This document shows positions 1 through 64,000 of a stretch of DNA of 64,000 bases, piece after piece. The notes below the pieces were generated by a model. The model searched no databases. It was given only the letters and a program-made list of their open reading frames with translations, and was not told where the DNA came from. Origin of the DNA: Paraglaciecola sp. L1A13 (GTDB lineage Bacteria > Pseudomonadota > Gammaproteobacteria > Enterobacterales > Alteromonadaceae); assembly GCF_009796745.1 (NCBI RefSeq), contig NZ_CP047024.1:2356001-2420000 (forward strand). Direction: 5' to 3'. How positions within the stretch are numbered: position 1 is the first letter of the stretch; the number at the start of each line of letters is the position of its first letter. The translations under genes were made by a program, and so were the position numbers.

Positions 1-1
1 G

Positions 2-1543
2 GCTGATATCAGTTGTGATCATCACTTTATTAAGCCAGGTAGTGACGCCTTATTAATGTTGGCCATGCTCAATACTATGTTTGCGAAAAATTTGGTTAAT
101 GCTGATGAATTGCTTACCCATGCGCCAGATTTACTACAAGTTGAATCGTTTGTAAAAGACTACCCACCTAAAAGAGTCGCAGAGCGGGTTGGGATCAGTG
201 CTGATGACATCGAAACCATGGTCATTGAGTTTTGCGCTGCTGGCTCGGCTATTTGTTACGGCAGAATGGGCGCGAGTGTGCAGACGTTTGGTACATTAAC
301 GCAGTACCTAATCATGTTATTTAATATGCTAAGCGGCAATCTTAATCGCCGTGGAGGCATGATGTTTACGCAACCTGCGGCTGACGCCTTGCCGCATTCA
401 GGCCGTGGTACGTTAGGTAAGTACTTCTCAAGGGTGCGCAATTTACCGGGATTTGCAGGTGAGTATCCAGTTGCGGCGCTTTCAGAGGAAATTACCACGT
501 CAGGAGAAGGACAGATAAAAGCCATGGTCATCGGTGGGGGGAACCCAGTGCTGACCACATCAAATGGCAAGCAGCTTGATAAAGCGTTCGAGCAACTCGA
601 GTTTGTAGTTGCTGTGGATTTCTATGTGACCGAGACCAGCCGTCATGCAGATATTATTTTGCCTCCTGTTACCGCACTGGAGCGGGATCATTACGATGTG
701 GTATTTCATAATTTTGCCGTGCGCAATAGCGCTAAGTTTTCACCAGCGTTGTTTACCCAATCAGCACAGACAAAAACTGATTGGCAAATATACTTAGGCT
801 TGGCTGAGCGAATTGACAGGCTAAATGGTAAGGCTACCGAGCACTATGCAGCGCTGTGGCACAAAGAGCCTACCGGCGTTATAGATGACATGCTAAAAAG
901 TGGTCGATATGCCAATGGTGAATATAACCTCAGTATTCAAACCTTGCGTGAGCAACCCCACGGTATTGATTTAGGTCCATTACAACCTGAGTTACCTGGC
1001 GCGATTTACCATGGCGATAAAAAAATTGATATGGCATTTGATTACTTCATGGGGGATTTACCACGACTCGAAAAGCACTTCTTTTCTGATGAATCGCCGC
1101 TTGATCAACACAATAGCGATACCTTGTACTTAATTGGTCGACGTCACTTGAAATCAAATAATTCATGGCTGCATAACAGCCCACGAATGATGAAAGGTCT
1201 TTCGAGCGACAAAAAAGGCCAAAATCCGCGTTGTAGTGCCCAATTGCACCCGGATGATGCAGCCCGTTTCAGTATTCAAGATGGGCAGTTAATCAGTGTG
1301 ACTTCACGCGTTGGCCAGGTTGAAATTGTGGCTGAATTAACCGATAAAATAATGCCTGGCGTTATCTCTATACCTCATGGATGGGGGCATAATAAAGCCG
1401 GTAGTAGTTGGAAATTAGCTGAGCAACATAGTGGTGTCAGTGTTAACGATTTAACCGATGAAATGTGTTTAGATGAGCTATCAGGCAATGCCGTGTTAAA
1501 TGGGGTACCGGTCACAATTGCCGCGCTAGATATTGGGCAGTAA
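2..1543 (+). CDS. molybdopterin oxidoreductase, C-terminal part (5' end outside window)
   Basis: The frame is already open at base 2 and reads D-H-H-F-I-K-P-G-S-D-A-L-L before the first Met at 56, so the gene starts upstream of the window. About 514 residues are visible. Family signs of the DMSO-reductase superfamily are the G-G-N-P-V-L segment, the E-T-S-R-H-A-D-I-I-L-P-P segment that lines the cofactor pocket, and a C-terminal dinucleotide-binding domain (roughly the last 140 residues) with R-R-H-L-K-S-N-N-S-W and H-G-W-G-H. The N-terminal part that would hold an Fe-S cluster and the Mo ligand is missing, so the substrate class (formate, nitrate, thiosulfate or other) cannot be decided. A clear terminator follows, and the next genes are convergent. 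Confidence 0.9.
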   Translation, partial: ADISCDHHFIKPGSDALLMLAMLNTMFAKNLVNADELLTHAPDLLQVESFVKDYPPKRVAERVGISADDIETMVIEFCAAGSAICYGRMGASVQTFGTLTQYLIMLFNMLSGNLNRRGGMMFTQPAADALPHSGRGTLGKYFSRVRNLPGFAGEYPVAALSEEITTSGEGQIKAMVIGGGNPVLTTSNGKQLDKAFEQLEFVVAVDFYVTETSRHADIILPPVTALERDHYDVVFHNFAVRNSAKFSPALFTQSAQTKTDWQIYLGLAERIDRLNGKATEHYAALWHKEPTGVIDDMLKSGRYANGEYNLSIQTLREQPHGIDLGPLQPELPGAIYHGDKKIDMAFDYFMGDLPRLEKHFFSDESPLDQHNSDTLYLIGRRHLKSNNSWLHNSPRMMKGLSSDKKGQNPRCSAQLHPDDAARFSIQDGQLISVTSRVGQVEIVAELTDKIMPGVISIPHGWGHNKAGSSWKLAEQHSGVSVNDLTDEMCLDELSGNAVLNGVPVTIAALDIGQ

Positions 1544-1603
1544 AAAGACACGAGTCGGCAGATAAAATGGCCTTGTTAGACGCTTATTCGGTAATATAAA
1601 GCA

Positions 1604-1635
1604 GCAGGCTAATTTATTGAGCCTGCCCCTTTTTT
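1604..1635 (+). terminator. Rho-independent terminator after molybdopterin oxidoreductase
   Basis: Seven-base stem GCAGGCT (1604-1610) and AGCCTGC (1620-1626) with a nine-base loop, followed by CCC and six T. It lies between the plus-strand oxidoreductase and the convergent minus-strand RND gene. The minus-strand read has only a weak T-run, so it mainly serves the plus strand. Confidence 0.85.
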
Positions 1636-1664
1636 ATCTCATTGAGAAGTCTCATCTCAACACA

Positions 1665-4600
1665 TTAACTGCTGGTCTGGTCGTCTTGAGTGACCTTGAA
1701 AAAACTGGCGTATAAAACGGGTACTGCACCTAGGGTTAGCACGGTACCGACTGCCAAGCCGAAGGCTATTACGCAGGCCATACCATAAAATAAAGGGTCA
1801 TGACTTAAAATAAGGGGCAGTAAACCTGCCACAGTAGTAATGGTCGTCATGGCAATAGGGCGTACTCGAGTGATACATGCGTTAACGATCGCGTCATAGT
1901 CCGATGCACCTTCGCGACGTTCAATGTCGATACGGTCGATAAGCACGATGGCATTGTTAATAATAATGCCAGCCAAGCTGTATAGCCCTAGCGTTACCAT
2001 AAAGCCAAAAGGCGCAAACATAACGCCTAACCCCAGCACCGCACCAATGAAAGACAAAGGCATGGTGAGCACTATAATGCCAGCACGCCGGAATGAATTA
2101 AACTGCGCAACTAATAGAATAAGAATTAACCCTAATACCATTGGCATACTGGCGCTAAGAGCTTGCTGTGCTTCTGCGGATTGTACAATAACCCCGTCGT
2201 ATTCTATGTAATGATTAAGGGGTAAATCTTGGGCAATTTTTTGTAAGTCTTCATCAATGATGGCTTTTAGATCTTCTGCGGCCATTCGGCTATTACGCGC
2301 CTCGATGCTAACGGTAGGGAACATGTTTTCACGTTGTATAATTGAGTACTGATTAACCGGCGAAAACTCTGCCACTTGAAACAGTGGTATCGCTTTGCCT
2401 GTGGCTTGGGAAAATACATTTAACGAACGTAAGCGATCCAAATTATGTCGCTCAGCGTTACTTGCTCTGAACATAATAGGAATAATGTCATCTTCTTCAC
2501 GAAACTCCGTTACCGCCGCGCCCGAGAAATAAGCTTGCAGTGAGTCAGCGATATCTTGCGAAGTAACAGAGGCGCGCCGTGCTCGTTGTTGGTCAACGCG
2601 AACTTCAATTTTCGCAATCATGCTTTCCCAGTCATTGCGAATATCTCGGGTGTCAGGCACTGCGTAGAGTAAGTCCATTACTTGCTGTGCTTTATTATAA
2701 ATAACGTCCTTGTCAGGTCCTTTCACCTGTATTTTGATGGTTTTTGAATCCGATGGCCCTAAGAACATTTTTTTTGCGCGCACTGATATATTAACAAATT
2801 GCTGCTCAAGTTCTTGATCAAGCTTTATCGCTAGGGCTGTTATATCGTTGTCCGGTGCAATATTGAGTACCATAAATGCTTTGTTTTCAGCGGGGTCTTC
2901 TGGGCTCAGGGACAACACAAAACGCGGACCACTGAAGCCCACATATGCAGTATGATTCTCAATGAAATCGTAGCCAGACTCGTTATCTAACCATTCCATT
3001 ATCGCGTGCATTTGCTCGTTGGTTTGACGTTCAGATGTACCACTGGGCAAATCAATATTAACAATAAGTTGATTACGGTCAGAATCAGGGAAAAACTGCT
3101 TAGGGATAATTTTCATTACCAATACAGATGCAATTAATAAGGCGAATAGTGACGCCATAAAAAGTGCCTTGTGGCGCAAAATAAAGTGTAAAAATCGCTC
3201 ATAACGCCCTGTAACCTTTTTAGATGCTAATGCGTCTGCGCCGCCTTGTGGTTCATCAACTCTGATAAAGTGATAACACAATATAGGCGTAACACACAGA
3301 GCAAGAACCCAACTGGTTAATAAGGTGATAAGAATAACCAGTGACACTGAGCGCGTATATTCCCCAGCCACGTGCTCAGCGAGCATAAGCGGTAAAAAGA
3401 ATAATATGGTGGTCACCGATGAACTAAGTAACGGTATCGCTAGCTCTTTGCCACCTTGACTCATCGCTTTGAAACGATCATCGCCACTTTCTAATCGGCG
3501 CTTAAAATCCTCGGCGATAACGATGCCGTTATCTACCAGTAAACCCAAGGCGATTATCAGTGTCGCCAAGCTCATCCGTTCTAATCGAATGTCGAAGACT
3601 TGCATAATCGTTAAGGTGGCGAGCATCACGAAAGGGACAATCGTGCCGACTATTAAACCGGTACGTATACCTAAAAATAGCACCACTACAATCAATACGA
3701 TGGTGAGAGTTTGCAGTACATTAATTGACACACCTTGCAGCGTTTTCTCTACTTGCTCGGCCTGATAGGTGGCGATATGCAATTGATATCCTACAGGTAA
3801 ACTATTTTCTAATTGCTCAATGGCATGTTTCAGGCGAGGGGCATACTCTAAAATGTTATATTCAGGCAGCATAGAAATGGCAAAAACGATAGCCTGTTGA
3901 CCATTGAAATACGCTAAATCATTGGGAGGGTCTATATAACCACGTTTAAGGGTGGCTATATCACTAAGAGCAATTGATTCTTCGGTACCTGGAATAGTGA
4001 TGTATGTTTCGGCTAAATCTTCAACACTTCTGAAATTTCCAGTAGGCTCGATAATGAAAGACAGTAAGCCAGTATCGATTTGTCCCCCTGAACTGATGAT
4101 ATTCTGAGTCTGCAGTGCATTCATTAATGCATTGGGTGAAATACCCAGTTGAGATAGCTTGGCATTAGATGTTTCTAAGAAAATACGTTCGTCTTGCACC
4201 CCCAGTAATTCTATCTTCTTTGTGCCCTCTACTGCGTACAGGGTATCTCGAGTATGTTTAGATATATCGAACATCTGACTCAAATCGAAACCATCGGCTG
4301 TTAACGCCAAAGTCAGCACCGAAACATCACCGAACTCATCATTTACAAAGGGGGCATTGGTACCCTCTGGCATCGATGCTTGCGCTTGTGCCACCTTGTT
4401 ACGCAGGTTTTGCCAGATGGCATCAAGGTTGAAATACCGGTCGTAGATTTCAACATGAATAACCGACAAGCCGGTAGAAGACGAAGAGCGGAGTTTCTCG
4501 ACTTCAGGAATTTTGCGTATCTCTTCCTCTAACGTTTTGGTAATAAGTAACTCAACCCGCTCAGGCGACATGCCCGGGTAGGATGTACTGACAATAGCCT

Positions 4601-4730
4601 CACGAATGGTAATGCTTGGATCTTCTCGTGCAGGCAATGTGAAGTAAGCGATAATGCCGTTGATAAGGAGTATAGCGACAATCATCAACACGAGTTTTTG
4701 GTGCTTAAAGGCGATCTCTGTAATATTCAT
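1665..4730 (-). CDS. RND-family efflux permease (HAE1/AcrB-like)
   Basis: A 1021-residue inner-membrane proton-driven transporter subunit of the resistance-nodulation-division superfamily. It begins M-N-I-T-E-I-A-F-K-H-Q with a first transmembrane helix at about residues 13-31, then a large periplasmic porter domain. A helix cluster near residues 335-490 contains G-L-L-V-D-N-G-I-V-I, where the Asp matches the TM4 proton-relay residue of the family. A second porter domain and a final helix bundle (about 860-1010) follow. The adaptor gene at 4743-5879 lies immediately upstream with a 12-base gap, so the two form an operon. No outer-membrane channel gene is adjacent; a TolC-like protein is presumably encoded elsewhere. 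Substrate is unknown. Confidence 0.92.
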   Translation of the reverse strand: MNITEIAFKHQKLVLMIVAILLINGIIAYFTLPAREDPSITIREAIVSTSYPGMSPERVELLITKTLEEEIRKIPEVEKLRSSSSTGLSVIHVEIYDRYFNLDAIWQNLRNKVAQAQASMPEGTNAPFVNDEFGDVSVLTLALTADGFDLSQMFDISKHTRDTLYAVEGTKKIELLGVQDERIFLETSNAKLSQLGISPNALMNALQTQNIISSGGQIDTGLLSFIIEPTGNFRSVEDLAETYITIPGTEESIALSDIATLKRGYIDPPNDLAYFNGQQAIVFAISMLPEYNILEYAPRLKHAIEQLENSLPVGYQLHIATYQAEQVEKTLQGVSINVLQTLTIVLIVVVLFLGIRTGLIVGTIVPFVMLATLTIMQVFDIRLERMSLATLIIALGLLVDNGIVIAEDFKRRLESGDDRFKAMSQGGKELAIPLLSSSVTTILFFLPLMLAEHVAGEYTRSVSLVILITLLTSWVLALCVTPILCYHFIRVDEPQGGADALASKKVTGRYERFLHFILRHKALFMASLFALLIASVLVMKIIPKQFFPDSDRNQLIVNIDLPSGTSERQTNEQMHAIMEWLDNESGYDFIENHTAYVGFSGPRFVLSLSPEDPAENKAFMVLNIAPDNDITALAIKLDQELEQQFVNISVRAKKMFLGPSDSKTIKIQVKGPDKDVIYNKAQQVMDLLYAVPDTRDIRNDWESMIAKIEVRVDQQRARRASVTSQDIADSLQAYFSGAAVTEFREEDDIIPIMFRASNAERHNLDRLRSLNVFSQATGKAIPLFQVAEFSPVNQYSIIQRENMFPTVSIEARNSRMAAEDLKAIIDEDLQKIAQDLPLNHYIEYDGVIVQSAEAQQALSASMPMVLGLILILLVAQFNSFRRAGIIVLTMPLSFIGAVLGLGVMFAPFGFMVTLGLYSLAGIIINNAIVLIDRIDIERREGASDYDAIVNACITRVRPIAMTTITTVAGLLPLILSHDPLFYGMACVIAFGLAVGTVLTLGAVPVLYASFFKVTQDDQTSS

Positions 4731-4742
4731 TATGCCCAGCCG

Positions 4743-5879
4743 TTAGTTAAAGCGTTTTATATTGGCATCAAGCAACGTCACGTGTTGGCCGTTACGCAGA
4801 AATGCAACGCCTGCAATGGCAATAATTTCGCCTGCCTTCAAACCCTTAGAAATATACACTTCGTTGCCTAAAATATTTTCAGCAATAACATCTCGTTTAG
4901 ATACAGTTTGGCTAGCTGGATCGTATACAAATACAAACTTAGTTTGATTTTGTCCAGCCCCAAGAGCCGATACAGGAATGATCATCATTTCTTCGGTCGA
5001 GGTTATCTTGCTTTTTTCATCACTATCAGCTTGGCTAGTGTAGGTAATATCAACTTCGGCTGTCATGCCTGCACGTAATAAAGGAGATGAGCCATTTAAC
5101 ACCAAGGTAATAGGGAATGCGTTGGCTGTTTCTGCGCGAGTGCCGACTTCTGTAATAACACCGATTATTTCGACGTTAGGCGCAGCAGGGAAACGCACTG
5201 GGACAGTCATGCCATCAGACAATTGTTGAATTAAACTTTCAGGTACCGATACATGTACTTCAAGCCCACCATGACCTTCGACTTCAAATACACTTTGTCC
5301 AGGCGATATCTGCTGAGATGGTTCAATCATACGCTTGGTAATTACGCCGTCGTAGGGGGCTTGTAACGTACTATCTTGGCGGTCTTTAGTGGCTAGGTCG
5401 AGCTGACTTTTAGCTACGTCAACATTACTTAGTGCTGATTTATAAGCCGCCTCGGCATTATCAAAGCCGGATTTAGAAACCAGACCTTGTTCAACGAGTT
5501 CTTTATAACGACGGTATTCATTTTCAGCTTCATTTAGCGCCGAGCTGGCCTGAGCGTATTTTGCTTGTGCAGATTGATGGTTGAGGGTAAAGCTGCGTTG
5601 ATCTAGGGTCGCTAACACTTGCCCTTGGGTTATTTTCTGCCCTAAGTTAGCTGATACGCTGGCGACTTTACCGCCGACTAAAAAGCTTAACGAGGCTTTT
5701 TCGATGGCCGCCGTTGCACCGGCTAATCTGCGTACCTGTGTTAATGCATGTGCTTTTACTTCGGACCATGCAATAGGGCGCACAATCTCTTTGGCTTCTT
5801 GTTTTTGCTCACTACAAGCTGAGAGTATAAAACTTGAGGCTAATAATCCTGAAGCCAGTAAATACACCGATTTATTCAC
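4743..5879 (-). CDS. RND efflux periplasmic adaptor lipoprotein (membrane fusion protein)
   Basis: A 378-residue adaptor that would link the RND permease to an outer-membrane channel. The N-terminus has a lipoprotein signal with lipobox I-L-S-A-C. A lipoyl half-motif, an alpha-helical hairpin (about residues 95-165), the second lipoyl half with L-Q-A-P-Y-D-G-V-I, a beta-barrel and a C-terminal membrane-proximal domain follow in the usual order. The start is a GTG, chosen because AGGAA lies about six bases upstream and the signal peptide follows directly. It is the first gene of a two-gene operon with the permease. Confidence 0.9.
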   Translation of the reverse strand: MNKSVYLLASGLLASSFILSACSEQKQEAKEIVRPIAWSEVKAHALTQVRRLAGATAAIEKASLSFLVGGKVASVSANLGQKITQGQVLATLDQRSFTLNHQSAQAKYAQASSALNEAENEYRRYKELVEQGLVSKSGFDNAEAAYKSALSNVDVAKSQLDLATKDRQDSTLQAPYDGVITKRMIEPSQQISPGQSVFEVEGHGGLEVHVSVPESLIQQLSDGMTVPVRFPAAPNVEIIGVITEVGTRAETANAFPITLVLNGSSPLLRAGMTAEVDITYTSQADSDEKSKITSTEEMMIIPVSALGAGQNQTKFVFVYDPASQTVSKRDVIAENILGNEVYISKGLKAGEIIAIAGVAFLRNGQHVTLLDANIKRFN

Positions 5880-5915
5880 GTGATATTCCTAAAATTTTTG
5901 TATGTTATGTAATTC

Positions 5916-5944
5916 AACCATTAAAATGGTTATGCGTAACCATT
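5916..5944. promoter_or_regulatory. candidate operator upstream of the first RND operon
   Basis: AACCATT (5916-5922) and AATGGTT (5925-5931) form an inverted repeat with a two-base spacer, and a further AACCATT copy lies at 5938-5944. The cluster is 37-65 bases before the GTG start of the adaptor gene, a typical place for a TetR- or MarR-type operator. A second short inverted repeat (TTAAAC at 5979-5984, GTTTAA at 5990-5995) lies further upstream. The regulator is not identified in the window. Confidence 0.35.
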
Positions 5945-6063
5945 GTAGGCGTGATTAATATGGTTTCTATTTTGCTCGTTAAACTATACGTTTAAAAACC
6001 AATTCGCCATATTATTAAAGCCTTATTGCTTTGTGCATGGCGTAATATTCATATTTCAGATGA

Positions 6064-6588
6064 TTAGTTATTATCTCTAGGCACTTTTGTGCGGTTGTTT
6101 GTATCCCGGCTAGCCATAATTATTTGGTCCCCATATTGGGTGTTTGCTGATTTTGCTAAGCGGTCATAAAGTAATACGTTGACCGTTGCCGCTAAGTTCA
6201 TACACCCTTTAGTGGGTACATAGACCACGTGTTGACACCGGTCTAAAATAGCTTGTTCTATGGATCCGTCCTCCGGCCCAAAAACATAATAGGCATGCTC
6301 GGGATGCGTAAAATGTGGAAGAGGGGTTGCACCCTCTACAAGCTCTACTGCGATCATTGACATATGAGGAGCTGGGCATGGCGAGTCTATATGCTTCATT
6401 GGAATATTTAAGCCAACATTTTTGGTGTCAGTGTTAAAGGCTTTTGCCCGGGCATATCGCTCTCCGGTATAAAAAATAACACTGGCATCGTAACAACCGG
6501 CCGCGCGCAAAATGCTGCCCATGTTTTGTGGACTCTTGGGATTTATTATGCACAAAGCAATATCTTTCTTGTCAAATGTAGTGCTCAT
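6064..6588 (-). CDS. TrmH/SpoU-family RNA 2'-O-methyltransferase
   Basis: A 174-residue SPOUT-fold methyltransferase. The three SpoU motifs are visible: the N-terminal N-P-K-S-P-Q-N-M-G-S-I-L-R-A (RNA-binding and catalytic Arg region), Y-Y-V-F-G-P-E-D-G-S (SAM-loop region) and V-P-T-K-G-C-M-N-L-A-A-T-V-N-V in the C-terminal knot. Family members methylate ribose in tRNA or rRNA; the target here is not predictable from motifs. Its start overlaps the stop of the upstream aldo/keto reductase gene by four bases (ATGA), so the two are co-translated. Confidence 0.85.
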   Translation of the reverse strand: MSTTFDKKDIALCIINPKSPQNMGSILRAAGCYDASVIFYTGERYARAKAFNTDTKNVGLNIPMKHIDSPCPAPHMSMIAVELVEGATPLPHFTHPEHAYYVFGPEDGSIEQAILDRCQHVVYVPTKGCMNLAATVNVLLYDRLAKSANTQYGDQIIMASRDTNNRTKVPRDNN

Positions 6589-7604
6589 TCACCCGCCAGT
6601 ATTTGATCAATTTGCTTGAGCTGTTCGCCGCTAAATTCAAGGTTGTCCAGCGCGGCCACGCAATCTTTTATTTGCGTTACTCTACTCGCACCAATGATTG
6701 CTGATGTCACAGTAGTGGGTTGTAACACCCAAGCTAGAGCGAGCTGAGCTAGACTTTGATTGCGCTGGGTGGCAATCAGACTGAGTTTTTGAACTTTTGC
6801 TATTTTTTCTTGCGTGATTTGATCAATGTTGAGATGAATTTGTTCAGCTCTTGCTGCACGAGAGCCATCTGGGATCCCGGATAAATATTTATTGGTTAAA
6901 AAGCCCTGTGCTAAAGGCGAGAAGACCACAGAGCCGACACCGTGGTCTTCTAAGACTTGAGTTAGCCCATCTTCAATCCAGCGGTCAAACATATTATAAC
7001 GAGGTTGATGCACCAACAAGGGGGTACCGAGATCGCGCAAAATAGCAATTGCCCGTTGGGTCTGATCAGCTGAGTAATTTGAAATACCAGCATACAAAGC
7101 GCGGCCAGAACGTACGATATAATCAAGGGCTTGCATAGTTTCTTCTAACGGAGTGTCTGGGTCGAATTGATGGGAGTAAAACACATCAAAATAGTCCAAT
7201 CCTGTGCGCTTCAAACTCTGATCGCAGCTGGACACTAAATACTTACGTGAACCTCCTATGCCGAATGGGCCAGGCCACATGTCGTAACCCGCCTTACTGG
7301 ATATTAGCAGCTCGTCACGATAGGAGGCTAAACTCTTGCGCATTAATTTGCCAAAAGTTGATTCTGCCGCGCCATAGGGAGGGCCATAATTATTAGCTAG
7401 ATCAAAGTGATTAATACCCAAATCAAAGGCTTTGTGTACCATAGCTTGAGCGTTGCTGAACGAATCTATTTCACCAAAATTTTGCCATAAGCCTAAGGAT
7501 AATCGTGGTAATTGAATACCACTTTTTCCGCAGCGCTTATATGGCATATTTTCGTAACGTGTGGCCGCTGGCGCGTAGCTTGGATTCGGCTGATGGGTGA
7601 TCAT
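6585..7604 (-). CDS. gpr: aldo/keto reductase, L-glyceraldehyde-3-phosphate reductase type (YghZ/Gpr-like)
   Basis: A 339-residue NADPH-dependent oxidoreductase of the AKR14/Kv-beta group. It follows E. coli YghZ closely: Y-K-R-C-G-K-S-G near the N-terminus, H-F-D-L-A-N-N-Y-G-P-P (catalytic Asp and Tyr), S-S-K-A-G-Y-D-M-W-P-G-P (catalytic Lys) and Y-S-H-Q-F-D (catalytic His). The C-terminal I-I-G-A-S-R segment binds the NADP phosphate. The E. coli relative reduces L-glyceraldehyde 3-phosphate and methylglyoxal, a detoxifying role. It forms a two-gene unit with the downstream methyltransferase (four-base overlap). Confidence 0.88.
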   Translation of the reverse strand: MITHQPNPSYAPAATRYENMPYKRCGKSGIQLPRLSLGLWQNFGEIDSFSNAQAMVHKAFDLGINHFDLANNYGPPYGAAESTFGKLMRKSLASYRDELLISSKAGYDMWPGPFGIGGSRKYLVSSCDQSLKRTGLDYFDVFYSHQFDPDTPLEETMQALDYIVRSGRALYAGISNYSADQTQRAIAILRDLGTPLLVHQPRYNMFDRWIEDGLTQVLEDHGVGSVVFSPLAQGFLTNKYLSGIPDGSRAARAEQIHLNIDQITQEKIAKVQKLSLIATQRNQSLAQLALAWVLQPTTVTSAIIGASRVTQIKDCVAALDNLEFSGEQLKQIDQILAGE

Positions 7605-7643
7605 AATTACTCGCTAGACAAAATTTTCGATAGCCTAAACGAA

Positions 7644-7684
7644 AGCCTTTGAATTCTCAATTTTTGTTCGACAATTCAAAGGCT
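7644..7684 (-). terminator. long inverted repeat, probable terminator of the tandem-RND operon
   Basis: A perfect 12-base inverted repeat, AGCCTTTGAATT (7644-7655) and AATTCAAAGGCT (7673-7684), with a 17-base loop. It lies 30 bases beyond the stop of the minus-strand RND gene and 40 bases before the next minus-strand gene. The T-run on the minus strand is broken (TTTCGTTT), so it may be a weak terminator or an mRNA-stabilising hairpin. Confidence 0.6.
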
Positions 7685-7714
7685 CACATAACGCTTATAA
7701 CGGGCGTAACATGA

Positions 7715-10700
7715 TTAGGCGTTAGCGATTTTATTGGCCCATAGCTTCGCTGTATTGATCAACAGGGTTGTTTTCGTTCGCAGTCGCAACAGCAGCACGT
7801 ATGCCAACGGCACTAACACTAAACTGGTCATGGTTGAAAACGTTAAGCCACCGATAATGGCAATTGCCATGGGCGAATATGCAGGGCCGTCTCCACCAAT
7901 AGATGTATTGCCTAATGCCAGAGGAATAAGACCAACTATGGTCGTTGCTACTGTCATCAAAATAGGTCTGATGCGGGTTAAACATGCCTCGATAACAGCG
8001 TTGTTGACGTCGGCACCTTGGACAATTAATTGGTTAATACGGTCTACGAGCACAATGCCATTGTTGACGACTATCCCCATTAAAATGAGCATACCGATCA
8101 TGCTCATTACTGACATGGGGGTCGCGGTAACAAAAAGCGCCCAAAACACACCAGTTAGAGAAAAGAGTAAAGAGGTGATCACTGCAGTGGGTAGCAATAA
8201 GGATTCAAATAATGCTGCCATAACGATGTAAATCATACAAATGGCTAACAACATATTGGTTTGCATAACCGCTTCGTTTTGATTCTGCCTATCGATACTG
8301 CCATCAAATGTCCAACTGTAACCATCGGGTAACGTCAGGTATTGCATTACATTTTCAATACGCTCTTTAGCCTGTTTAAGTGTGACATCATCCGCCATGT
8401 TTGCACCAATGGTGATTGAGGTTTGGCGATAACTGCGACGTATTTCCGCTAATCGCGGTACGATTTTGCTTTCGCTGAGCATGTCCAGCGTGATGGTTTG
8501 CTGCCCTATACGGGTAATTGCTAAGTTCTTTAGTTCGGTAATAGATTCTTGTAATGCCTCATCGAATAACATCCGCACGCCTATTTCACCAGTTTGAGCG
8601 TCTCTAAAGGTACGTAAGTTAGTACCTCTAAGGCCGCTAGCAATCGTGCTTGCCACGTCATTAGCCGATAAACCGTAGCGAAATGCTTTGTTTCTATCGA
8701 CGATAATCTGTAGTTCAAATTTTTGATTATTGCCGTCGATGCCCACATCAGTCAGACCATCGATTTGCTGGATGGCAGGCAACACGCGTTTTGCTACATT
8801 ACTAACAGACGCAGACGAATCGCCAAGTAAGGTTAATTGTAAGCCTCCACCGTTTCCTTGCTCCCATTTAAAGGAGGGCCGAGCCCTGGCAAATTTAGGC
8901 ATATCTTTAATAATCAATGCCTTTAAATCGCCCTTTGACATAGTAATATTTTCTTTAAGTGTTAGGGCTGAGGTGGCTTCGCCTGCCGTGTAGTAAGTGT
9001 AAACCTGCTCAATATGAAAGGCGTCTTGGTTGGCATATAAATAAGCTTCCATCTTGTCTACTGACTTTTCAACTTCAGCCAGACTGTAATTACCTTGAAT
9101 ATCGTAGTTGAGCCACAAGCGATTATTATTGTCATCGTCGTCGTCGCCACTAACAAATTGCATGGGAATAGCGGTACTTATTAATATTAGCAATGCAATC
9201 AGGCAGGTTAACCCGCGATGGGACAACGACCATACGAGTGTCTTTCTGTAGTTAGAGGCAAGTTTACCTAAGGGCACATCTTGGTGAGTATTTTTGTGGG
9301 ATTGTTTATCACTGGTCAGAGGCATTTTTGCGCTGCGGCTTGAAAAAGCGCGGTTTGATAATTTACTGGTCAGTAGGGGGATCAGGGTTTGTGCAATCAA
9401 CAAGGATGCGAAAAGTGAAATACAAATCGCAATAGCCACGTGTTCTAAGAAAATAGTTAAATTTACTTTAACGCCAACGATATTCGGCAAAAACACGATA
9501 GCCGTGGTGGTGGTGCCTGCGATAACGGCAAGACTTACTTTGCCTACTCCTGCTTTAGTTGCCTCAACAGCGTTGGAATGATGTTTACGCTCTTGCTGTA
9601 TGCTCTCGGTTACGACCACTGCATTATCAACCAGCATACCCACCGCCAACATAAGTCCCATCATAGACAAAATGTTGATGGTATAACCCATAAAGTACAT
9701 GCAACCCAAGGTAATGCATATCGAGAAAGGCACAGACAGCACCACAATTAAAGTAGTTTTCAAATTACGTAGAAAACCATATAGCACCAGTATTGACAGT
9801 AATGCACCTAACAAGCCTGCGTTGAGTAAGTCAGACAAAGATTCAGTTACGCTGCTCGCTTCATCGTCCATAACGAATAGCGTGATCCCGGTAAACGCTG
9901 GACTCTCATTGGCCTGATTAATGACTTTCATCACCGCGTTAGATACAGCGACCAAATTACTGTTTGATTCTCTAAAGATGTTAAAGCCCACCGCATAGGT
10001 GCGATCGAGGTGCCGACCTTCGGTTCGTTTGGGACTCTCATAACCAATGCTGGCAATATCATTTAGTTGTACGCCTTTTTTCAGCAGCAGCGTCTCAATG
10101 TCTTTAATTTGACTAAACTCGCCTTGGGGATTGATACTGATTTTTTGCTCGAGATCGTAAAAAGACCCGGCTGTCATTGAAAAATTAGCCTGACGTAAAG
10201 CTGCGACGAGCTGACTATTAGTGATCCCCAGACTTGCTTGTTTTAGAGGATCGATTCGAATGGCGATTTGCTTTTTAAGTACACCATACAGCTCTACTTT
10301 TGATACACCGGCCACACGCTCGATGGGCATCTTCAGATTGCGTTCAAGTAAATCATAGGCATCAGATAAGTCTCGGTCACTGGAAACGCGTAATTGAAAT
10401 ATGGGTAGGTCGCTGGTATTAAATTGATAGACTAAAATGCGTTCAACATCAGTGGGTAAATCGTTGCGAATCGCGTCAATCTTTTCTCTGGCTTCAATAC
10501 CCTTAGCCTTCAAGTTTTCATCCCAGGAAAACTGTAATTGGATTTCTGCCGCATCTTCCGTTGATTTAGAGCGTAAACGCTTGATGCCCGACATCGTAGC
10601 AAGTACTTCTTCAACCGGGCGGGTAATCATTTTTTCAATTTCCGCAGGGGTAGCGTTTTCGTAAGGAATGCGTATGGCAATCTCTGGAATATCAATACTG

Positions 10701-10861
10701 GGAAATTTCTCTAGGGGCAGTAACTGCGAGGCTAGGATCCCAAACAGTAGCATTGAGAGAAACAGCATGCCTATGGTCACAGGGCGACGCATTGCAAAGG
10801 CAGCTAAGCTTGCGCCTCCTGCGCCAAACTTATCGTGCTGAGGTTGTTTAACATTACTCAT
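7715..10861 (-). CDS. RND-family efflux permease, second of a tandem pair
   Basis: A 1048-residue RND transporter. Start chosen at the ATG at 10861 (M-S-N-V-K-Q-P-Q) because AAGGAGTT lies about seven bases upstream and the start overlaps the stop of the preceding permease as ATGAGTAA. An upstream in-frame start at 10903 would lie inside that gene and lacks this signal. After a soluble N-terminal stretch the first helix begins near residue 30. The TM4 region reads G-M-L-V-D-N-A-V-V-V, with the Asp of the proton relay. A short loop near residue 585 is Asp/Asn rich (G-D-D-D-D-D-N-N-N-N). The two permeases may form a heteromeric pump as MdtB/MdtC do, or two separate pumps may share one adaptor. 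Confidence 0.9.
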   Translation of the reverse strand: MSNVKQPQHDKFGAGGASLAAFAMRRPVTIGMLFLSMLLFGILASQLLPLEKFPSIDIPEIAIRIPYENATPAEIEKMITRPVEEVLATMSGIKRLRSKSTEDAAEIQLQFSWDENLKAKGIEAREKIDAIRNDLPTDVERILVYQFNTSDLPIFQLRVSSDRDLSDAYDLLERNLKMPIERVAGVSKVELYGVLKKQIAIRIDPLKQASLGITNSQLVAALRQANFSMTAGSFYDLEQKISINPQGEFSQIKDIETLLLKKGVQLNDIASIGYESPKRTEGRHLDRTYAVGFNIFRESNSNLVAVSNAVMKVINQANESPAFTGITLFVMDDEASSVTESLSDLLNAGLLGALLSILVLYGFLRNLKTTLIVVLSVPFSICITLGCMYFMGYTINILSMMGLMLAVGMLVDNAVVVTESIQQERKHHSNAVEATKAGVGKVSLAVIAGTTTTAIVFLPNIVGVKVNLTIFLEHVAIAICISLFASLLIAQTLIPLLTSKLSNRAFSSRSAKMPLTSDKQSHKNTHQDVPLGKLASNYRKTLVWSLSHRGLTCLIALLILISTAIPMQFVSGDDDDDNNNRLWLNYDIQGNYSLAEVEKSVDKMEAYLYANQDAFHIEQVYTYYTAGEATSALTLKENITMSKGDLKALIIKDMPKFARARPSFKWEQGNGGGLQLTLLGDSSASVSNVAKRVLPAIQQIDGLTDVGIDGNNQKFELQIIVDRNKAFRYGLSANDVASTIASGLRGTNLRTFRDAQTGEIGVRMLFDEALQESITELKNLAITRIGQQTITLDMLSESKIVPRLAEIRRSYRQTSITIGANMADDVTLKQAKERIENVMQYLTLPDGYSWTFDGSIDRQNQNEAVMQTNMLLAICMIYIVMAALFESLLLPTAVITSLLFSLTGVFWALFVTATPMSVMSMIGMLILMGIVVNNGIVLVDRINQLIVQGADVNNAVIEACLTRIRPILMTVATTIVGLIPLALGNTSIGGDGPAYSPMAIAIIGGLTFSTMTSLVLVPLAYVLLLRLRTKTTLLINTAKLWANKIANA

Positions 10862-13800
10862 AGCCCAACTCCTTGTTGAGTGCTTGAGCAGGTTGCTGGT
10901 CATACTTTGAATTTATTTGGGTATCTTTTTTGCGGTCAAATAAGACATAAAGACAAGGAATAAAGAATAACGTCAGCAATGTGGCAAATAATAAACCAAA
11001 AATTACGGTGACAGCCATGGGCACGCGCATTTCAGCGCCTTCCCCGATACCTAAGGCCATCGGCAATAGACCAAGTGAGGTGGTTAATGTGGTCATTAAT
11101 ATGGGGCGTAGACGACTTTGGGCTGCATCGATAATAGCTTGCACCTTGTGTATGCCCTCAGCGCGTAATTGATTAATACGATCAATCAGTACAATCGCGT
11201 TATTCACTACTATACCCGCCAGCATTATTAATCCGATGAAGACCACTACGCTGATATTAGTTTGGGTAATGAATAGACCGTAAATTGAACCCGCGCAGGC
11301 AAGTGGCACGGTTAGCAATATCAGCAATGGGTGTAGCAATGATTCAAACTGGGACGCCATCACGATATAAACTAAAAATATTGCTAGCGCTAACGCAAAC
11401 TTTAAGGAAGAAAAGCTATTTTTCATTTCTTCACTTTGGCCGGCGATACGGCCTTGCATTGAAAGGGGTAGGTTTAGCTCTCGAATATACTTGTTTGCTG
11501 CCTCTACTGCTTGGGTTAAGTCGCCATAAGCCAGGTTAGCAGAGACGACTGCCACGCGTTGCTGACCGATACGGGTAATTTCGCTGGGCCCAATCGACAT
11601 ACTCAACTGTGCCACTGCGTTTAACGCGATGGCTCTGTCTGCACCGGGATTGACAATAATACGCCCTATGTCCTCAATTGAGTCCCGCTGTTCGTTGAGG
11701 CTACGTACAAGAATATCAATTTGACGATCATCTACGTTATATTGACTGGCTACTTCGCCTCCAACCTTGGCGTTAATTAAGGTGGATACTTGCGGAGCAC
11801 TCAAGCCAAGCTGAGCAAGCTTAGCGTGATCGAACGTGATTTTAAGTTCAGGGTTACCACGTTGAAGTGAGCTTTTAACATCGCTAAAACGCGAGTCTTG
11901 TTGCAAGGCTTCTACTAAGGCGCTGCTGTAACGTCCTAAGCTCGTTAGATTGTAGCCAATGATGTCGATTGAAAGAGGAGATGCAAAGCTAAACAGCTCT
12001 GGTTGGCCAAATTTAGCGCTGACACCTGCTTGCATACTTAAATACTTGCGCATGGCGTTTTTCACAGAGGTCAGCTGATCTTTGTTAGCAGCGCCTTGCA
12101 TAACCACGTTGAGCTTACCCCAATTTTCCCCGCCCTGGCTTGCCGAAGCGTTCATTAAGCTTCCAGTGCCGGCTAGAGAATAGGTACGTTCGACACCTTC
12201 TTGCACAGCGGTAAAGGCGGCCAATGCAGACAAAGTCGTATCGGTATGGCTAAGCGGAGTACCGCTGGGTAAAGTAACCTCTACATAAAACTCACCTTGC
12301 GACATATTAGGGATTAGTTCCATCCCTAATTTAGGTACCAGCAATAAGGCACTGGCTGAGATGACTACAACGCCCAACAGTAATAAAACGGGGGCTTTTA
12401 ACGTTCGAGTGAGTAAGGTGAGGTACTGTTTTGAAATAAACGTAAGGCTACGCTCAAATACCCACAATAAAGGTTTAAACAGGCAATAAAGCGCCCGCGA
12501 CATTGACCGGAATATGACCAGTAAAGCGGTCAATAGTGCCAAGGGGAGATAGTAAAACAGCCCTCGGCCAAGCCAGACAAATGGTAATCTCACCGTTGCC
12601 ATAATACGCCGTACAAGACTCGCTTTATTCGATGCGTTTTTTACTGGGTCATTAACAGTGTTTGCGTTATCGTTGATTGCGCTGTCTGAGACGACGGCTT
12701 GCTTAGCGCTGTCGTCAATCGCATTGCGCTCACGAGCAGCTAGCATGGGGATCACCGTTAACGCAACAACAAGCGAAGCGCCTAGAGCGAAGGTAACGGT
12801 TAACGCTTGGTCAGCAAACAACTGTCCAGCAATACCTTCAACAAATACCAGCGGGAAAAAAACCGCCATAGTCGTTAATGTGGACGCAATAATCGCCATG
12901 GAAACTTGCTTAGTCCCTTTGGCCGCTGCCTTTTGAAAATTGGGTTCCGTTTGCTTATGGCGTTCAATATTTTCAAGCACCACGATAGCGTTATCGACCA
13001 ATAACCCGATGGCTAAGGCTATACCCCCTAGACTCATAATATTCAGGCTTACGTCGTTGGCATACATTAAGTTGAAGGTGGCGATGATCGAAACAGGAAT
13101 TGAAATCGAAATGATCAGCGTAGGCCAAATATTTCGAAGAAAAAGATACAACACCAGCATGGCCAGTAAACCACCGATGAATCCCGCAGACCTTACGTCG
13201 TCAATCGCATTGGCGATAAAAACTGACTGATCATACGTTAACTGAATTTGGTAGTGCTCTGGTAAGGCTTGTTTCAGGGTAAGTAGTTCAGCATTAATAT
13301 TCTGGGCAACTTGCACGGTATTCGCGTCACCTTCTTTATAGATGGCAATTTCAACCCCTTCTAGGCCATTGAAGCGTGAGATAGCGTCACGCTCTTTGTA
13401 GGAATCTTGGATTTGCGCTATATCACCCAGTCGAATATTTTTGTTATCGCGGCGGGCAATGAATACGTTTTGCATATCTTGTAAGCTAGTGAACTGATTT
13501 AGGGTACGCACGGTGTACGCCTGAGAGCCATCTTCTACACGCCCTCCTGCGGCATTAACGTTTTCTTCTTTTAAGCGCTTGATGATGTCGCTCATGGAAA
13601 TAGCTAATTGACTGGCTTTTTGCTGTTCGACCAGTACTTGAATTTCACTTTCCAGCCCGCCGCCAATTTTAATCGACGCAACACCGCTAATGGATTCTAA
13701 TTTACGTTTGATTTGTTGCTCTGCGTATTCCCTCAAGCGTTTCATCTGTGGAATATCTAATGTATTAGCAGGGCCAACGGTTTGACGGTTTTTATGACTA

Positions 13801-14255
13801 GCAGTGGCATTCTCGCTATTAGCTGCGAAGCCAAAGCCGAGTCGCATTACTGGCTCCAAGCTGGGATTAAAACGCAACAACACAGGTTTTTTAACATCCA
13901 GCGGCAAGATCAAAATATCAAGTTTTTCGCGAACTTCAAGGCTCGCCATATCTATATCGGTGCCCCATTCAAATTCCAACAGCACATCAGACTGGCCTGA
14001 TGTGGAAGATGAAGTGACTTTGCGCACGCCTTTAACAACGCCGATACTTTCTTCAACGGGTTTTGTTACCAATTGTTCGATTTCACCGGGCGCTGCACCA
14101 ATGTAATCGGTGCGGATAGTTAGGGTAGGGTAAGACAGTTCGGGTAATAAATTAATGGCAAGGCGTGACAAAGAAACAAGCCCGAATAATACGATGGCGA
14201 AAGTGAACATCCACACGGCAACGGGGCGTTTTACTGCAATATCAACAATATTCAT
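10854..14255 (-). CDS. RND-family efflux permease, first of a tandem pair, with enlarged central loop
   Basis: A 1133-residue RND transporter, about 100 residues longer than the usual 1030. It begins M-N-I-V-D-I-A-V-K-R-P-V-A-V-W-M with the first helix at about residues 10-30. The TM4 region has G-L-L-V-D-N-A-I-V-V-L-E-N. The extra length lies in the centre (about residues 505-600): a polar stretch rich in Asn, Asp, Ser and Lys followed by additional hydrophobic segments. The adaptor gene ends 15 bases upstream, and the stop overlaps the next permease start by eight bases, giving a tightly coupled three-gene operon. Confidence 0.92.
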   Translation of the reverse strand: MNIVDIAVKRPVAVWMFTFAIVLFGLVSLSRLAINLLPELSYPTLTIRTDYIGAAPGEIEQLVTKPVEESIGVVKGVRKVTSSSTSGQSDVLLEFEWGTDIDMASLEVREKLDILILPLDVKKPVLLRFNPSLEPVMRLGFGFAANSENATASHKNRQTVGPANTLDIPQMKRLREYAEQQIKRKLESISGVASIKIGGGLESEIQVLVEQQKASQLAISMSDIIKRLKEENVNAAGGRVEDGSQAYTVRTLNQFTSLQDMQNVFIARRDNKNIRLGDIAQIQDSYKERDAISRFNGLEGVEIAIYKEGDANTVQVAQNINAELLTLKQALPEHYQIQLTYDQSVFIANAIDDVRSAGFIGGLLAMLVLYLFLRNIWPTLIISISIPVSIIATFNLMYANDVSLNIMSLGGIALAIGLLVDNAIVVLENIERHKQTEPNFQKAAAKGTKQVSMAIIASTLTTMAVFFPLVFVEGIAGQLFADQALTVTFALGASLVVALTVIPMLAARERNAIDDSAKQAVVSDSAINDNANTVNDPVKNASNKASLVRRIMATVRLPFVWLGRGLFYYLPLALLTALLVIFRSMSRALYCLFKPLLWVFERSLTFISKQYLTLLTRTLKAPVLLLLGVVVISASALLLVPKLGMELIPNMSQGEFYVEVTLPSGTPLSHTDTTLSALAAFTAVQEGVERTYSLAGTGSLMNASASQGGENWGKLNVVMQGAANKDQLTSVKNAMRKYLSMQAGVSAKFGQPELFSFASPLSIDIIGYNLTSLGRYSSALVEALQQDSRFSDVKSSLQRGNPELKITFDHAKLAQLGLSAPQVSTLINAKVGGEVASQYNVDDRQIDILVRSLNEQRDSIEDIGRIIVNPGADRAIALNAVAQLSMSIGPSEITRIGQQRVAVVSANLAYGDLTQAVEAANKYIRELNLPLSMQGRIAGQSEEMKNSFSSLKFALALAIFLVYIVMASQFESLLHPLLILLTVPLACAGSIYGLFITQTNISVVVFIGLIMLAGIVVNNAIVLIDRINQLRAEGIHKVQAIIDAAQSRLRPILMTTLTTSLGLLPMALGIGEGAEMRVPMAVTVIFGLLFATLLTLFFIPCLYVLFDRKKDTQINSKYDQQPAQALNKELGYE

Positions 14256-14270
14256 GCTAGGTATCCTTAC

Positions 14271-15440
14271 TTAGCTGGCGTGATTAGCGTTTAACGTTTC
14301 GGCGTCATTGGCGATTTCGGTATCGGAGGGTATTGCAGCGTCTACGCTATTTAGCGGTAAAGCATCAGCGTTAACAATTTCAACTGGTGCACTGTCTTTA
14401 AGATTTTGATGGCCTGTGACCACCACGTACTCTTTGCCAGTCAGGCCTGACAATACCTCTACATAGTCACCTTCTTGATAACCAACGCGAATATGCTGTT
14501 TGTGGGCAAGGCCATCGCGCACCACAAAGACACTTATGTTGTCATCAATACTAAGCATGGCTTTACGGGGCATTAAAGTAGCAAGTTGGTGGGTATCGTA
14601 ATTCAAGCTAACATGGGCAAACATACCCGCTTTAAGTCGGTGGGCATCATTGGGTACCCGTAAGGTCACTTTAAACGTGCCTGTCGCCGCATCTATTACT
14701 GGGCTAATACGCTCTACGAACCCATTGACTTGATCCTCGTTTAACGCGCTTAACGTTAGTATTGCCGCCTGCCCCTTATGTACCCTAGACAGTTCTTTTT
14801 CAGGTAAATAGACCACACCATGCAATTCGTTTTGCTCCACGATATGAAACATTTGAGCTCGCTGGAACGACTCAGTTAAATTACCCACTTTGGCATTACG
14901 GGCTGCTATATAGCCAGAAATAGGGGCAAGAATAGTAGCCTCTTTTAAGTCTAATTCCGCTAGTGACAGCGTGGCTTGCGATGACGCATATTGGGCGCTG
15001 ATCTTATCGTACGTATCGTCGCTCACAAGTTTTTGATTGTAGACCTTATTGATTTTTGCTAATTCTTTTTGAATTCCAATTAGGTCGGCTTTAGCGCGAG
15101 CCAAATTTAAGCGATAGCGCTCTGGCTCTAGCTGGGCAAGTACTTGGCCTTTTTTTACATAGTCGCCTTCTTCCACATAAATATGCTCAATAACGCCTGA
15201 CGCTCTAGCCACCACAAAAGCTTCTTCCTTAGCTTCAAGCACGGCTGTGGTGGTGTATTTAGATGATATGTCACCAACACGCATTACTGCTGCTTCGACG
15301 GGGACGGCTATAATTAATTCTTTTTCTTGTGCCGTGCTGGTGGCTTCTACGTCGCAGCCTGCAAGTAAGCTACTAGTGGCGAGTAATGCTAGTACTGTTA
15401 GAGAGTTAAAACTGATAAGTGGTATCGTTTTAATCGTCAT
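14271..15440 (-). CDS. RND efflux periplasmic adaptor lipoprotein
   Basis: A 389-residue membrane fusion protein and the first gene of the three-gene efflux operon. The signal peptide ends in the lipobox L-L-A-G-C (Cys at about residue 29). The lipoyl half-motifs are G-V-I-E-H-I-Y-V-E-E-G-D-Y-V-K-K-G-Q and A-P-I-S-G-Y-I-A-A-R-N, separated by a shorter helical hairpin than in AcrA. The beta-barrel segment G-T-F-K-V-T-L-R-V-P is followed by a membrane-proximal domain. The C-terminal tail (about 30 residues) is rich in Asn, Asp and Ala. No outer-membrane channel or regulator gene is adjacent. Confidence 0.9.
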   Translation of the reverse strand: MTIKTIPLISFNSLTVLALLATSSLLAGCDVEATSTAQEKELIIAVPVEAAVMRVGDISSKYTTTAVLEAKEEAFVVARASGVIEHIYVEEGDYVKKGQVLAQLEPERYRLNLARAKADLIGIQKELAKINKVYNQKLVSDDTYDKISAQYASSQATLSLAELDLKEATILAPISGYIAARNAKVGNLTESFQRAQMFHIVEQNELHGVVYLPEKELSRVHKGQAAILTLSALNEDQVNGFVERISPVIDAATGTFKVTLRVPNDAHRLKAGMFAHVSLNYDTHQLATLMPRKAMLSIDDNISVFVVRDGLAHKQHIRVGYQEGDYVEVLSGLTGKEYVVVTGHQNLKDSAPVEIVNADALPLNSVDAAIPSDTEIANDAETLNANHAS

Positions 15441-16025
15441 CTTATTCCCCTGTATCTTGTTATTTAGTCTATGTGTCAGTCAAATAGGCGCTTTTTAATA
15501 ATGACTTCTGTGTGTAAATCGCCTTTATGTTATGAGGCTATTTGCAGAAGCTATGCCATGCTGAGATACACAAATTTATCTATATAAATCAGTGCACTAA
15601 GCGTTTATCGTGGCGTAGAAGGGTAATATTGTGTGACGATATCCTCACTGTTTAGTGAATTTGACCATTTATTAGTGGAGGATTATTTTTACGACGTCTG
15701 CGGTTAATATGTTAAGCGCCTACCTAACATGTACTTTCTTCGAATCCTCTAAAACGGGGCAGAGATTTAGAAGTTTTAATAGCCAGGGATATAATTTTAT
15801 TGGTATATTTTTTAACCAGTAAAATTTTCATATACAAGGCAGATTGTACATAGATAATTACTACATGCATTCAGTGTATTTTTAGTGTTTATTTATAAGT
15901 TACTGAAATTTAGTGTTATATTTAATTGTTAATTAGGTGGCATGTAGTTTGATATAGCTAACTCGACCAAGAAAGTGGACAAACTTTCTTACTAAAACTG
16001 TTGAATTAGATGTACGGAGATGACT
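15441..16025. other. 585-base intergenic region between divergent efflux operon and outer-membrane barrel gene
   Basis: AT-rich spacer carrying promoters in both directions. No convincing gene was seen. It holds a 12-base imperfect inverted repeat (15793-15804 and 15815-15826, one G-U pair, ten-base loop) followed by four T, and an 8-base inverted repeat AAGAAAGT/ACTTTCTT (15969-15976, 15983-15990) in the probable 5' leader of the barrel gene. A short RNA ending near 15828 is possible but not shown. Confidence 0.4.
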
Positions 16026-16607
16026 ATGAAAAAATTTACCCTTACCACACTTGCAGCTACCTCGTTACTTATGACTTCAGGTGCCTCCTTTGCTGCAGCG
16101 AATGATAACGTGGATCATCATGGTATTTATATTGGCGCTGGTTACGGTTTAATTGATGCTGACGGTGATCAAGATTTCGACCGAGATGATAATGCACCTA
16201 ATGTGTTTATCGGTACGCAATTCAATCAGTACGTTTCGATTGAAGGCGGGTATATTGATTTTGGTGAATTTGGAAATGATACGTTTAATACGGAAGTTGA
16301 TGGCTACACCTTAGGTCTTAAAGCGGGTTTGCCGATAAATGAATATATTACGGTTTATGCAAAAGGCGGACAGTTATGGTGGGACGCGGATATTAACGCG
16401 GCCTCTGCTAATGACAGTACGGACGGTGACGACTTATTTTATGGGGTGGGCGCTTCATTTGCCATTTCACAGGGATGGGATGTACGACTGGAATACACAC
16501 GTTTTGAGCTGGAATTTGAACGTGATGAAATCGGTATTTTAGGCGACATTGACAGCTTCGACACCGATGTAGATTATGCCAGTGTTTCGGTTCAATACAC
16601 CTTCTAA
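16026..16607 (+). CDS. OmpA-like eight-stranded outer-membrane beta-barrel protein
   Basis: A 193-residue secreted protein. Start chosen at 16026 (M-K-K-F-T-L-T-T) because GGAG at 16016-16019 is six bases away; the ATG at 16020 abuts that site. A signal peptide ends near A-S-F-A-A-A. The mature part has alternating-residue strands beginning with G-I-Y-I-G-A-G-Y-G-L and ends with Y-T-F, the terminal Phe being the BAM recognition signal of outer-membrane barrels. Strand-connecting loops are rich in Asp (D-A-D-G-D-Q-D-F-D-R-D-D), which may bind divalent ions. No periplasmic peptidoglycan-binding domain is present, so it is a barrel-only protein. It is a single gene with its own terminator. Confidence 0.85.
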   Translation: MKKFTLTTLAATSLLMTSGASFAAANDNVDHHGIYIGAGYGLIDADGDQDFDRDDNAPNVFIGTQFNQYVSIEGGYIDFGEFGNDTFNTEVDGYTLGLKAGLPINEYITVYAKGGQLWWDADINAASANDSTDGDDLFYGVGASFAISQGWDVRLEYTRFELEFERDEIGILGDIDSFDTDVDYASVSVQYTF

Positions 16608-16630
16608 ACACTGATTAATATAGCGTTAAG

Positions 16631-16653
16631 GCCTGCAGTTTTGCAGGCTTTTT
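16631..16653 (+). terminator. Rho-independent terminator after OmpA-like gene
   Basis: Stem GCCTGCA (16631-16637) and TGCAGGC (16642-16648) with a four-base loop, then five T. It lies 24 bases after the barrel stop codon and before the convergent small gene at 16698. Confidence 0.88.
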
Positions 16654-16697
16654 ATTATTAATATCGCGAAAAAGATCAATGGCACGAAAAATACAAG

Positions 16698-17003
16698 CTA
16701 GTTGTTTTCCCCCCTAGCGGTTGCTACGATAATTTTTAACGCTTCCTCCTTACTAAACCCTGCTTCAACCAATGCATCATAATATTTACGCTGTAGTTGC
16801 GCTTGCGCTTTTATTAAATCTGGATCGCTCATGGCTCTTACTTGATTTTTCATTTGCTCTGCTAATTGGGAATTAACAAAATCTAGCGGGCTGCCCATCT
16901 GCTGGGCTTGGCTGCTAGCTGTAGATAAAGCACAGATTGCGACAAGTGCTACCAATGATGAGACGTGCTTTGGCAGCATGCGTGAATATTTAAAGCTAGG
17001 CAT
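16698..17003 (-). CDS. small secreted protein of unknown function
   Basis: A 101-residue protein not recognised as a known family. A positively charged N-terminus and a hydrophobic core (about residues 15-30) with A-Q-Q after it indicate a Sec signal peptide cleaved near residue 34. The mature part (about 67 residues) looks all-helical and amphipathic, with an F-S-K-E-E-A-L-K-I-I-V-A-T-A segment near the end. It stands alone between convergent and co-directional neighbours. A general resemblance in size and export to the gene at 48644-48940 is noted, but no clear sequence similarity was seen. Confidence 0.7.
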   Translation of the reverse strand: MPSFKYSRMLPKHVSSLVALVAICALSTASSQAQQMGSPLDFVNSQLAEQMKNQVRAMSDPDLIKAQAQLQRKYYDALVEAGFSKEEALKIIVATARGENN

Positions 17004-17435
17004 AATTGTATCCTTTTAAATTTTTCTGAAAATTATCGACAGGTCATAACGTTAAATCCAAACCCTTTTCATGGCTATACAAAGCTGGCATAACAATGAC
17101 GTGCAAGGTAATGATTAACACAGTAACACTAGAGACAAGGCCACAGAGAATTAGTTGCAAGGAAGCCCAGTAGCGAGAACAAATACTTAAGTCTTGGTGC
17201 TAAGTGAATGCCGGATATCAAACGGTAACGGCTAACAGCAATCGCAGCCGCTACGTGTTCTCGTCTGTATGCAGGTTGCATAGATGCGCTGTAGATGAAA
17301 AACAACCTTCGCTTTCTTATCGAAAATAGATTTTCACAAAGGCCAATTTTCTATAAATTCTACAAGGCTACCAATCGCGTTGGATTTATCATCAATAACA
17401 ACGCGATAAAGGTGGCGTAAACTGCTGCAAAGAAT
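17004..17435. other. 432-base region between NUP-cupin gene and small secreted gene
   Basis: No convincing gene. Directly after the NUP-cupin stop the same minus-strand frame stays open for 33 more codons (17337-17435) and reads like a protein end (R-V-V-I-D-D-K-S-N-A-I-G-S-L-V-E-F). A perfect 9-base inverted repeat (ATCGCGTTG 17374-17382, CAACGCGAT 17399-17407) lies inside this stretch. The rest shows nothing recognisable. Confidence 0.4.
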
Positions 17436-19124
17436 TTAGCGGGTAAGCGTTTTGATTAAATCGCTGTATTGGGGAAACGTACTGACAAGATCTGCTTGTC
17501 TGCCTAGCTGCATATCTTCGTATTCAAACCCTGGCGCAACAGCTTCACCAATTAACCCATAACCGTACTCGCCAGTGGTGGATATCTTCGATGCTTTCCA
17601 TGTACCTCCTTTCACCACCATCTGCATCTCGTGACCCTGAGTTGGGTCAGGTCCTAGAATATGCGTTTCCAGTGTGCCGTCTTGATTTAATAGATAGTAA
17701 GTAATCGGGTCACCTACATGGAAGTAATGCATTATATCTGAACGGTTCATATGGAAATGCCCGATAGGGGATTGTGCGCTGAGCAGGTAATAGATTGATG
17801 TCATATTCACTCGATCGCCATTCTCGGTGCTAATCATCGGGCGGTGGTCGGCTTTAAAGGTTTGACGATAAAAACCACCTTCTACGTGACCTGATAAATT
17901 TAACGATTTGATTAACTCTTCAGCACTTAACTTAGCATCAACAGGTTCAGTGCTCGGGGTTAGCATTTCATTTAGCGTATCTTCATCGGGAGCCACCTTT
18001 GATGCTTCATAGGGTAGAGAATTTTTATAGTTTGCCCAGTTGGTGATAATGTCGTTGACCACAACACTGCCAACGCTATAAGCCGATTCAAGGGCCGATT
18101 GCATGCCGGCGTAACCGTTTTCGCCGCTTTCCAAGGCTAAGTTATTTGCTGCGGTCAAGCTGTCTGGTTGCATAGCGTAATTGCTGGCCGCTCGCAGCAC
18201 CATAAAGCGAGACTTATCGACTTTATTGGCGTTATCAAGATAAATCATCGATTGATAACTGCCAGTATCTTCCATTCCCGAGGTAACAAAGTTTGCTTGA
18301 CCGTTAGTCCAATAATTGGTCCAGTCGTTTGCCCATGCATTTAATAATTTACCATGCCAAAAAGTGGCTGCAGCCATATGATCGCCGATTAACACGAACG
18401 GGCGTTTACGCGCGTTGGGGTAATGAAGGTATTTTTCACGAAGTTCGTACATGGCAGGGTAATCAGTCAAGGGAGTATCTTTACTTAGCTCATACGCCCA
18501 CTTTGTGAGTTTGGTATTGAGCTGATAAGCTTCGCCATTCATCGCTTGTACTGGTTTCTCTGTGCGCTCGGTAGGTTTTACGCTAAACAAGGGAAAGTAG
18601 CCGCTTTTCCAGTCTTGTGGGATTTCTCGGGCGTCAATTTCGTGGGCTAGGTCACCATCGACTAGCCAGTTTGCCCACACTGCTGAACCAATTGATGCAT
18701 CTTGTGGGTCGACTCCGGCAATACCTGCAACTAACCAATAAGCGTGCGTTAAATCAAAGCGGGGATCTAAGCCTAAGGCCATAATCGCTGAAGCAGCTTT
18801 AGCCGTTCCCATACCGGTCACTATGCCCATTACGCCGGTTTCTTTGTTGACGTAGATATCATGGTGAGACATGGGGAATGCGTAGCGGGTATCAAGGTTT
18901 TGGCCTTCTTTCCACATTTGGAATTCACCAGGTTTATCATCGTCGTCTTCACCGATTTCGAACATGGTGACCACCACCACTTTGATCTCAAGTGGCGCTT
19001 CTTGTTCAGTAGCCATTTGTTTGGCATCTGCTAAGGAAGGCGTATTTTGACAGGCACTAATAAAAAAGCTTGAAAGAATGAGGGCGCCAAGTGGCAGTAT
19101 AGATTTACGTATAGTTGATAGCAT
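17436..19124 (-). CDS. lipoprotein fusing a purine nucleoside permease (NUP) domain to a Cupin_5 (DUF985) domain
   Basis: A 562-residue exported protein with a lipoprotein signal (lipobox I-S-A-C, Cys25). Residues about 46-395 match the NUP family: V-V-V-V-T-M-F-E-I-G-E-D at the start, G-I-V-T-G-M-G-T-A-K-A-A and A-G-I-A-G-V-D-P. Residues about 400-550 match Cupin_5/DUF985: E-G-G-F-Y-R-Q-T-F, T-S-I-Y-Y-L-L, H-F-H-M-N-R-S-D-I-M-H-Y-F-H, G-G-T-W-K-A-S and A-P-G-F-E-Y-E-D. NUP is named after a fungal purine nucleoside transporter, but its fold is related to nucleoside phosphorylases, so a substrate-binding or cleaving role at the membrane surface is more likely than transport. The gene begins about 17 bases after a strong terminator that follows the TonB receptor. 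No good ribosome-binding site is visible. Confidence 0.82.
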   Translation of the reverse strand: MLSTIRKSILPLGALILSSFFISACQNTPSLADAKQMATEQEAPLEIKVVVVTMFEIGEDDDDKPGEFQMWKEGQNLDTRYAFPMSHHDIYVNKETGVMGIVTGMGTAKAASAIMALGLDPRFDLTHAYWLVAGIAGVDPQDASIGSAVWANWLVDGDLAHEIDAREIPQDWKSGYFPLFSVKPTERTEKPVQAMNGEAYQLNTKLTKWAYELSKDTPLTDYPAMYELREKYLHYPNARKRPFVLIGDHMAAATFWHGKLLNAWANDWTNYWTNGQANFVTSGMEDTGSYQSMIYLDNANKVDKSRFMVLRAASNYAMQPDSLTAANNLALESGENGYAGMQSALESAYSVGSVVVNDIITNWANYKNSLPYEASKVAPDEDTLNEMLTPSTEPVDAKLSAEELIKSLNLSGHVEGGFYRQTFKADHRPMISTENGDRVNMTSIYYLLSAQSPIGHFHMNRSDIMHYFHVGDPITYYLLNQDGTLETHILGPDPTQGHEMQMVVKGGTWKASKISTTGEYGYGLIGEAVAPGFEYEDMQLGRQADLVSTFPQYSDLIKTLTR

Positions 19125-19141
19125 AATAAAAACCGTTATAT

Positions 19142-19173
19142 AAAAAAACAGGCATGCTATTTAGCATACCTGT
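19142..19173 (-). terminator. strong terminator between TonB receptor and NUP-cupin genes
   Basis: Read on the minus strand: a 12-base stem with one G-U pair (plus-strand arms 19148-19159 and 19162-19173), a two-base loop, then seven T. The T-run ends only about 17 bases before the ATG of the NUP-cupin gene, leaving no room for a separate promoter between them. It probably attenuates read-through from the receptor gene. Confidence 0.85.
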
Positions 19174-19210
19174 CTGTTGGAATAAATCACTTATAAAAGA
19201 TTACATGTGA

Positions 19211-21619
19211 TTAGAACTTATAAGCTACCGACGCTTGATAATGACGTGGTAACTCGGGTAACACAATTTGTGCACCAAACAAATCAGGGAAGTTGGCACG
19301 GTAGTACTCTTCATCTGTTAAGTTTTTAATATTAAAGCTTGCTGACCATGTATCGGTTGTATATGACACGCCGGCATTGACCAATGTGTAAGCAGGGAGT
19401 TGAACCGATTGGGAGAAACTAGAATAAGTTTCGTCCGCTCGCACTATACTGGCGTTAGCGGCGTATCCGTTTAAGAAGTCGTATGTTGCGTTTAAGGTAT
19501 AAATGTTTTCTGGAATACCAGCCTTACGTGCATCATCTTTTGTTGCGCCTTCTGGCAGCAAAGTTAACCCTATTGGGTTACCACCAAAGATTAATGATGG
19601 GTCAGTTAAGCTAGTTAAGTCTTCAGCACCAAGGAAACCAAACTGACTACCTTCATCTAATGCCGTTAAGTTATATACATTTAGGTGGGTGTAACCCGCA
19701 CCTAAAACAAGTTGATCGGTCGCTACCCAGCGTAATTCAAATTCAACACCTTCATTTTGCGTAGTTGAGTTGGTCACGATGGCTTGTGCGCTAAAATCAG
19801 TTCGTTTTTGTTCGTACACTGATAAGGCGAAATACAAACTGTCGTCAAGGAAAGAACCTTTTACACCATATTCAAACAATTCAGATGTATCAAACGCACC
19901 GTCTTGAAGTTGGCCTACACCAATTTCAGCACCTTGACCTGCAACGATCGTTGCTTGCTCGGCAGCAGTAATATATGGAATTAAGCCAAATTCAGTTTTG
20001 TAAGAAATACTGGTGTTCCACGATGTGCCGCTTTCGGTTTTGCTCAAGGTCACAATATCTCCTTTTTCGAGGAGCAAATCACCGCGGCTAGTGGTTTCAA
20101 TATCGATTGAGTCGTAACGCAAACCTAGTACTATGTTCAGGCCCCAATCCCAGGTTAAATCGGTTAATGCAGCAATACCGTAGTCAGTATAATTACCTTT
20201 GTCGTAGTTATCGTAGTTGTCGTTAATACGAGTAGCCATTTCACGTCTATCCAAAGCGCTTGACGCCATGGTTAGATCGCGACGATTGAAGTATTCGTAA
20301 GTGAAGTCGTCTCCGTGTAAGAAATTAGTATGACGAATTGACGGTGACACTTGAAATTGGGCTAACAAAGAATTGGTTTCATATTCAGTAGAAAATATTA
20401 ATTTATTTTCAACTACTGAGCTATTGTGAAATTGCGAGAAACCATAAGCGTTTTCATTTAAGTTTTCATAATCTTCATAGAAGAATTGGTTTTTGATTTC
20501 CCAACCGCTATCACTGTAATAAATTGCGTCAAAATACAGTGTTTGAACGGTATTTTGTAGAACGTCATCGGCGGCTACTAATACTTGGTTACGACCTAGT
20601 GTAGTTGTGCCAACGTTTTCTAGTTGCATCAAGTCAGTGGCTTCATCATCGGTGAAACCAGGAGCAAACGGATAGAAAAAGCTATTACCCGCTAAGTTTA
20701 CAGCACCATATTCAGCGTGAGAAATCGCGCCGCTACCGTCTGCATCAATATTTTTAGCAGTACCTGTTATATAGGTGCCATTATCGATCAAGTCTTGGGT
20801 TAAGCGGTTCCAACCAGCGACTTGGTTGCCATCGTAATCGTGGTACATACCGCCAAATTCGAAGCGTAAATTGTCAGTTACGTCAATATTGAACGAGCCT
20901 TGTAATACCGTCTGGTCCGTTCCGCTGTTGTCATAATAACTGCCTGAGTTTTCAACTTCACCGTATAGATAGAAGCCTGCTTCTTTGCCGGCTAGTGTTG
21001 CAGGGCCGCCAATTTCGGCTGTCATCACGCTCTTATCCCATGAACCCAAGGTGTATGAAAACTTACCTTCATTCTGTTCAAGATATTGGCCGCCACTTGC
21101 GCGAGCAGATTTAGGATTGAAGTTTAAGTAACCGCCAATTTTAGCGGGGCCATATATTGGAGATGCAGGTCCACGCACTATATCGATGCGGCTTGATGCG
21201 CCAATCGGCGTAGGGTAGTTACCTGGATTATCTAGGCGTTTAACTCCACGAAAATAAGTTTCGCCGGGTGTACCACGGACATCTAATGAACCGGCAACGC
21301 CGAAGAATGATTGTGTGAACGTACCAGGTGAAAATGCAACTAAGTCATCGATATCGGTTACCGCAAAACGTTCCAGCATCTCGTCACTGATCGTTGACGC
21401 TGAGCGCGGCGTTTCTAAAATTGACTTACCAAAGCCGAAAACGGCTTCTACGCCTTGGCCTGGTAAACTGCCGAGTGATCCCGTTACTTCAATTCGCTCC
21501 AATGCCGCGGTTTCTTCACTGGCGGTCTCTTGTGCCAATATCGTGGGTGATAGCGTCATCGCTAACCCTAATAGAACAGCATTACTCAAGGTCGAGCTTT
21601 TAAATAAGGGATGGTTCAT
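19211..21619 (-). CDS. TonB-dependent outer-membrane receptor, probably for a purine compound
   Basis: An 802-residue receptor with a signal peptide cleaved near residue 29 (T-I-L-A-Q). The plug domain (about residues 60-170) contains L-E-T-P-R-S-A-S-T-I-S, D-V-R-G-T-P-G-E-T-Y-F-R-G and R-I-D-I-V-R-G-P-A-S-P-I-Y-G, typical of siderophore-type receptors. The 22-stranded barrel follows and the protein ends S-V-A-Y-K-F. An EF-hand-like calcium loop D-A-D-G-S-G-A-I-S-H-A-E is at residues 292-303, in an extracellular loop of the barrel. GAGGAA lies seven bases before the ATG. The purine substrate is inferred only from neighbours (NUP-cupin, deaminase, NCS2 permease); the sequence alone would also allow a siderophore. 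Confidence 0.85.
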   Translation of the reverse strand: MNHPLFKSSTLSNAVLLGLAMTLSPTILAQETASEETAALERIEVTGSLGSLPGQGVEAVFGFGKSILETPRSASTISDEMLERFAVTDIDDLVAFSPGTFTQSFFGVAGSLDVRGTPGETYFRGVKRLDNPGNYPTPIGASSRIDIVRGPASPIYGPAKIGGYLNFNPKSARASGGQYLEQNEGKFSYTLGSWDKSVMTAEIGGPATLAGKEAGFYLYGEVENSGSYYDNSGTDQTVLQGSFNIDVTDNLRFEFGGMYHDYDGNQVAGWNRLTQDLIDNGTYITGTAKNIDADGSGAISHAEYGAVNLAGNSFFYPFAPGFTDDEATDLMQLENVGTTTLGRNQVLVAADDVLQNTVQTLYFDAIYYSDSGWEIKNQFFYEDYENLNENAYGFSQFHNSSVVENKLIFSTEYETNSLLAQFQVSPSIRHTNFLHGDDFTYEYFNRRDLTMASSALDRREMATRINDNYDNYDKGNYTDYGIAALTDLTWDWGLNIVLGLRYDSIDIETTSRGDLLLEKGDIVTLSKTESGTSWNTSISYKTEFGLIPYITAAEQATIVAGQGAEIGVGQLQDGAFDTSELFEYGVKGSFLDDSLYFALSVYEQKRTDFSAQAIVTNSTTQNEGVEFELRWVATDQLVLGAGYTHLNVYNLTALDEGSQFGFLGAEDLTSLTDPSLIFGGNPIGLTLLPEGATKDDARKAGIPENIYTLNATYDFLNGYAANASIVRADETYSSFSQSVQLPAYTLVNAGVSYTTDTWSASFNIKNLTDEEYYRANFPDLFGAQIVLPELPRHYQASVAYKF

Positions 21620-21692
21620 CAGTATTCCTCTAACTATTTTCTTATGTGTGGTTATTTATGTGTGGTGTTTATTCGTGTTACTGACGGGGTAA

Positions 21693-21710
21693 AAGCATGA
21701 AGAGTGCCAA
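21693..21710 (-). promoter_or_regulatory. sigma-54-like -24/-12 promoter element upstream of TonB receptor
   Basis: On the minus strand the sequence TTGGCACTCTTCATGCTT carries GG and GC separated by exactly ten bases, the invariant spacing of sigma-54 promoters, and TGGCAC matches the -24 box. The -12 box is ATGC instead of TTGC. The predicted start would be near 21683, giving a leader of about 64 bases to the ATG at 21619. A RutR-type palindrome lies directly upstream. Confidence 0.45.
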
Positions 21711-21714
21711 AGAC

Positions 21715-21730
21715 TTGTCCAAATGGTCAA
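21715..21730. promoter_or_regulatory. RutR-type operator (TTGTCCAAATGGTCAA)
   Basis: Matches the published E. coli RutR box TTGACCA-NN-TGGTCAA at 13 of 14 defined positions. It lies about 95 bases before the TonB receptor start and next to the sigma-54-like element. A second copy is at 25257-25272. A RutR-family (TetR) regulator is not encoded in the window. Confidence 0.6.
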
Positions 21731-21936
21731 GAAATTAGTCTAATGCGTAAGGGTATGATTTATAAGTGGAATATTTAATTTTTAGTGAGATGGTGACAAT
21801 AAATTCGATTTTCATAAAAATTTGAATTAACTAGCTGCACCAAAATAAATCAAAAAATGCGCCATTGCACCTAAACATGACTTAAGGGTCCATGAAATAA
21901 ATGGTTAATTTATTTCACGAACCCCACCAAGTTCGC

Positions 21937-23328
21937 TTATATCGATGCTAATTGCAGCTTTTTGGCTAATTTTTGATGCTCTATTATTAGCTCATCCTCA
22001 TCGATGGCATAGTGTTTACCGCCTTCGATAACCCATTTACCGGCTACCATCAATTTATCAACGGTATGGGCTCCGCATGTGACGACAGCGGCGATGGGGT
22101 CTCCGGCTCCTGAAAAGCGCAGAGCATTTAAATCAAATATTGCTAAATCAGCCTGCTTGCCGATGGCAATTTCACCTATGTCTGTTCTATTAAGCAATGA
22201 TGCAGACCCCTTAGTGGCAAGACCTAAAACATATTCAGCAGTTATATCGACAGCACCGTAGCGCAATCGTTGTTGCAACAACGATTGGCGCGCCTCTTGG
22301 ATCATGTTGGAGCAATCGTTTGACGCAGAGCCGTCGACCCCTAAACCGACCCGGCAACCTGCGTTTACCAAATCCAATGTTGGGCAAATGCCCGATGCCA
22401 ATAACATATTAGAGCTGGGACAGTGGGCAATACCAACGTTTGCTTGCCCTAAGCGAGCAATTTCTTGTGGGGTAAAATGGATACCATGTGCTAACCACGT
22501 TCGATCGCCCAACCAGCCACATTGCTCTAGGTAGTCTAAGGGGCGGGCACCATATATACGTTGGCAAAAAGCATTCTCGTCTTCGGTTTCAGCCAAATGC
22601 GTGTGCAGTAGTACGTCATTTTTGTTGGCTAATAGGGCGGTTTGTTGCATTAATTCTTTTGATACAGAAAAAGGCGAACAGGGTGCTAAGGCAATTTGTA
22701 ACATGGGGCTAGGGTGACTAAGTGTTGATTGATGATAGGCACTTATGACGCGTTGTGAGTCTACCAGTATCGTATCTTCGCTTTGTATAACTGAATCTGG
22801 CGGTAATCCACCTTTGCTTTGGCCCAAACTCATGGAGCCTCTAGTAATTAGAGCTCGGCAGTTTAACTCGGCAATTGCTTGCACTTGAACATCAATGGCA
22901 TGACTTAAACGTTTGGGAAATACATAATGATGATCACCAATTGTGGTGCAACCAGACATCATAAGCTCTAGTCCCGCTAGTTTGGTTGCGCTATAGAGCA
23001 TTTCTTCATCAAGGTTTTTCCACACTTTGTATAGGAAGGTTAACCAAGGAAATAGTGGCTTATTCATCGCTCCTGGTACGCAGCGCGTCAGGGTCTGGTA
23101 AAAGTGGTGATGGGTATTAATCATGCCTGGCAGAATCACTTTACCTGTGCAGTTTTCGATTGCGTCGAACGGTAATTTCGGGTTTTCACCGCTTTTAACC
23201 AATTCGATAATGTGACTATTTTGTACCAGCACGCCATTATCTGCATTTTGGGTGTTACCGGTGAAAACACCTTCTGGAGATTTAAGCCAAAGTGTGGGGG
23301 CGTTTTTTTTAAGGGCTTGGGGTTGCAT
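21937..23328 (-). CDS. amidohydrolase, 8-oxoguanine/guanine-type deaminase
   Basis: A 463-residue cytosolic metal-dependent deaminase of the amidohydrolase superfamily (COG0402). Metal-site motifs are in order: N-T-H-H-H-F-Y-Q-T-L-T-R (residues about 71-82), L-L-H-T-H-L-A-E-T-E-D-E, H-C-P-S-S-N-M-L-L-A-S-G and G-V-D-G-S-A-S-N-D. The H-H-H-F-Y-Q-T-L-T-R segment and the S-A-S-N-D segment are like those of the 8-oxoguanine deaminases (Pseudomonas PA0142 type) that turn 8-oxoguanine into uric acid. Related hydroxyatrazine hydrolases and guanine deaminases cannot be excluded. It lies between the TonB receptor and the NCS2 permease on the same strand, which supports a purine-base role and release of ammonia. 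Confidence 0.82.
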   Translation of the reverse strand: MQPQALKKNAPTLWLKSPEGVFTGNTQNADNGVLVQNSHIIELVKSGENPKLPFDAIENCTGKVILPGMINTHHHFYQTLTRCVPGAMNKPLFPWLTFLYKVWKNLDEEMLYSATKLAGLELMMSGCTTIGDHHYVFPKRLSHAIDVQVQAIAELNCRALITRGSMSLGQSKGGLPPDSVIQSEDTILVDSQRVISAYHQSTLSHPSPMLQIALAPCSPFSVSKELMQQTALLANKNDVLLHTHLAETEDENAFCQRIYGARPLDYLEQCGWLGDRTWLAHGIHFTPQEIARLGQANVGIAHCPSSNMLLASGICPTLDLVNAGCRVGLGVDGSASNDCSNMIQEARQSLLQQRLRYGAVDITAEYVLGLATKGSASLLNRTDIGEIAIGKQADLAIFDLNALRFSGAGDPIAAVVTCGAHTVDKLMVAGKWVIEGGKHYAIDEDELIIEHQKLAKKLQLASI

Positions 23329-23456
23329 TTATTCTTGCTCTTCGGTGGTAGTTTGAACGTTGTCTTTTTGACCAATTCTTAATTAGCTCGGTAAAGGTTA
23401 TGGTGTATCGGGTTACCCGTATATTCGCTTTAAATATAGAACTAGCTCATTAAGAA

Positions 23457-24911
23457 TTAACTTTCTCTTAAGGCCTTAGAGGCAATAACGTTGGGGCTAG
23501 ACATACTAGGCAGATGTTTATCAGTCGCCAGATTTATCGAGGAGACCTCTTCTTCTGCAGGGGCATCGACTGGCGTATTATCAGGGATTAAAATACTCAT
23601 AGTGATCGCGCAAAAGCCAGCAGTGGTCACTGATGATGACAAAATATTATTAACTAATTGCGGTAGCTGTGCCAAAGCGTCGGGTACCATCATAACCCCT
23701 AGGCCTAGACCTAACGAGGTGGCAATAATCAAGCTTTTTCGCCTATCAATAGGTTCGCTAGTTAGAATTTTAACACCTGCAACAGCGATAGTGGCAAACA
23801 TGACTAAGGTTGCACCTCCTAGGACAGGCTTGGGCATCAATTGCAATACGCTACCAATAATAGGGAATAATCCCAGTAACACTAATAAGCCAGCAATGTA
23901 GAGACCCACATGACGACTTGCCACCCCGGTCATTTGAATCACGGCGTTGTTTTGACCGAAAGTGGTGTTTGGAAAACTATTGAATACCGCGGCTAACATT
24001 GAGTTGATGCCATCTGCTAATATTCCGCCTTTTATACGATTAATATATACAGGTCCTTTGATGGGCTCCTTGCAAAATAAGCTGTTGGCGGTTAAATCAC
24101 CCGATGTCTCGATGGCGCTAAGGAAGTAGACCAGCGCAATGGGAATGAAAAGCTCCCAATCAAATGCAATTCCGTACTTAAAAGGCTCTGGAATACTAAT
24201 TAGTGGCAATGACACCATATCATCAAAAGACAGAATACCTTGCCACCACGCAATGATACAGCCAACCAACATGCCACAGAATATGGCGCTTAAACGCAGC
24301 ATCGGGAACTTAGATGCGTTTAAGGCAATCACTGTAACCAATACACTTAGGCCTAGCATAAGATTATGCGGCGCACCAAAATCGGGGGCGTTAAACCCAC
24401 CTGAAAGATCAGTCATACCCACTTTGATAAGCGTAATGCCGATTGTAGTGATAACTATTCCCGTAGTCAGGGGGGTAATAACGGCCTTAAGGTGTTGAAT
24501 AAATTGGCTTATGATTATTTCTACGAACGCTCCGAAAAAGCATAATCCGAACATCAAGGCCATAATTTCATCGTTGCTGCCGCCCCTGCTTTTTATTGCA
24601 GTACCGGCCACCAGAAGGGCGCTAATAAAGGTGAAACTGGTCCCTTGAACGGCAATAAGTCCACAGCCTATAGGGCCAAATTTTTTCGCTTGAATAAAGG
24701 TGGAAACACCAGACGTCATCAAGGCCATACTGATTAAATAGGGGATTTCTGCCTGCAGGCCCAGTACTGAACCAATGATCAAGGTCGGCGTAATGATGCC
24801 AATAAAGCAGGCCATAATGTGTTGCAGTGCCGCGGTTATGCTATGGCTTATTGAAGGCACATCGTTAAGTGAATACAGTATTTCATTATTTTGTGGACGA
24901 GCGTCAAGCAT
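23457..24911 (-). CDS. NCS2-family nucleobase:cation symporter (uracil-xanthine permease group)
   Basis: A 484-residue inner-membrane transporter with about 14 hydrophobic segments. The NCS2 signature in TM10 reads F-G-Q-N-N-A-V-I-Q-M-T-G-V-A-S-R-H-V-G (residues about 318-336), the xanthine/urate type, with Ala323 at a position that is normally Gly. The TM8 substrate motif is A-I-E-T-S-G-D. The likely substrates are xanthine, urate, guanine or 8-oxoguanine. It is the first gene of the minus-strand purine locus, with the deaminase 128 bases downstream. The C-terminal tail (about 45 residues) is polar. Confidence 0.88.
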   Translation of the reverse strand: MLDARPQNNEILYSLNDVPSISHSITAALQHIMACFIGIITPTLIIGSVLGLQAEIPYLISMALMTSGVSTFIQAKKFGPIGCGLIAVQGTSFTFISALLVAGTAIKSRGGSNDEIMALMFGLCFFGAFVEIIISQFIQHLKAVITPLTTGIVITTIGITLIKVGMTDLSGGFNAPDFGAPHNLMLGLSVLVTVIALNASKFPMLRLSAIFCGMLVGCIIAWWQGILSFDDMVSLPLISIPEPFKYGIAFDWELFIPIALVYFLSAIETSGDLTANSLFCKEPIKGPVYINRIKGGILADGINSMLAAVFNSFPNTTFGQNNAVIQMTGVASRHVGLYIAGLLVLLGLFPIIGSVLQLMPKPVLGGATLVMFATIAVAGVKILTSEPIDRRKSLIIATSLGLGLGVMMVPDALAQLPQLVNNILSSSVTTAGFCAITMSILIPDNTPVDAPAEEEVSSINLATDKHLPSMSSPNVIASKALRES

Positions 24912-25501
24912 GGGTAACCCTATAAAGTTGTGTTACATAAAATTGTCGAATTGCGAAGCGCATTGCCACACTTGTTAAACCGTAACCGTCAAGATTCTAC
25001 TGTTGATTGTTGTCCATAGATAAAACACTAAATACCTCTTTAATGACTTTATAATCAGCTTTGCATTTAAGGGCTTCGAACCAGTGGGTATTTAGTTTAC
25101 CGTTGGGCTAGCCAAAGCGTGCAAACGTCAGAAGAATGTTCTGGTTGCAAGTAAAAACAATGCCGACCGCTTTATGCAATGCCCAGGGCGAATATATGTA
25201 TCTGTAAAGCAGGTTGAGCTAAGTCCAACCAAGGTTGTTGGCTATAAAGCAATTATTTGACCAAATGGTCAGTTGAGATAAAATTGGTAACTCATTGAAT
25301 TTATGCATTAAAATTAAATATATTTAAAAGTGATGAATAGCTTAAATATATTTTGCTCCTTAATGGTGCATAAAATGTTTGTTTTGGACCAAGTCTATCT
25401 AACGGATATGGCTTTGAGCTAAAGTTGGGTTTACATATCGCACCTTGATTAAAAATTGATGAAGTTCATTATTAATATTGGATATATTTCAGGAGTAAAG
25501 T
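24912..25501. promoter_or_regulatory. 590-base divergent regulatory region between NCS2 permease and sulfurtransferase
   Basis: No gene seen. The region is dense in palindromes: a RutR-type box (25257-25272), an AT-rich perfect palindrome TTAAATATATTTAA (25314-25327) with a near copy TTAAATATATTTT at 25342-25354, and an enclosing inverted repeat TTTATGCA/TGCATAAA (25300-25307, 25367-25374). A TTGG-A-CCAA odd palindrome lies near 25384. Which gene each site controls is not clear. Confidence 0.5.
25257..25272. promoter_or_regulatory. RutR-type operator (TTGACCAAATGGTCAG)
   Basis: Matches the E. coli RutR box TTGACCA-NN-TGGTCAA at 13 of 14 defined positions; only the last base differs. It lies in the divergent region, 346 bases before the NCS2 permease start and 230 bases before the sulfurtransferase start. 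It shares the core CCAAATGG with the box at 21715-21730. Confidence 0.6.
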
Positions 25502-26344
25502 ATGCAAAACAGCAGTGCACTTGTTAGCCCATTTTGGCTTAACCAACATATTGATGATGCTAATTTAGTGGTGTTTATGAGCACCATGAATGTGATTACT
25601 ACAGGCGAACCAGAGGCCCCTCCATCAGGCTATATACCAGGCGCTCAATTGTTCGATTTTGAGCATCAAGTTTGTGATAAGACAAGCGGGTTACCCCACA
25701 CCATGCCAAGCCCTGAAGTATTCCAACAAGAGGTACGTAAATTAGGCGTAAATAACGATAGCGTGATAGTGATATATGATAACCAAGGCGTGTTCAGTGC
25801 GCCTCGTGTATGGTGGATCTTCAAATGCATGGGGCACAAGCACGTATATGTGCTAAATGGCGGTTACCCAGCGTGGCAAGAAAACGGGTTTACAAGTGAT
25901 GTATGTCTATCAAAGGCAACCTCACTAGGGGGCTTTACGAGTAATTTTAGAGCTGATTTAATAGTCGATTCAGAGCAGGTTTTAGCGGCACTTAGCACAA
26001 CAGATAAAAAAGTTATTGATGCTCGCTCTCCTGAGCGATTTTTTGGCAAAGTTGCGGAGCCGCGTGCTCATTTGCGTTCGGGACATATGCCTAGTGCCTG
26101 TAATCTGCCATTTAACCAATGTATCGATAATGGACAGTTAATAAATAACTCGGCGTTACGCAGCAAATTCGAAGCATTAACGATAAGCACTAAACAAACA
26201 CTGATTTTTAGCTGCGGATCGGGTGTTACTGCCTGCGTGTTAGCGCTAGCGGCCCATGAGGCTGGATATGAAAACCTAAGTGTTTATGATGGTTCATGGA
26301 GTGAATGGGGAGCTGATGAAAGCTTGCCTGTAGTGACCGATTAA
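25502..26344 (+). CDS. sseA: 3-mercaptopyruvate/thiosulfate sulfurtransferase (rhodanese)
   Basis: A 280-residue cytosolic tandem-rhodanese enzyme, the same size as E. coli SseA. The N-terminal inactive rhodanese domain contains P-G-A-Q-L-F-D-F and R-V-W-W-I-F-K. The C-terminal active domain has D-A-R-S-P-E-R-F-F-G and the active-site loop C-G-S-G-V-T-A, the 3-mercaptopyruvate type (thiosulfate enzymes usually have C-R-K/R-G-V-T). AGGAG sits six to seven bases before the ATG. It moves sulfane sulfur from mercaptopyruvate to thiol acceptors or cyanide. It is divergent from the purine locus and no functional tie is evident. Confidence 0.88.
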   Translation: MQNSSALVSPFWLNQHIDDANLVVFMSTMNVITTGEPEAPPSGYIPGAQLFDFEHQVCDKTSGLPHTMPSPEVFQQEVRKLGVNNDSVIVIYDNQGVFSAPRVWWIFKCMGHKHVYVLNGGYPAWQENGFTSDVCLSKATSLGGFTSNFRADLIVDSEQVLAALSTTDKKVIDARSPERFFGKVAEPRAHLRSGHMPSACNLPFNQCIDNGQLINNSALRSKFEALTISTKQTLIFSCGSGVTACVLALAAHEAGYENLSVYDGSWSEWGADESLPVVTD

Positions 26345-26492
26345 ATATTTTGAAATGGAACTGCAATAAAGGCATTACTAATAATGTAAGGGTTAGTATT
26401 TCGTTATTCAGTAACGATTCATTCAAAGGAGTCAATACTTTGCTCCTTCAACGACAGTTAAATTGAATTTGATTAGTTTTTAAGGACGTAAA

Positions 26493-27194
26493 ATGACAAA
26501 AATATTCGCGGTTATTACTTTAATCAGCATCAGCGCCGCATTAACCTTTAGTACCGCAAGTCTGGCCAAGAGCGACGAGCAAATTCATCAAATTAATGTT
26601 AGCGGTCAAGCTAATGTGGCGAGCGTACCGGATTTATTTGAATTTAGTGTTTACGTCGAAGAGCAAGGCGAAAAAGTGCAAAACCTAAATCGTGTTGTGA
26701 CGGATAAAACTCAAACGATTGTAAGCAGTGTGCTGGCTTTTGGCGTCGACAAAAATGACATACAATCGATGCGCGTTCAGCTTAATCCATGGTATGAAAA
26801 TATTAACAATCAGCGGGTACAGAACGGATTCAAATTATCCAGAGAAATAAAATTCACCTTACGAGACATTGAACTATACGATCAAGTTATTGATGCTGTA
26901 TTAAGCACAGGGGTTAGTCGTATTGATGGTTTTAATTATGTGGTTGAAGATGCTCAGCCGCAATACTTAGCTGCACTGGAACTTGCCCTTAAAGATGCAA
27001 AATTACGGGCGTCACGAATGGCCTCAACGTTAGGCGCAAAGTTAGGTAAGGTGATTTCAATAAGCGAAAACAGTGGTTATTCGCCAATGCCCCGTGCACA
27101 CGAGGTAATGATGATGAGTAAATCGAGTGATTCACTACCGGGCCAAATTAACACTGGGGCTCAGGTAAACGTGGTGTTTGAATTAGTCGAGTAA
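26493..27194 (+). CDS. SIMPL-domain (DUF541) periplasmic protein, YggE-like
   Basis: A 233-residue exported protein with a signal peptide ending near L-A-K-S. The mature part begins I-N-V-S-G-Q-A-N-V-A-S-V-P-D, the typical SIMPL/DUF541 opening (G-x-G-x-x-x-x-x-P-D), and contains A-L-K-D-A-K-L-R-A-S-R-M-A and the C-terminal I-N-T-G-A-Q-V-N-V-V-F-E-L. E. coli YggE lowers oxidative stress by an unknown mechanism and SIMPL proteins can form oligomeric channels or rings. AGGAC is close upstream. A terminator follows, so it is a single gene. Confidence 0.85.
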   Translation: MTKIFAVITLISISAALTFSTASLAKSDEQIHQINVSGQANVASVPDLFEFSVYVEEQGEKVQNLNRVVTDKTQTIVSSVLAFGVDKNDIQSMRVQLNPWYENINNQRVQNGFKLSREIKFTLRDIELYDQVIDAVLSTGVSRIDGFNYVVEDAQPQYLAALELALKDAKLRASRMASTLGAKLGKVISISENSGYSPMPRAHEVMMMSKSSDSLPGQINTGAQVNVVFELVE

Positions 27195-27258
27195 CCCTTA
27201 CAAAATGTGGCCAAAATACGTATTATTTAATGGCTACACAAGTCACAAGGTGACATTT

Positions 27259-27289
27259 TGGCGGATACTCTTTATCCGCCATAATTTTT
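27259..27289 (+). terminator. Rho-independent terminator after SIMPL-domain gene
   Basis: Perfect nine-base stem TGGCGGATA (27259-27267) and TATCCGCCA (27273-27281) with a five-base loop, then TAATTTTT. It lies 65 bases after the stop codon. Confidence 0.8.
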
Positions 27290-27456
27290 CTATCTGAGTC
27301 AATCTCCTATATTTATCAGTAAATAATTTATAGTCACTAATCCCTTCTGCTTGCTCATATGGCGCCATTTGTAATAATTCGTCTTGGTTTTATGAATATT
27401 ATTCAGCGTTAATCGGGTCTTAGCTATGACCTTTTTATTGCAAAGCAAGATGAATA

Positions 27457-27915
27457 ATGGATATCTACATGGACACTCAGCAGTTCTTAAATAGTTTTTT
27501 AAAGCAAATAAAACGCAACATAGTGGCGCTTATTAGTTTAACTGTGGCCGTGACAAGTTTGAGTTATTCAACTTGGCGAAATGAAGCAACGGAACATAAT
27601 CGTAATCTACGTCAGGCGGGATTTGAAATACTGATTAAATTAAACGAATTGCAACTGGTGATATTTCATAATCGTTACGATCATGCCTTACTTGATAGAG
27701 GTAATCCACGTATTGGTTGGGCGCATGTATTAACGATAAAAGACCTAACGCAACTGCTTAAGGAACCATTTCCAACTAAAAGTGCGGCTTTGCTGAAAGT
27801 ATGGAATGAGAATTGGGAGACTATGTCACAGCAGCAACATAGTGTTGATACAATCTTACTGCAAATTGAAGATGTTCGCGCTGAGACACTATCCATGATC
27901 AGCGCACTGAAATAA
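27457..27915 (+). CDS. small membrane-anchored protein of unknown function
   Basis: A 152-residue protein with no recognised family. A single hydrophobic helix at about residues 22-40 (N-I-V-A-L-I-S-L-T-V-A-V-T-S-L) follows a Lys/Arg-containing N-terminus, so the remainder (about 110 residues) is probably periplasmic. It is helical and rich in Leu and Gln, with a R-Q-A-G-F-E-I-L-I-K-L-N-E-L segment near residue 55. The start could be 27457 or the Met at residue 5 (27469), as neither has a strong ribosome-binding site. The gene is convergent with the cytochrome gene. Confidence 0.65.
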   Translation: MDIYMDTQQFLNSFLKQIKRNIVALISLTVAVTSLSYSTWRNEATEHNRNLRQAGFEILIKLNELQLVIFHNRYDHALLDRGNPRIGWAHVLTIKDLTQLLKEPFPTKSAALLKVWNENWETMSQQQHSVDTILLQIEDVRAETLSMISALK

Positions 27916-27938
27916 CTTTATATTTTAATGATGACGAC

Positions 27939-28625
27939 TCAGTAGTAATAATCCATTTCTACTACGGGCGGGGCGATAACGACTAACCAATAAATAAAAG
28001 CTACTGTCGCCAAAGCAATAACGAAAGCTAAAGGTAACTTAGAGGATATAATGCCACTCTTGGCTTGTATGTTCTTGTGACCATGGACCATTGCGCCAAT
28101 GAGCGGTTTTTTGAGTAGGAACTGATAACTCGCTATTGCTGTTAAGTGTAAGCCAATAATGACTAACAACACATCGAACATTTTGTGATGTAACCACTGC
28201 ATTGTGCCTTGTAAATCAGTTGAAATGGACGCGTAGTAAGGGCCATTAAATAACACGTCATCGGTGACAAATAATCCGCTAATTGCCTGTGTGCCCACCA
28301 CAATTAAAATGGCTGGGACTATTAAGGCCCCCAGAGGATTATGGCCGGTATAGGTAGATGGGTGACGGCTGATTAAGGACTGAGAATAATGCCATATAGC
28401 AGTTGGTCCCCGCAGAAAATCACTAAATAACGCATGTTTAGGACCACAGAACCCCCATACAATTCTAAAGATAACTAACCCCAACAAACTGTAACCAAAG
28501 ACTGCGTGGTAATCCATATACCCATCTAACACTTCTACAGTTAGCCATTGTGCGAAAATAAGACTGACTAACGCCCAATGGAAAATACGTAAAGGAAGAT
28601 CCCATACCAAGGTTCTTTTTTGCAT
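27939..28625 (-). CDS. cytochrome b561-type membrane protein
   Basis: A 228-residue inner-membrane protein of the di-heme cytochrome b561/Ni-Fe hydrogenase b-subunit family. It starts V-W-D-L-P-L-R-I-F-H-W-A-L, the usual family opening, with His15. Further candidate heme ligands are in D-Y-H-A-V-F-G-Y and in the helix V-I-I-G-L-H-L-T-A-I near residue 160. Five hydrophobic segments can be counted. Such proteins move electrons between the quinone pool and a partner cytochrome or oxidoreductase; no such partner is adjacent here. The start is the ATG preceding Q-K-R-T-L-V-W-D. Confidence 0.85.
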   Translation of the reverse strand: MQKRTLVWDLPLRIFHWALVSLIFAQWLTVEVLDGYMDYHAVFGYSLLGLVIFRIVWGFCGPKHALFSDFLRGPTAIWHYSQSLISRHPSTYTGHNPLGALIVPAILIVVGTQAISGLFVTDDVLFNGPYYASISTDLQGTMQWLHHKMFDVLLVIIGLHLTAIASYQFLLKKPLIGAMVHGHKNIQAKSGIISSKLPLAFVIALATVAFIYWLVVIAPPVVEMDYYY

Positions 28626-29035
28626 GGCTTTACCCAGTAAATATAAGTGAAAATCATGATGAATATTGTTACTGGCGATGACGCGGAACTCAAGCGAAAT
28701 TGTTCTTTTTGTTGGTGTTAATTATCCGGTTTATGCCCTTTAACTAAACATAAAATAGGGTCTAAGGCAGACCACATTGAAATGCAATTGGTTAATTGCA
28801 CCATTAAAATTATATTTTATCAGTTAAAAACACTATTTATTTTATTTTCACATTAGTAATTTGCTGCTAGGTTAGCAAATAAAGTGTCTTATTCCCTATT
28901 ATCAAGCTTAAAGTGTGCGCCAAATTATTATAACTTTTCTATTGTTAAAGTGGCGTTAGGCAGTAGGGCTCAGCATTTGAGATATGACTTAATGTAAGAG
29001 CGCGTAAATCAATAAATAAACGACAGAGAATATCC
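28626..29035. promoter_or_regulatory. 410-base divergent region upstream of putA with two inverted repeats
   Basis: Very AT-rich, no gene seen. Two perfect 7-base inverted repeats stand 76 bases apart: TGCAATT-GGTT-AATTGCA (28783-28800), and ATTTGCT (28859-28865) paired with AGCAAAT (28874-28880) over an eight-base spacer. Both are plausible operators for the Lrp/AsnC regulator encoded downstream of putA, which would replace the missing DNA-binding domain of PutA. Confidence 0.45.
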
Positions 29036-32000
29036 ATGTTGCAGCTTAAATTACAATCTATACGCCAAGCTATTCGCTCAAATACATACTTAGATGAAGC
29101 TCAAAGTGTGGAGTATATGCTCAACATAAACCCGTTGAGTGAAGATGCACAAAGTAGAGTGCATGCAACCGCTCTATTATTCGTTCAACAGTGCCGTGCT
29201 AACCCTGATAAACAGGGGGTATTTGGTGCATTTTTACAGGAATACAGTCTGTCGAGCCAAGAAGGTGTGGTGTTAATGTGCCTGGCAGAAGCATTGCTCA
29301 GAGTCCCTGATAGGGACACTGTCGATTGCTTAATCGCAGAAAAAATTCACATGGGACGATGGGAAAACCACATTGGGAATTCTGCTGAAATTCTAGTTAA
29401 TGCGGCAAGTGTGGGTTTGTCCCTTGCAAATAAGATATTGTTGAACGAACAGCGTATTGAGACTGAGTCGAAAAATTGGTTTACTAAACTGATCCAGCGT
29501 TTAGGCGAACCTGTTGTGCGCGGAGCTACGCTCCAAGCAATGAAGTTTATGGGGCAACAATATGTTTTAGGCCGAGATATAAAAGAAGCGAGCAAGCGCG
29601 GTAAAAAACGAGATATTGTCGGTACTCGTTTTTCTTTTGATATGCTGGGCGAGGGGGCCAGAACGTATGAAACAGGCGCAAAATATTACGCGTCTTACTT
29701 GTCAGCCATTCGCTCTATTGGCAAAGGTAATAACGAAAAAAATGTTAATGTTGCCGACGGCATCTCAGTCAAATTAAGCGCATTACACCCGCGTTATGAG
29801 TACAGTCGTCATCAACTCGTTATGGATGAGCTTTTGCCGGATGTTTTAGCGCTGGCAGTTGAAGCGAAAAAATTCAATATTGGTTTTACCATAGATGCAG
29901 AAGAAGCCGCACGTTTAGATATTGAGTTGGATGTTTTCGCGTATCTAGCGTTCGCACCCGAACTTGCCGGTTGGAATGGATTAGGTTTCGTGCTTCAAGC
30001 GTACCAAAAACGCGCATTATCAGTGGTTGATTGGTTAGTTGAGCTGGCAAAAACGAGTGATCGAACGTTGATGGTCCGACTGGTTAAAGGTGCCTATTGG
30101 GATGCAGAAATTAAACATGCGCAAGAAATGGGATTTGGGGAGTTTACGGTATTTACGCGTAAAGCTCACACTGACTTAAGTTACCAAGTGTGCGCTGGCA
30201 AATTACTCGATAACCGAGATGTGATTTATCCGCAGTTTGCCACTCACAATGCTTATACCGTTGCTCTTATAATGGAAATGGCAGGCAATGACACGAACAG
30301 CTTCGAATTTCAACGTTTGCACGGTATGGGTGACTTACTTTACGCTCAGGTGAGCGAGGTTATCGGTAAGGCCTTGCCATTACGCGTTTACGCACCTGTG
30401 GGTGTACATCGGGATTTACTGCCTTACTTAGTCCGTCGTTTGCTTGAAAACGGTGCTAACGGATCATTTGTAAATCAATTCTTAGATGGCAAAATTCCCT
30501 CGGCTAACATAGTACAAAGTGTTGAGTCGACGATTGAAAAAGCAAAAGGTAAACGCAATACGCAGATCCCATTAGCACAAGATATTTTCAATGCTTTTGG
30601 TGAAAAACGTAACAATTCTCGCGGGATTGACGTAGATGATCCATTAGCGCTTGACGCTCTTTTACAAAAAGTAAAAAGTTTTGCTCAGACTACGTGGCAA
30701 GCTGGACCGATTATAAACGGTGTAATGCTGAACGATAATGCCTATCCACTTTACTCCCCAGCAGATACAACATACTTGGTTGGTCATTGCAGTGATGCCC
30801 AGCCACGAGATGTCGAAATAGCGATGTCATCTGCATTTGCTGCACAACCTGATTGGCAAGCATTGCTGGTCGACCAGCGTGCTACCATAGTGGAAGGCGT
30901 TGCGGATTTGCTTGAAGCCCAAATGGAAGAACTCACAACACTTATCAGCTTTGAAGCAGGACGAACATTAAATGACGGTATATCCGAAGTACGTGAAGCC
31001 GTTGATTTTTGTCGCTACTATGCCTTGCAAATCCGCTATCTAGTTTCAGATAGCCCGCTTCAACCCAAATTGACACAGGGCCAAGGAGTGTTTGTCTGTA
31101 TCAGCCCGTGGAACTTTCCGTTAGCTATTTTTGTTGGTCAAATTGCGGCTGCATTGGTGGCAGGAAACGCTGTACTAGCTAAGCCCGCCGAACAGTCACC
31201 GTTAATTGCCACCGAAGCAATTAAATTAATGCACCAAGCTGGTGTACCGCCTAGCGTATTGCAGTTATTAACTGGCTCTGGTGCGGAACTTGGTCCCCTC
31301 CTTATGGCTGATAAGCGAGTGGCAGGTGTCGCTTTTACAGGGTCAACAAACACAGCGCAAAATATACAAAGTGAATTGATAAAACGTGGTTCTGTGTTGC
31401 CACCGTTTATAGCGGAAACTGGCGGACAAAACGTTATGTTAGTGGATTCAACGGCTTTACCAGAACAGGTCGTGGATGATGTGATTCAGTCCGCGTTTTT
31501 AAGTGCAGGTCAACGCTGTTCGGCGCTACGTGTTTTGTATGTACAACATGATATCGCTGATGGTTTACTAGATATGCTAAAAGGCGCGCTGGATACCCTA
31601 AAATTGGGGTGTCCGTGGGAGGTAAGTACCGATATTGGCCCCGTAATAGATAAAAAATCCTTAGCAAATTTGCAAGACTATTGTGTAAAGATGACGAAAG
31701 AAGCTAAGTTTGTGGCTCGAGCAAAAGTACCTGAAAGTGGTCTTGAGGGGTATTATATGCAACCCCATATTTTTGAAATCGAGCACATTAATCAGTTGGA
31801 ACGTGAGGTGTTTGGGCCGGTTTTACACGTTATTCGTTATGATACGAAAGACTTAGAGCAAGTATTGCAAGATATAAATGACACTGGATACGGTTTGACG
31901 CTCGGCGTTCATAGCCGTCTAAAGTCATTCGCCGATAAGGTTTACGCCAATACACACGTAGGTAATACCTATATCAACCGCAACATGGTTGGCGCTGTAG

Positions 32001-32809
32001 TTGGCGTGAACCCTTTTGGCGGTCAAGGTTTATCCGGCACTGGTTTCAAAGCCGGTGGGCCACACTATTTATTACGCTTTACTAAATTATGGCCAACTGA
32101 ATCGGTAATCGGCGTAGCAAATGACATCAGCAATGTGAATAAAACCAGCCAGATGAGTTTAAGGGTAGCGAAAGCAGGGCAGGGTAATTGGCAGAAAAAA
32201 GGGATTACTAAGCGCATTAAATTATTGGAAAGTGCCTTTGCAGCTGGACAAAACTTAGTTGAATTTAATCATTTGTCGGTCGACATTCAAAATCAAGCGT
32301 CTCGAATGTTTGCTCAAGCGCAACACAACTTTGCTACTTCAATTCAATTACCGGGCCCGACGGGCGAAACGAATGAACTGTCGCTAAATGGTCGCGGAAT
32401 ATTTCTAGCCGTATTAAAAGAGGGTGATGAAATACAGAATTTACTACAAGCAATGGGGGCTTTATTGTCCGGCAATACTTTGTTATTACTTAATATCTCA
32501 ACCCAAAAAGCCAGTGACTCAGCGGTATACAACGCATTGCAAAGTTTTGTGCCGGTCGATTGCTTGCAATGTATTGATGACGCCGACGAACTACATGCCA
32601 TCTTAACTAACGATGCACTTGCTGGCGTTACGGGCAGTAACGCCGATGGGCTCATTAGTGCATTAGGCTCACGTAGCGGTGCTATTATTCCCTTTGTAGG
32701 CAATGTTTCAACTGAATATACCTTATTGCGTTACGCCAGTGAAAAAACCAAAACTGATAATATTGTTGCCACCGGTGGGAATGCGATGTTACTAAACTTA
32801 AAAGAATAG
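29036..32809 (+). CDS. putA: bifunctional proline dehydrogenase / L-glutamate gamma-semialdehyde dehydrogenase, type without DNA-binding domain
   Basis: A 1257-residue enzyme that oxidises proline to glutamate, passing electrons to the quinone pool through FAD. The proline dehydrogenase barrel spans about residues 180-490 with D-A-E-E-A-A-R-L-D and R-L-V-K-G-A-Y-W-D-A-E. The aldehyde dehydrogenase domain (about 560-1010) has E794 in A-E-T-G-G-Q-N and the catalytic Cys828 in G-Q-R-C-S. A C-terminal domain of about 200 residues follows. The N-terminal ribbon-helix-helix domain that makes E. coli PutA (1320 residues) a repressor is absent, so this is a B-type PutA. Regulation is probably by the Lrp/AsnC gene 175 bases downstream. 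Confidence 0.95.
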   Translation: MLQLKLQSIRQAIRSNTYLDEAQSVEYMLNINPLSEDAQSRVHATALLFVQQCRANPDKQGVFGAFLQEYSLSSQEGVVLMCLAEALLRVPDRDTVDCLIAEKIHMGRWENHIGNSAEILVNAASVGLSLANKILLNEQRIETESKNWFTKLIQRLGEPVVRGATLQAMKFMGQQYVLGRDIKEASKRGKKRDIVGTRFSFDMLGEGARTYETGAKYYASYLSAIRSIGKGNNEKNVNVADGISVKLSALHPRYEYSRHQLVMDELLPDVLALAVEAKKFNIGFTIDAEEAARLDIELDVFAYLAFAPELAGWNGLGFVLQAYQKRALSVVDWLVELAKTSDRTLMVRLVKGAYWDAEIKHAQEMGFGEFTVFTRKAHTDLSYQVCAGKLLDNRDVIYPQFATHNAYTVALIMEMAGNDTNSFEFQRLHGMGDLLYAQVSEVIGKALPLRVYAPVGVHRDLLPYLVRRLLENGANGSFVNQFLDGKIPSANIVQSVESTIEKAKGKRNTQIPLAQDIFNAFGEKRNNSRGIDVDDPLALDALLQKVKSFAQTTWQAGPIINGVMLNDNAYPLYSPADTTYLVGHCSDAQPRDVEIAMSSAFAAQPDWQALLVDQRATIVEGVADLLEAQMEELTTLISFEAGRTLNDGISEVREAVDFCRYYALQIRYLVSDSPLQPKLTQGQGVFVCISPWNFPLAIFVGQIAAALVAGNAVLAKPAEQSPLIATEAIKLMHQAGVPPSVLQLLTGSGAELGPLLMADKRVAGVAFTGSTNTAQNIQSELIKRGSVLPPFIAETGGQNVMLVDSTALPEQVVDDVIQSAFLSAGQRCSALRVLYVQHDIADGLLDMLKGALDTLKLGCPWEVSTDIGPVIDKKSLANLQDYCVKMTKEAKFVARAKVPESGLEGYYMQPHIFEIEHINQLEREVFGPVLHVIRYDTKDLEQVLQDINDTGYGLTLGVHSRLKSFADKVYANTHVGNTYINRNMVGAVVGVNPFGGQGLSGTGFKAGGPHYLLRFTKLWPTESVIGVANDISNVNKTSQMSLRVAKAGQGNWQKKGITKRIKLLESAFAAGQNLVEFNHLSVDIQNQASRMFAQAQHNFATSIQLPGPTGETNELSLNGRGIFLAVLKEGDEIQNLLQAMGALLSGNTLLLLNISTQKASDSAVYNALQSFVPVDCLQCIDDADELHAILTNDALAGVTGSNADGLISALGSRSGAIIPFVGNVSTEYTLLRYASEKTKTDNIVATGGNAMLLNLKE

Positions 32810-32839
32810 CTTGTAGCCTCCATTTTGATATTAGCCTAG

Positions 32840-32884
32840 TTAAGCAGCACTTATCACTGGTTAAATAGTGATATTGCTGCTTAA
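32840..32884 (+). terminator. large hairpin after putA, probable terminator
   Basis: Outer 10-base stem TTAAGCAGCA (32840-32849) and TGCTGCTTAA (32875-32884) and inner 7-base stem TATCACT/AGTGATA (32852-32858, 32867-32873) separated by a small internal loop. The following T-run is weak (ATTAATCCTTTT). It separates putA from the downstream regulator gene. Confidence 0.6.
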
Positions 32885-32984
32885 ATTAATCCTTTTGGAT
32901 AATTTACCTGACACTAATTCTGTCTATGATTAGCATGAGCAAAACAAAAAACGATAAAATCGTGTTACTACAAGGCAACAAAAA

Positions 32985-33458
32985 ATGAAAAAAGGGCAAG
33001 ACACGCTAGACCGAACCGACTTAAAAATACTCGACATTCTTCAGCGAGAGTGTCGGATATCGAATGTCGAGTTAGCCAATCAAATTCATTTAAGTCCAAC
33101 GCCCTGCTTGGAGCGGGTGCGTCGCTTAGAGAAAAATGGCTATATTGAGAAATACGTTGCACATTTAAATCCGAAAAAATTAAAAGCTAATTTGACTGCT
33201 TACGTACAGCTTTCGTTGGTTAGCACTAGCACTGAAGCGGTAAAAGAGTTCAATCAACAAATCAGCGAAATAGACGAAATCGTTGAATGTGCAATGGTTG
33301 CAGGCCAGTTCGATTATTTGATTAAAATACGGACTGAAAATATGGAAGAATATTGCAAGTTTTTAGGTTCGACATTGGCTTCAATTAAAGGTGTTACACA
33401 GACTCACACTTATGTCGTAATGGAAGAAGTTAAATCTACTCATTTAATTCAATTATAA
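32985..33458 (+). CDS. Lrp/AsnC-family transcriptional regulator, probable regulator of putA
   Basis: A 157-residue protein with the standard architecture: an N-terminal helix-turn-helix (D-R-T-D-L-K-I-L-D-I-L, then L-S-P-T-P-C-L-E-R-V-R-R-L-E) and a C-terminal RAM ligand-binding domain with V-A-G-Q-F-D-Y-L-I-K and Y-V-V-M-E-E-V-K. It is quite close to Lrp itself in motif detail. Its place directly after a PutA that lacks its own DNA-binding domain suggests a proline-responsive activator as PutR in other proteobacteria; a global Lrp role is the alternative. Confidence 0.88.
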   Translation: MKKGQDTLDRTDLKILDILQRECRISNVELANQIHLSPTPCLERVRRLEKNGYIEKYVAHLNPKKLKANLTAYVQLSLVSTSTEAVKEFNQQISEIDEIVECAMVAGQFDYLIKIRTENMEEYCKFLGSTLASIKGVTQTHTYVVMEEVKSTHLIQL

Positions 33459-33546
33459 ATAATGCTGTATTGAGTTGTTTGTATGGCTGAAAGAGTGTGG
33501 TAAATGAGGCACAATAGCGCTACAGATCATTTGACGTACAAACCGC

Positions 33547-34350
33547 ATGAATAAAATCGCAATTTTTGGGGCCAATGGCCGAATGGGACGCGTGTTAATC
33601 GATGCGTTAGATCAAGCGCAAAACGCAACGTTGTGCGCAGCTTATGTCAGAGCAAGTTCATCGATGATGGGCGTTGACGTAGGTGAATTAGCCGGTATTG
33701 GACAAAGAGGGATGGCCGTGATTGACGCGAACAAAGCTGACCTTTCTTGTGTCGATGTTATTATTGACTTCACTCTTCCTGATGCACTTGAAGTAAATTT
33801 AGCTTTATGTATTGAGCATAAAAAGCCAGTGGTTATTGGTACTACAGGGTTAAATAAATCGCAAAAAGAAGTACTTCACCGAGCTAGTCAGCATATTCCT
33901 ATCGTGTTCGCCGCTAACTATAGTGTCGGTGTTAACCTGCTATTAAATTTAGCTCGGCAAACCGCTCGCGTGATGGGTGATACCGCAGATATTGAAATTA
34001 TTGAAGGTCATCACCGTTTCAAAAAAGATGCCCCGTCAGGCACGGCTGTTGCAATTGGTGAAGCGATTGCCGATGAGTTAGGTCGAGATCTTGCTAGCTG
34101 TGCAGTGTATGGCCGAGAAGGAGACACTGGTGAGCGGGATCAAAAAACCATTGGTTTTGCCACGATTAGAGCAGGCGATATCGTGGGTGAACATACGGCA
34201 CTATTTGCCGACATTGGTGAAAGAATAGAATTGACGCACAAAGCGTCTAGTCGTTTAACGTTCGCCAATGGGGCAGTAAAAGCGGCAATATGGCTTAAAA
34301 ACAAGCCTATTGGTTTATATGATATGCAGGATGTTTTAGGTTTAGCATAA
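33547..34350 (+). CDS. dapB: 4-hydroxy-tetrahydrodipicolinate reductase
   Basis: A 267-residue cytosolic enzyme of the lysine/diaminopimelate pathway that reduces hydroxy-tetrahydrodipicolinate with NAD(P)H. The Rossmann opening is [12 protein letters not shown]. Signature segments are [15 protein letters not shown] (catalytic His pair and Lys) and [11 protein letters not shown]. Length matches E. coli DapB (273). The gene precedes carAB as in many gammaproteobacteria. DapE, another enzyme of the pathway, is at 61331-62461. Confidence 0.95.
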
Positions 34351-34640
34351 AATAGCTGAAATAATAATTGTGTAACTAGGGGTTTTAACCCTTAGTGCAG
34401 TAAATATGCATGAAAGGGTTATTTTAGCGAATTTTCTATTTGGGAATAGACCTTAAACAGGCTTTCATGTATATTATTGCGAATTTGCCAAATTTTAGTG
34501 GGTTTTTCACAAATCCACGGAATTAATAGCTGCAAATACGGTAGAGCGGGATGTAATTTAATTAATTACAGCCCGTTTTTTACAGGTTTTTGCACATTGC
34601 CCGTGTAAACACCTTAGGTTAACTATATTCGGAGGTTGAC
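34351..34640 (+). promoter_or_regulatory. carA leader region with attenuator-like hairpin
   Basis: A 290-base leader between dapB and carA. At 34547-34575 there is a hairpin with outer stem CGGG/CCCG, one mismatch, inner stem TGTAATT/AATTACA (34552-34558, 34564-34570) and a five-base loop, then six T (34576-34581). It ends 60 bases before the carA start and looks like an intrinsic terminator. It may terminate dapB transcripts or attenuate carAB. A GC-poor inverted repeat (CTAGGGGTT/AACCCTTAG, near 34376-34395) lies just after dapB. Confidence 0.55.
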
Positions 34641-35786
34641 TTGGCTAATTCCGCCCTTTTAGTGCTAGAAGATGGGTCTGTTTTCAACGGCACGGCTATC
34701 GGAGCGACTGGTATGTCTGTTGGAGAAGTAGTGTTTAACACTTCAATGACAGGTTATCAGGAAATTCTTACTGATCCCTCATACGCAGAACAAATCGTAA
34801 CTTTAACTTATCCCCATATTGGTAACACCGGTACCAATAGCGAAGATTGTGAATCCACGAAGATATGGGCCAAAGGCCTTATAATCAGAGATTTACCCCT
34901 ACTTGCAAGTAGTTTTCGTAGTGAGCAATCCCTTAGTGAATACCTACGTTCAAATAATATTTTAGGCATTGCTGATATTGACACTAGACGTTTAACACGT
35001 ATTTTACGTGATAAAGGTGCGCAAAGCGGCTGTATTATCGCGATTGACTCAAGCTCAGAATTTTCCTTAGATCACGCGTTAGCGCTCGAGAAAGCCAAGG
35101 CATTCTCTGGTTTAAAAGGCTTGGATTTGGCAAAAGAAGTCACCACCGACAGCGCCTACAGCTGGACCGATGGCTCATGGACTTTGGGTCAAGGTTTTAA
35201 AGAAAATCAAACTGACTTACCTTTTCATGTTGTTGCCTACGATTTTGGTGCTAAACATAATATTTTACGGATGTTGGTAGACCGAGGTTGTCGTTTGACC
35301 GTCGTACCGGCGAAAACCAGTGCCCAAGACGTATTGGCCTTGGAACCCGATGGGGTATTTCTATCAAACGGCCCAGGCGACCCAGAACCATGTGTTTATG
35401 CGATTGAAGCGATAAAAACCTTACTTGATAAGAATCTACCTATTTTTGGCATTTGTCTTGGTCATCAATTGCTTGCGTTGGCCAGTGGCGCTAAGACAGT
35501 CAAAATGAAATTTGGCCATCATGGTGCTAATCATCCTGTGAAAGATATACTCGGTAATCGCGTAATGATAACCAGTCAGAATCATGGTTTTGCCGTTGAC
35601 GAGCAATCGATGCCTGATAATCTAGATATCACTCATGTATCGCTATTTGACCAATCATTACAAGGGATCCACCGAAATGATAAGCCCGCGTTTAGCTTCC
35701 AGGGACACCCTGAAGCAAGCCCAGGTCCTCATGATGCAGCCCCGTTATTTGATCATTTTATTGAGTTAATGCAAGTAACACGCTAA
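34641..35786 (+). CDS. carA: carbamoyl-phosphate synthase small subunit
   Basis: A 381-residue glutamine amidotransferase subunit that feeds ammonia to CarB for carbamoyl phosphate, the shared precursor of arginine and pyrimidines. The start is TTG with GGAGG (34631-34635) five bases upstream; a non-ATG start is also used by E. coli carA. The N-terminal half has the small-subunit domain ([14 protein letters not shown]). The C-terminal class I glutaminase domain has F-G-I-C-L-G-H-Q (nucleophile Cys) and [11 protein letters not shown] (His-Glu). The carB gene starts 37 bases downstream. Confidence 0.96.
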
Positions 35787-35823
35787 TACGACCCTTAAGC
35801 CCCAAATTAGAGTAATAAGCACA

Positions 35824-38800
35824 ATGCCAAAACGTACCGACATAAAAAGTATCTTAATTATTGGTGCTGGACCGATTGTTATCGGCCAGGCCTGTGAATT
35901 CGACTATTCTGGTGCGCAGGCGTGTAAAGCACTGCGCGAAGAAGGTTACCGAGTTATTTTGGTTAACTCGAACCCAGCGACTATAATGACCGATCCTGAA
36001 ATGGCTGATGCAACCTACATCGAGCCCATCCACTGGGAAGTGGTTAGAAAAATCATTGAGAAAGAACGTCCTGATGCCATATTGCCAACCATGGGTGGAC
36101 AAACTGCTCTGAATTGCGCGTTGGATTTAAACAAGTTCGGTGTTTTAGAAGAGTTCGGCGTAGAAATGATTGGCGCTACTGCTGACGCCATTGATAAGGC
36201 AGAAGATCGTGAGCGATTTGATAAGGCGATGAAATCTATCGGCTTAGAATGTCCCCGTGCTGAAATTGCCCACAGCCTCGAAGAAGCATTCGATGTATCC
36301 ACTCGTATTGGTTTCCCATGTATTATTCGTCCATCGTTCACCATGGGTGGAAGTGGCGGTGGTATCGCATATAACGTTGACGAATTCGAAGAGATTTGTC
36401 GCCGAGGCCTAGACCTGTCACCGACTTCTGAATTGCTGATAGACGAATCATTAATCGGTTGGAAAGAATACGAAATGGAAGTGGTCCGTGATAAAGCAGA
36501 TAACTGCATTATCGTGTGTACTATTGAAAATATTGATGCAATGGGTGTGCACACAGGTGATTCTATTACGGTTGCGCCTGCGCAAACCTTAACAGATAAA
36601 GAGTTTCAAATAATGCGTAATGCTGCTATGGCAGTTTTGCGTGAGATCGGTGTTGAAACGGGTGGTTCTAACGTTCAATTCGGTGTCGATCCTGATTCAG
36701 GTCGTTTGGTTATCATTGAGATGAACCCGCGTGTTTCTCGCTCATCTGCATTAGCATCAAAAGCCACAGGCTTTCCTATTGCAAAAGTAGCAGCGAAGCT
36801 CGCGATAGGTTATACCTTAGATGAGTTGGCTAATGATATTACTGGTGGGTTAACGCCAGCATCCTTTGAGCCTGCTATCGATTACGTAGTAACAAAAATT
36901 CCACGTTTTAACTTCGAAAAATTTGCCGGTGCGAATGACCGTTTGACCACACAGATGAAATCAGTGGGTGAGGTCATGTCCATTGGCCGTAATCAACAAG
37001 AGTCATTGCAAAAAGCCCTTCGTGGTTTAGAAGTAGGTGTTAATGGACTTGACTCTATCATCGACTATACCGACCCTGAAAATAAAGCAACGATTCTACG
37101 GGAGCTACGCGAACCAGGAGCTGAGCGGATTTGGTATGTGGCGGATGCCATGCGTATGGGTATGAACATCGATGAAATCTTTACCCTTACCAATATCGAT
37201 CGTTGGTACTTGGTACAAATTGAAGATCTCGTAAAAGAAGAGCAAAACATTGCCGAAATCGGTTTATCAGCTATTGACGCAGAATTAATGACCCGTTTAA
37301 AACGTAAAGGATTTTCAGACGCCCGCATTGCCGATTTGACTGGTGTTGATCAAGGCGATGTGCGTGAACTTCGTCGAGGCTTTGATATTCATCCTGTTTA
37401 CAAGCGTGTCGATACTTGCGCGGCTGAGTTTGCCTCTAGCACGGCATACATGTATTCAACTTACGATGAAGAATGTGAAGCAAATCCGACTGATAAAGAA
37501 AAGATCATGGTCATAGGCGGTGGTCCTAATAGGATTGGCCAAGGTATAGAGTTCGATTACTGTTGTGTACATGCGGCGCTTGCAATGCGTGAAGACGGGT
37601 ATGAAACCATTATGGTTAACTGTAACCCTGAAACAGTTTCTACTGACTATGACACATCTGATCGTTTGTATTTTGAGTCTGTGACCTTAGAAGATGTTTT
37701 AGAAATCGTGCGTATCGAGAAGCCTGTTGGCGTTATTGTTCAGTATGGTGGCCAAACCCCTCTTAAACTTGCTCGTGATTTAGAAGCCGCTGGTGTGCCG
37801 ATTATTGGGACCTCACCTGATGCCATTGACAAAGCAGAAGATCGCGAACGTTTTCAGAAGATGGTTAATAAGTTAAATCTTAAGCAACCTGCTAACGCGA
37901 CTGTCAGTAATCTTGAAGAAGCCTTGATCGCGGCCGAAAAAATCGGCTTTCCTTTGGTTGTGCGCCCATCGTATGTATTGGGTGGTCGTGCGATGGAAAT
38001 CGTGTACGACCTGAAAGACTTAAAACGCTATTTAAATAATGCCGTAAAAGTGTCAAATGACTCACCCGTGTTGCTCGATCGCTTCTTAGATGACGCGATT
38101 GAAGTTGACGTAGATGCCATTTGTGACGGTAAAGAAGTTATGATAGCGGGCATTATGGAACATATTGAGCAAGCAGGTGTTCACTCTGGTGACTCTGCAT
38201 GTTCATTGCCGCCATATTCACTTAGCAGTGAAATACAAGATGTAATGCGTGAACAAGTTAAAGCTATGGCGTTAGAGTTAGGTGTTGTTGGTTTGATGAA
38301 TACGCAATTTGCGGTAAAAGACGGCGAAGTGTATTTAATCGAAGTCAACCCGCGTGCCGCACGTACTGTGCCATTTGTGTCTAAGGCGACCGGTTTACCT
38401 GTAGCCAAAATCGGTGCTCGTGCGATGGCCGGTCAATCACTAGCTTCTCAAGGTTATAGTAAAGAAGTTATTCCACCATTTTACAGCGTTAAAGAAGTGG
38501 TGTTGCCCTTTGCCAAATTCCAAGGTGTTGACCCGTTGCTTGGCCCTGAAATGCGCTCAACAGGTGAAGTGATGGGCGTAGGTGATACTTTTGTAGAAGC
38601 TTACGCGAAAGCCAATCTTGGTGCTGGCGAGCCTATACCTGCGGGTGGTAAAGCACTGTTATCAGTACGTCTAAATGATAAAAATCGTATTATCGAATTA
38701 GGTCGCGCTATGGTTGCCAAAGGGTTTACCTTAGAAGCAACTCGTGGAACGGCTGAGGTACTTAACAACGCGAGCGTCCCTTGTTCAATCGTTAATAAGT

Positions 38801-39042
38801 TGTCTGAAGGGCGACCAAATATCGTAGATGCGATTAAAAATGGTGAATATTGTTATATTATAAATACCACCGAAGGTCGTCAGGCTATTAATGATTCGGT
38901 GTATATTCGCCGAGAAGCGTTGTTAAACAAAATCCCTTACACTACAACGATGAACGCGGCTTTCGCTACCGTTAATGCTAATAAAGCAGACGACAGAGCA
39001 AGAGTAAATTCGTTACAAGAACTACATAAACAATTAGTCTAA
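35824..39042 (+). CDS. carB: carbamoyl-phosphate synthase large subunit
   Basis: A 1072-residue two-fold repeated ATP-grasp enzyme, the usual length (E. coli 1073). The first half starts [21 protein letters not shown] and the second half repeats it as [19 protein letters not shown]. Carboxy-phosphate and carbamate kinase sites have [12 protein letters not shown] and [12 protein letters not shown]. The C-terminal MGS-like allosteric domain (about 940-1072) binds UMP, IMP and ornithine in the E. coli enzyme. It forms an operon with carA. Confidence 0.97.
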
Positions 39043-39139
39043 TTGTTTAAAAAGTTTGTGCTGGGTGTTGAAATATAGCGCCCAGCACTCACCTTATAAT
39101 TATGTAAAACAACAAATACATTAAGCGAGCTATTGATCA

Positions 39140-39616
39140 ATGACTCAATATCCAATGACGGCGAAAGGCGCAGAAATGTTGCGTACAGAACTGCAGCATT
39201 TAAAGTCGGTAAAACGCCCAGAAATTATCAAATCTATCGCAGAAGCGCGTGAACACGGTGATTTAAAAGAAAATGCAGAATATCACGCAGCCCGCGAGCA
39301 GCAGAGTTTTTGTGAAGGGCGTATTCAGAACATCGAAGGCAAACTGTCGAATGTGCAGATTATCGATGTAACGAAGATGACCAATAACGGTAAAGTAATT
39401 TTTGGTACCACAGTGACCGTACTAGATTTGGTCAATGATGTTGAAATTACTTATAAAATTGTCGGCGATGACGAGTCAGATATTAAAAATAATTTAATCT
39501 CTATCAACTCACCTATTGCCCGAGGTTTAATTGGTAAGAATTTAGATGATGTTGTCACAATTCAAACGCCTAAAGGTGCAGTTGAATTTGAAATTGTCGA
39601 TGTGAAATATATCTAG
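39140..39616 (+). CDS. greA: transcription elongation factor GreA
   Basis: A 158-residue factor that rescues backtracked RNA polymerase by stimulating transcript cleavage. The N-terminal coiled coil has the acidic tip [16 protein letters not shown], including the D and E residues used in catalysis. The C-terminal FKBP-like domain includes [12 protein letters not shown]. It follows carB after 97 bases, as in many gammaproteobacteria, and ends in a strong terminator. Confidence 0.96.
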
Positions 39617-39636
39617 TTAATCTTTTATATATTAAC

Positions 39637-39662
39637 AAGCGCGCTGCCTAGCGCGCTTTTTT
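39637..39662 (+). terminator. Rho-independent terminator after greA
   Basis: GC-rich eight-base stem AAGCGCGC (39637-39644) and GCGCGCTT (39651-39658) with a six-base loop, followed by four more T. It closes the carAB-greA group 20 bases after the stop. Confidence 0.92.
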
Positions 39663-39769
39663 GTGTCCGAAATTTGTCTTTATAGCTGATTAGATAATCT
39701 TAATATTATGGTACGCAGGCGTTACTATTTACATGAAAAATTCTCATGTGGCGGTAATTTACGCCACCG

Positions 39770-40330
39770 CTAATGCATTCTCGGTTTGGTTAAGTGTTGG
39801 ATAACCTGTTGATTTAACGCTGCTAAGTTGTGTGAGCTACGACTTGTGTAAAGCCCCTTATCTATCACCAGATCTCGGTCTACAAGCTTGGCACCTGCAT
39901 AGCGCAGTCTATTGAGCACCGTAGGGAAGGAAGCCACCAGTCGGTTTTTAAGTACGTCTGCTTCTAGCAACATCCATGTACCTTGATTGATGGCTACTAC
40001 AGGTTTAATCTCAGCGTCCTTAAAGAATCCTTTAACGAAATCGATGGCGTCTTTATCTTGCAACAATGCATCGGGGTTAAATAAACCACCGGGTAGAATG
40101 AGTGCGTCATATTCCTCAGCGGAAACATTCGAAACTATTTTATCGACATCAACTTCTATACCCCATTTACTGCCATTCCAGCCTATGATGGTGCCTGGCT
40201 CCAAAGAGACAATATGAACGTTTACTCCAGCACTGATAAGCGCATCGCGGGTTTCAATGAGCTCACATTGTTCGAATCCATCCTTGGCTAATATGGCGGC
40301 AGTTTTATTACTTGATAACGTGTTTAACAT
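39770..40330 (-). CDS. DJ-1/PfpI-family protein with substituted nucleophile site
   Basis: A 186-residue protein of the DJ-1/PfpI superfamily, YhbO/PfpI-like in its core: A-I-L-A-K-D-G-F-E-Q-C-E-L near the start, D-A-L-I-L-P-G-G in the middle, then K-P-V-V-A-I-N-Q-G-T-W. In active members this last segment is A-I-C-H-G, so the nucleophile Cys and the neighbouring His are replaced by Asn115 and Gln116. The start is placed at the ATG at 40330 because AGGAG lies about eight bases upstream; a longer frame to 40396 has no such signal. The protein is probably not a classical protease/deglycase and may bind or sense a ligand. Confidence 0.8.
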   Translation of the reverse strand: MLNTLSSNKTAAILAKDGFEQCELIETRDALISAGVNVHIVSLEPGTIIGWNGSKWGIEVDVDKIVSNVSAEEYDALILPGGLFNPDALLQDKDAIDFVKGFFKDAEIKPVVAINQGTWMLLEADVLKNRLVASFPTVLNRLRYAGAKLVDRDLVIDKGLYTSRSSHNLAALNQQVIQHLTKPRMH

Positions 40331-40958
40331 GCTTTGCTCCTGCTTTTGCATTCGTGCTTTTTGGGACGTAAATATGAATAAAGACAACAAATGCATCTAA
40401 ATTAGAATATGCAATTATTAAACCAGTATTTTTTTGCTGTCCTGGTTAATAGCGCAAATACGTTAGCTATTGATTTAACTATATAATGTTAGTTTGTTAC
40501 CTAAGTTAGACCGGATTTATGTCAGTTAGTTTTCAAATAATATAGGAAATATGTGTAAATTTGGTCGCAGGAATTAGGCAATATTGTCACGAATATTTAC
40601 AGCAAAATTGCCTTAAGGTAGTTAAAGTTACCTAAAGCCGAATTTTTAATACTTTTAATTGGTTAATAACTTTCCCAGTACTGTTTTTCCAACAATGTTG
40701 ATATTCAAACTTACGCTGTGGGTTTATCCCCAAGCTCAGTTAGCCTGCTAATAGCTATTAAATAGTGTCTGTATAAAGGGATTAAGTTAATCTGGGCTGG
40801 ATAAAAGAAAATGCCTAAATCTGAGCCTAATGATGTGCTAATTATATTACGCCGATAGAATAGAGTAACCGTAGATATACGTCGGTACTTGAGATGCGGC
40901 GTCTGCTCATATGCATTTTCTCAAAAACATGACATTTACACTTAGGATAACGACGCAC
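40331..40958. other. long spacer between PfpI-like and EamA genes
   Basis: About 630 bases without a supported gene. It is AT-rich and must hold the divergent promoters of both neighbours. An imperfect inverted repeat (TTAAGGTA and TACCTAA, near 40613-40635) is the only structure noticed. In-frame upstream Met codons for the EamA gene exist at 40911 and 40929 but lack ribosome-binding sites. Confidence 0.4.
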
Positions 40959-41879
40959 ATGCGCAGTACTGTTTTATACATGATCACCGTGCTTATTTGG
41001 GGCTCAACTTGGTTAGCAATTGAATTTCAATTAGGTGATATCCCAGCACAAGTCTCATTAGTTTACCGCTTCGCAATTGCAGCCATTTTAATGTGGGCAT
41101 ACTGTATATTCAAACGCCTAGATATGCGGTTTGTTTGGAGTGATCATTGTTTTTTCTTAATATTAGCGGTATGTAATTTTGGAGGAAATTATCTGATCCT
41201 CTATTGGGCTCAAAATTACCTTACATCTGCGATGGCATCTATCGCTTTTTCAACTTTGTTGTTGATGAACATTATTAATACGCGAATATTTTTCGGTCGG
41301 GTAATTGCAAAACGTATCTATGTTGGAGCTGGATTGGGTGTAATTGGTTTAGGCGCGTTGTTTTGGCCTGATATCAAAAGCCTCGATTTTGCCAGCGATG
41401 CCATGCTCGGATTAGGCTTAGCGTTAGGGGGAACATTTATGGCTTCGTTGGGCAACATGGCCAGTGTACGTAATTCAGCTTGTAAGATAGGTGTAATGCA
41501 GGGCAACGCCTGGGGAATGTTATACGGTGCCTTAGCGCTAATTTGCGTCGTGCTCTTTACTGGTGTCGAATTTAAATTCTCAATGAAACCGAGCTATGTA
41601 TTGTCGTTAATTTATCTTGCTCTGTTTGGCACTGTTATCGCTTTTGCATGTTATTTCGTATTGCTACGGGATATAGGCCCAGAAAAGGCCAGTTATTCGA
41701 TAGTGTTATTCCCGTTTGTGGCCGTTGCGCTCAGTACCTTATATGAAGGATTTGAATGGCATATTAATACCGTACTGGGGTTTGTATTAGTTATCATCGG
41801 TAATGCCATCGTGCTGACGCCCATGGCTCAAATTCGACATTGGTTTCTGCATCGAAAGCAGCGAAAAGACGTATCGTGA
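40959..41879 (+). CDS. EamA-family (DMT) membrane transporter, YedA-like exporter
   Basis: A ten-helix drug/metabolite transporter with two EamA repeats. The start chosen gives 306 residues beginning M-R-S-T-V-L-Y-M-I-T-V-L-I-W-G-S-T-W, the usual family opening, with AGGA eleven bases upstream; starts at 40911 or 40929 would add up to 16 residues. Repeat one contains I-Y-V-G-A-G-L-G-V-I-G-L, repeat two contains G-P-E-K-A-S-Y-S-I-V-L-F-P, matching the S-x-x-x-x-x-x-P-V/F segment of this family. Substrate unknown; amino acids or metabolites are typical. Confidence 0.85.
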   Translation: MRSTVLYMITVLIWGSTWLAIEFQLGDIPAQVSLVYRFAIAAILMWAYCIFKRLDMRFVWSDHCFFLILAVCNFGGNYLILYWAQNYLTSAMASIAFSTLLLMNIINTRIFFGRVIAKRIYVGAGLGVIGLGALFWPDIKSLDFASDAMLGLGLALGGTFMASLGNMASVRNSACKIGVMQGNAWGMLYGALALICVVLFTGVEFKFSMKPSYVLSLIYLALFGTVIAFACYFVLLRDIGPEKASYSIVLFPFVAVALSTLYEGFEWHINTVLGFVLVIIGNAIVLTPMAQIRHWFLHRKQRKDVS

Positions 41880-41908
41880 GCTAAATAGTGGTTAACTAAC
41901 TATTTAGC
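41880..41908. repeat. inverted repeat between convergent EamA and lnt genes
   Basis: Perfect 10-base arms GCTAAATAGT (41880-41889) and ACTATTTAGC (41899-41908) with a nine-base loop, one arm overlapping the last codons of lnt. No T-run follows on either strand, so it is not a standard intrinsic terminator, but its position suggests a role in ending or protecting both transcripts. Confidence 0.5.
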
Positions 41909-43393
41909 CCTATGTAGACGGATGGCGATAATCAATCCCAGTACAGTGACAAGCCAAGCGGTCAAATTACCGAAATATCGATAAGGTGTTATACCACTTA
42001 CCCGTTGTATTTTATCAGTGAGTACCGCCGTTTCGAATTGGGGTAAACGACTTTGAATGGCACCGCTGGCGTCGATAAACGCTGTGATACCGTTATTAGT
42101 AGCGCGCAGTACAGGAAGCCCGAACTCCTTAGCCCTGACCTGAGCGATTTCAAGATGTTGAGCTGGGCCATGAGAATGACCAAACCAAGCATCGTTACTC
42201 ACGGTGATAATAAAATCTGTTTTCGCGTATAGATTTTCGCGTATTTGATTAGGAAAAACAATTTCAAAGCACAAAGCGGGAGCGAAATAAAAGCCATTTG
42301 ACACCAGGTTTGCCTGTTGATAATCCCCTCTGGTAAAAGATGACATAGGCAAGTCAAAAATTGGCGCCAAACCACGCAACCAATCCTCTAATGGAATATA
42401 TTCCCCTACGGGTAACAGATGGTGTTTGTCGAAACGATTTGATTGGGGATATTGGTAGTGTCCTTTGGTGTCAGTATGCTCTTTCAAACCCACGCCTATA
42501 ATGCTGTTGTAAGCTTGACGAGTTTCAAAATTATAATTAACAATGCCCGTCAGTAGCCCCGTTTTGTGCTGTGCGGCTTCTTCGTCAAGTTGTGTAAGAT
42601 AATCTACCGCTATGGGTTCAAGTTGCGGAATAGCTGCCTCAGGCCAGATAATGACTTGATTATCCCAATGGGCTTCCGTCAATTCGAGATACTTCTTCAT
42701 TGTCGGCCAATCCTGCTCAGGTGCCCAGCGGATCTCTTGGGCGATATTGCCTTGCACCATAGCGATTTTAACCGGTTCACCGGTTGGCACAACCCACTTA
42801 TAGGTATTGAGTACCCAGCCGCTTAAATAGAGTGACGCACAGAGTAGCATTGGTGCTATATAACGTTTGTGCATCAACCAAATCGCAGATGCAGCACAGA
42901 GCGCCATCAGCAGTGCGCTAACGCCAAATTCACCTATCACTGGCAACCAGCCAGACAAAGGGCTATTCATTTGACTGTAACCGATTGATAACCAAGGAAA
43001 GCCTGTTAATACTATGCCTCTAGCCCATTCGCATAGTAGCCATACGAATGGCAGTGTAAGGCCCCAAACATTAGGCGAAAAGTAACGCCTAGCTAACTTG
43101 CTAAAGATCATGGGGTATAGTGATAAATAACTGCACAGTAAAAGCATTAAGCCAAGCGATCCCACAAGAGGCAACCCGCCAAAATCTGCGATGCTTACAT
43201 GTACCCAGCTAATTCCAGCACCAAACCAACCTAAACCAAAACTAAAACCTACTTTAGCAGCTTGATCAACTCGCGCTTTATACAGGAGACACAAATACCC
43301 AGTGAGGGCGATGGGCATAACCGCCCAATAAGAAAAAGGAGCATAGCTTAAGGTTAAGCTTGCTCCAGTAAGAAGTGATAAAAAGTACAGCAT
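41900..43393 (-). CDS. lnt: apolipoprotein N-acyltransferase
   Basis: A 497-residue inner-membrane enzyme that adds the third acyl chain to lipoproteins. The N-terminal part has about six to seven hydrophobic segments (L-S-Y-A-P-F-S-Y-W near residue 20). The nitrilase-like periplasmic domain (about 210-470) carries the Glu in I-I-W-P-E-A-A-I-P, the Lys region H-H-L-L-P-V-G-E-Y-I-P and the nucleophile Cys in A-P-A-L-C-F-E-I-V-F. A final helix follows. It is the last gene of the miaB-ybeZ-ybeY-corC-lnt cluster, 14 bases after corC. The locus also encodes several predicted lipoproteins. Confidence 0.95.
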   Translation of the reverse strand: MLYFLSLLTGASLTLSYAPFSYWAVMPIALTGYLCLLYKARVDQAAKVGFSFGLGWFGAGISWVHVSIADFGGLPLVGSLGLMLLLCSYLSLYPMIFSKLARRYFSPNVWGLTLPFVWLLCEWARGIVLTGFPWLSIGYSQMNSPLSGWLPVIGEFGVSALLMALCAASAIWLMHKRYIAPMLLCASLYLSGWVLNTYKWVVPTGEPVKIAMVQGNIAQEIRWAPEQDWPTMKKYLELTEAHWDNQVIIWPEAAIPQLEPIAVDYLTQLDEEAAQHKTGLLTGIVNYNFETRQAYNSIIGVGLKEHTDTKGHYQYPQSNRFDKHHLLPVGEYIPLEDWLRGLAPIFDLPMSSFTRGDYQQANLVSNGFYFAPALCFEIVFPNQIRENLYAKTDFIITVSNDAWFGHSHGPAQHLEIAQVRAKEFGLPVLRATNNGITAFIDASGAIQSRLPQFETAVLTDKIQRVSGITPYRYFGNLTAWLVTVLGLIIAIRLHRAK

Positions 43394-43407
43394 GCGGGTT
43401 ATGGCAC

Positions 43408-44268
43408 CTATTCTTCAGAGTGGGGAAGGGTTACCTTTAATTGGATCAGGCGACGAGAATCTGAGTTGGATACGGTAAAAATGAATCCATTAATACTGAC
43501 TTTCTCATCACGCATCGGCATATGACCAAATGCCTTAAGAACGATGCCGCCTATGGTATCGGCTTCTTCCTCATCAAATGACGTTTTAAAAAAGTCATTA
43601 AAATCTTCAAGTTCAGTAAGCGCTTTGACCGAATACGTATGCTTATTCAGCGCACGAATATTATCGCTAATAATTTCTTCGGCGTCATGTTCATCTTCGA
43701 TTTCTCCGACAATAAGTTCAAGAATATCTTCGATGGTAACAAGACCTGATACACCGCCATATTCATCGACGACAATAGCCATATGGAAACGCTTTTGTTG
43801 AAACTCTTTTAACAGTACATCTACGCGTTTACTTTCTGGAACAATAACCGCTGGGCGCAACACATTCTTAAGCTCTAACTCTTTACCGGGTATAAAGGCA
43901 TATTTCAGTAAATCTTTGGCGAGTACAATACCTTCGATATGATCTTTGTCTTCACTTATTACGGGAAATCGCGAGTGCGCAGAATCAAGCATAATAGGTA
44001 AGAATTTATCGACCGTTTCGGTGATGTCGATGGTGGTCATTTGAGCGCGAGGTATCATAATTTCTCTGACACGCATTTCGCTCACTTCCATGACGCCTTC
44101 GATCATCTCTCGCGTTTCTTGATTAATGACTTCTCGTTGTTCTGCATCAATGATGACAGAGAAGAGTTCGTCTTTGTTTTTCGGTTCTCCCGTGAATGAT
44201 TGGACTATTTTATCCAACCAACCTTTGTTGGAAGAACCGTTTGTAGATGGGGGGTTATCTTCGCTCAT
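43408..44268 (-). CDS. corC: CorC/HlyC-family CBS-domain protein (YbeX)
   Basis: A 286-residue cytosolic protein linked to magnesium/cobalt handling and ribosome function in E. coli (YbeX). It contains [12 protein letters not shown] (start of the CBS pair), the second CBS domain with [20 protein letters not shown] and a C-terminal CorC/HlyC transporter-associated domain (about 200-280). No membrane domain is present, so it is the soluble member of the family. It lies between ybeY and lnt, as in E. coli. Confidence 0.93.
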
Positions 44269-44301
44269 GATCTCGTTAAATTATGGTTTGAATGACTATC
44301 A

Positions 44302-44760
44302 TCATTGATCTTGGTAAGGGTCGTCAATCGAAAACTGTTTAAGAATTTCGACTTCTAGGTCTTCCATCTCTTGTGCTTCATCATCCTTTATGTGGTCAAA
44401 GCCCAACAAATGCAAGGTTCCGTGCACTACCATATGGGCCCAATGATGATGTAACGCTTTGTTTTGGTCATTGGCTTCTTGTGACACTACACTAGCACAA
44501 ATAATAAGATCGCCAAGTAAGTTCATACTAATACCAGCAGGTGCCTCAAAAGGGAACGACAATACATTGGTTGGTTTGTCTTTGCCCCGATAGGCCAAAT
44601 TGAGCGCTTGGCTCTCTAGTACGTCAACAATGCGCACTGTCACTTCATTTTCAGGTATATTCTGCTGGGTGAACACGGCCTCTAGCCATGACTGTACGTC
44701 ATCGGCTAGAGGTAAATTCGGCGCATCAGATGCAATTTGTAAATCGAGTAGCGCGTTCAC
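44302..44760 (-). CDS. ybeY: endoribonuclease YbeY
   Basis: A 152-residue zinc-dependent RNase for 16S rRNA 3'-end maturation and late ribosome quality control. The metal motif [11 protein letters not shown] (three His) is near residue 115. [16 protein letters not shown] is the other conserved block. The start is GTG and shares its G with the TAG stop of ybeZ, a tight translational coupling. Confidence 0.94.
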
Positions 44761-45794
44761 TATTGAGGACTTTGCTGACTAGAGTGCTCAGCCTTCTTTT
44801 CCAGACGAATACGTTCTTGCTGTGCTTCGTAATCTTCGTAAGCCATTACGATCCTTGCTACTACAGGATGCCTTACAACATCATTGGCATTAAAAAAGTT
44901 AAATGAAATATCATTCACTTCTTTCAATACTTCAATGGCATGGCGTAAACCTGAGCGCGTTCCCCGAGGTAGATCTACTTGGGTGATATCGCCGGTAATG
45001 ACTGCTCTGGAGTTAAAGCCAATACGGGTTAGAAACATTTTCATCTGCTCAACTGTCGTATTTTGGCTTTCATCAAGGATGATAAAGGCATCGTTTAAGG
45101 TACGACCGCGCATGTAGGCAAGAGGTGCTACTTCTATGACATTACGTTCAATAAGTTTTTCGACTTTTTCAAAGCCGAGCATCTCAAACAATGCGTCGTA
45201 AAGCGGACGTAGATAAGGGTCGACTTTTTGCGACAAATCACCAGGCAAAAAACCTAGCTTTTCACCAGCTTCAACGGCGGGGCGGGTTAGTAGAATACGG
45301 CGAACCTCTTGACGTTCTAATGCGTCAACTGCCGCGGCTACTGCTAGATAGGTTTTACCTGTACCCGCTGGACCGACGCCAAAACTAATATCATGGGTTA
45401 ATATATCGGAAACATATTTTGACTGATTTGGATTACGCGGTTTGATTACCCCGCGTTTGGTTTTAATGTGCACTTCTTTACTGTAATGACCGGCTTGCGC
45501 ACGTTCTAGGCACTTAGCTTCTTGAATTGCTAAGTGTACATGTTCAGATTCCAAATCAGGAATTTCACCGCGTATCGGTTGGGTTTCAATATAAAGCAGT
45601 TTTAATAGCTGAGCAGCACCGCTGGATTGAAGTGGTTCGCCCGTGACTTTAAATTCGTTATTGCGATAGGTTATTTCTACCCCAAGTCGACGTTCTATTT
45701 GCTTAATATTGTCATCTAATGGACCACATAAACTAGCTAAACGCTTATGATCAGATGGCTCTAACGCTATTTCATTACTGATAAGTTTGCTCAA
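44760..45794 (-). CDS. ybeZ: PhoH-like ATPase YbeZ
   Basis: A PhoH-family P-loop protein that partners YbeY in ribosome maturation. The Walker A is G-P-A-G-T-G-K-T-Y and the Walker B is [10 protein letters not shown], followed by M-K-M-F-L-T-R-I-G. The N-terminal part [15 protein letters not shown] matches E. coli YbeZ. No ATG is available; the TTG at 45794 (L-S-K-L-I-S, 344 residues) has GAGAG six to seven bases upstream and fits the family start. A TTG at 45848 would give 362 residues and overlap miaB by 26 bases. Confidence 0.9.
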
Positions 45795-45822
45795 TCGTTC
45801 TCTCTCGGTTGTTAATATTTGA

Positions 45823-47256
45823 TCAATGTGCCGGTACAAACTGGGCAACGCCTAAGGCATCGGTTTTATTCGTTTGCTTAGCTAAAATAGCTTGCGGCGC
45901 AACATTGATGCGTAAATTCATATCCGCTTCTTTACGCAGCACGTGTCCACGCAAAGAGTTGGCAAAGACATCGGTGATTTTAACATCGACAAACCCACCA
46001 ATCATGTCTGGCGTGCCTTCAAAGTTAACGACACGGTTGTTTTCGGTACGTCCAGAAAGCTCCATCGGATTTTTCTTAGACGGTCCTTCAACGAGGATAC
46101 GTTGTTCGCTGTCTACCATATTTCTCGCAATGCGCAGTGCTTGCTGGGTAATACGGTTTTGCAATAACTGTAAACGTTCCTTTTTTGTTTCTTCGGTTAC
46201 ATCATCGGGTAAATCAGCTGCAGGGGTACCCGGACGTGCGCTATAAATAAAACTAAAACTTAAGTCAAAGTCCATAGCTTGAATTAAATCCATTGTCGCT
46301 TCGAAATCAGCGTCAGTTTCGCCAGGGAAACCGATAATGAAATCAGAAGACATACTTAAATTTGGACGTATTTTTTTCAACTTACGGATTTTTGACTTGT
46401 ACTCTATTGCGGTATGGCCACGTTTCATTAAATTCAAGACACGGTCAGCACCTGATTGAACGGGCAGATGCAGATGGTCAACTAATTCTGGAATAGCGGC
46501 ATAGGCGTCGATAATGTCGTCAGTGAATTCAACTGGGTGCGATGTAGTGTAACGGATTCGATCAATACCATCGATTGACGCAACCATCTCAAGTAGTTCA
46601 GCGAACGTACAAACGGCGCCGTCATGATGAGGACCGCGAAACGCATTGACGTTTTGTCCAAGTAAATTGACTTCCCGAACACCTTGTTCAGCTAGTTGTG
46701 CCACTTCTAACAACACATCGTCTACCGGACGGCTGACTTCTTCGCCACGGGTATAGGGTACAACGCAAAATGTACAATACTTAGAGCAACCTTCCATAAT
46801 GGAAACAAACGCGGTGGGGCCGTCTGCTTTTGGTTCAGGTAAACGATCAAATTTCTCAATTTCAGGAAAACTGATATCAATGACCGATGAACTACCACCT
46901 TTAATCTGATTAATCATCTCGGGTAGACGATGCAGCGTTTGTGGACCAAACACTAAATCGACAAATGGCGCACGTTGGCGAATAACTTGTCCTTCTTGGG
47001 AAGCAACACAGCCGCCCACGCCAATGATTAATTCTGGTTTGTCTTTTTTAAGATTTTTCCATCGGCCTAGTTGATGAAAAACTTTCTCTTGGGCTTTTTC
47101 ACGAATGGAGCAGGTGTTTAACAAAATCACATCGGCTTCTTCCGCAGTGTCTGCAACTTGGTATCCATGGGTAGAATCCAGTAAGTCAGCCATTTTCTGC
47201 GAGTCATACTCGTTCATCTGACAGCCCCAAGTTTTTATAAAAAGTTTTTTAGTCAT
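45823..47256 (-). CDS. miaB: tRNA-2-methylthio-N6-dimethylallyladenosine synthase
   Basis: A 477-residue radical-SAM methylthiotransferase that modifies i6A37 of tRNAs reading UNN codons. The N-terminal UPF0004 domain has three cluster cysteines ([18 protein letters not shown] and V-G-G-C-V-A). The radical-SAM motif C-S-K-Y-C-T-F-C is near residue 157. The C-terminal TRAM domain (about 375-440) includes V-E-G-P-S-K-K. It is the first gene of the five-gene minus-strand cluster. Confidence 0.96.
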
Positions 47257-47688
47257 AACGCCGTGTACTTACCTTTGATGTGAAATCTCTGCTAAAAAAA
47301 ACAATGCAATCTTGTAATGCCCAATTTAGAAAATGCATTTTAAGCGTGGTCCAAATTAATTGAGCAAAATCGAACCGCGTATTTTACGGGTAATTGTGTC
47401 ACTAGGCTAGTTTTATCAGGCAATAATGACACAAAAATCCGTCAAATTAGGTGGGGTGTTAAGGATTTACTATCTAAACAGTTGCATCATCGCAATCGAG
47501 TCGTTGGGTGGATTAAATCGTAAGTTGAATAGTTATGCAATTCGCTAACACAGTCTTCCGTACTAAGGAATATTCACTTTTGACGTTAGGTTTAAAATAA
47601 TGGTAGCTGGCTACTTATTTTATGGGTCTACCCAAGCGTTATCAGCCTTGCTATTCTTGCGTCTTAGGATATTTCAAAGGCTCAATAA
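47257..47688. other. 432-base divergent promoter region between miaB and kdsA
   Basis: No gene seen. It must hold the promoters of the miaB cluster and kdsA. An inverted repeat TTGTGTCA (47394-47401) and TGACACAA (47427-47434) with a 25-base spacer containing CTAGGCTAG is present; its role is unknown. Confidence 0.4.
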
Positions 47689-48540
<852 letters not shown>

Positions 48541-48643
48541 TAAATAGCGCAGGGCGGAGAGGTTTTGGGCATATGGGATGTATTCCATATACCCAGAACG
48601 TCTAGATAATAATACGTTAATGCTTTAAATGATTAACCTAGGG

Positions 48644-48940
48644 TTATTCTGATAACGTCGCAGTTTGTGGGGCGTTGCCACCACGTTCTTTATTAGCTAA
48701 GGCAACAGCTTGTTGACCCTGAGCGTTAAGGCTCTCTTCAAGACTCGCAATGATTTTGTTTAATCCTTGCGAACTGTTGCTGCTGCTAATGTCTGCTAAC
48801 ATGCTTTGAAGACTAGCTTCGATTTGCTCGCTAACGTACATAGAGGTAAGGTCGAATTCTTGGGCAAAAGACTGTTGACTGAATACTAATGCAAATAAAC
48901 TGCTTAAAACTAAATTTTTACGATTTTTCATGATTGTCAC
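48644..48940 (-). CDS. small secreted protein of unknown function
   Basis: A 98-residue protein. N-terminal M-K-N-R-K-N followed by a hydrophobic core and Q-Q-S-F-A-Q indicates a Sec signal peptide cleaved near residue 26. The mature part (about 72 residues) is polar, rich in Ser, Gln and Glu and probably helical. The start could be the first Met or the Met at residue 4; the latter (M-K-N-R-K) is the more usual signal-peptide opening. No family recognised. It is convergent with kdsA and divergent from the LysR gene. Confidence 0.65.
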   Translation of the reverse strand: MTIMKNRKNLVLSSLFALVFSQQSFAQEFDLTSMYVSEQIEASLQSMLADISSSNSSQGLNKIIASLEESLNAQGQQAVALANKERGGNAPQTATLSE

Positions 48941-49150
48941 CTAAAGTATATTAATGTTTTATGTAAACATGTTCACCTAAATGTTAAATAAACACGCATT
49001 ATGTTAACCCTTGTTTTAAAAGGGCTTTTATCTTTGACGGATTAAATAATATACAATTTTGACGAGTTAATAAAATGACAATAACTATCGTGATGGATTA
49101 GAAAAACTAATGGTGATACAATTTTATGAAATTCACCCTTCAGTAGATTT

Positions 49151-50062
49151 ATGAGTCGCAGATTACCTCCTCTTAATGCGTTGAAAGCGTTTGAAGCCGC
49201 TGCGCGTCATTTGAGCTTTACACGAGCTGCAGATGAATTATTTGTTACTCAAGCCGCGGTGAGCCACCAAATAAAATCGCTAGAAGAATTTTTATCAATG
49301 AAATTGTTTATGCGTAAAAACCGCTCTTTGTTGCTTACTGAAGAAGGACAGAGTTATTACCTCGATTTAAAAGATATTTTTCAAGCGATGCATGAAGCAA
49401 CGCAGCGGCTGCTAGCCAGAGGTGAAAAAGGGGCTATTACCGTTGCTTTACCTCCCAGCTTTGCTATTCAATGGTTAGTGCCGCGTTTGAATCAGTTCAG
49501 TCAATCAAACCCTGATATTGATATACGAATAAAAGCAGTGGACTTCGATGAAGGCTTTTTAACAGACGATGTTGATGTTGCTATTTATTATGGTCGCGGG
49601 AAGTGGCCCAATGTATATGCGCAAAAACTGCATACTGAATATTTAACACCTGTTTGTTCACCGTTGTTATTTCAAGGTCAAAAACCTTTAGATAAGCTAG
49701 AGGATTTGCGTCATCATTTATTGCTCCATGACTCGTCACGAGAGGCTTGGAAGAATTGGATTAAACACTTTAAGATCCCAGGCATCAATGTTAACCAAGG
49801 CGCGATTTTTAGCCATTCCATGTTAGTTCTACAAGCTGCAGCTTTAGGTCAGGGGATTGCGCTTGGTCATAGTGTGCTTGCACGCCCAGAAATAGAGTCA
49901 GGTCGTTTGGTCTGTCCTTTTGATGAACGCTTGATTGCGACAAACGCGTATTATGCGGTTTGCCACCAATCACAGGCCGATTTGGGTAAAATAGTGGCTT
50001 TCTTTCAATGGTTGCAAAGCCAAGTGCAAGATGAGCAGGAAGACGATGACTTTAATCAATAA
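49151..50062 (+). CDS. gcvA: LysR-family transcriptional regulator, GcvA-like
   Basis: A 303-residue regulator with an N-terminal winged helix (L-N-A-L-K-A-F-E-A-A-A-R-H-L-S-F-T-R-A-A-D-E-L-F-V-T is typical of GcvA) and a substrate-binding-like effector domain. It lies before ygdD and rlmM exactly as gcvA does in E. coli (with an alpha/beta-hydrolase gene inserted). GcvA controls the glycine cleavage system; that system is not in the window. Confidence 0.88.
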   Translation: MSRRLPPLNALKAFEAAARHLSFTRAADELFVTQAAVSHQIKSLEEFLSMKLFMRKNRSLLLTEEGQSYYLDLKDIFQAMHEATQRLLARGEKGAITVALPPSFAIQWLVPRLNQFSQSNPDIDIRIKAVDFDEGFLTDDVDVAIYYGRGKWPNVYAQKLHTEYLTPVCSPLLFQGQKPLDKLEDLRHHLLLHDSSREAWKNWIKHFKIPGINVNQGAIFSHSMLVLQAAALGQGIALGHSVLARPEIESGRLVCPFDERLIATNAYYAVCHQSQADLGKIVAFFQWLQSQVQDEQEDDDFNQ

Positions 50063-50681
50063 AGCCCAAGAGCCTATAGCGCAATTGGTGTTAGCGCACG
50101 GCGCTGGCGCTAACATGAACAGTGATTTTATGGCCTTAGTCGCGGCGTTATTTTCACAGCGGCAAATATCTGTTATCCGTTTTGATTTTGAATATATGCA
50201 AAAATCGGCTGCATTAAATAGGCGACAACCTCCCGATAGAATGCCAAAATTGCTGTCTTACTTCAGTCATGTTCTTGAGGGGCTCGAATCGTCTTTGCCA
50301 CTTTTCATTGGTGGTAAGTCCATGGGTGGGCGAGTGGCCACCATGTTACTTGAAGAGTCTAGCGCCATTGCAGCTGTCTGTTTGGGCTACCCGTTTCATC
50401 CGCCCGGTAAACTGGATAAATTGCGCACAGAGCATCTATATTCATTGCACAAGCCATTGCTGGTCGTACAGGGCAGTCGTGACACCTTTGGTACACAAGA
50501 GGAAGTGACTGACTATGGACTTCCTGAAAACATTGAAACTATTTTTATGGCGGATGGAGATCATAGCTTTAAACCGCGAAAAAAATCTGGATTTACGCAA
50601 GAGCAACACATTATTAGTGCAATCGATGCCAGCGCTGAATTTATTCGTCAACAACTGGTGATGCAAAAGTTACAGTCATAA
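50046..50681 (+). CDS. alpha/beta hydrolase of the KANL3/Tex30 family
   Basis: A 211-residue predicted serine hydrolase. The start at 50046 (M-T-L-I-N-K-A-Q) is chosen because AGGAAG lies five bases upstream; it overlaps the end of gcvA by 17 bases. Motifs: A-H-G-A-G-A-N-M-N-S-D (oxyanion region), nucleophile Ser in G-G-K-S-M-G-G-R, Q-G-S-R-D-T-F-G with the acidic residue and C-terminal His in G-D-H-S-F. Substrate unknown. It is inserted in an otherwise E. coli-like gcvA-ygdD-rlmM order. Confidence 0.87.
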   Translation: MTLINKAQEPIAQLVLAHGAGANMNSDFMALVAALFSQRQISVIRFDFEYMQKSAALNRRQPPDRMPKLLSYFSHVLEGLESSLPLFIGGKSMGGRVATMLLEESSAIAAVCLGYPFHPPGKLDKLRTEHLYSLHKPLLVVQGSRDTFGTQEEVTDYGLPENIETIFMADGDHSFKPRKKSGFTQEQHIISAIDASAEFIRQQLVMQKLQS

Positions 50682-50722
50682 TATATCGACTCCTTGATAT
50701 ATTTGAACGAAGGGACATCAGT

Positions 50723-51094
50723 ATGAAGATTTATTTAGTCATTGGTGCGTTTAGTGCCATGCTAGCGGTTATATTGGGAGCGTTCGCAGCCCATGGCCTT
50801 AAAAATCAGTTATCCGATAACCTACTTGGTGTATTCCAAACTGGTGTGCAATATCAGATGTACCATAGCCTAGGTTTAATTTTGTTGGTTTTGGTTGCGC
50901 AGATTATGCCTAGTCCTCAACTTGCATGGTCGGCAGCATTCATGACCACGGGGATCTTGTTATTCAGCGGTAGTCTATATCTATTGGCCATTACCGGTAT
51001 TAAATGGTTTGGTCCAATTACGCCAATCGGTGGTCTGTGCTTTATTATTGCATGGGCCATATTCATATTTACAGCAGTTAAAGGGTTAAAATAA
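50723..51094 (+). CDS. ygdD: DUF423-family small membrane protein (YgdD)
   Basis: A 123-residue inner-membrane protein with four hydrophobic segments. The N-terminal G-A-F-A-A-H-G-L-K and the C-terminal T-P-I-G-G-L-C-F-I-I-A-W are family signatures. Function is unknown. Three bases separate it from rlmM, and the pair is also adjacent in E. coli. Confidence 0.92.
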   Translation: MKIYLVIGAFSAMLAVILGAFAAHGLKNQLSDNLLGVFQTGVQYQMYHSLGLILLVLVAQIMPSPQLAWSAAFMTTGILLFSGSLYLLAITGIKWFGPITPIGGLCFIIAWAIFIFTAVKGLK

Positions 51095-51097
51095 TTA

Positions 51098-52168
51098 ATG
51101 GCGGGTTTAGCATTATATTGTCGTACAGGCTTTGAGAAAGACTTAGCGAATGAAGTAATTGAAAAGAGTGCCGCCCTCAACGTTTTTGGCTATCCAGAGC
51201 TAAAGGTCAATAGCGGCTTAGTGCTATTTCATTGTTATCAAGCAGAAGAAGCAGATAAGTTAGTTAAATCGTTGGCGTTGACTAGTTTGATCTTCGCGCG
51301 TCAGATATTTGCATTCAGCGAGCGGTGTGAAGCGTTAGATACGAACGACCGTATAGGCCCTATTCTTGACGCTTGTATTGAATTTCCCCAATGTGGAGAA
51401 TTACGAGTAGAACATGCAGACAGTACAGATGGCCGAGAAATATCAAAATTCTGCCGTAAGATAAGTGTACCACTTAGGCAAACGTTACGTGCAAAAGGTA
51501 TTTTAACACCACTAGAACACAATAAACTTCCCGTATGTCATGTTTATTTTCAGGATAGTACTACCGCTATCGTGGGTTATTCGTATCCACAAAATAACTC
51601 GCCTTATCCATTAGGCATTCTACGTCTTAAGTTCCCAAATGAAGCTCCTAGTCGTTCAACGCTAAAGTTAGACGAGGCATTTCATTTATTTATCCCTAAA
51701 AAAGAGCATGGAAAGCGTTTATCTGGCGGATTACATGCGGTTGATTTAGGCGCTTGTCCGGGCGGGTGGACTTATCAGTTGGTTAAACGAGGAATGTTTG
51801 TTGAAGCGGTGGACAATGGCGCAATGGATGAAGCATTAATGGCCACGGGACAAGTGCGGTATTGTCCTGAAGATGGCTTTAAATTCCAACCTCGTCGTAA
51901 TAATGTGTACTGGTTAGTCTGCGACATGATTGAGCAGCCTCAACGGGTGGCAAAATTAATCGCGACTTGGGTCGCAACTAAACGTTGCCAAGAAAGTATA
52001 TTCAATCTTAAGCTACCGATGAAAAAACGCTATGAATCAGTACAAGAAGCCTTGGCGATAATCGACCAATGTATTGAACAACATCATGCTGGGCCTTATG
52101 ATTTAAGTGTGAAACATTTATACCATGACCGAGAAGAAGTGACCGTTCATCTAAGATTAAAGCCTTAA
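51098..52168 (+). CDS. rlmM: 23S rRNA (cytidine-2498-2'-O)-methyltransferase
   Basis: A 356-residue enzyme that methylates the ribose of C2498 in 23S rRNA using SAM. The N-terminal THUMP-like part (A-L-Y-C-R-T-G-F-E-K-D at the start) is followed by the Rossmann methyltransferase with A-V-D-L-G-A-C-P-G-G-W-T-Y, D-N-G-A-M-D and the catalytic-type C-D-M-I-E and F-N-L-K-L-P-M-K-K-R segments. Same position after ygdD as in E. coli. Confidence 0.95.
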   Translation: MAGLALYCRTGFEKDLANEVIEKSAALNVFGYPELKVNSGLVLFHCYQAEEADKLVKSLALTSLIFARQIFAFSERCEALDTNDRIGPILDACIEFPQCGELRVEHADSTDGREISKFCRKISVPLRQTLRAKGILTPLEHNKLPVCHVYFQDSTTAIVGYSYPQNNSPYPLGILRLKFPNEAPSRSTLKLDEAFHLFIPKKEHGKRLSGGLHAVDLGACPGGWTYQLVKRGMFVEAVDNGAMDEALMATGQVRYCPEDGFKFQPRRNNVYWLVCDMIEQPQRVAKLIATWVATKRCQESIFNLKLPMKKRYESVQEALAIIDQCIEQHHAGPYDLSVKHLYHDREEVTVHLRLKP

Positions 52169-52335
52169 TTGTCATATGATAAGTGGTCAGGTGAACGAGT
52201 TAAAAGACTTAAAAACAATAGCTTAAGCTGCTTGTATTGAACGATTAAAATTGTATTAAGCCAGAATTAATCAGTGCGCAGACGTTAGCTATCAGTATAA
52301 TAATGAACAGAACATAGACAGTGTAGTGACATTAA

Positions 52336-52857
52336 ATGAAGAACATTGAAATAGAAGATGATTTATACGCTTATATAGCGTCACAGACTCAACATATAGG
52401 TGAGACGGCATCAGATATATTACGTCGTATCGTCATGCCAGAAAATGGTATACAAAAACCAACGTTAAAAACTGCGGTCAGTGTGCCCACGGCGCCTAGC
52501 GGAAACGTTTTTACTCAGGTTACCACTGAACAATTGCTTGAATACCCTAAAATGGTAGAACGTTTTTTGAAAATTTTATCGGTACTTGAAAGCATCCACG
52601 GTGCCCAATTCGATGAAGTACTCACGCTAAGTGGCAGAAATAGAGTGTACTTTGCTAAAGACAAAGACACCTTGTTACAAGCCAGCAGTGTGACAAACCC
52701 AAAACAGATAGGCGAATCTGAATTTTGGGTCATGACCAACAACAATACGGCTAAAAAAGCATCGCTTATTAAAGAAGTCGCTGAAGTATTAGGCTACAGC
52801 TCTAATGATGCTCAACGTTTAGCCGTGTTATTCGCCCCGGAATTATATGAAGACTAA
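52336..52857 (+). CDS. seqA: negative regulator of replication initiation SeqA
   Basis: A 173-residue protein that binds hemimethylated GATC sites and sequesters oriC. The N-terminal oligomerisation part reads I-E-I-E-D-D-L-Y-A-Y-I-A-S-Q-T. The C-terminal DNA-binding domain has G-R-N-R-V-Y-F-A, Q-I-G-E-S-E-F-W-V-M-T-N-N-N-T and the final L-G-Y-S-S-N-D-A. Its presence implies a Dam-methylating host. It overlaps functionally with pgm as an operon, 13 bases apart, as in E. coli. Confidence 0.96.
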   Translation: MKNIEIEDDLYAYIASQTQHIGETASDILRRIVMPENGIQKPTLKTAVSVPTAPSGNVFTQVTTEQLLEYPKMVERFLKILSVLESIHGAQFDEVLTLSGRNRVYFAKDKDTLLQASSVTNPKQIGESEFWVMTNNNTAKKASLIKEVAEVLGYSSNDAQRLAVLFAPELYED

Positions 52858-52870
52858 CTAAAGGATCTAT

Positions 52871-54520
52871 ATGGCTATTCACTCAGAAGCAGGTAAACCA
52901 GCATCACAAGAACAACTCGTAAACGTTGCTCAATTAATTAGTGCCTATTACAGCAATAAACCTGACAAAAGTGACGTGAGCCAAGCGGTTACTTTTGGTA
53001 CATCTGGACATCGCGGAAGTTCTTTTAAAAGTACTTTCACTGATACCCATATTGCAGCAATTAGCCAAGCATTAGCAGAATACCGTCAAGCCAATAATAT
53101 CAATGGTCCGATGTATGTGGGCATGGATACACACGCACTTTCAGAAGCCGCATTTACGACCGCAATCGAAGTGCTGGCTGCTAATGAGGTCAAGTTAGTT
53201 GTTCAATTAGACCGAGGCTATACACCTACCCCTGTGATCAGCCATGCAATTCTTGGGTATAACGAAGGTAAAACGTCAGGTTTGTCTGATGGCGTTGTGA
53301 TTACACCTTCGCATAATCCACCGGAAGACGGAGGTTTCAAATATAATCCTCCTCATGGCGGTCCTGCCGACAGTGATGTTACGAATCTTATCCAAGCAAG
53401 AGCAAACGAGTTGATTCAAGCTGATTTACAAGGTGTGAAACGCATGTCATATCAAGTGGCGTACGACACTGGCTTAGTTCAAGAAGTCGACTTCTCTGAT
53501 GATTATATAGCGCAACTTGATCAAGTCATTGACATGGAAGCCATTGCCAAGGCTGGTTTAAAGCTTGGAACTGATCCACTAGGTGGTGCAGGTCTTTATT
53601 ATTGGGATAAAATATCCAAGCGATATGGCCTTAATATTGAAGTGGTTAATCTTAAAGTTGATCAACAATTCGGGTTTATGCACCGTGATAAAGATGGCAA
53701 GTTACGCATGGACTGCTCTTCACCTTATGCTATGGCGGGGTTAATTGATCTAAAAGACCGATTCGATTTAGCGTTTGGTAATGATCCCGACTTTGATCGT
53801 CACGGTATCGTGACCAAAACAGCCGGTTTGATGAATCCTAACCATTATCTTGCTGTGGCAATTGAGTATTTATATTCTCATCGAAAAGATTGGCCTGCTG
53901 GCTTAAAGGTAGGAAAAACCCTTGTTTCTAGCAGTATGATTGACCGTGTTGCACAAGATGGAGGGTTAACTGTTGCTGAGATGCCGGTAGGATTTAAGTG
54001 GTTTGTTCAAGGAATGCTCAACAGCGAATTTGGCTTTGCTGGTGAAGAAAGCGCCGGTGGCATATTTTTACGACGCAACGGCAAGCCGTGGGCGACAGAT
54101 AAAGACGGTATCATTCTGTGTTTGTTAGCGGCAGAGATATTGGCTGTTACGGGTAAAGATCCAAGCGAACATTATCAAACACTTACTGAAAAATTTGGTT
54201 CACCTTTGTACACGCGTATCGATGTGCCAGCAACTCATGCTCAAAAACAAGCACTGAGTAAAGCAGACAAAAATGCGATTACGTCAACCGAGTTAGCAGG
54301 GGAGCCTATTGTTTCTATACAGACACACGCGTCTGGAAACAACGCTGCGATTGGTGGCGTTAAAGTTGCTACTGAGAATGGTTGGTTTGCTGCTCGTCCT
54401 TCAGGAACCGAAGAAATATATAAAATTTACGCAGAGAGCTTTAATGGTGAAAAGCACTTACAACTTTTGATCGATGAAGCACAAAAACTTGTGGCGCGTA
54501 TATTTGCAAACGTTACGTGA
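52871..54520 (+). CDS. pgm: alpha-D-glucose phosphate-specific phosphoglucomutase
   Basis: A 549-residue enzyme interconverting glucose 1-phosphate and 6-phosphate. N-terminal F-G-T-S-G-H-R-G-S-S, the phosphoserine loop T-P-S-H-N-P-P-E-D-G-G, the metal loop D-P-D-F-D-R-H-G, the sugar loop E-E-S-A-G-G and the phosphate-binding R-P-S-G-T-E are all intact. It links to the glycogen phosphorylase gene downstream, whose product is glucose 1-phosphate. A strong terminator follows. Confidence 0.96.
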   Translation: MAIHSEAGKPASQEQLVNVAQLISAYYSNKPDKSDVSQAVTFGTSGHRGSSFKSTFTDTHIAAISQALAEYRQANNINGPMYVGMDTHALSEAAFTTAIEVLAANEVKLVVQLDRGYTPTPVISHAILGYNEGKTSGLSDGVVITPSHNPPEDGGFKYNPPHGGPADSDVTNLIQARANELIQADLQGVKRMSYQVAYDTGLVQEVDFSDDYIAQLDQVIDMEAIAKAGLKLGTDPLGGAGLYYWDKISKRYGLNIEVVNLKVDQQFGFMHRDKDGKLRMDCSSPYAMAGLIDLKDRFDLAFGNDPDFDRHGIVTKTAGLMNPNHYLAVAIEYLYSHRKDWPAGLKVGKTLVSSSMIDRVAQDGGLTVAEMPVGFKWFVQGMLNSEFGFAGEESAGGIFLRRNGKPWATDKDGIILCLLAAEILAVTGKDPSEHYQTLTEKFGSPLYTRIDVPATHAQKQALSKADKNAITSTELAGEPIVSIQTHASGNNAAIGGVKVATENGWFAARPSGTEEIYKIYAESFNGEKHLQLLIDEAQKLVARIFANVT

Positions 54521-54559
54521 TATTTATGTAAACTAAATGTTTTTTAATAAACATTGAAA

Positions 54560-54591
54560 GGTGGTTGAATACGTATTCAACCGCCTTTTTT
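54560..54591 (+). terminator. Rho-independent terminator after pgm
   Basis: Twelve-base stem with one mismatch, centred on GGTTGAATAC/GTATTCAACC (arms within 54560-54585), followed by six T. It separates seqA-pgm from glgP. Confidence 0.9.
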
Positions 54592-54729
54592 GTTTTGTTA
54601 ACATTATTTTAACAGAATATTTCCGATTTACCTGCTAAAACTATCCTCAGTTTACTTTTGTAATTTTATTACGAGTTTTATCGTTAGGATATTAACCGTT
54701 TTATAACATGTATGGATTGAGGTAACACA

Positions 54730-57222
54730 ATGACCGTAAAACCTGTGAAGCGCACCCCCAAGAAAGCTGCGGCAAGTCCCGCAGGGCTCAATAAAAACGA
54801 ACTGAAGGCGGCTATCGTCAAGCATTTACATTGTTCTTTGGGTACAGACGAAAACAAAGCGAATAATCATGCATGGTGGAAGGCTACCTGTGCTTCTGTG
54901 CAAGAACATGTGCTCGAAGGGCTGCGTAAAACACAAAAATCTCATTATATGAATGATACTCGTGCCGTTCATTATTTTTCAGCTGAATTTTTAATGGGTC
55001 GGTTAACCTCGAACAACTTACATAATTTAGGCCTTTTTGAACCGACTGAAAAAGCATTAAATGAATTAGGCGTAAACCTAACGGACATTATGGAAGAAGA
55101 GCAAGATATGGCCTTGGGCAACGGCGGCTTGGGACGTCTTGCCGCATGTTTTATAGACTCACTTGCTACCCTAGATTTGCCTGCTGTCGGTTACGGTTTG
55201 CATTACGAGCATGGTTTGTTTCGTCAAGAAATACAAAATGGTGAACAAATAGAACGTCCGGACAGCTGGCGTGATTACGGAAATCCTTGGGAGATTTGCC
55301 GTCCTGAATCTATTCAAGACATTCCGTTATTTGGATATGTTGAAACAAAATACGGTGAAAATGGCCGTATAAATAAAGAATGGCACCCAGGACTTATCGT
55401 AAAAGGCTTACCGTGGGATATTCCGGTAGTAGGGTACGGCGGTAAGACGGTAAACGTTTTGCGTTTATGGCAAAGCCAAGCATCAGATTATTTTAACTGG
55501 GATGTGTTTAATGCAGGGGGGTATGTTGATGCCCAAAAAGAAAATGTTCAAGCCGAAACGATCTCAAAAGTATTGTATCCCAATGATGAAACGGAAGTCG
55601 GTAAAGAGCTACGCCTTATTCAACAATACTTTTTCAGCGCATGTTCACTAAAGGATATCATTCGTCGTTATAAACGTGCTCATGGTGATGATTGGAGTCG
55701 TTTTTCAGAGCAAGTTGTTATCCAGCTTAACGACACACATCCTGCCGTAGCCATCCCGGAACTTATGCGTATATTGATCGATCGAGCGGAGCTTGATTGG
55801 GAATATGCCTGGAGTATTTGTAGCAAAACATTTGCTTATACCAACCATACTTTACTGCCTGAGGCATTAGAGAAATGGCCTGCTCGTATGTTTGAAAAAA
55901 TATTGCCACGCCATTTAGAAATCATTTATGAAATCAATCATAGGTTTATGGATGAAGTAGATGCTGTATGGCCGGGTAATAATGCTATTAAACAGAAGTT
56001 GTCCATTATCGAAGAGGGTAATGAAAAAATGGTCCGCATGGGTAACTTATCGGTTATTGGGTCCTTTGCGGTCAATGGCGTAGCAGAAATCCACTCTGAA
56101 TTAGTGAAAAAAGATCTCTTCCCAGAGTTTAACAAAATGTGGCCTGGTAAATTGACCAACGTAACAAACGGAATTACTCCACGTCGCTGGTTAAAGGCTT
56201 GTAATCCTGCGTTGTCTCACTTGATTGATGGGAAAATCGGCCAAGATTGGCCATTACATCTAGATAAGTTACAAGATCTGGCTAAGTTTGCCGATGATGC
56301 TAAATTTCAAAAACAGTTTATGAATATTAAGCACGACAACAAGGTAAAACTGACGCAAGAAGTGCTTAAGCTAACAGGGATAGAAATTGATCCAAGCGCA
56401 ATATTTGATATTCAAATTAAGCGATTACATGAATACAAGCGTCAACATTTAAACCTTTTGCATATCATGGCCTTGTACCGTCGCTTATTAGCCAACCCTA
56501 ACTATGACATACATCCAAGGGTATTTTTGTTTGGTGCTAAAGCAGCGCCCGGCTATAAATTGGCTAAGGACATTATATTTGCGATCAACAAAGTAGCAGA
56601 CAAGATAAACAATGACCATCGCGTTAATCATAAATTAAAGGTTGTTTTCCTACCAAATTATCGTGTGAGTTTAGCTGAGAAAATGATACCCGCAGCGGAC
56701 ATTTCTGAGCAAATATCGACAGCAGGTAAAGAGGCCTCAGGCACAGGTAACATGAAGTTATCTTTAAATGGAGCGCTAACCGTTGGCACGTTAGATGGTG
56801 CGAATATTGAAATTGCTGAGGAAGTAGGCGACGAGAACATCTTTATATTTGGCCTGACAGTCAATGAAATAGAAGCGCTTGAACTAAAGGGCTACAACCC
56901 GTTTGACTATTACGACAACAATAGTGAACTCAAAGCGGTTCTTGATTGGTTAGACAGTGACTACTTTACCCCGGGCAAGCCTGGTGCTTTGTCTTCATTA
57001 AAGCGCAGTATGCTAGAAGGTGGTGACCCTTATAAGGTACTGGCGGATTTCGCTTCATACAGCGACGCCCAAGCGCTTGCTGATAAAGCCTATAAAGACA
57101 AAGACAGATGGGCGAAGATGGCTATTTTAAATACGGCGCGTATGGGTAAATTTACCTCTGACCGTTCTATTAAGGATTATGTAGAACGTATCTGGAAACT
57201 TACACCCTGCCAAGTGGAATAG
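54730..57222 (+). CDS. glgP: glycogen/starch/alpha-glucan phosphorylase
   Basis: An 830-residue PLP-dependent enzyme that releases glucose 1-phosphate from glycogen or maltodextrin. Conserved blocks: [44 protein letters not shown] and the PLP-lysine region [15 protein letters not shown]. The N-terminus carries an extra basic Lys/Pro-rich stretch of about 15 residues. No glycogen synthesis gene is adjacent, so the substrate may be exogenous alpha-glucan. Confidence 0.95.
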
Positions 57223-57251
57223 TAATATAGCTTTAGTACTTTTAACGACAG

Positions 57252-57325
57252 AATGGCTTTAACCCCAGCCATTTTCCTGTAGACTAAGGTCGTATATGGA
57301 AAGCTCAAAGTGAATTTTGGGCTTT
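57252..57325 (+). terminator. two weak hairpins after glgP
   Basis: AATGGCT/AGCCATT (57252-57258, 57267-57273) is followed by TTCC, and AAAGCTCAAA/TTTGGGCTTT (57300-57309, 57316-57325, one G-U pair) is followed by TATTCC. Neither has a strong T-run; together they may end glgP transcripts. Confidence 0.45.
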
Positions 57326-57382
57326 TATTCCTATTAAAAATAGACACTTAGTGTCTGAAGTATTTGGGGTTCATATAGCTGC

Positions 57383-58720
57383 ATGATACCAGTCCATGAT
57401 TCGTTACGAACGTTACCTAATCGTCATGTGTTCTTAAAACAAATTGACGAAATGCTTAAGAGCCATCCTCATCACTCTATGCTGTTAATTGATGTGGTAC
57501 GCTTTTCCGACGTCAGTAGTAGTTTTGGTTATGAACTCGGTGACGAATTGCTGCTCAATATAGCTAACCGTATAAGTTATTTGTTCGCTGGTCATGATGC
57601 GCATCTAGGGCGTATCAGTGGCGATATTTTTGGTTTGGTAATACCCGGTAAGTTTAGCCAGGTGCAGTTACAGCGTTTCTATATTCATCTTATCGAACAT
57701 TTCAAGACGCCAATCGCAGTGGGTGACCATTCTTTTATTGCAGATTTTAATGTAGGCGGAGTGTCGAATGAAGAGTCTGAAATAGCAGCCAGTCAGTTTT
57801 TCACTCGAGTAGAAGCCGCACTTAAACAAGCTAAGCAAAATCGTTACGATAATTTCTGTTATATGAGCTTAATTGATAAGCCAGATAACAGCAGATCAAT
57901 CACCTTAAAGGCAGACTTAAAACGTGCTTTAGCCCAAGAAGAGCTTGAGATTTATTACCAGCCAAAAGTTAATCTACGTACGTTACAAATTACAGGGGCT
58001 GAGTGTTTATTGCGCTGGAATCATCCGCTTGACGGAATTTTGTTTCCAGGCGCATTAATCGAAGCTGCTGAATCATACAATATGATGAACGAAATGGGCT
58101 ACTGGGTATTAGAGGCTGCATTTAAAGGAGCTAAACACCTTTGCGATCTCAATATACACTTAAAGCTATCCGTTAATATGTCACCGACACAACTTTACGA
58201 TCCTAACTTTGTCGATCAGTTAGCTGAGTTTGCACGTATATATGAAGTTGACTTGCGCCGGATTGAAATTGAATTAACCGAGGATGTGGCGCTCTCTAAT
58301 TCCTTTGTGGTGACATCACAACTTACTCAAATCCGCGCACTGGGTGTATCTGTGGCCATAGATGACTTTGGAAAAGGCTATTCCAATCTCGCTTATATGC
58401 GCAATATAGAATTGGACACCATAAAAATAGATAAAACGTTTGTTATGGAATTAGCCGAAAGTCCAATTAACCGAGCCGTAATTGAGGCGTCTAAATTGAT
58501 CGCTACAGCAGCGAAGTGTGAAGTCGTTGCTGAGGGAATTGAAAATATTCATCAACTCCATATATTGCGTGAAATAGGCATTGTGGAAGGGCAAGGCTTT
58601 TTATTTTCCCGTGCTGTGCCATTGGAAGACTTTATCACGTTAACCCATCAAGATTTTATGGTCGGTAATTCTCATGTGCGTTCAGTTGATTCTGCTAAGT
58701 CAGTAAGTCATTTCAATTAG
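57383..58720 (+). CDS. EAL-domain phosphodiesterase with degenerate GGDEF domain
   Basis: A 445-residue cytosolic protein. The GGDEF domain (about residues 8-165) has S-G-D-I-F (79-83) instead of G-G-D-E-F, so it is unlikely to make c-di-GMP. The EAL domain (about 178-425) keeps the catalytic set: E207 (E-C-L), N of S-V-N-M-S, E in I-E-L-T-E, D327-D328 in A-I-D-D-F-G, K351, E384 and Q404. It therefore probably hydrolyses c-di-GMP. No sensor domain or membrane helix precedes the GGDEF part. It is monocistronic. Confidence 0.88.
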   Translation: MIPVHDSLRTLPNRHVFLKQIDEMLKSHPHHSMLLIDVVRFSDVSSSFGYELGDELLLNIANRISYLFAGHDAHLGRISGDIFGLVIPGKFSQVQLQRFYIHLIEHFKTPIAVGDHSFIADFNVGGVSNEESEIAASQFFTRVEAALKQAKQNRYDNFCYMSLIDKPDNSRSITLKADLKRALAQEELEIYYQPKVNLRTLQITGAECLLRWNHPLDGILFPGALIEAAESYNMMNEMGYWVLEAAFKGAKHLCDLNIHLKLSVNMSPTQLYDPNFVDQLAEFARIYEVDLRRIEIELTEDVALSNSFVVTSQLTQIRALGVSVAIDDFGKGYSNLAYMRNIELDTIKIDKTFVMELAESPINRAVIEASKLIATAAKCEVVAEGIENIHQLHILREIGIVEGQGFLFSRAVPLEDFITLTHQDFMVGNSHVRSVDSAKSVSHFN

Positions 58721-58783
58721 CCACTGGCCTTTGTATTATACGAATATTAAAGGTATAGGACAGTCGAGTCATATAGAGCATTT

Positions 58784-59836
58784 ATGCAAATACAAGATAT
58801 CAATGCAATGATTAATCATTTACGTGAGACAGGGCAGTTTTTAGCACTGTCGCGCAGTCAACCTACTGTGTTCAAAGAGGGTACAACCTTTTCATTAGAT
58901 AATGGTACAAAGGTGAACGTACTAGGGCCTGGTGTTCTTTCTTTTACACCACAGGTACCAAGTGGTAAAGCCATCGTTCTGTCGAGTGGGATCCATGGAA
59001 ATGAAACTGCGCCCATTGAGATATGTGAAAAATACGTAGTCGATATTTTGATGGAGAAAATAACCGTAGCCCATAGAGTACTGTTTATCTTTGGTAATTT
59101 ACCCGCTATGGATAGTGCCACGCGGTTTATCGATGAAAATTTGAATCGCCTGTTTAGTGGTGCACATACACGCCCTGAAGTGAATCAAAATAGCTATGAA
59201 TGCTCAAGAGCAAAAGAATTAGAACAATTCGTCAGTCATTTTTTTATGGCTGGGGATCATTCAGAAGAACGTTATCACTATGATTTGCACACGGCTATTC
59301 GTCCCTCGAAGAATGAAAAATTTGCTGTATATCCCTATCTCCATGGCAAAGCCCATAGTAAAGAACAGTTAAGTTTTTTGCTTGCCTGTGGCGTTGATAC
59401 TTTTTTACTTTCTGGTAGTACAACGACTACCTTTAGTTATTACTCTTCGCAAAAGTTTGACGCTCACGCTTTTACTGTAGAGCTGGGTAAAGTGCAGCCA
59501 TTTGGACATAATGATATGTCACGCTTTAGTCAAGTTAGAGACACTATGGAACGCTTTATTTGCGGACGAAGCATTGAGAGTAAACCATTTAAAAATAGCG
59601 ATTTTTCAATCTATCAAGTGAATCAGGTGATCAATAAAAGTCAGCATGACTTTACCTTGGATTTTTCTGATGATTTACCAAATTTTAGCGATTTTCCAGC
59701 GGGTACACTATTGGCTCATGAGACAGGGGCTGAGTATCGCACGGCTCACGATGGCGAAGCGGTTGTGTTTCCTAATGCAAACGTGGCAATTGGCCAACGC
59801 GCAATTTTAACGGTTATTCCTACAACGCTAAATTGA
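58784..59836 (+). CDS. astE: succinylglutamate desuccinylase
   Basis: A 350-residue zinc hydrolase (M14-like/AstE-AspA family) for the last step of arginine succinyltransferase catabolism, releasing glutamate and succinate. The zinc motif is S-G-I-H-G-N-E-T-A-P (His, Glu), with D-L-H-T-A-I-R as the second His and F-T-V-E-L-G-K near the catalytic Glu. E. coli has it in astCADBE; here astC, astA, astD and astB are absent nearby, so it stands alone. Confidence 0.9.
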   Translation: MQIQDINAMINHLRETGQFLALSRSQPTVFKEGTTFSLDNGTKVNVLGPGVLSFTPQVPSGKAIVLSSGIHGNETAPIEICEKYVVDILMEKITVAHRVLFIFGNLPAMDSATRFIDENLNRLFSGAHTRPEVNQNSYECSRAKELEQFVSHFFMAGDHSEERYHYDLHTAIRPSKNEKFAVYPYLHGKAHSKEQLSFLLACGVDTFLLSGSTTTTFSYYSSQKFDAHAFTVELGKVQPFGHNDMSRFSQVRDTMERFICGRSIESKPFKNSDFSIYQVNQVINKSQHDFTLDFSDDLPNFSDFPAGTLLAHETGAEYRTAHDGEAVVFPNANVAIGQRAILTVIPTTLN

Positions 59837-59944
59837 TTAGCGGTGGTTTTGTTACAAATATGTGTAAAAGCACAATACGTAATCACCAGATTTTTTGCTA
59901 ACGTTGGTACTAAGTAGTCAATTCACTAAAACAAGGATAGCAAC

Positions 59945-60271
59945 ATGATAATGACAACAACCCCGAGCATTGAAGGGAAAAAAATTGAGCGTTATTGCGG
60001 CATTGTTGTGGGGGAAGCAGTAATGGGCGCAAATGTATTTAAAGATATCTTCGCCGCTATTCGGGATGTCGTCGGTGGACGCTCAGGTGCGTATGAAGAT
60101 GAGTTAACTAACGCCCGACAAATTGGATTTCGTGAACTAGAAGCAGAAGCGCGTGCAATGGGTGCAAATGCCGTTGTTGGAATCGATATTGATTACGAAG
60201 TAGTTGGTAAGGGCGGCAGTATGTTGATGGTAAGTATCAGTGGAACCGCCGTAAAGTGTGATGATCTTTAG
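59945..60271 (+). CDS. YbjQ/UPF0145-family protein
   Basis: A 108-residue cytosolic protein of the YbjQ family (putative heavy-metal-binding, pentameric). Typical segments: [24 protein letters not shown] and [16 protein letters not shown]. The start has AAGGAT five bases upstream. Function unknown. Confidence 0.88.
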
Positions 60272-60327
60272 CTAACTACTATAGCTGATTGATCCCATGA
60301 TTTAACATGTGGCGGTGAATTTCCCTT

Positions 60328-60343
60328 TAGTAACTAGTTACTA
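60328..60343. repeat. 16-base perfect palindrome flanked by 8-base direct repeats
   Basis: TAGTAACTAGTTACTA is fully self-complementary. GCGGTGAA occurs as direct repeats on either side, at 60312-60319 and 60352-60359. The element lies in the 190-base gap between the convergent UPF0145 and DUF2897-type genes. It could be an operator or a recombination scar. Confidence 0.55.
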
Positions 60344-60461
60344 GTCAATTAGCGGTGAACCTAAGACGTTTCAGCACGCACCAGTAGTCAACATTTGAGA
60401 ACCGTTATTTAGGAAACGTTTATGATTCGGGAAATATATTTAGCCTATAGCGCACTGTCTA

Positions 60462-60620
60462 CTACTTGCTTTCCCAGTCATCATCATCGTCAAAATTTTT
60501 ATTGTTGTCTTTACTTGGCTTAGGTAACTTGGCTTTTGCACTTTGCTGCAATAAAAATATATTGCCGAGAATAAAGCCCAGTACGATAACGATGATGGCG
60601 ACGACGATCCAAATATTCAT
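60462..60620 (-). CDS. DUF2897-type small membrane protein
   Basis: A 52-residue protein: one N-terminal hydrophobic helix (I-V-V-A-I-I-V-I-V-L-G-F-I-L-G-N) followed by a short polar, Lys-rich and then Asp-rich tail (N-F-D-D-D-D-D-W-E-S-K). Layout and size match the DUF2897 family of Shewanella/Vibrio-type bacteria, function unknown. It starts 33 bases after the M15 peptidase stop and is probably the last gene of the yffB-dapE-M15-DUF2897 operon. Its frame is shorter than usual length cut-offs and easily missed. Confidence 0.72.
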   Translation of the reverse strand: MNIWIVVAIIVIVLGFILGNIFLLQQSAKAKLPKPSKDNNKNFDDDDDWESK

Positions 60621-60653
60621 GATTTATCCGATTGTTAGGCTGATGCGCATGAT

Positions 60654-61334
60654 TTACGCATCTATGCCACGATTGAGTATGTACTTGTGATAAATCATTG
60701 GCAATCGACATAACACATAGTCTTGCCCGCTGATGGCTTCTTTGGTAATTAAAGCTTGTAACGCACCTAATGTTTGTAGTTGCTGTATCTTATGCGCCAC
60801 AGGCTGAAAACTAATATGCCATGGTTCAGCTGAAACACCTCCATTATAAAAAGAGTAGGGCAGATAAAAATCAAATTTTTCGGCATTCCCAGTTAACCAC
60901 TCACTAAGTGCACCACAAGGGCCATTGCGACTATATTCATCGGGCACGAGTTGTAATTTTTTACCTGAACGCTCTATGCCCCTACGGTCAAATATATCTA
61001 AGTCTGTGCCCCAGTGATGACGGCTTGCTCCAGGCAACGCAGACCATGTTAATATTGCGGCTAATTTTTTCTCTTCAGACAAGCTAGCGTTATCAAGCAA
61101 GCTACCATTAGACGAGTAAAGAGGCCGTAATCCCTGCCATTTCTGATCCCATATAAATTTCTGTCTCTCAAAGTTTCGATAGCTACTGGCAATGTTGATG
61201 TTAATGTTGTCTTTTTTAGCTGCTTTTTGCATCAACAGAAAAGCATTATAGGTTTGTTTTTCAAGGCGATGACCGTCTTGTGCTTCGCACAAGTGCGAAG
61301 CATCAAGACCTAACGCATGCTGAGTTGTTATCAA
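60654..61334 (-). CDS. M15-family (VanY-like) D-alanyl-D-alanine carboxypeptidase
   Basis: A 226-residue zinc peptidase. The metal motifs are [11 protein letters not shown] (His and Asp) and E-P-W-H-I-S-F (Glu and His), preceded by S-S-Y-R-N-F-E-R-Q. No signal peptide is evident at the N-terminus, so it may act on cytosolic murein fragments as LdcA-like recycling enzymes do, or be exported another way. The start overlaps the dapE stop by four bases. The codons for residues about 9-20 contain a strong 16-base inverted repeat (61275-61309). Confidence 0.87.
61275..61309. repeat. near-perfect inverted repeat inside the M15 peptidase gene start
   Basis: Left arm GTCTTGTGCTTCGCAC (61275-61290), right arm (61293-61309) complementary to it with one bulged base, two-base loop. 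In the mRNA this would be a very stable hairpin 25-60 bases after the start codon. Confidence 0.7.
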
Positions 61335-62461
61335 GCTAACAGCCTTTCTAGAATGCCTTCATAGATTTTTGCTAATTCAGCTAAATCGGTAATTTTGACA
61401 TTTTCATCAATTTTGTGGATTGTCGCATTCACTGGTCCTAATTCAATAACTTGTGCGCCGGTAGGGGCAATAAAACGTCCGTCTGAGGTACCACCGGCAG
61501 TGGACAGTTGTGTTTCTCTGCCAGTGACTGCTTTTATAGCGCCTTTGGTTGCTTCAACTAATTTACCTGAATCGGTCAAAAAAGGTTGACCATTAAATGT
61601 CCAGTTAATGAGATAGTCAAAGTCGTACTTATCTAAGATACTTGTAACGCGCCCTATTAGTTGCTGGTCAGTCACTTCAGTAGAGAATCGAAAATTAAAA
61701 CAAGCTGCTAAATCACCTGGGATGACATTTCCTGCACCGGTACCTGAGTTGATATTCGATACTTGAAAACTGGTCGGCGGGAATGAAGCATTACCGTTGT
61801 CCCAATGGGTATTCGCAAGCTCCGCAAATGCTGGGGCTGAAAGATGAATAGGATTTTTAGCTAAATGGGGATAGGCCACGTGGCCTTGAATACCCTTAAT
61901 AGTAATATCTCCCGTTAACGAGCCTCGACGTCCATTTTTAACTACGTCACCGACTTCTTTGGTGCTCGATGGTTCTCCTACCAAACACCAAGTCATTTTC
62001 TCGTGCCGCTCTTCAAGTGTATCAATAACGCGAGTCGTGCCATTAATGAATGGACCTTCTTCGTCACTGGTAATCAGAAAGGCAATTGAACCACTGTGAC
62101 TTGGGTACTTTGTCACAAACGCTTTAGTCGCGACTAGCATTGCTGCTAAACTTCCTTTCATATCGGCAGCGCCACGCCCATATATTTGACCATCGTGTTC
62201 AGTTGCTACAAACGGAGGGAATATCCATTTTTCGGCTGGGCCACTTGGCACTACATCTGTATGCCCAGCAAAGCAAAATAGGGGACCTGAATCGCCTTTT
62301 CGTGCCCACATATTAGTCGTATCTTCAAACACCATCGCCTCAATTTTGAACCCTAAAGGATTGAGATAATCTGCCATTAGTTGCTGACAGCCAGCGTCAT
62401 TTGGTGTGACCGACTGACGGTTAATTAATTCTTTGGTTAGTGCTAATACTTCACAGCTCAT
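61331..62461 (-). CDS. dapE: succinyl-diaminopimelate desuccinylase
   Basis: A 376-residue dinuclear zinc hydrolase of the lysine/diaminopimelate pathway. Metal motifs: [11 protein letters not shown] (His, Asp), [18 protein letters not shown] (Glu-Glu) and the final H-K-I-D-E. The dimerisation lid lies around residues 180-290. It overlaps both neighbours by four bases (ATGA), so the three genes are translationally coupled. Confidence 0.96.
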
Positions 62462-62802
62462 TTAAACATCTCTTGGTATACGGCATCTTTAAATCCAACA
62501 ATGTGATGGTCTTGATGGATCAGTAGGGGGCGCTTTATTATCGCAGGCGCTTCAAGCATCAAAGCGAGCGCAGTGTCTTTATTTAAGTTTTCCTTTTGCG
62601 CATCTGATAATTGACGGAATGTCGTACCGCGTTTATTCAAAAGCGTTTCCCAGCCCACAACGGATTCAACGTCCGCCAACCATTTAGGATCTAAACCATC
62701 GGCGCGATAGTCATGAAATTGATATTCTATATCATTCGAACTTAACCATTTTCGTGCCTTCTTAATGGTGTCGCAATTTTTTATACCGTACATAGTGGTC
62801 AT
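62458..62802 (-). CDS. ArsC/Spx-family protein (YffB-like)
   Basis: A 114-residue thioredoxin-fold protein of the arsenate reductase/Spx group. The active-site region is [12 protein letters not shown] with one Cys, and I-I-K-R-P-L-L-I supplies the conserved Arg-Pro. E. coli YffB has the same context with dapE and shows glutathione-dependent thiol chemistry rather than arsenate reduction. It is the first gene of the operon (four-base overlap with dapE). Confidence 0.9.
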
Positions 62803-63027
62803 TGTTTATTCATCACCTGATAATAGAACTTAGCCGTTAACTATAACGAGATTGGGCCGCTAGCGTAAAGAGGAAAACCAGTTTAGTCGTGAATTTGTCG
62901 CGAATATCCATCAGCTGTTTTTCTTTCGTTGATTTCACTATCGTTTCGTTATGAGGTAGTTGATTTTTATTGTGTATTAATTTGCCTTAAGGCTTTTAAT
63001 CCTAGTTTTGTACCACACATTATATAA

Positions 63028-63801
63028 ATGAACTTTTCAAAACGCTTATCCAACAGTATTTTAGCCAGTAGCGCATTCGTGGTGTTGCTATGGTGTATCA
63101 AATCCGCTGAGATTTTGTTCTCACTGGATTTACATATGTTTGCTGTATACCCTCAAAAGCTAAATGGTGCGCTGGGAATTGTCACGGCACCGCTGATTCA
63201 TGGCTCGCTTGAACATATTTTCAGTAATAGTCTGCCATTGTTAGTGCTGTTAACCGCGCTCCTATATGGTTATCCGCGCTCGCGAGTGCGTGTACTCTTA
63301 AGCGTATGGTTATTGTCAGGCCTTGGCGTGTGGATTTTTGCTAGGGACGCATACCATTTAGGCGCCAGTGGGATCAGCCACGGGATCTTCTTCTATTTAT
63401 TGGTGGTGGGAATATTACGCAGAGATAAGTCCTCAGTGGCTATTATGATGATTGCGTTTTTTATGTATGGAGGAATGACAATGAGTATTTTCCCCCGAGA
63501 GCCCGGTATTTCTTTTGAGTATCATTTATTTGGCGGTATAAGTGGGGCTCTGGTCGCATTATTTTGGTATCGGCTAGACCCTAAACAGCTAGATAAGCCC
63601 TATCCGTGGGAGCAAGACTTAAGTGAAATAGACGATCCTATTATTGGCGATGAGTGGCGTGATACAGGTGGTGATACAGCATTAAATGAACAGACTAATC
63701 CTAATTTTCAAGCAGCGCCTGTTCGGGATTCTAGTCAAGTAAATGACCAATTAGTTGACGATTCAGATAATCATGATTCCAACGATAAACCTTATCCATA
63801 G
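63028..63801 (+). CDS. rhomboid-family intramembrane serine protease
   Basis: A 257-residue membrane protein with about six helices in the first 185 residues. The nucleophile is in L-G-A-S-G-I-S-H-G and the catalytic His in F-E-Y-H-L-F-G-G-I, with H-G-S-L-E-H-I-F-S-N in the L1/TM2 region. A 70-residue C-terminal tail is polar and acidic and ends S-N-D-K-P-Y-P. The N-terminus lacks an obvious ribosome-binding site, so the start is less certain. Substrate unknown. Confidence 0.85.
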   Translation: MNFSKRLSNSILASSAFVVLLWCIKSAEILFSLDLHMFAVYPQKLNGALGIVTAPLIHGSLEHIFSNSLPLLVLLTALLYGYPRSRVRVLLSVWLLSGLGVWIFARDAYHLGASGISHGIFFYLLVVGILRRDKSSVAIMMIAFFMYGGMTMSIFPREPGISFEYHLFGGISGALVALFWYRLDPKQLDKPYPWEQDLSEIDDPIIGDEWRDTGGDTALNEQTNPNFQAAPVRDSSQVNDQLVDDSDNHDSNDKPYP

Positions 63802-64000
63802 CAATCAAAGATGTTTTATATACATTGTGAAATTAAGACAAGTATAGAGAGTGTCTAACGTCAGAATTTAGTTATGCGTAACCAAAATTTCTTTTCATAT
63901 TAACCTCAACTATTTATATACCCAACCGATTGGTCATTCATATATAAGGGTTACTGTTTGTTTTAACTCAACTTTTCCCTAGGCTTTTTAGGGACAATCC

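Follow-up and report, generated by a model that had tools for sequence, protein, structure and literature searches.

The locus between positions 17,436 and 24,911 of the window (the whole analysed stretch of 64,000 nucleotides from Paraglaciecola sp. L1A13) probably serves a purine-scavenging pathway as its front end in the outer membrane and periplasm. This reading is based on computed protein families, a predicted fold, a conserved neighbourhood, conserved palindromes and co-occurrence. It is proposed that a TonB-dependent receptor would bring purine nucleosides, and possibly bases too, into the periplasm, and that an exported adenosine-deaminase-like protein, encoded elsewhere, would make inosine. 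The NUP domain of a lipoprotein would hydrolyse inosine and guanosine, and possibly 8-oxoguanosine too, into the free base and ribose, helped by its fused cupin. An NCS2 symporter would then carry the base over the inner membrane, and the nitrogen would be freed by a deaminase together with a xanthine-dehydrogenase/urate/allantoin cluster. A RutR-like TetR of this purine cluster would repress the locus at TTGACCANNTGGTCAA operators. To a wider proposal, we give an even chance: a dedicated and widely conserved TonB-dependent purine nucleoside receptor would replace Tsx, 'NUP' would be a misnamed periplasmic 6-oxopurine nucleosidase, and DUF985 cupins would be periplasmic purine-handling partners. 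If true, the receptor subfamily gains a substrate class, PF06516 has to be re-labelled as an enzyme, the uncharacterised DUF985 cupins gain a testable context, and metagenomes gain genetic markers of purine scavenging. Purine cross-feeding among ocean bacteria is described in PMC11698098, in the main text of which the term 'outer membrane' is absent.

The locus consists of four open reading frames, all on the minus strand, and both their shared direction and the families named in the first-pass annotation agree with the ORF check of the window and with the Pfam and NCBIfam profile scores. An inner-membrane NCS2 nucleobase:cation symporter, xanthine-permease-like, is encoded at 23457..24911. 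It scores 347.7 bits against the NCS2 superfamily model TIGR00801 (cut-off 291.8) and 405.0 bits against the xanthine permease model TIGR03173, marginally below the cut-off of 414.15. The adjoining amidohydrolase (21937..23328) belongs to the 8-oxoguanine deaminase family (NF006055, 642.4 bits, cut-off 532), its closest PDB sequence being 7ww2; no signal peptide is seen by eye, and the protein is predicted to be cytoplasmic. The proposed receptor for a purine nucleoside or base (19211..21619) is followed by a NUP-cupin fused lipoprotein of 562 amino acids (17436..19124), with a lipobox, ISAC, that ends in Cys25. Because the gap before the receptor is 317 bp long with its own operator-like palindrome, and because a terminator-like hairpin (13 pairs plus T-tail, 19146..19175, minus strand) lies between the receptor and NUP genes, two units, permease-deaminase and receptor-NUP/cupin, would fit better than one operon; the hairpin comes from a scan in which the overall number, 7, was not above shuffles (mean 8.1). 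A single four-gene operon was dropped, as the second palindrome and the receptor/NUP hairpin oppose it. No known regulatory RNA was matched in Rfam at the gathering threshold.

The NUP domain (18015..18986, minus strand) scores 378.8 bits against PF06516 (gathering score 27). Its structure model (mf0ec7d19e78b) has an MTAN-like nucleosidase fold, matched by Foldseek to the MTAN-type structure 3bl6 with an E of 3.1e-10, a probability of 1.00 and a TMt of 0.75. The MTAN-type enzyme fold of this predicted model speaks against a membrane permease, and supports a periplasmic nucleoside-cleaving enzyme in its place. Since profile and BLAST matches to MTAN are slight, the evidence for the fold rests on the model and on the Pfam match of a paralogue, NUP3 (at 1981225), which exceeds the PNP_UDP_1 (PF01048) cut-off with 32.8 against 25.1. 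BLAST of NUP3 against MTAN gave an E of 0.004, and profile comparison of NUP with MTAN gave a partial match only (E 0.009, probability 4.5). PF01048 gave no match to the NUP domain of the window at E 0.001, the score of this domain against the futalosine hydrolase model was 22.6, far below the cut-off of 124.7, and no PDB sequence was hit when the NUP alignment served as the search profile.

In two alignments, E56, M284-E285, R311 and N315 (precursor numbering) are invariant. NUP is thus alike to MTA/AdoHcy nucleosidase, futalosine hydrolase and the PNP superfamily in its predicted fold and in the Met-Glu and R..S-[DN] motifs. It differs from MTAN in being exported and in carrying Asn for the catalytic Asp, the place of which is occupied by N315 in a correspondence drawn by eye from the motifs; in MTAN, Glu, Met-Glu and Asp are the catalytic residues. 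The Asn at this position, on a motif reading combined with background enzymology, suggests 6-oxopurine nucleosides as substrates, and we infer hydrolysis, as opposed to phosphorolysis, as well as the base specificity. The first-pass annotation had placed the lipoprotein on the cell surface. Such exposure finds no support. Several orthologues, judged by eye in the alignment, lack the lipobox and resemble soluble periplasmic proteins.

The Cupin_5 (DUF985) domain at 17505..17921 (minus strand) scores 144.7 bits against PF06172 (gathering score 25), with 1yud, 3m3i, 1xe7, 3loi and 1znp as relatives among PDB sequences. The structure model is weak over this domain (block pLDDT 28-70), and the fused cupin may assist the nucleosidase, perhaps through purine binding. 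Among 246 genomes searched, the full-length fusion was found only in the 12 genomes of its own genus. A general NUP-cupin fusion was therefore rejected, the genes being separate outside the genus except in G088, a genome of a different genus, where a single fusion is truncated. Separate exported cupins are present in the purine clusters of some relatives.

The receptor carries the Plug and TonB barrel domains of Pfam, and its model (mb3ff2b4669df) has a mean pLDDT of 79.4 and a pTM of 0.81. As 68 TonB-barrel matches are present in the genome (67 of them above the cut-off), the receptor per se is unremarkable, and it is its conserved company that is remarkable. The ligand is presumably a purine; the purine-metal complex suggested at first reading finds no support. 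It could be argued that this is an iron or siderophore receptor which the purine genes accompany by chance, as the solved folds nearest to the model are the siderophore receptors FoxA, PiuA and FpvA, and the best NCBIfam model is the siderophore-receptor model TIGR01783. We consider this very improbable. The score against TIGR01783 is 128 bits, below the cut-off of 223.5, and the siderophore, heme and B12 receptor models all score the protein under their cut-offs. In a pattern test with the Fur consensus, the best Fur box in the promoter reached 12 of 19 positions, not above chance (shuffle mean 11.76); the palindrome of the purine cluster and the conserved NUP company also speak against iron. 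An EF-hand-like loop, NIDADGSGAISHAE, lies within the receptor (20711..20752, minus strand), and its residues D292, G297 and E303 are invariant across 41 aligned receptors.

The purine nucleoside reading gains from the neighbourhood. The receptor does not stand beside unrelated genes in most relatives: of 38 family genomes, 33 have its orthologue no more than 0.5 kb from a NUP gene, although relatives are not independent samples. In G038, one of the remaining five, NUP genes lie within 6 kb, inside a purine cluster; in G105 and G024 the receptor adjoins purine permeases; in G225 its neighbours resemble, by eye, genes of allantoate/ureidoglycine metabolism; and G065 has an operator with no labelled purine neighbour. 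Conversely, a receptor homologue (44-90% identity) occurs at 61 of 80 named NUP loci, 49 of these on the same strand and within 1 kb, and at 56 of the 74 outside Paraglaciecola. The receptor subfamily occurs in Alteromonadaceae, Sphingomonadales and other lineages, and its pairing with NUP is found again in other proteobacteria.

Alternatively, the receptor might take free or oxidised bases such as guanine, xanthine and 8-oxoguanine, with NUP serving a separate nucleoside stream and 8-oxoguanine being deaminated directly. The product of such deamination is urate. The base permease adjoins the deaminase, and the latter exceeds its 8-oxoguanine deaminase cut-off although the genome has a separate guanine deaminase above its own cut-off. 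Nevertheless, this alternative seems unlikely, as the deaminase is a less constant companion than the receptor (21/80 against 57/80 NUP loci in one count of labelled neighbours). Outside Alteromonadaceae, most deaminases of NUP loci show about 40-45% identity or less.

The wider system outside the window, on the nucleoside reading, includes the exported adenosine-deaminase-like protein, which scores below the curated adenosine-deaminase cut-offs, the xanthine dehydrogenase and the RutR-like regulator. XdhA, UraD, GuaD, PuuE, ADA and NupC of the genome exceed their NCBIfam cut-offs, and PuuD is recognised by Pfam Urate_ox_N. Xanthine dehydrogenase is present in all 38 receptor genomes, against 58 of 208 others. 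The joint purine function that had first been proposed from motifs is thus backed by this count, the NUP company and the shared palindrome. Tsx (PF03502) is a passive outer-membrane channel for nucleosides. It is anti-correlated with the receptor in the sample, being found above the cut-off in 0/38 receptor genomes and in 71/208 others. The rus ribose/nucleoside locus of Bacteroides thetaiotaomicron also combines TonB-type outer-membrane uptake with nucleoside cleavage; unlike the present locus, it is of the SusC/SusD type and ribose-centred, and it is not known to be coupled to purine catabolism.

The palindrome TTGACCANNTGGTCAA precedes both receptor and permease, each copy with one mismatch: TTGTCCAAATGGTCAA at 21715..21730, 96-111 bp ahead of the receptor start, and TTGACCAAATGGTCAG at 25257..25272, 346-361 bp ahead of the permease start. 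In gene sets from related genomes, counted up to 350 bp upstream with at most two mismatches, it was found before 18 of 35 receptor genes, where 200 control palindromes averaged 0.03 and never exceeded 1; of the other 17 regions, 8 have a site at three mismatches and 9 have none. It also precedes xdhA (7/8), the exported ADA (9/16), the permease (7/23) and the TetR gene (9/13, mostly xdhA's own sites in the shared divergent region). Internal genes lacked it by the same criteria (NUP 0/34, deaminase 0/12, puuE 0/11), and over the gene sets 200 permuted palindromes gave means of 0.01-0.04 and a maximum of 2. Taken by itself, the 64-kb window has no more matches with three mismatches or fewer than its shuffles do. 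The whole genome of 4.97 Mb has only four places with at most one mismatch, against 2 for the control, and two of them belong to the locus. Two-mismatch places number 36 against 32 for the reversed pattern; being near chance, this list is no evidence by itself.

The remaining two places with at most one mismatch lie before udk with a NupC-type transporter and before an exported Endonuclease_1 protein, which would suit a receptor that imports pieces of extracellular nucleic acid (nucleotides or oligonucleotides) in place of nucleosides, with periplasmic nucleases and phosphatases acting before ADA and NUP. Two-mismatch places, from which members were picked post hoc, add an ExeM-like LTD protein (its EEP match marginally below the cut-off) and an EEP protein that follows a second TonB-type receptor. 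Some of the nuclease and udk-NupC places recur within the genus. Even so, this origin of the substrate appears doubtful, as the receptor's conserved partners work on nucleosides and bases rather than larger material, and in the family loci none of the labelled genes adjoining the receptor is a nuclease, on a reference set with few such proteins.

A TonB receptor predicted to feed the catabolism of a nitrogen compound under a shared operator has parallels in the histidine (HutC) and hydroxyproline (HypR) catabolic regulons, which contain TonB-dependent transporters that differ in substrate (PMC5343134). The same source places RutR under pyrimidine catabolism, and the words 'xanthine' and 'nucleobase' are absent from its main text. 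The regulator of the present locus is likely the RutR-like TetR encoded in the xanthine/urate/allantoin cluster, and we infer both the identity of the repressor and its ligand. Its C-terminal family is PF08362, as in RutR of the pyrimidine-utilisation regulon, and the RutR operator consensus is of the same type as TTGACCANNTGGTCAA. It differs from RutR in scoring below both RutR cut-offs (188.2 against 368 for TIGR03613, and 163.1 against 230), and a separate TetR is encoded in the genome beside genes resembling rutA-F.

The positions of four minus-strand genes called in the first-pass annotation, an NCS2 permease (23457-24911), a deaminase (21937-23328), a TonB-dependent receptor (19211-21619) and a NUP-cupin lipoprotein (17436-19124), were confirmed, and their family assignments stand on profile matches. 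The window covers 2356001-2420000 of a single-contig 4.97-Mb genome. The joint reading of these genes as purine uptake and deamination was to be doubted if the receptor lay beside unrelated genes in most relatives; this comparison, the genomic half of the refuting condition, did not refute it. With the receptor as query (E <= 1e-100), 39 of 246 family genomes matched, and after G050 (41% identity) was set aside, NUP was found within 0.5 kb in 33 of 38. Among those without such a NUP, in G038 NUP genes lie no more than 6 kb away in a purine cluster, the receptors of G105 and G024 adjoin purine permeases, that of G225 adjoins genes resembling, by eye, allantoate/ureidoglycine metabolism, and the G065 receptor has an operator-like palindrome but no labelled purine neighbour.

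The reverse search, for long matches to the window NUP (NUP1 type) at >=55% identity in the same 246 genomes, returned 34 genomes besides our own, with a partial match at a contig end in G189. The receptor lies within the same stretch (up to 20 kb) in 32 of the 34 and is absent there in G225 and G065. In 61 of 80 named NUP loci, which are the best 80 of at least 552 and not a random sample, a receptor homologue is present (>400 bits, 44-90% identity), on the same strand and within 1 kb in 49 of the 61; without the 6 Paraglaciecola loci, the count is 56/74. The genome has 68 TonB-barrel matches, and as its single receptor match at E <= 1e-100 is that of the window, a chance neighbourhood is unlikely. 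In the same-genus genome G004 (L078/L117, contig C49), the receptor gene is broken into two parts (24362-26005 and 40185-40988) with about 14 kb between them, as an insertion might have left it, and another Alteromonadaceae genome (L086, the named locus L126) has three tandem receptor copies of 63-66% identity ahead of NUP.

A xanthine dehydrogenase (XDH) large-subunit match at E <= 1e-150 is present in 38/38 receptor genomes vs 58/208 others (Fisher 1e-18); the count by genus is 11/11 within 29/52 (p 0.0006), and genera g18, g30 and g38 hold both receptor and non-receptor genomes. The nucleoside channel Tsx (PF03502) shows the opposite pattern, 0/38 vs 71/208 over the cut-off (p 9e-7) and 2/38 vs 79/208 at E <= 0.001 (p 2e-5), many of these matches being weak and some perhaps other than nucleoside channels. 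Same-genus genomes are non-independent in both comparisons.

The NUP domain gave a good model (pLDDT >=85 in 27 of the first 36 ten-residue blocks), whose best 50 Foldseek matches are MTA/AdoHcy nucleosidases (MTAN) and a futalosine hydrolase. The own-genome paralogue NUP3 scores over the PNP_UDP_1 cut-off and shares AEMEGVAI with the MTAN of this genome. Alignments of 17 and 51 sequences show no variation at E56, M284-E285, R311 and N315 (precursor numbering); by motif, these residues fall at the MTAN Glu, Met-Glu, Arg and catalytic Asp positions, with N315 at the Asp. The 6-oxopurine-specific purine nucleoside phosphorylase uses Asn at this position. Since NUP has this Asn and inspection by eye reveals no evident Arg for phosphate binding, it is proposed, from sequence, to be a hydrolase of inosine and guanosine. 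Adenosine would be turned into inosine by an exported adenosine-deaminase-like protein, which scores over the Pfam A_deaminase cut-off and below those of the curated adenosine-deaminase models, and NUP would then cleave inosine and guanosine hydrolytically in the periplasm. A further MTAN-like protein (400 aa, L217:1480-2679), whose N-terminal extension resembles an export signal, is also encoded in the genome.

The receptor model (pTM 0.81) has siderophore receptors as its nearest folds, PqqU also being listed. An EF-hand-like calcium loop, NIDADGSGAISHAE, occupies residues 290-303 (window 20711-20752), and its D292, G297 and E303 are invariant in 41 aligned receptors.

Reading of the upstream sequences revealed near-identical palindromes before the receptor and the permease, both matching the RutR-type consensus of E. 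coli, TTGACCANNTGGTCAA. At <=1 mismatch, the genome has 4 such places, and 2 for the reversed pattern: the two in this locus, a third upstream of an exported protein with CBM and Endonuclease_1 domains, and a fourth upstream of udk and a NupC-type nucleoside transporter. At <=2 mismatches, the 36 places are mostly due to chance, as the reversed pattern gives 32; three of them, picked post hoc, precede an ExeM-like LTD protein, a TonB-type receptor with an EEP protein, and a second NUP with the exported adenosine-deaminase-like protein. Across 13 genomes of the genus, the total at <=1 mismatch is 51 vs 19 for the control. At 17 of these loci (L199-L215), the site adjoins udk-NupC in 5 (one also with the second receptor), the second receptor in 2, an ExeM-like match in 2 (one to an internal part only), the permease in 1, receptor/deaminase in 1, and no labelled gene in 6. 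The second receptor (L017:5307-8336, 1009 aa, OMP_b-brl_4), possibly a nucleotide or nucleic-acid receptor, and its EEP-family partner (L017:4051-5235) stand behind a related palindrome, adjoining udk-NupC. Elsewhere in the genome, overlapping ORFs on both strands at L024:6726-7596 are a tandem repeat built of one repeated unit.

In relatives (L069-L102, L106-L108 and the window; 350 bp upstream, <=2 mismatches), the palindrome precedes the receptor in 18/35, the exported adenosine-deaminase-like protein in 9/16, the permease in 7/23, xdhA in 7/8, TetR in 9/13, NCS2b in 6/20 and ADA337 in 6/13, and NUP (0/34), deaminase (0/12) and puuE (0/11) in none; for 200 permuted palindromes, the means were 0.01 to 0.04 and the highest count was 2. 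These counts come from related, non-independent genomes, include three tandem receptor copies of one genome and one 32% paralogue, and count some sites twice in the divergent regions common to xdhA/TetR and NCS2b/ADA337. The window's own permease site, 346-361 bp upstream, falls outside the cut and is uncounted. Seventeen receptors lack a site at this setting: for 8 of them a match appears at three mismatches, the other 9 having none.

Two PF08362 TetR proteins are encoded in the genome. One sits between puuE and xdhA in a purine cluster, where XdhA, UraD, GuaD, PuuE and the adenosine deaminase ADA score over NCBIfam cut-offs, PuuD has a Urate_ox_N domain, and XdhB, XdhC and the purine permease NCS2b (no NCBIfam match at 1e-15) are labelled by eye. 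We infer that this protein acts through the palindromes. It scores under both RutR cut-offs, and the other TetR, adjoining genes resembling rutA-F by eye, may be the regulator instead; the palindrome occurs at 3 mismatches in both neighbourhoods. With the purine-cluster TetR as the likely regulator, the mechanism narrows to a putative TonB-fed periplasmic nucleoside cleavage, the receptor ligand being presumed. The locus is a variant of a known theme, the TonB receptor within a catabolic regulon. No published description of such a system was found in the open-licence literature searched, three long result lists being covered at their top, and there is a moderate chance that this is the first clear example of a TonB system for purine nucleosides.

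The full-length NUP-cupin fusion is limited to this genus among the 246 genomes (all 12 of the genus genomes that matched). A GDP-bound structure is reported for a protein of the cupin's family, DUF985. Separate cupin matches at >=52% occur in 16 genomes outside the genus. Of six surroundings inspected, the cupin is lipoprotein-like and adjoins ADA/puuE/TetR/xdh genes in three (L106, L107, L108), follows NUP directly without a signal peptide in L102, and is lipoprotein-like with no labelled purine gene nearby in L104 and L105; at the named loci L145, L147 and L175, it is near puuE. In G088, of another genus, NUP (L080:9327-10604) ends in the first few dozen cupin residues, a truncated fusion. 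Adjoining the locus, a 101-aa protein (window 16698-17003) gave no family match in the profile search; it has a signal-like N-terminus and is conserved next to the locus in several same-genus genomes.
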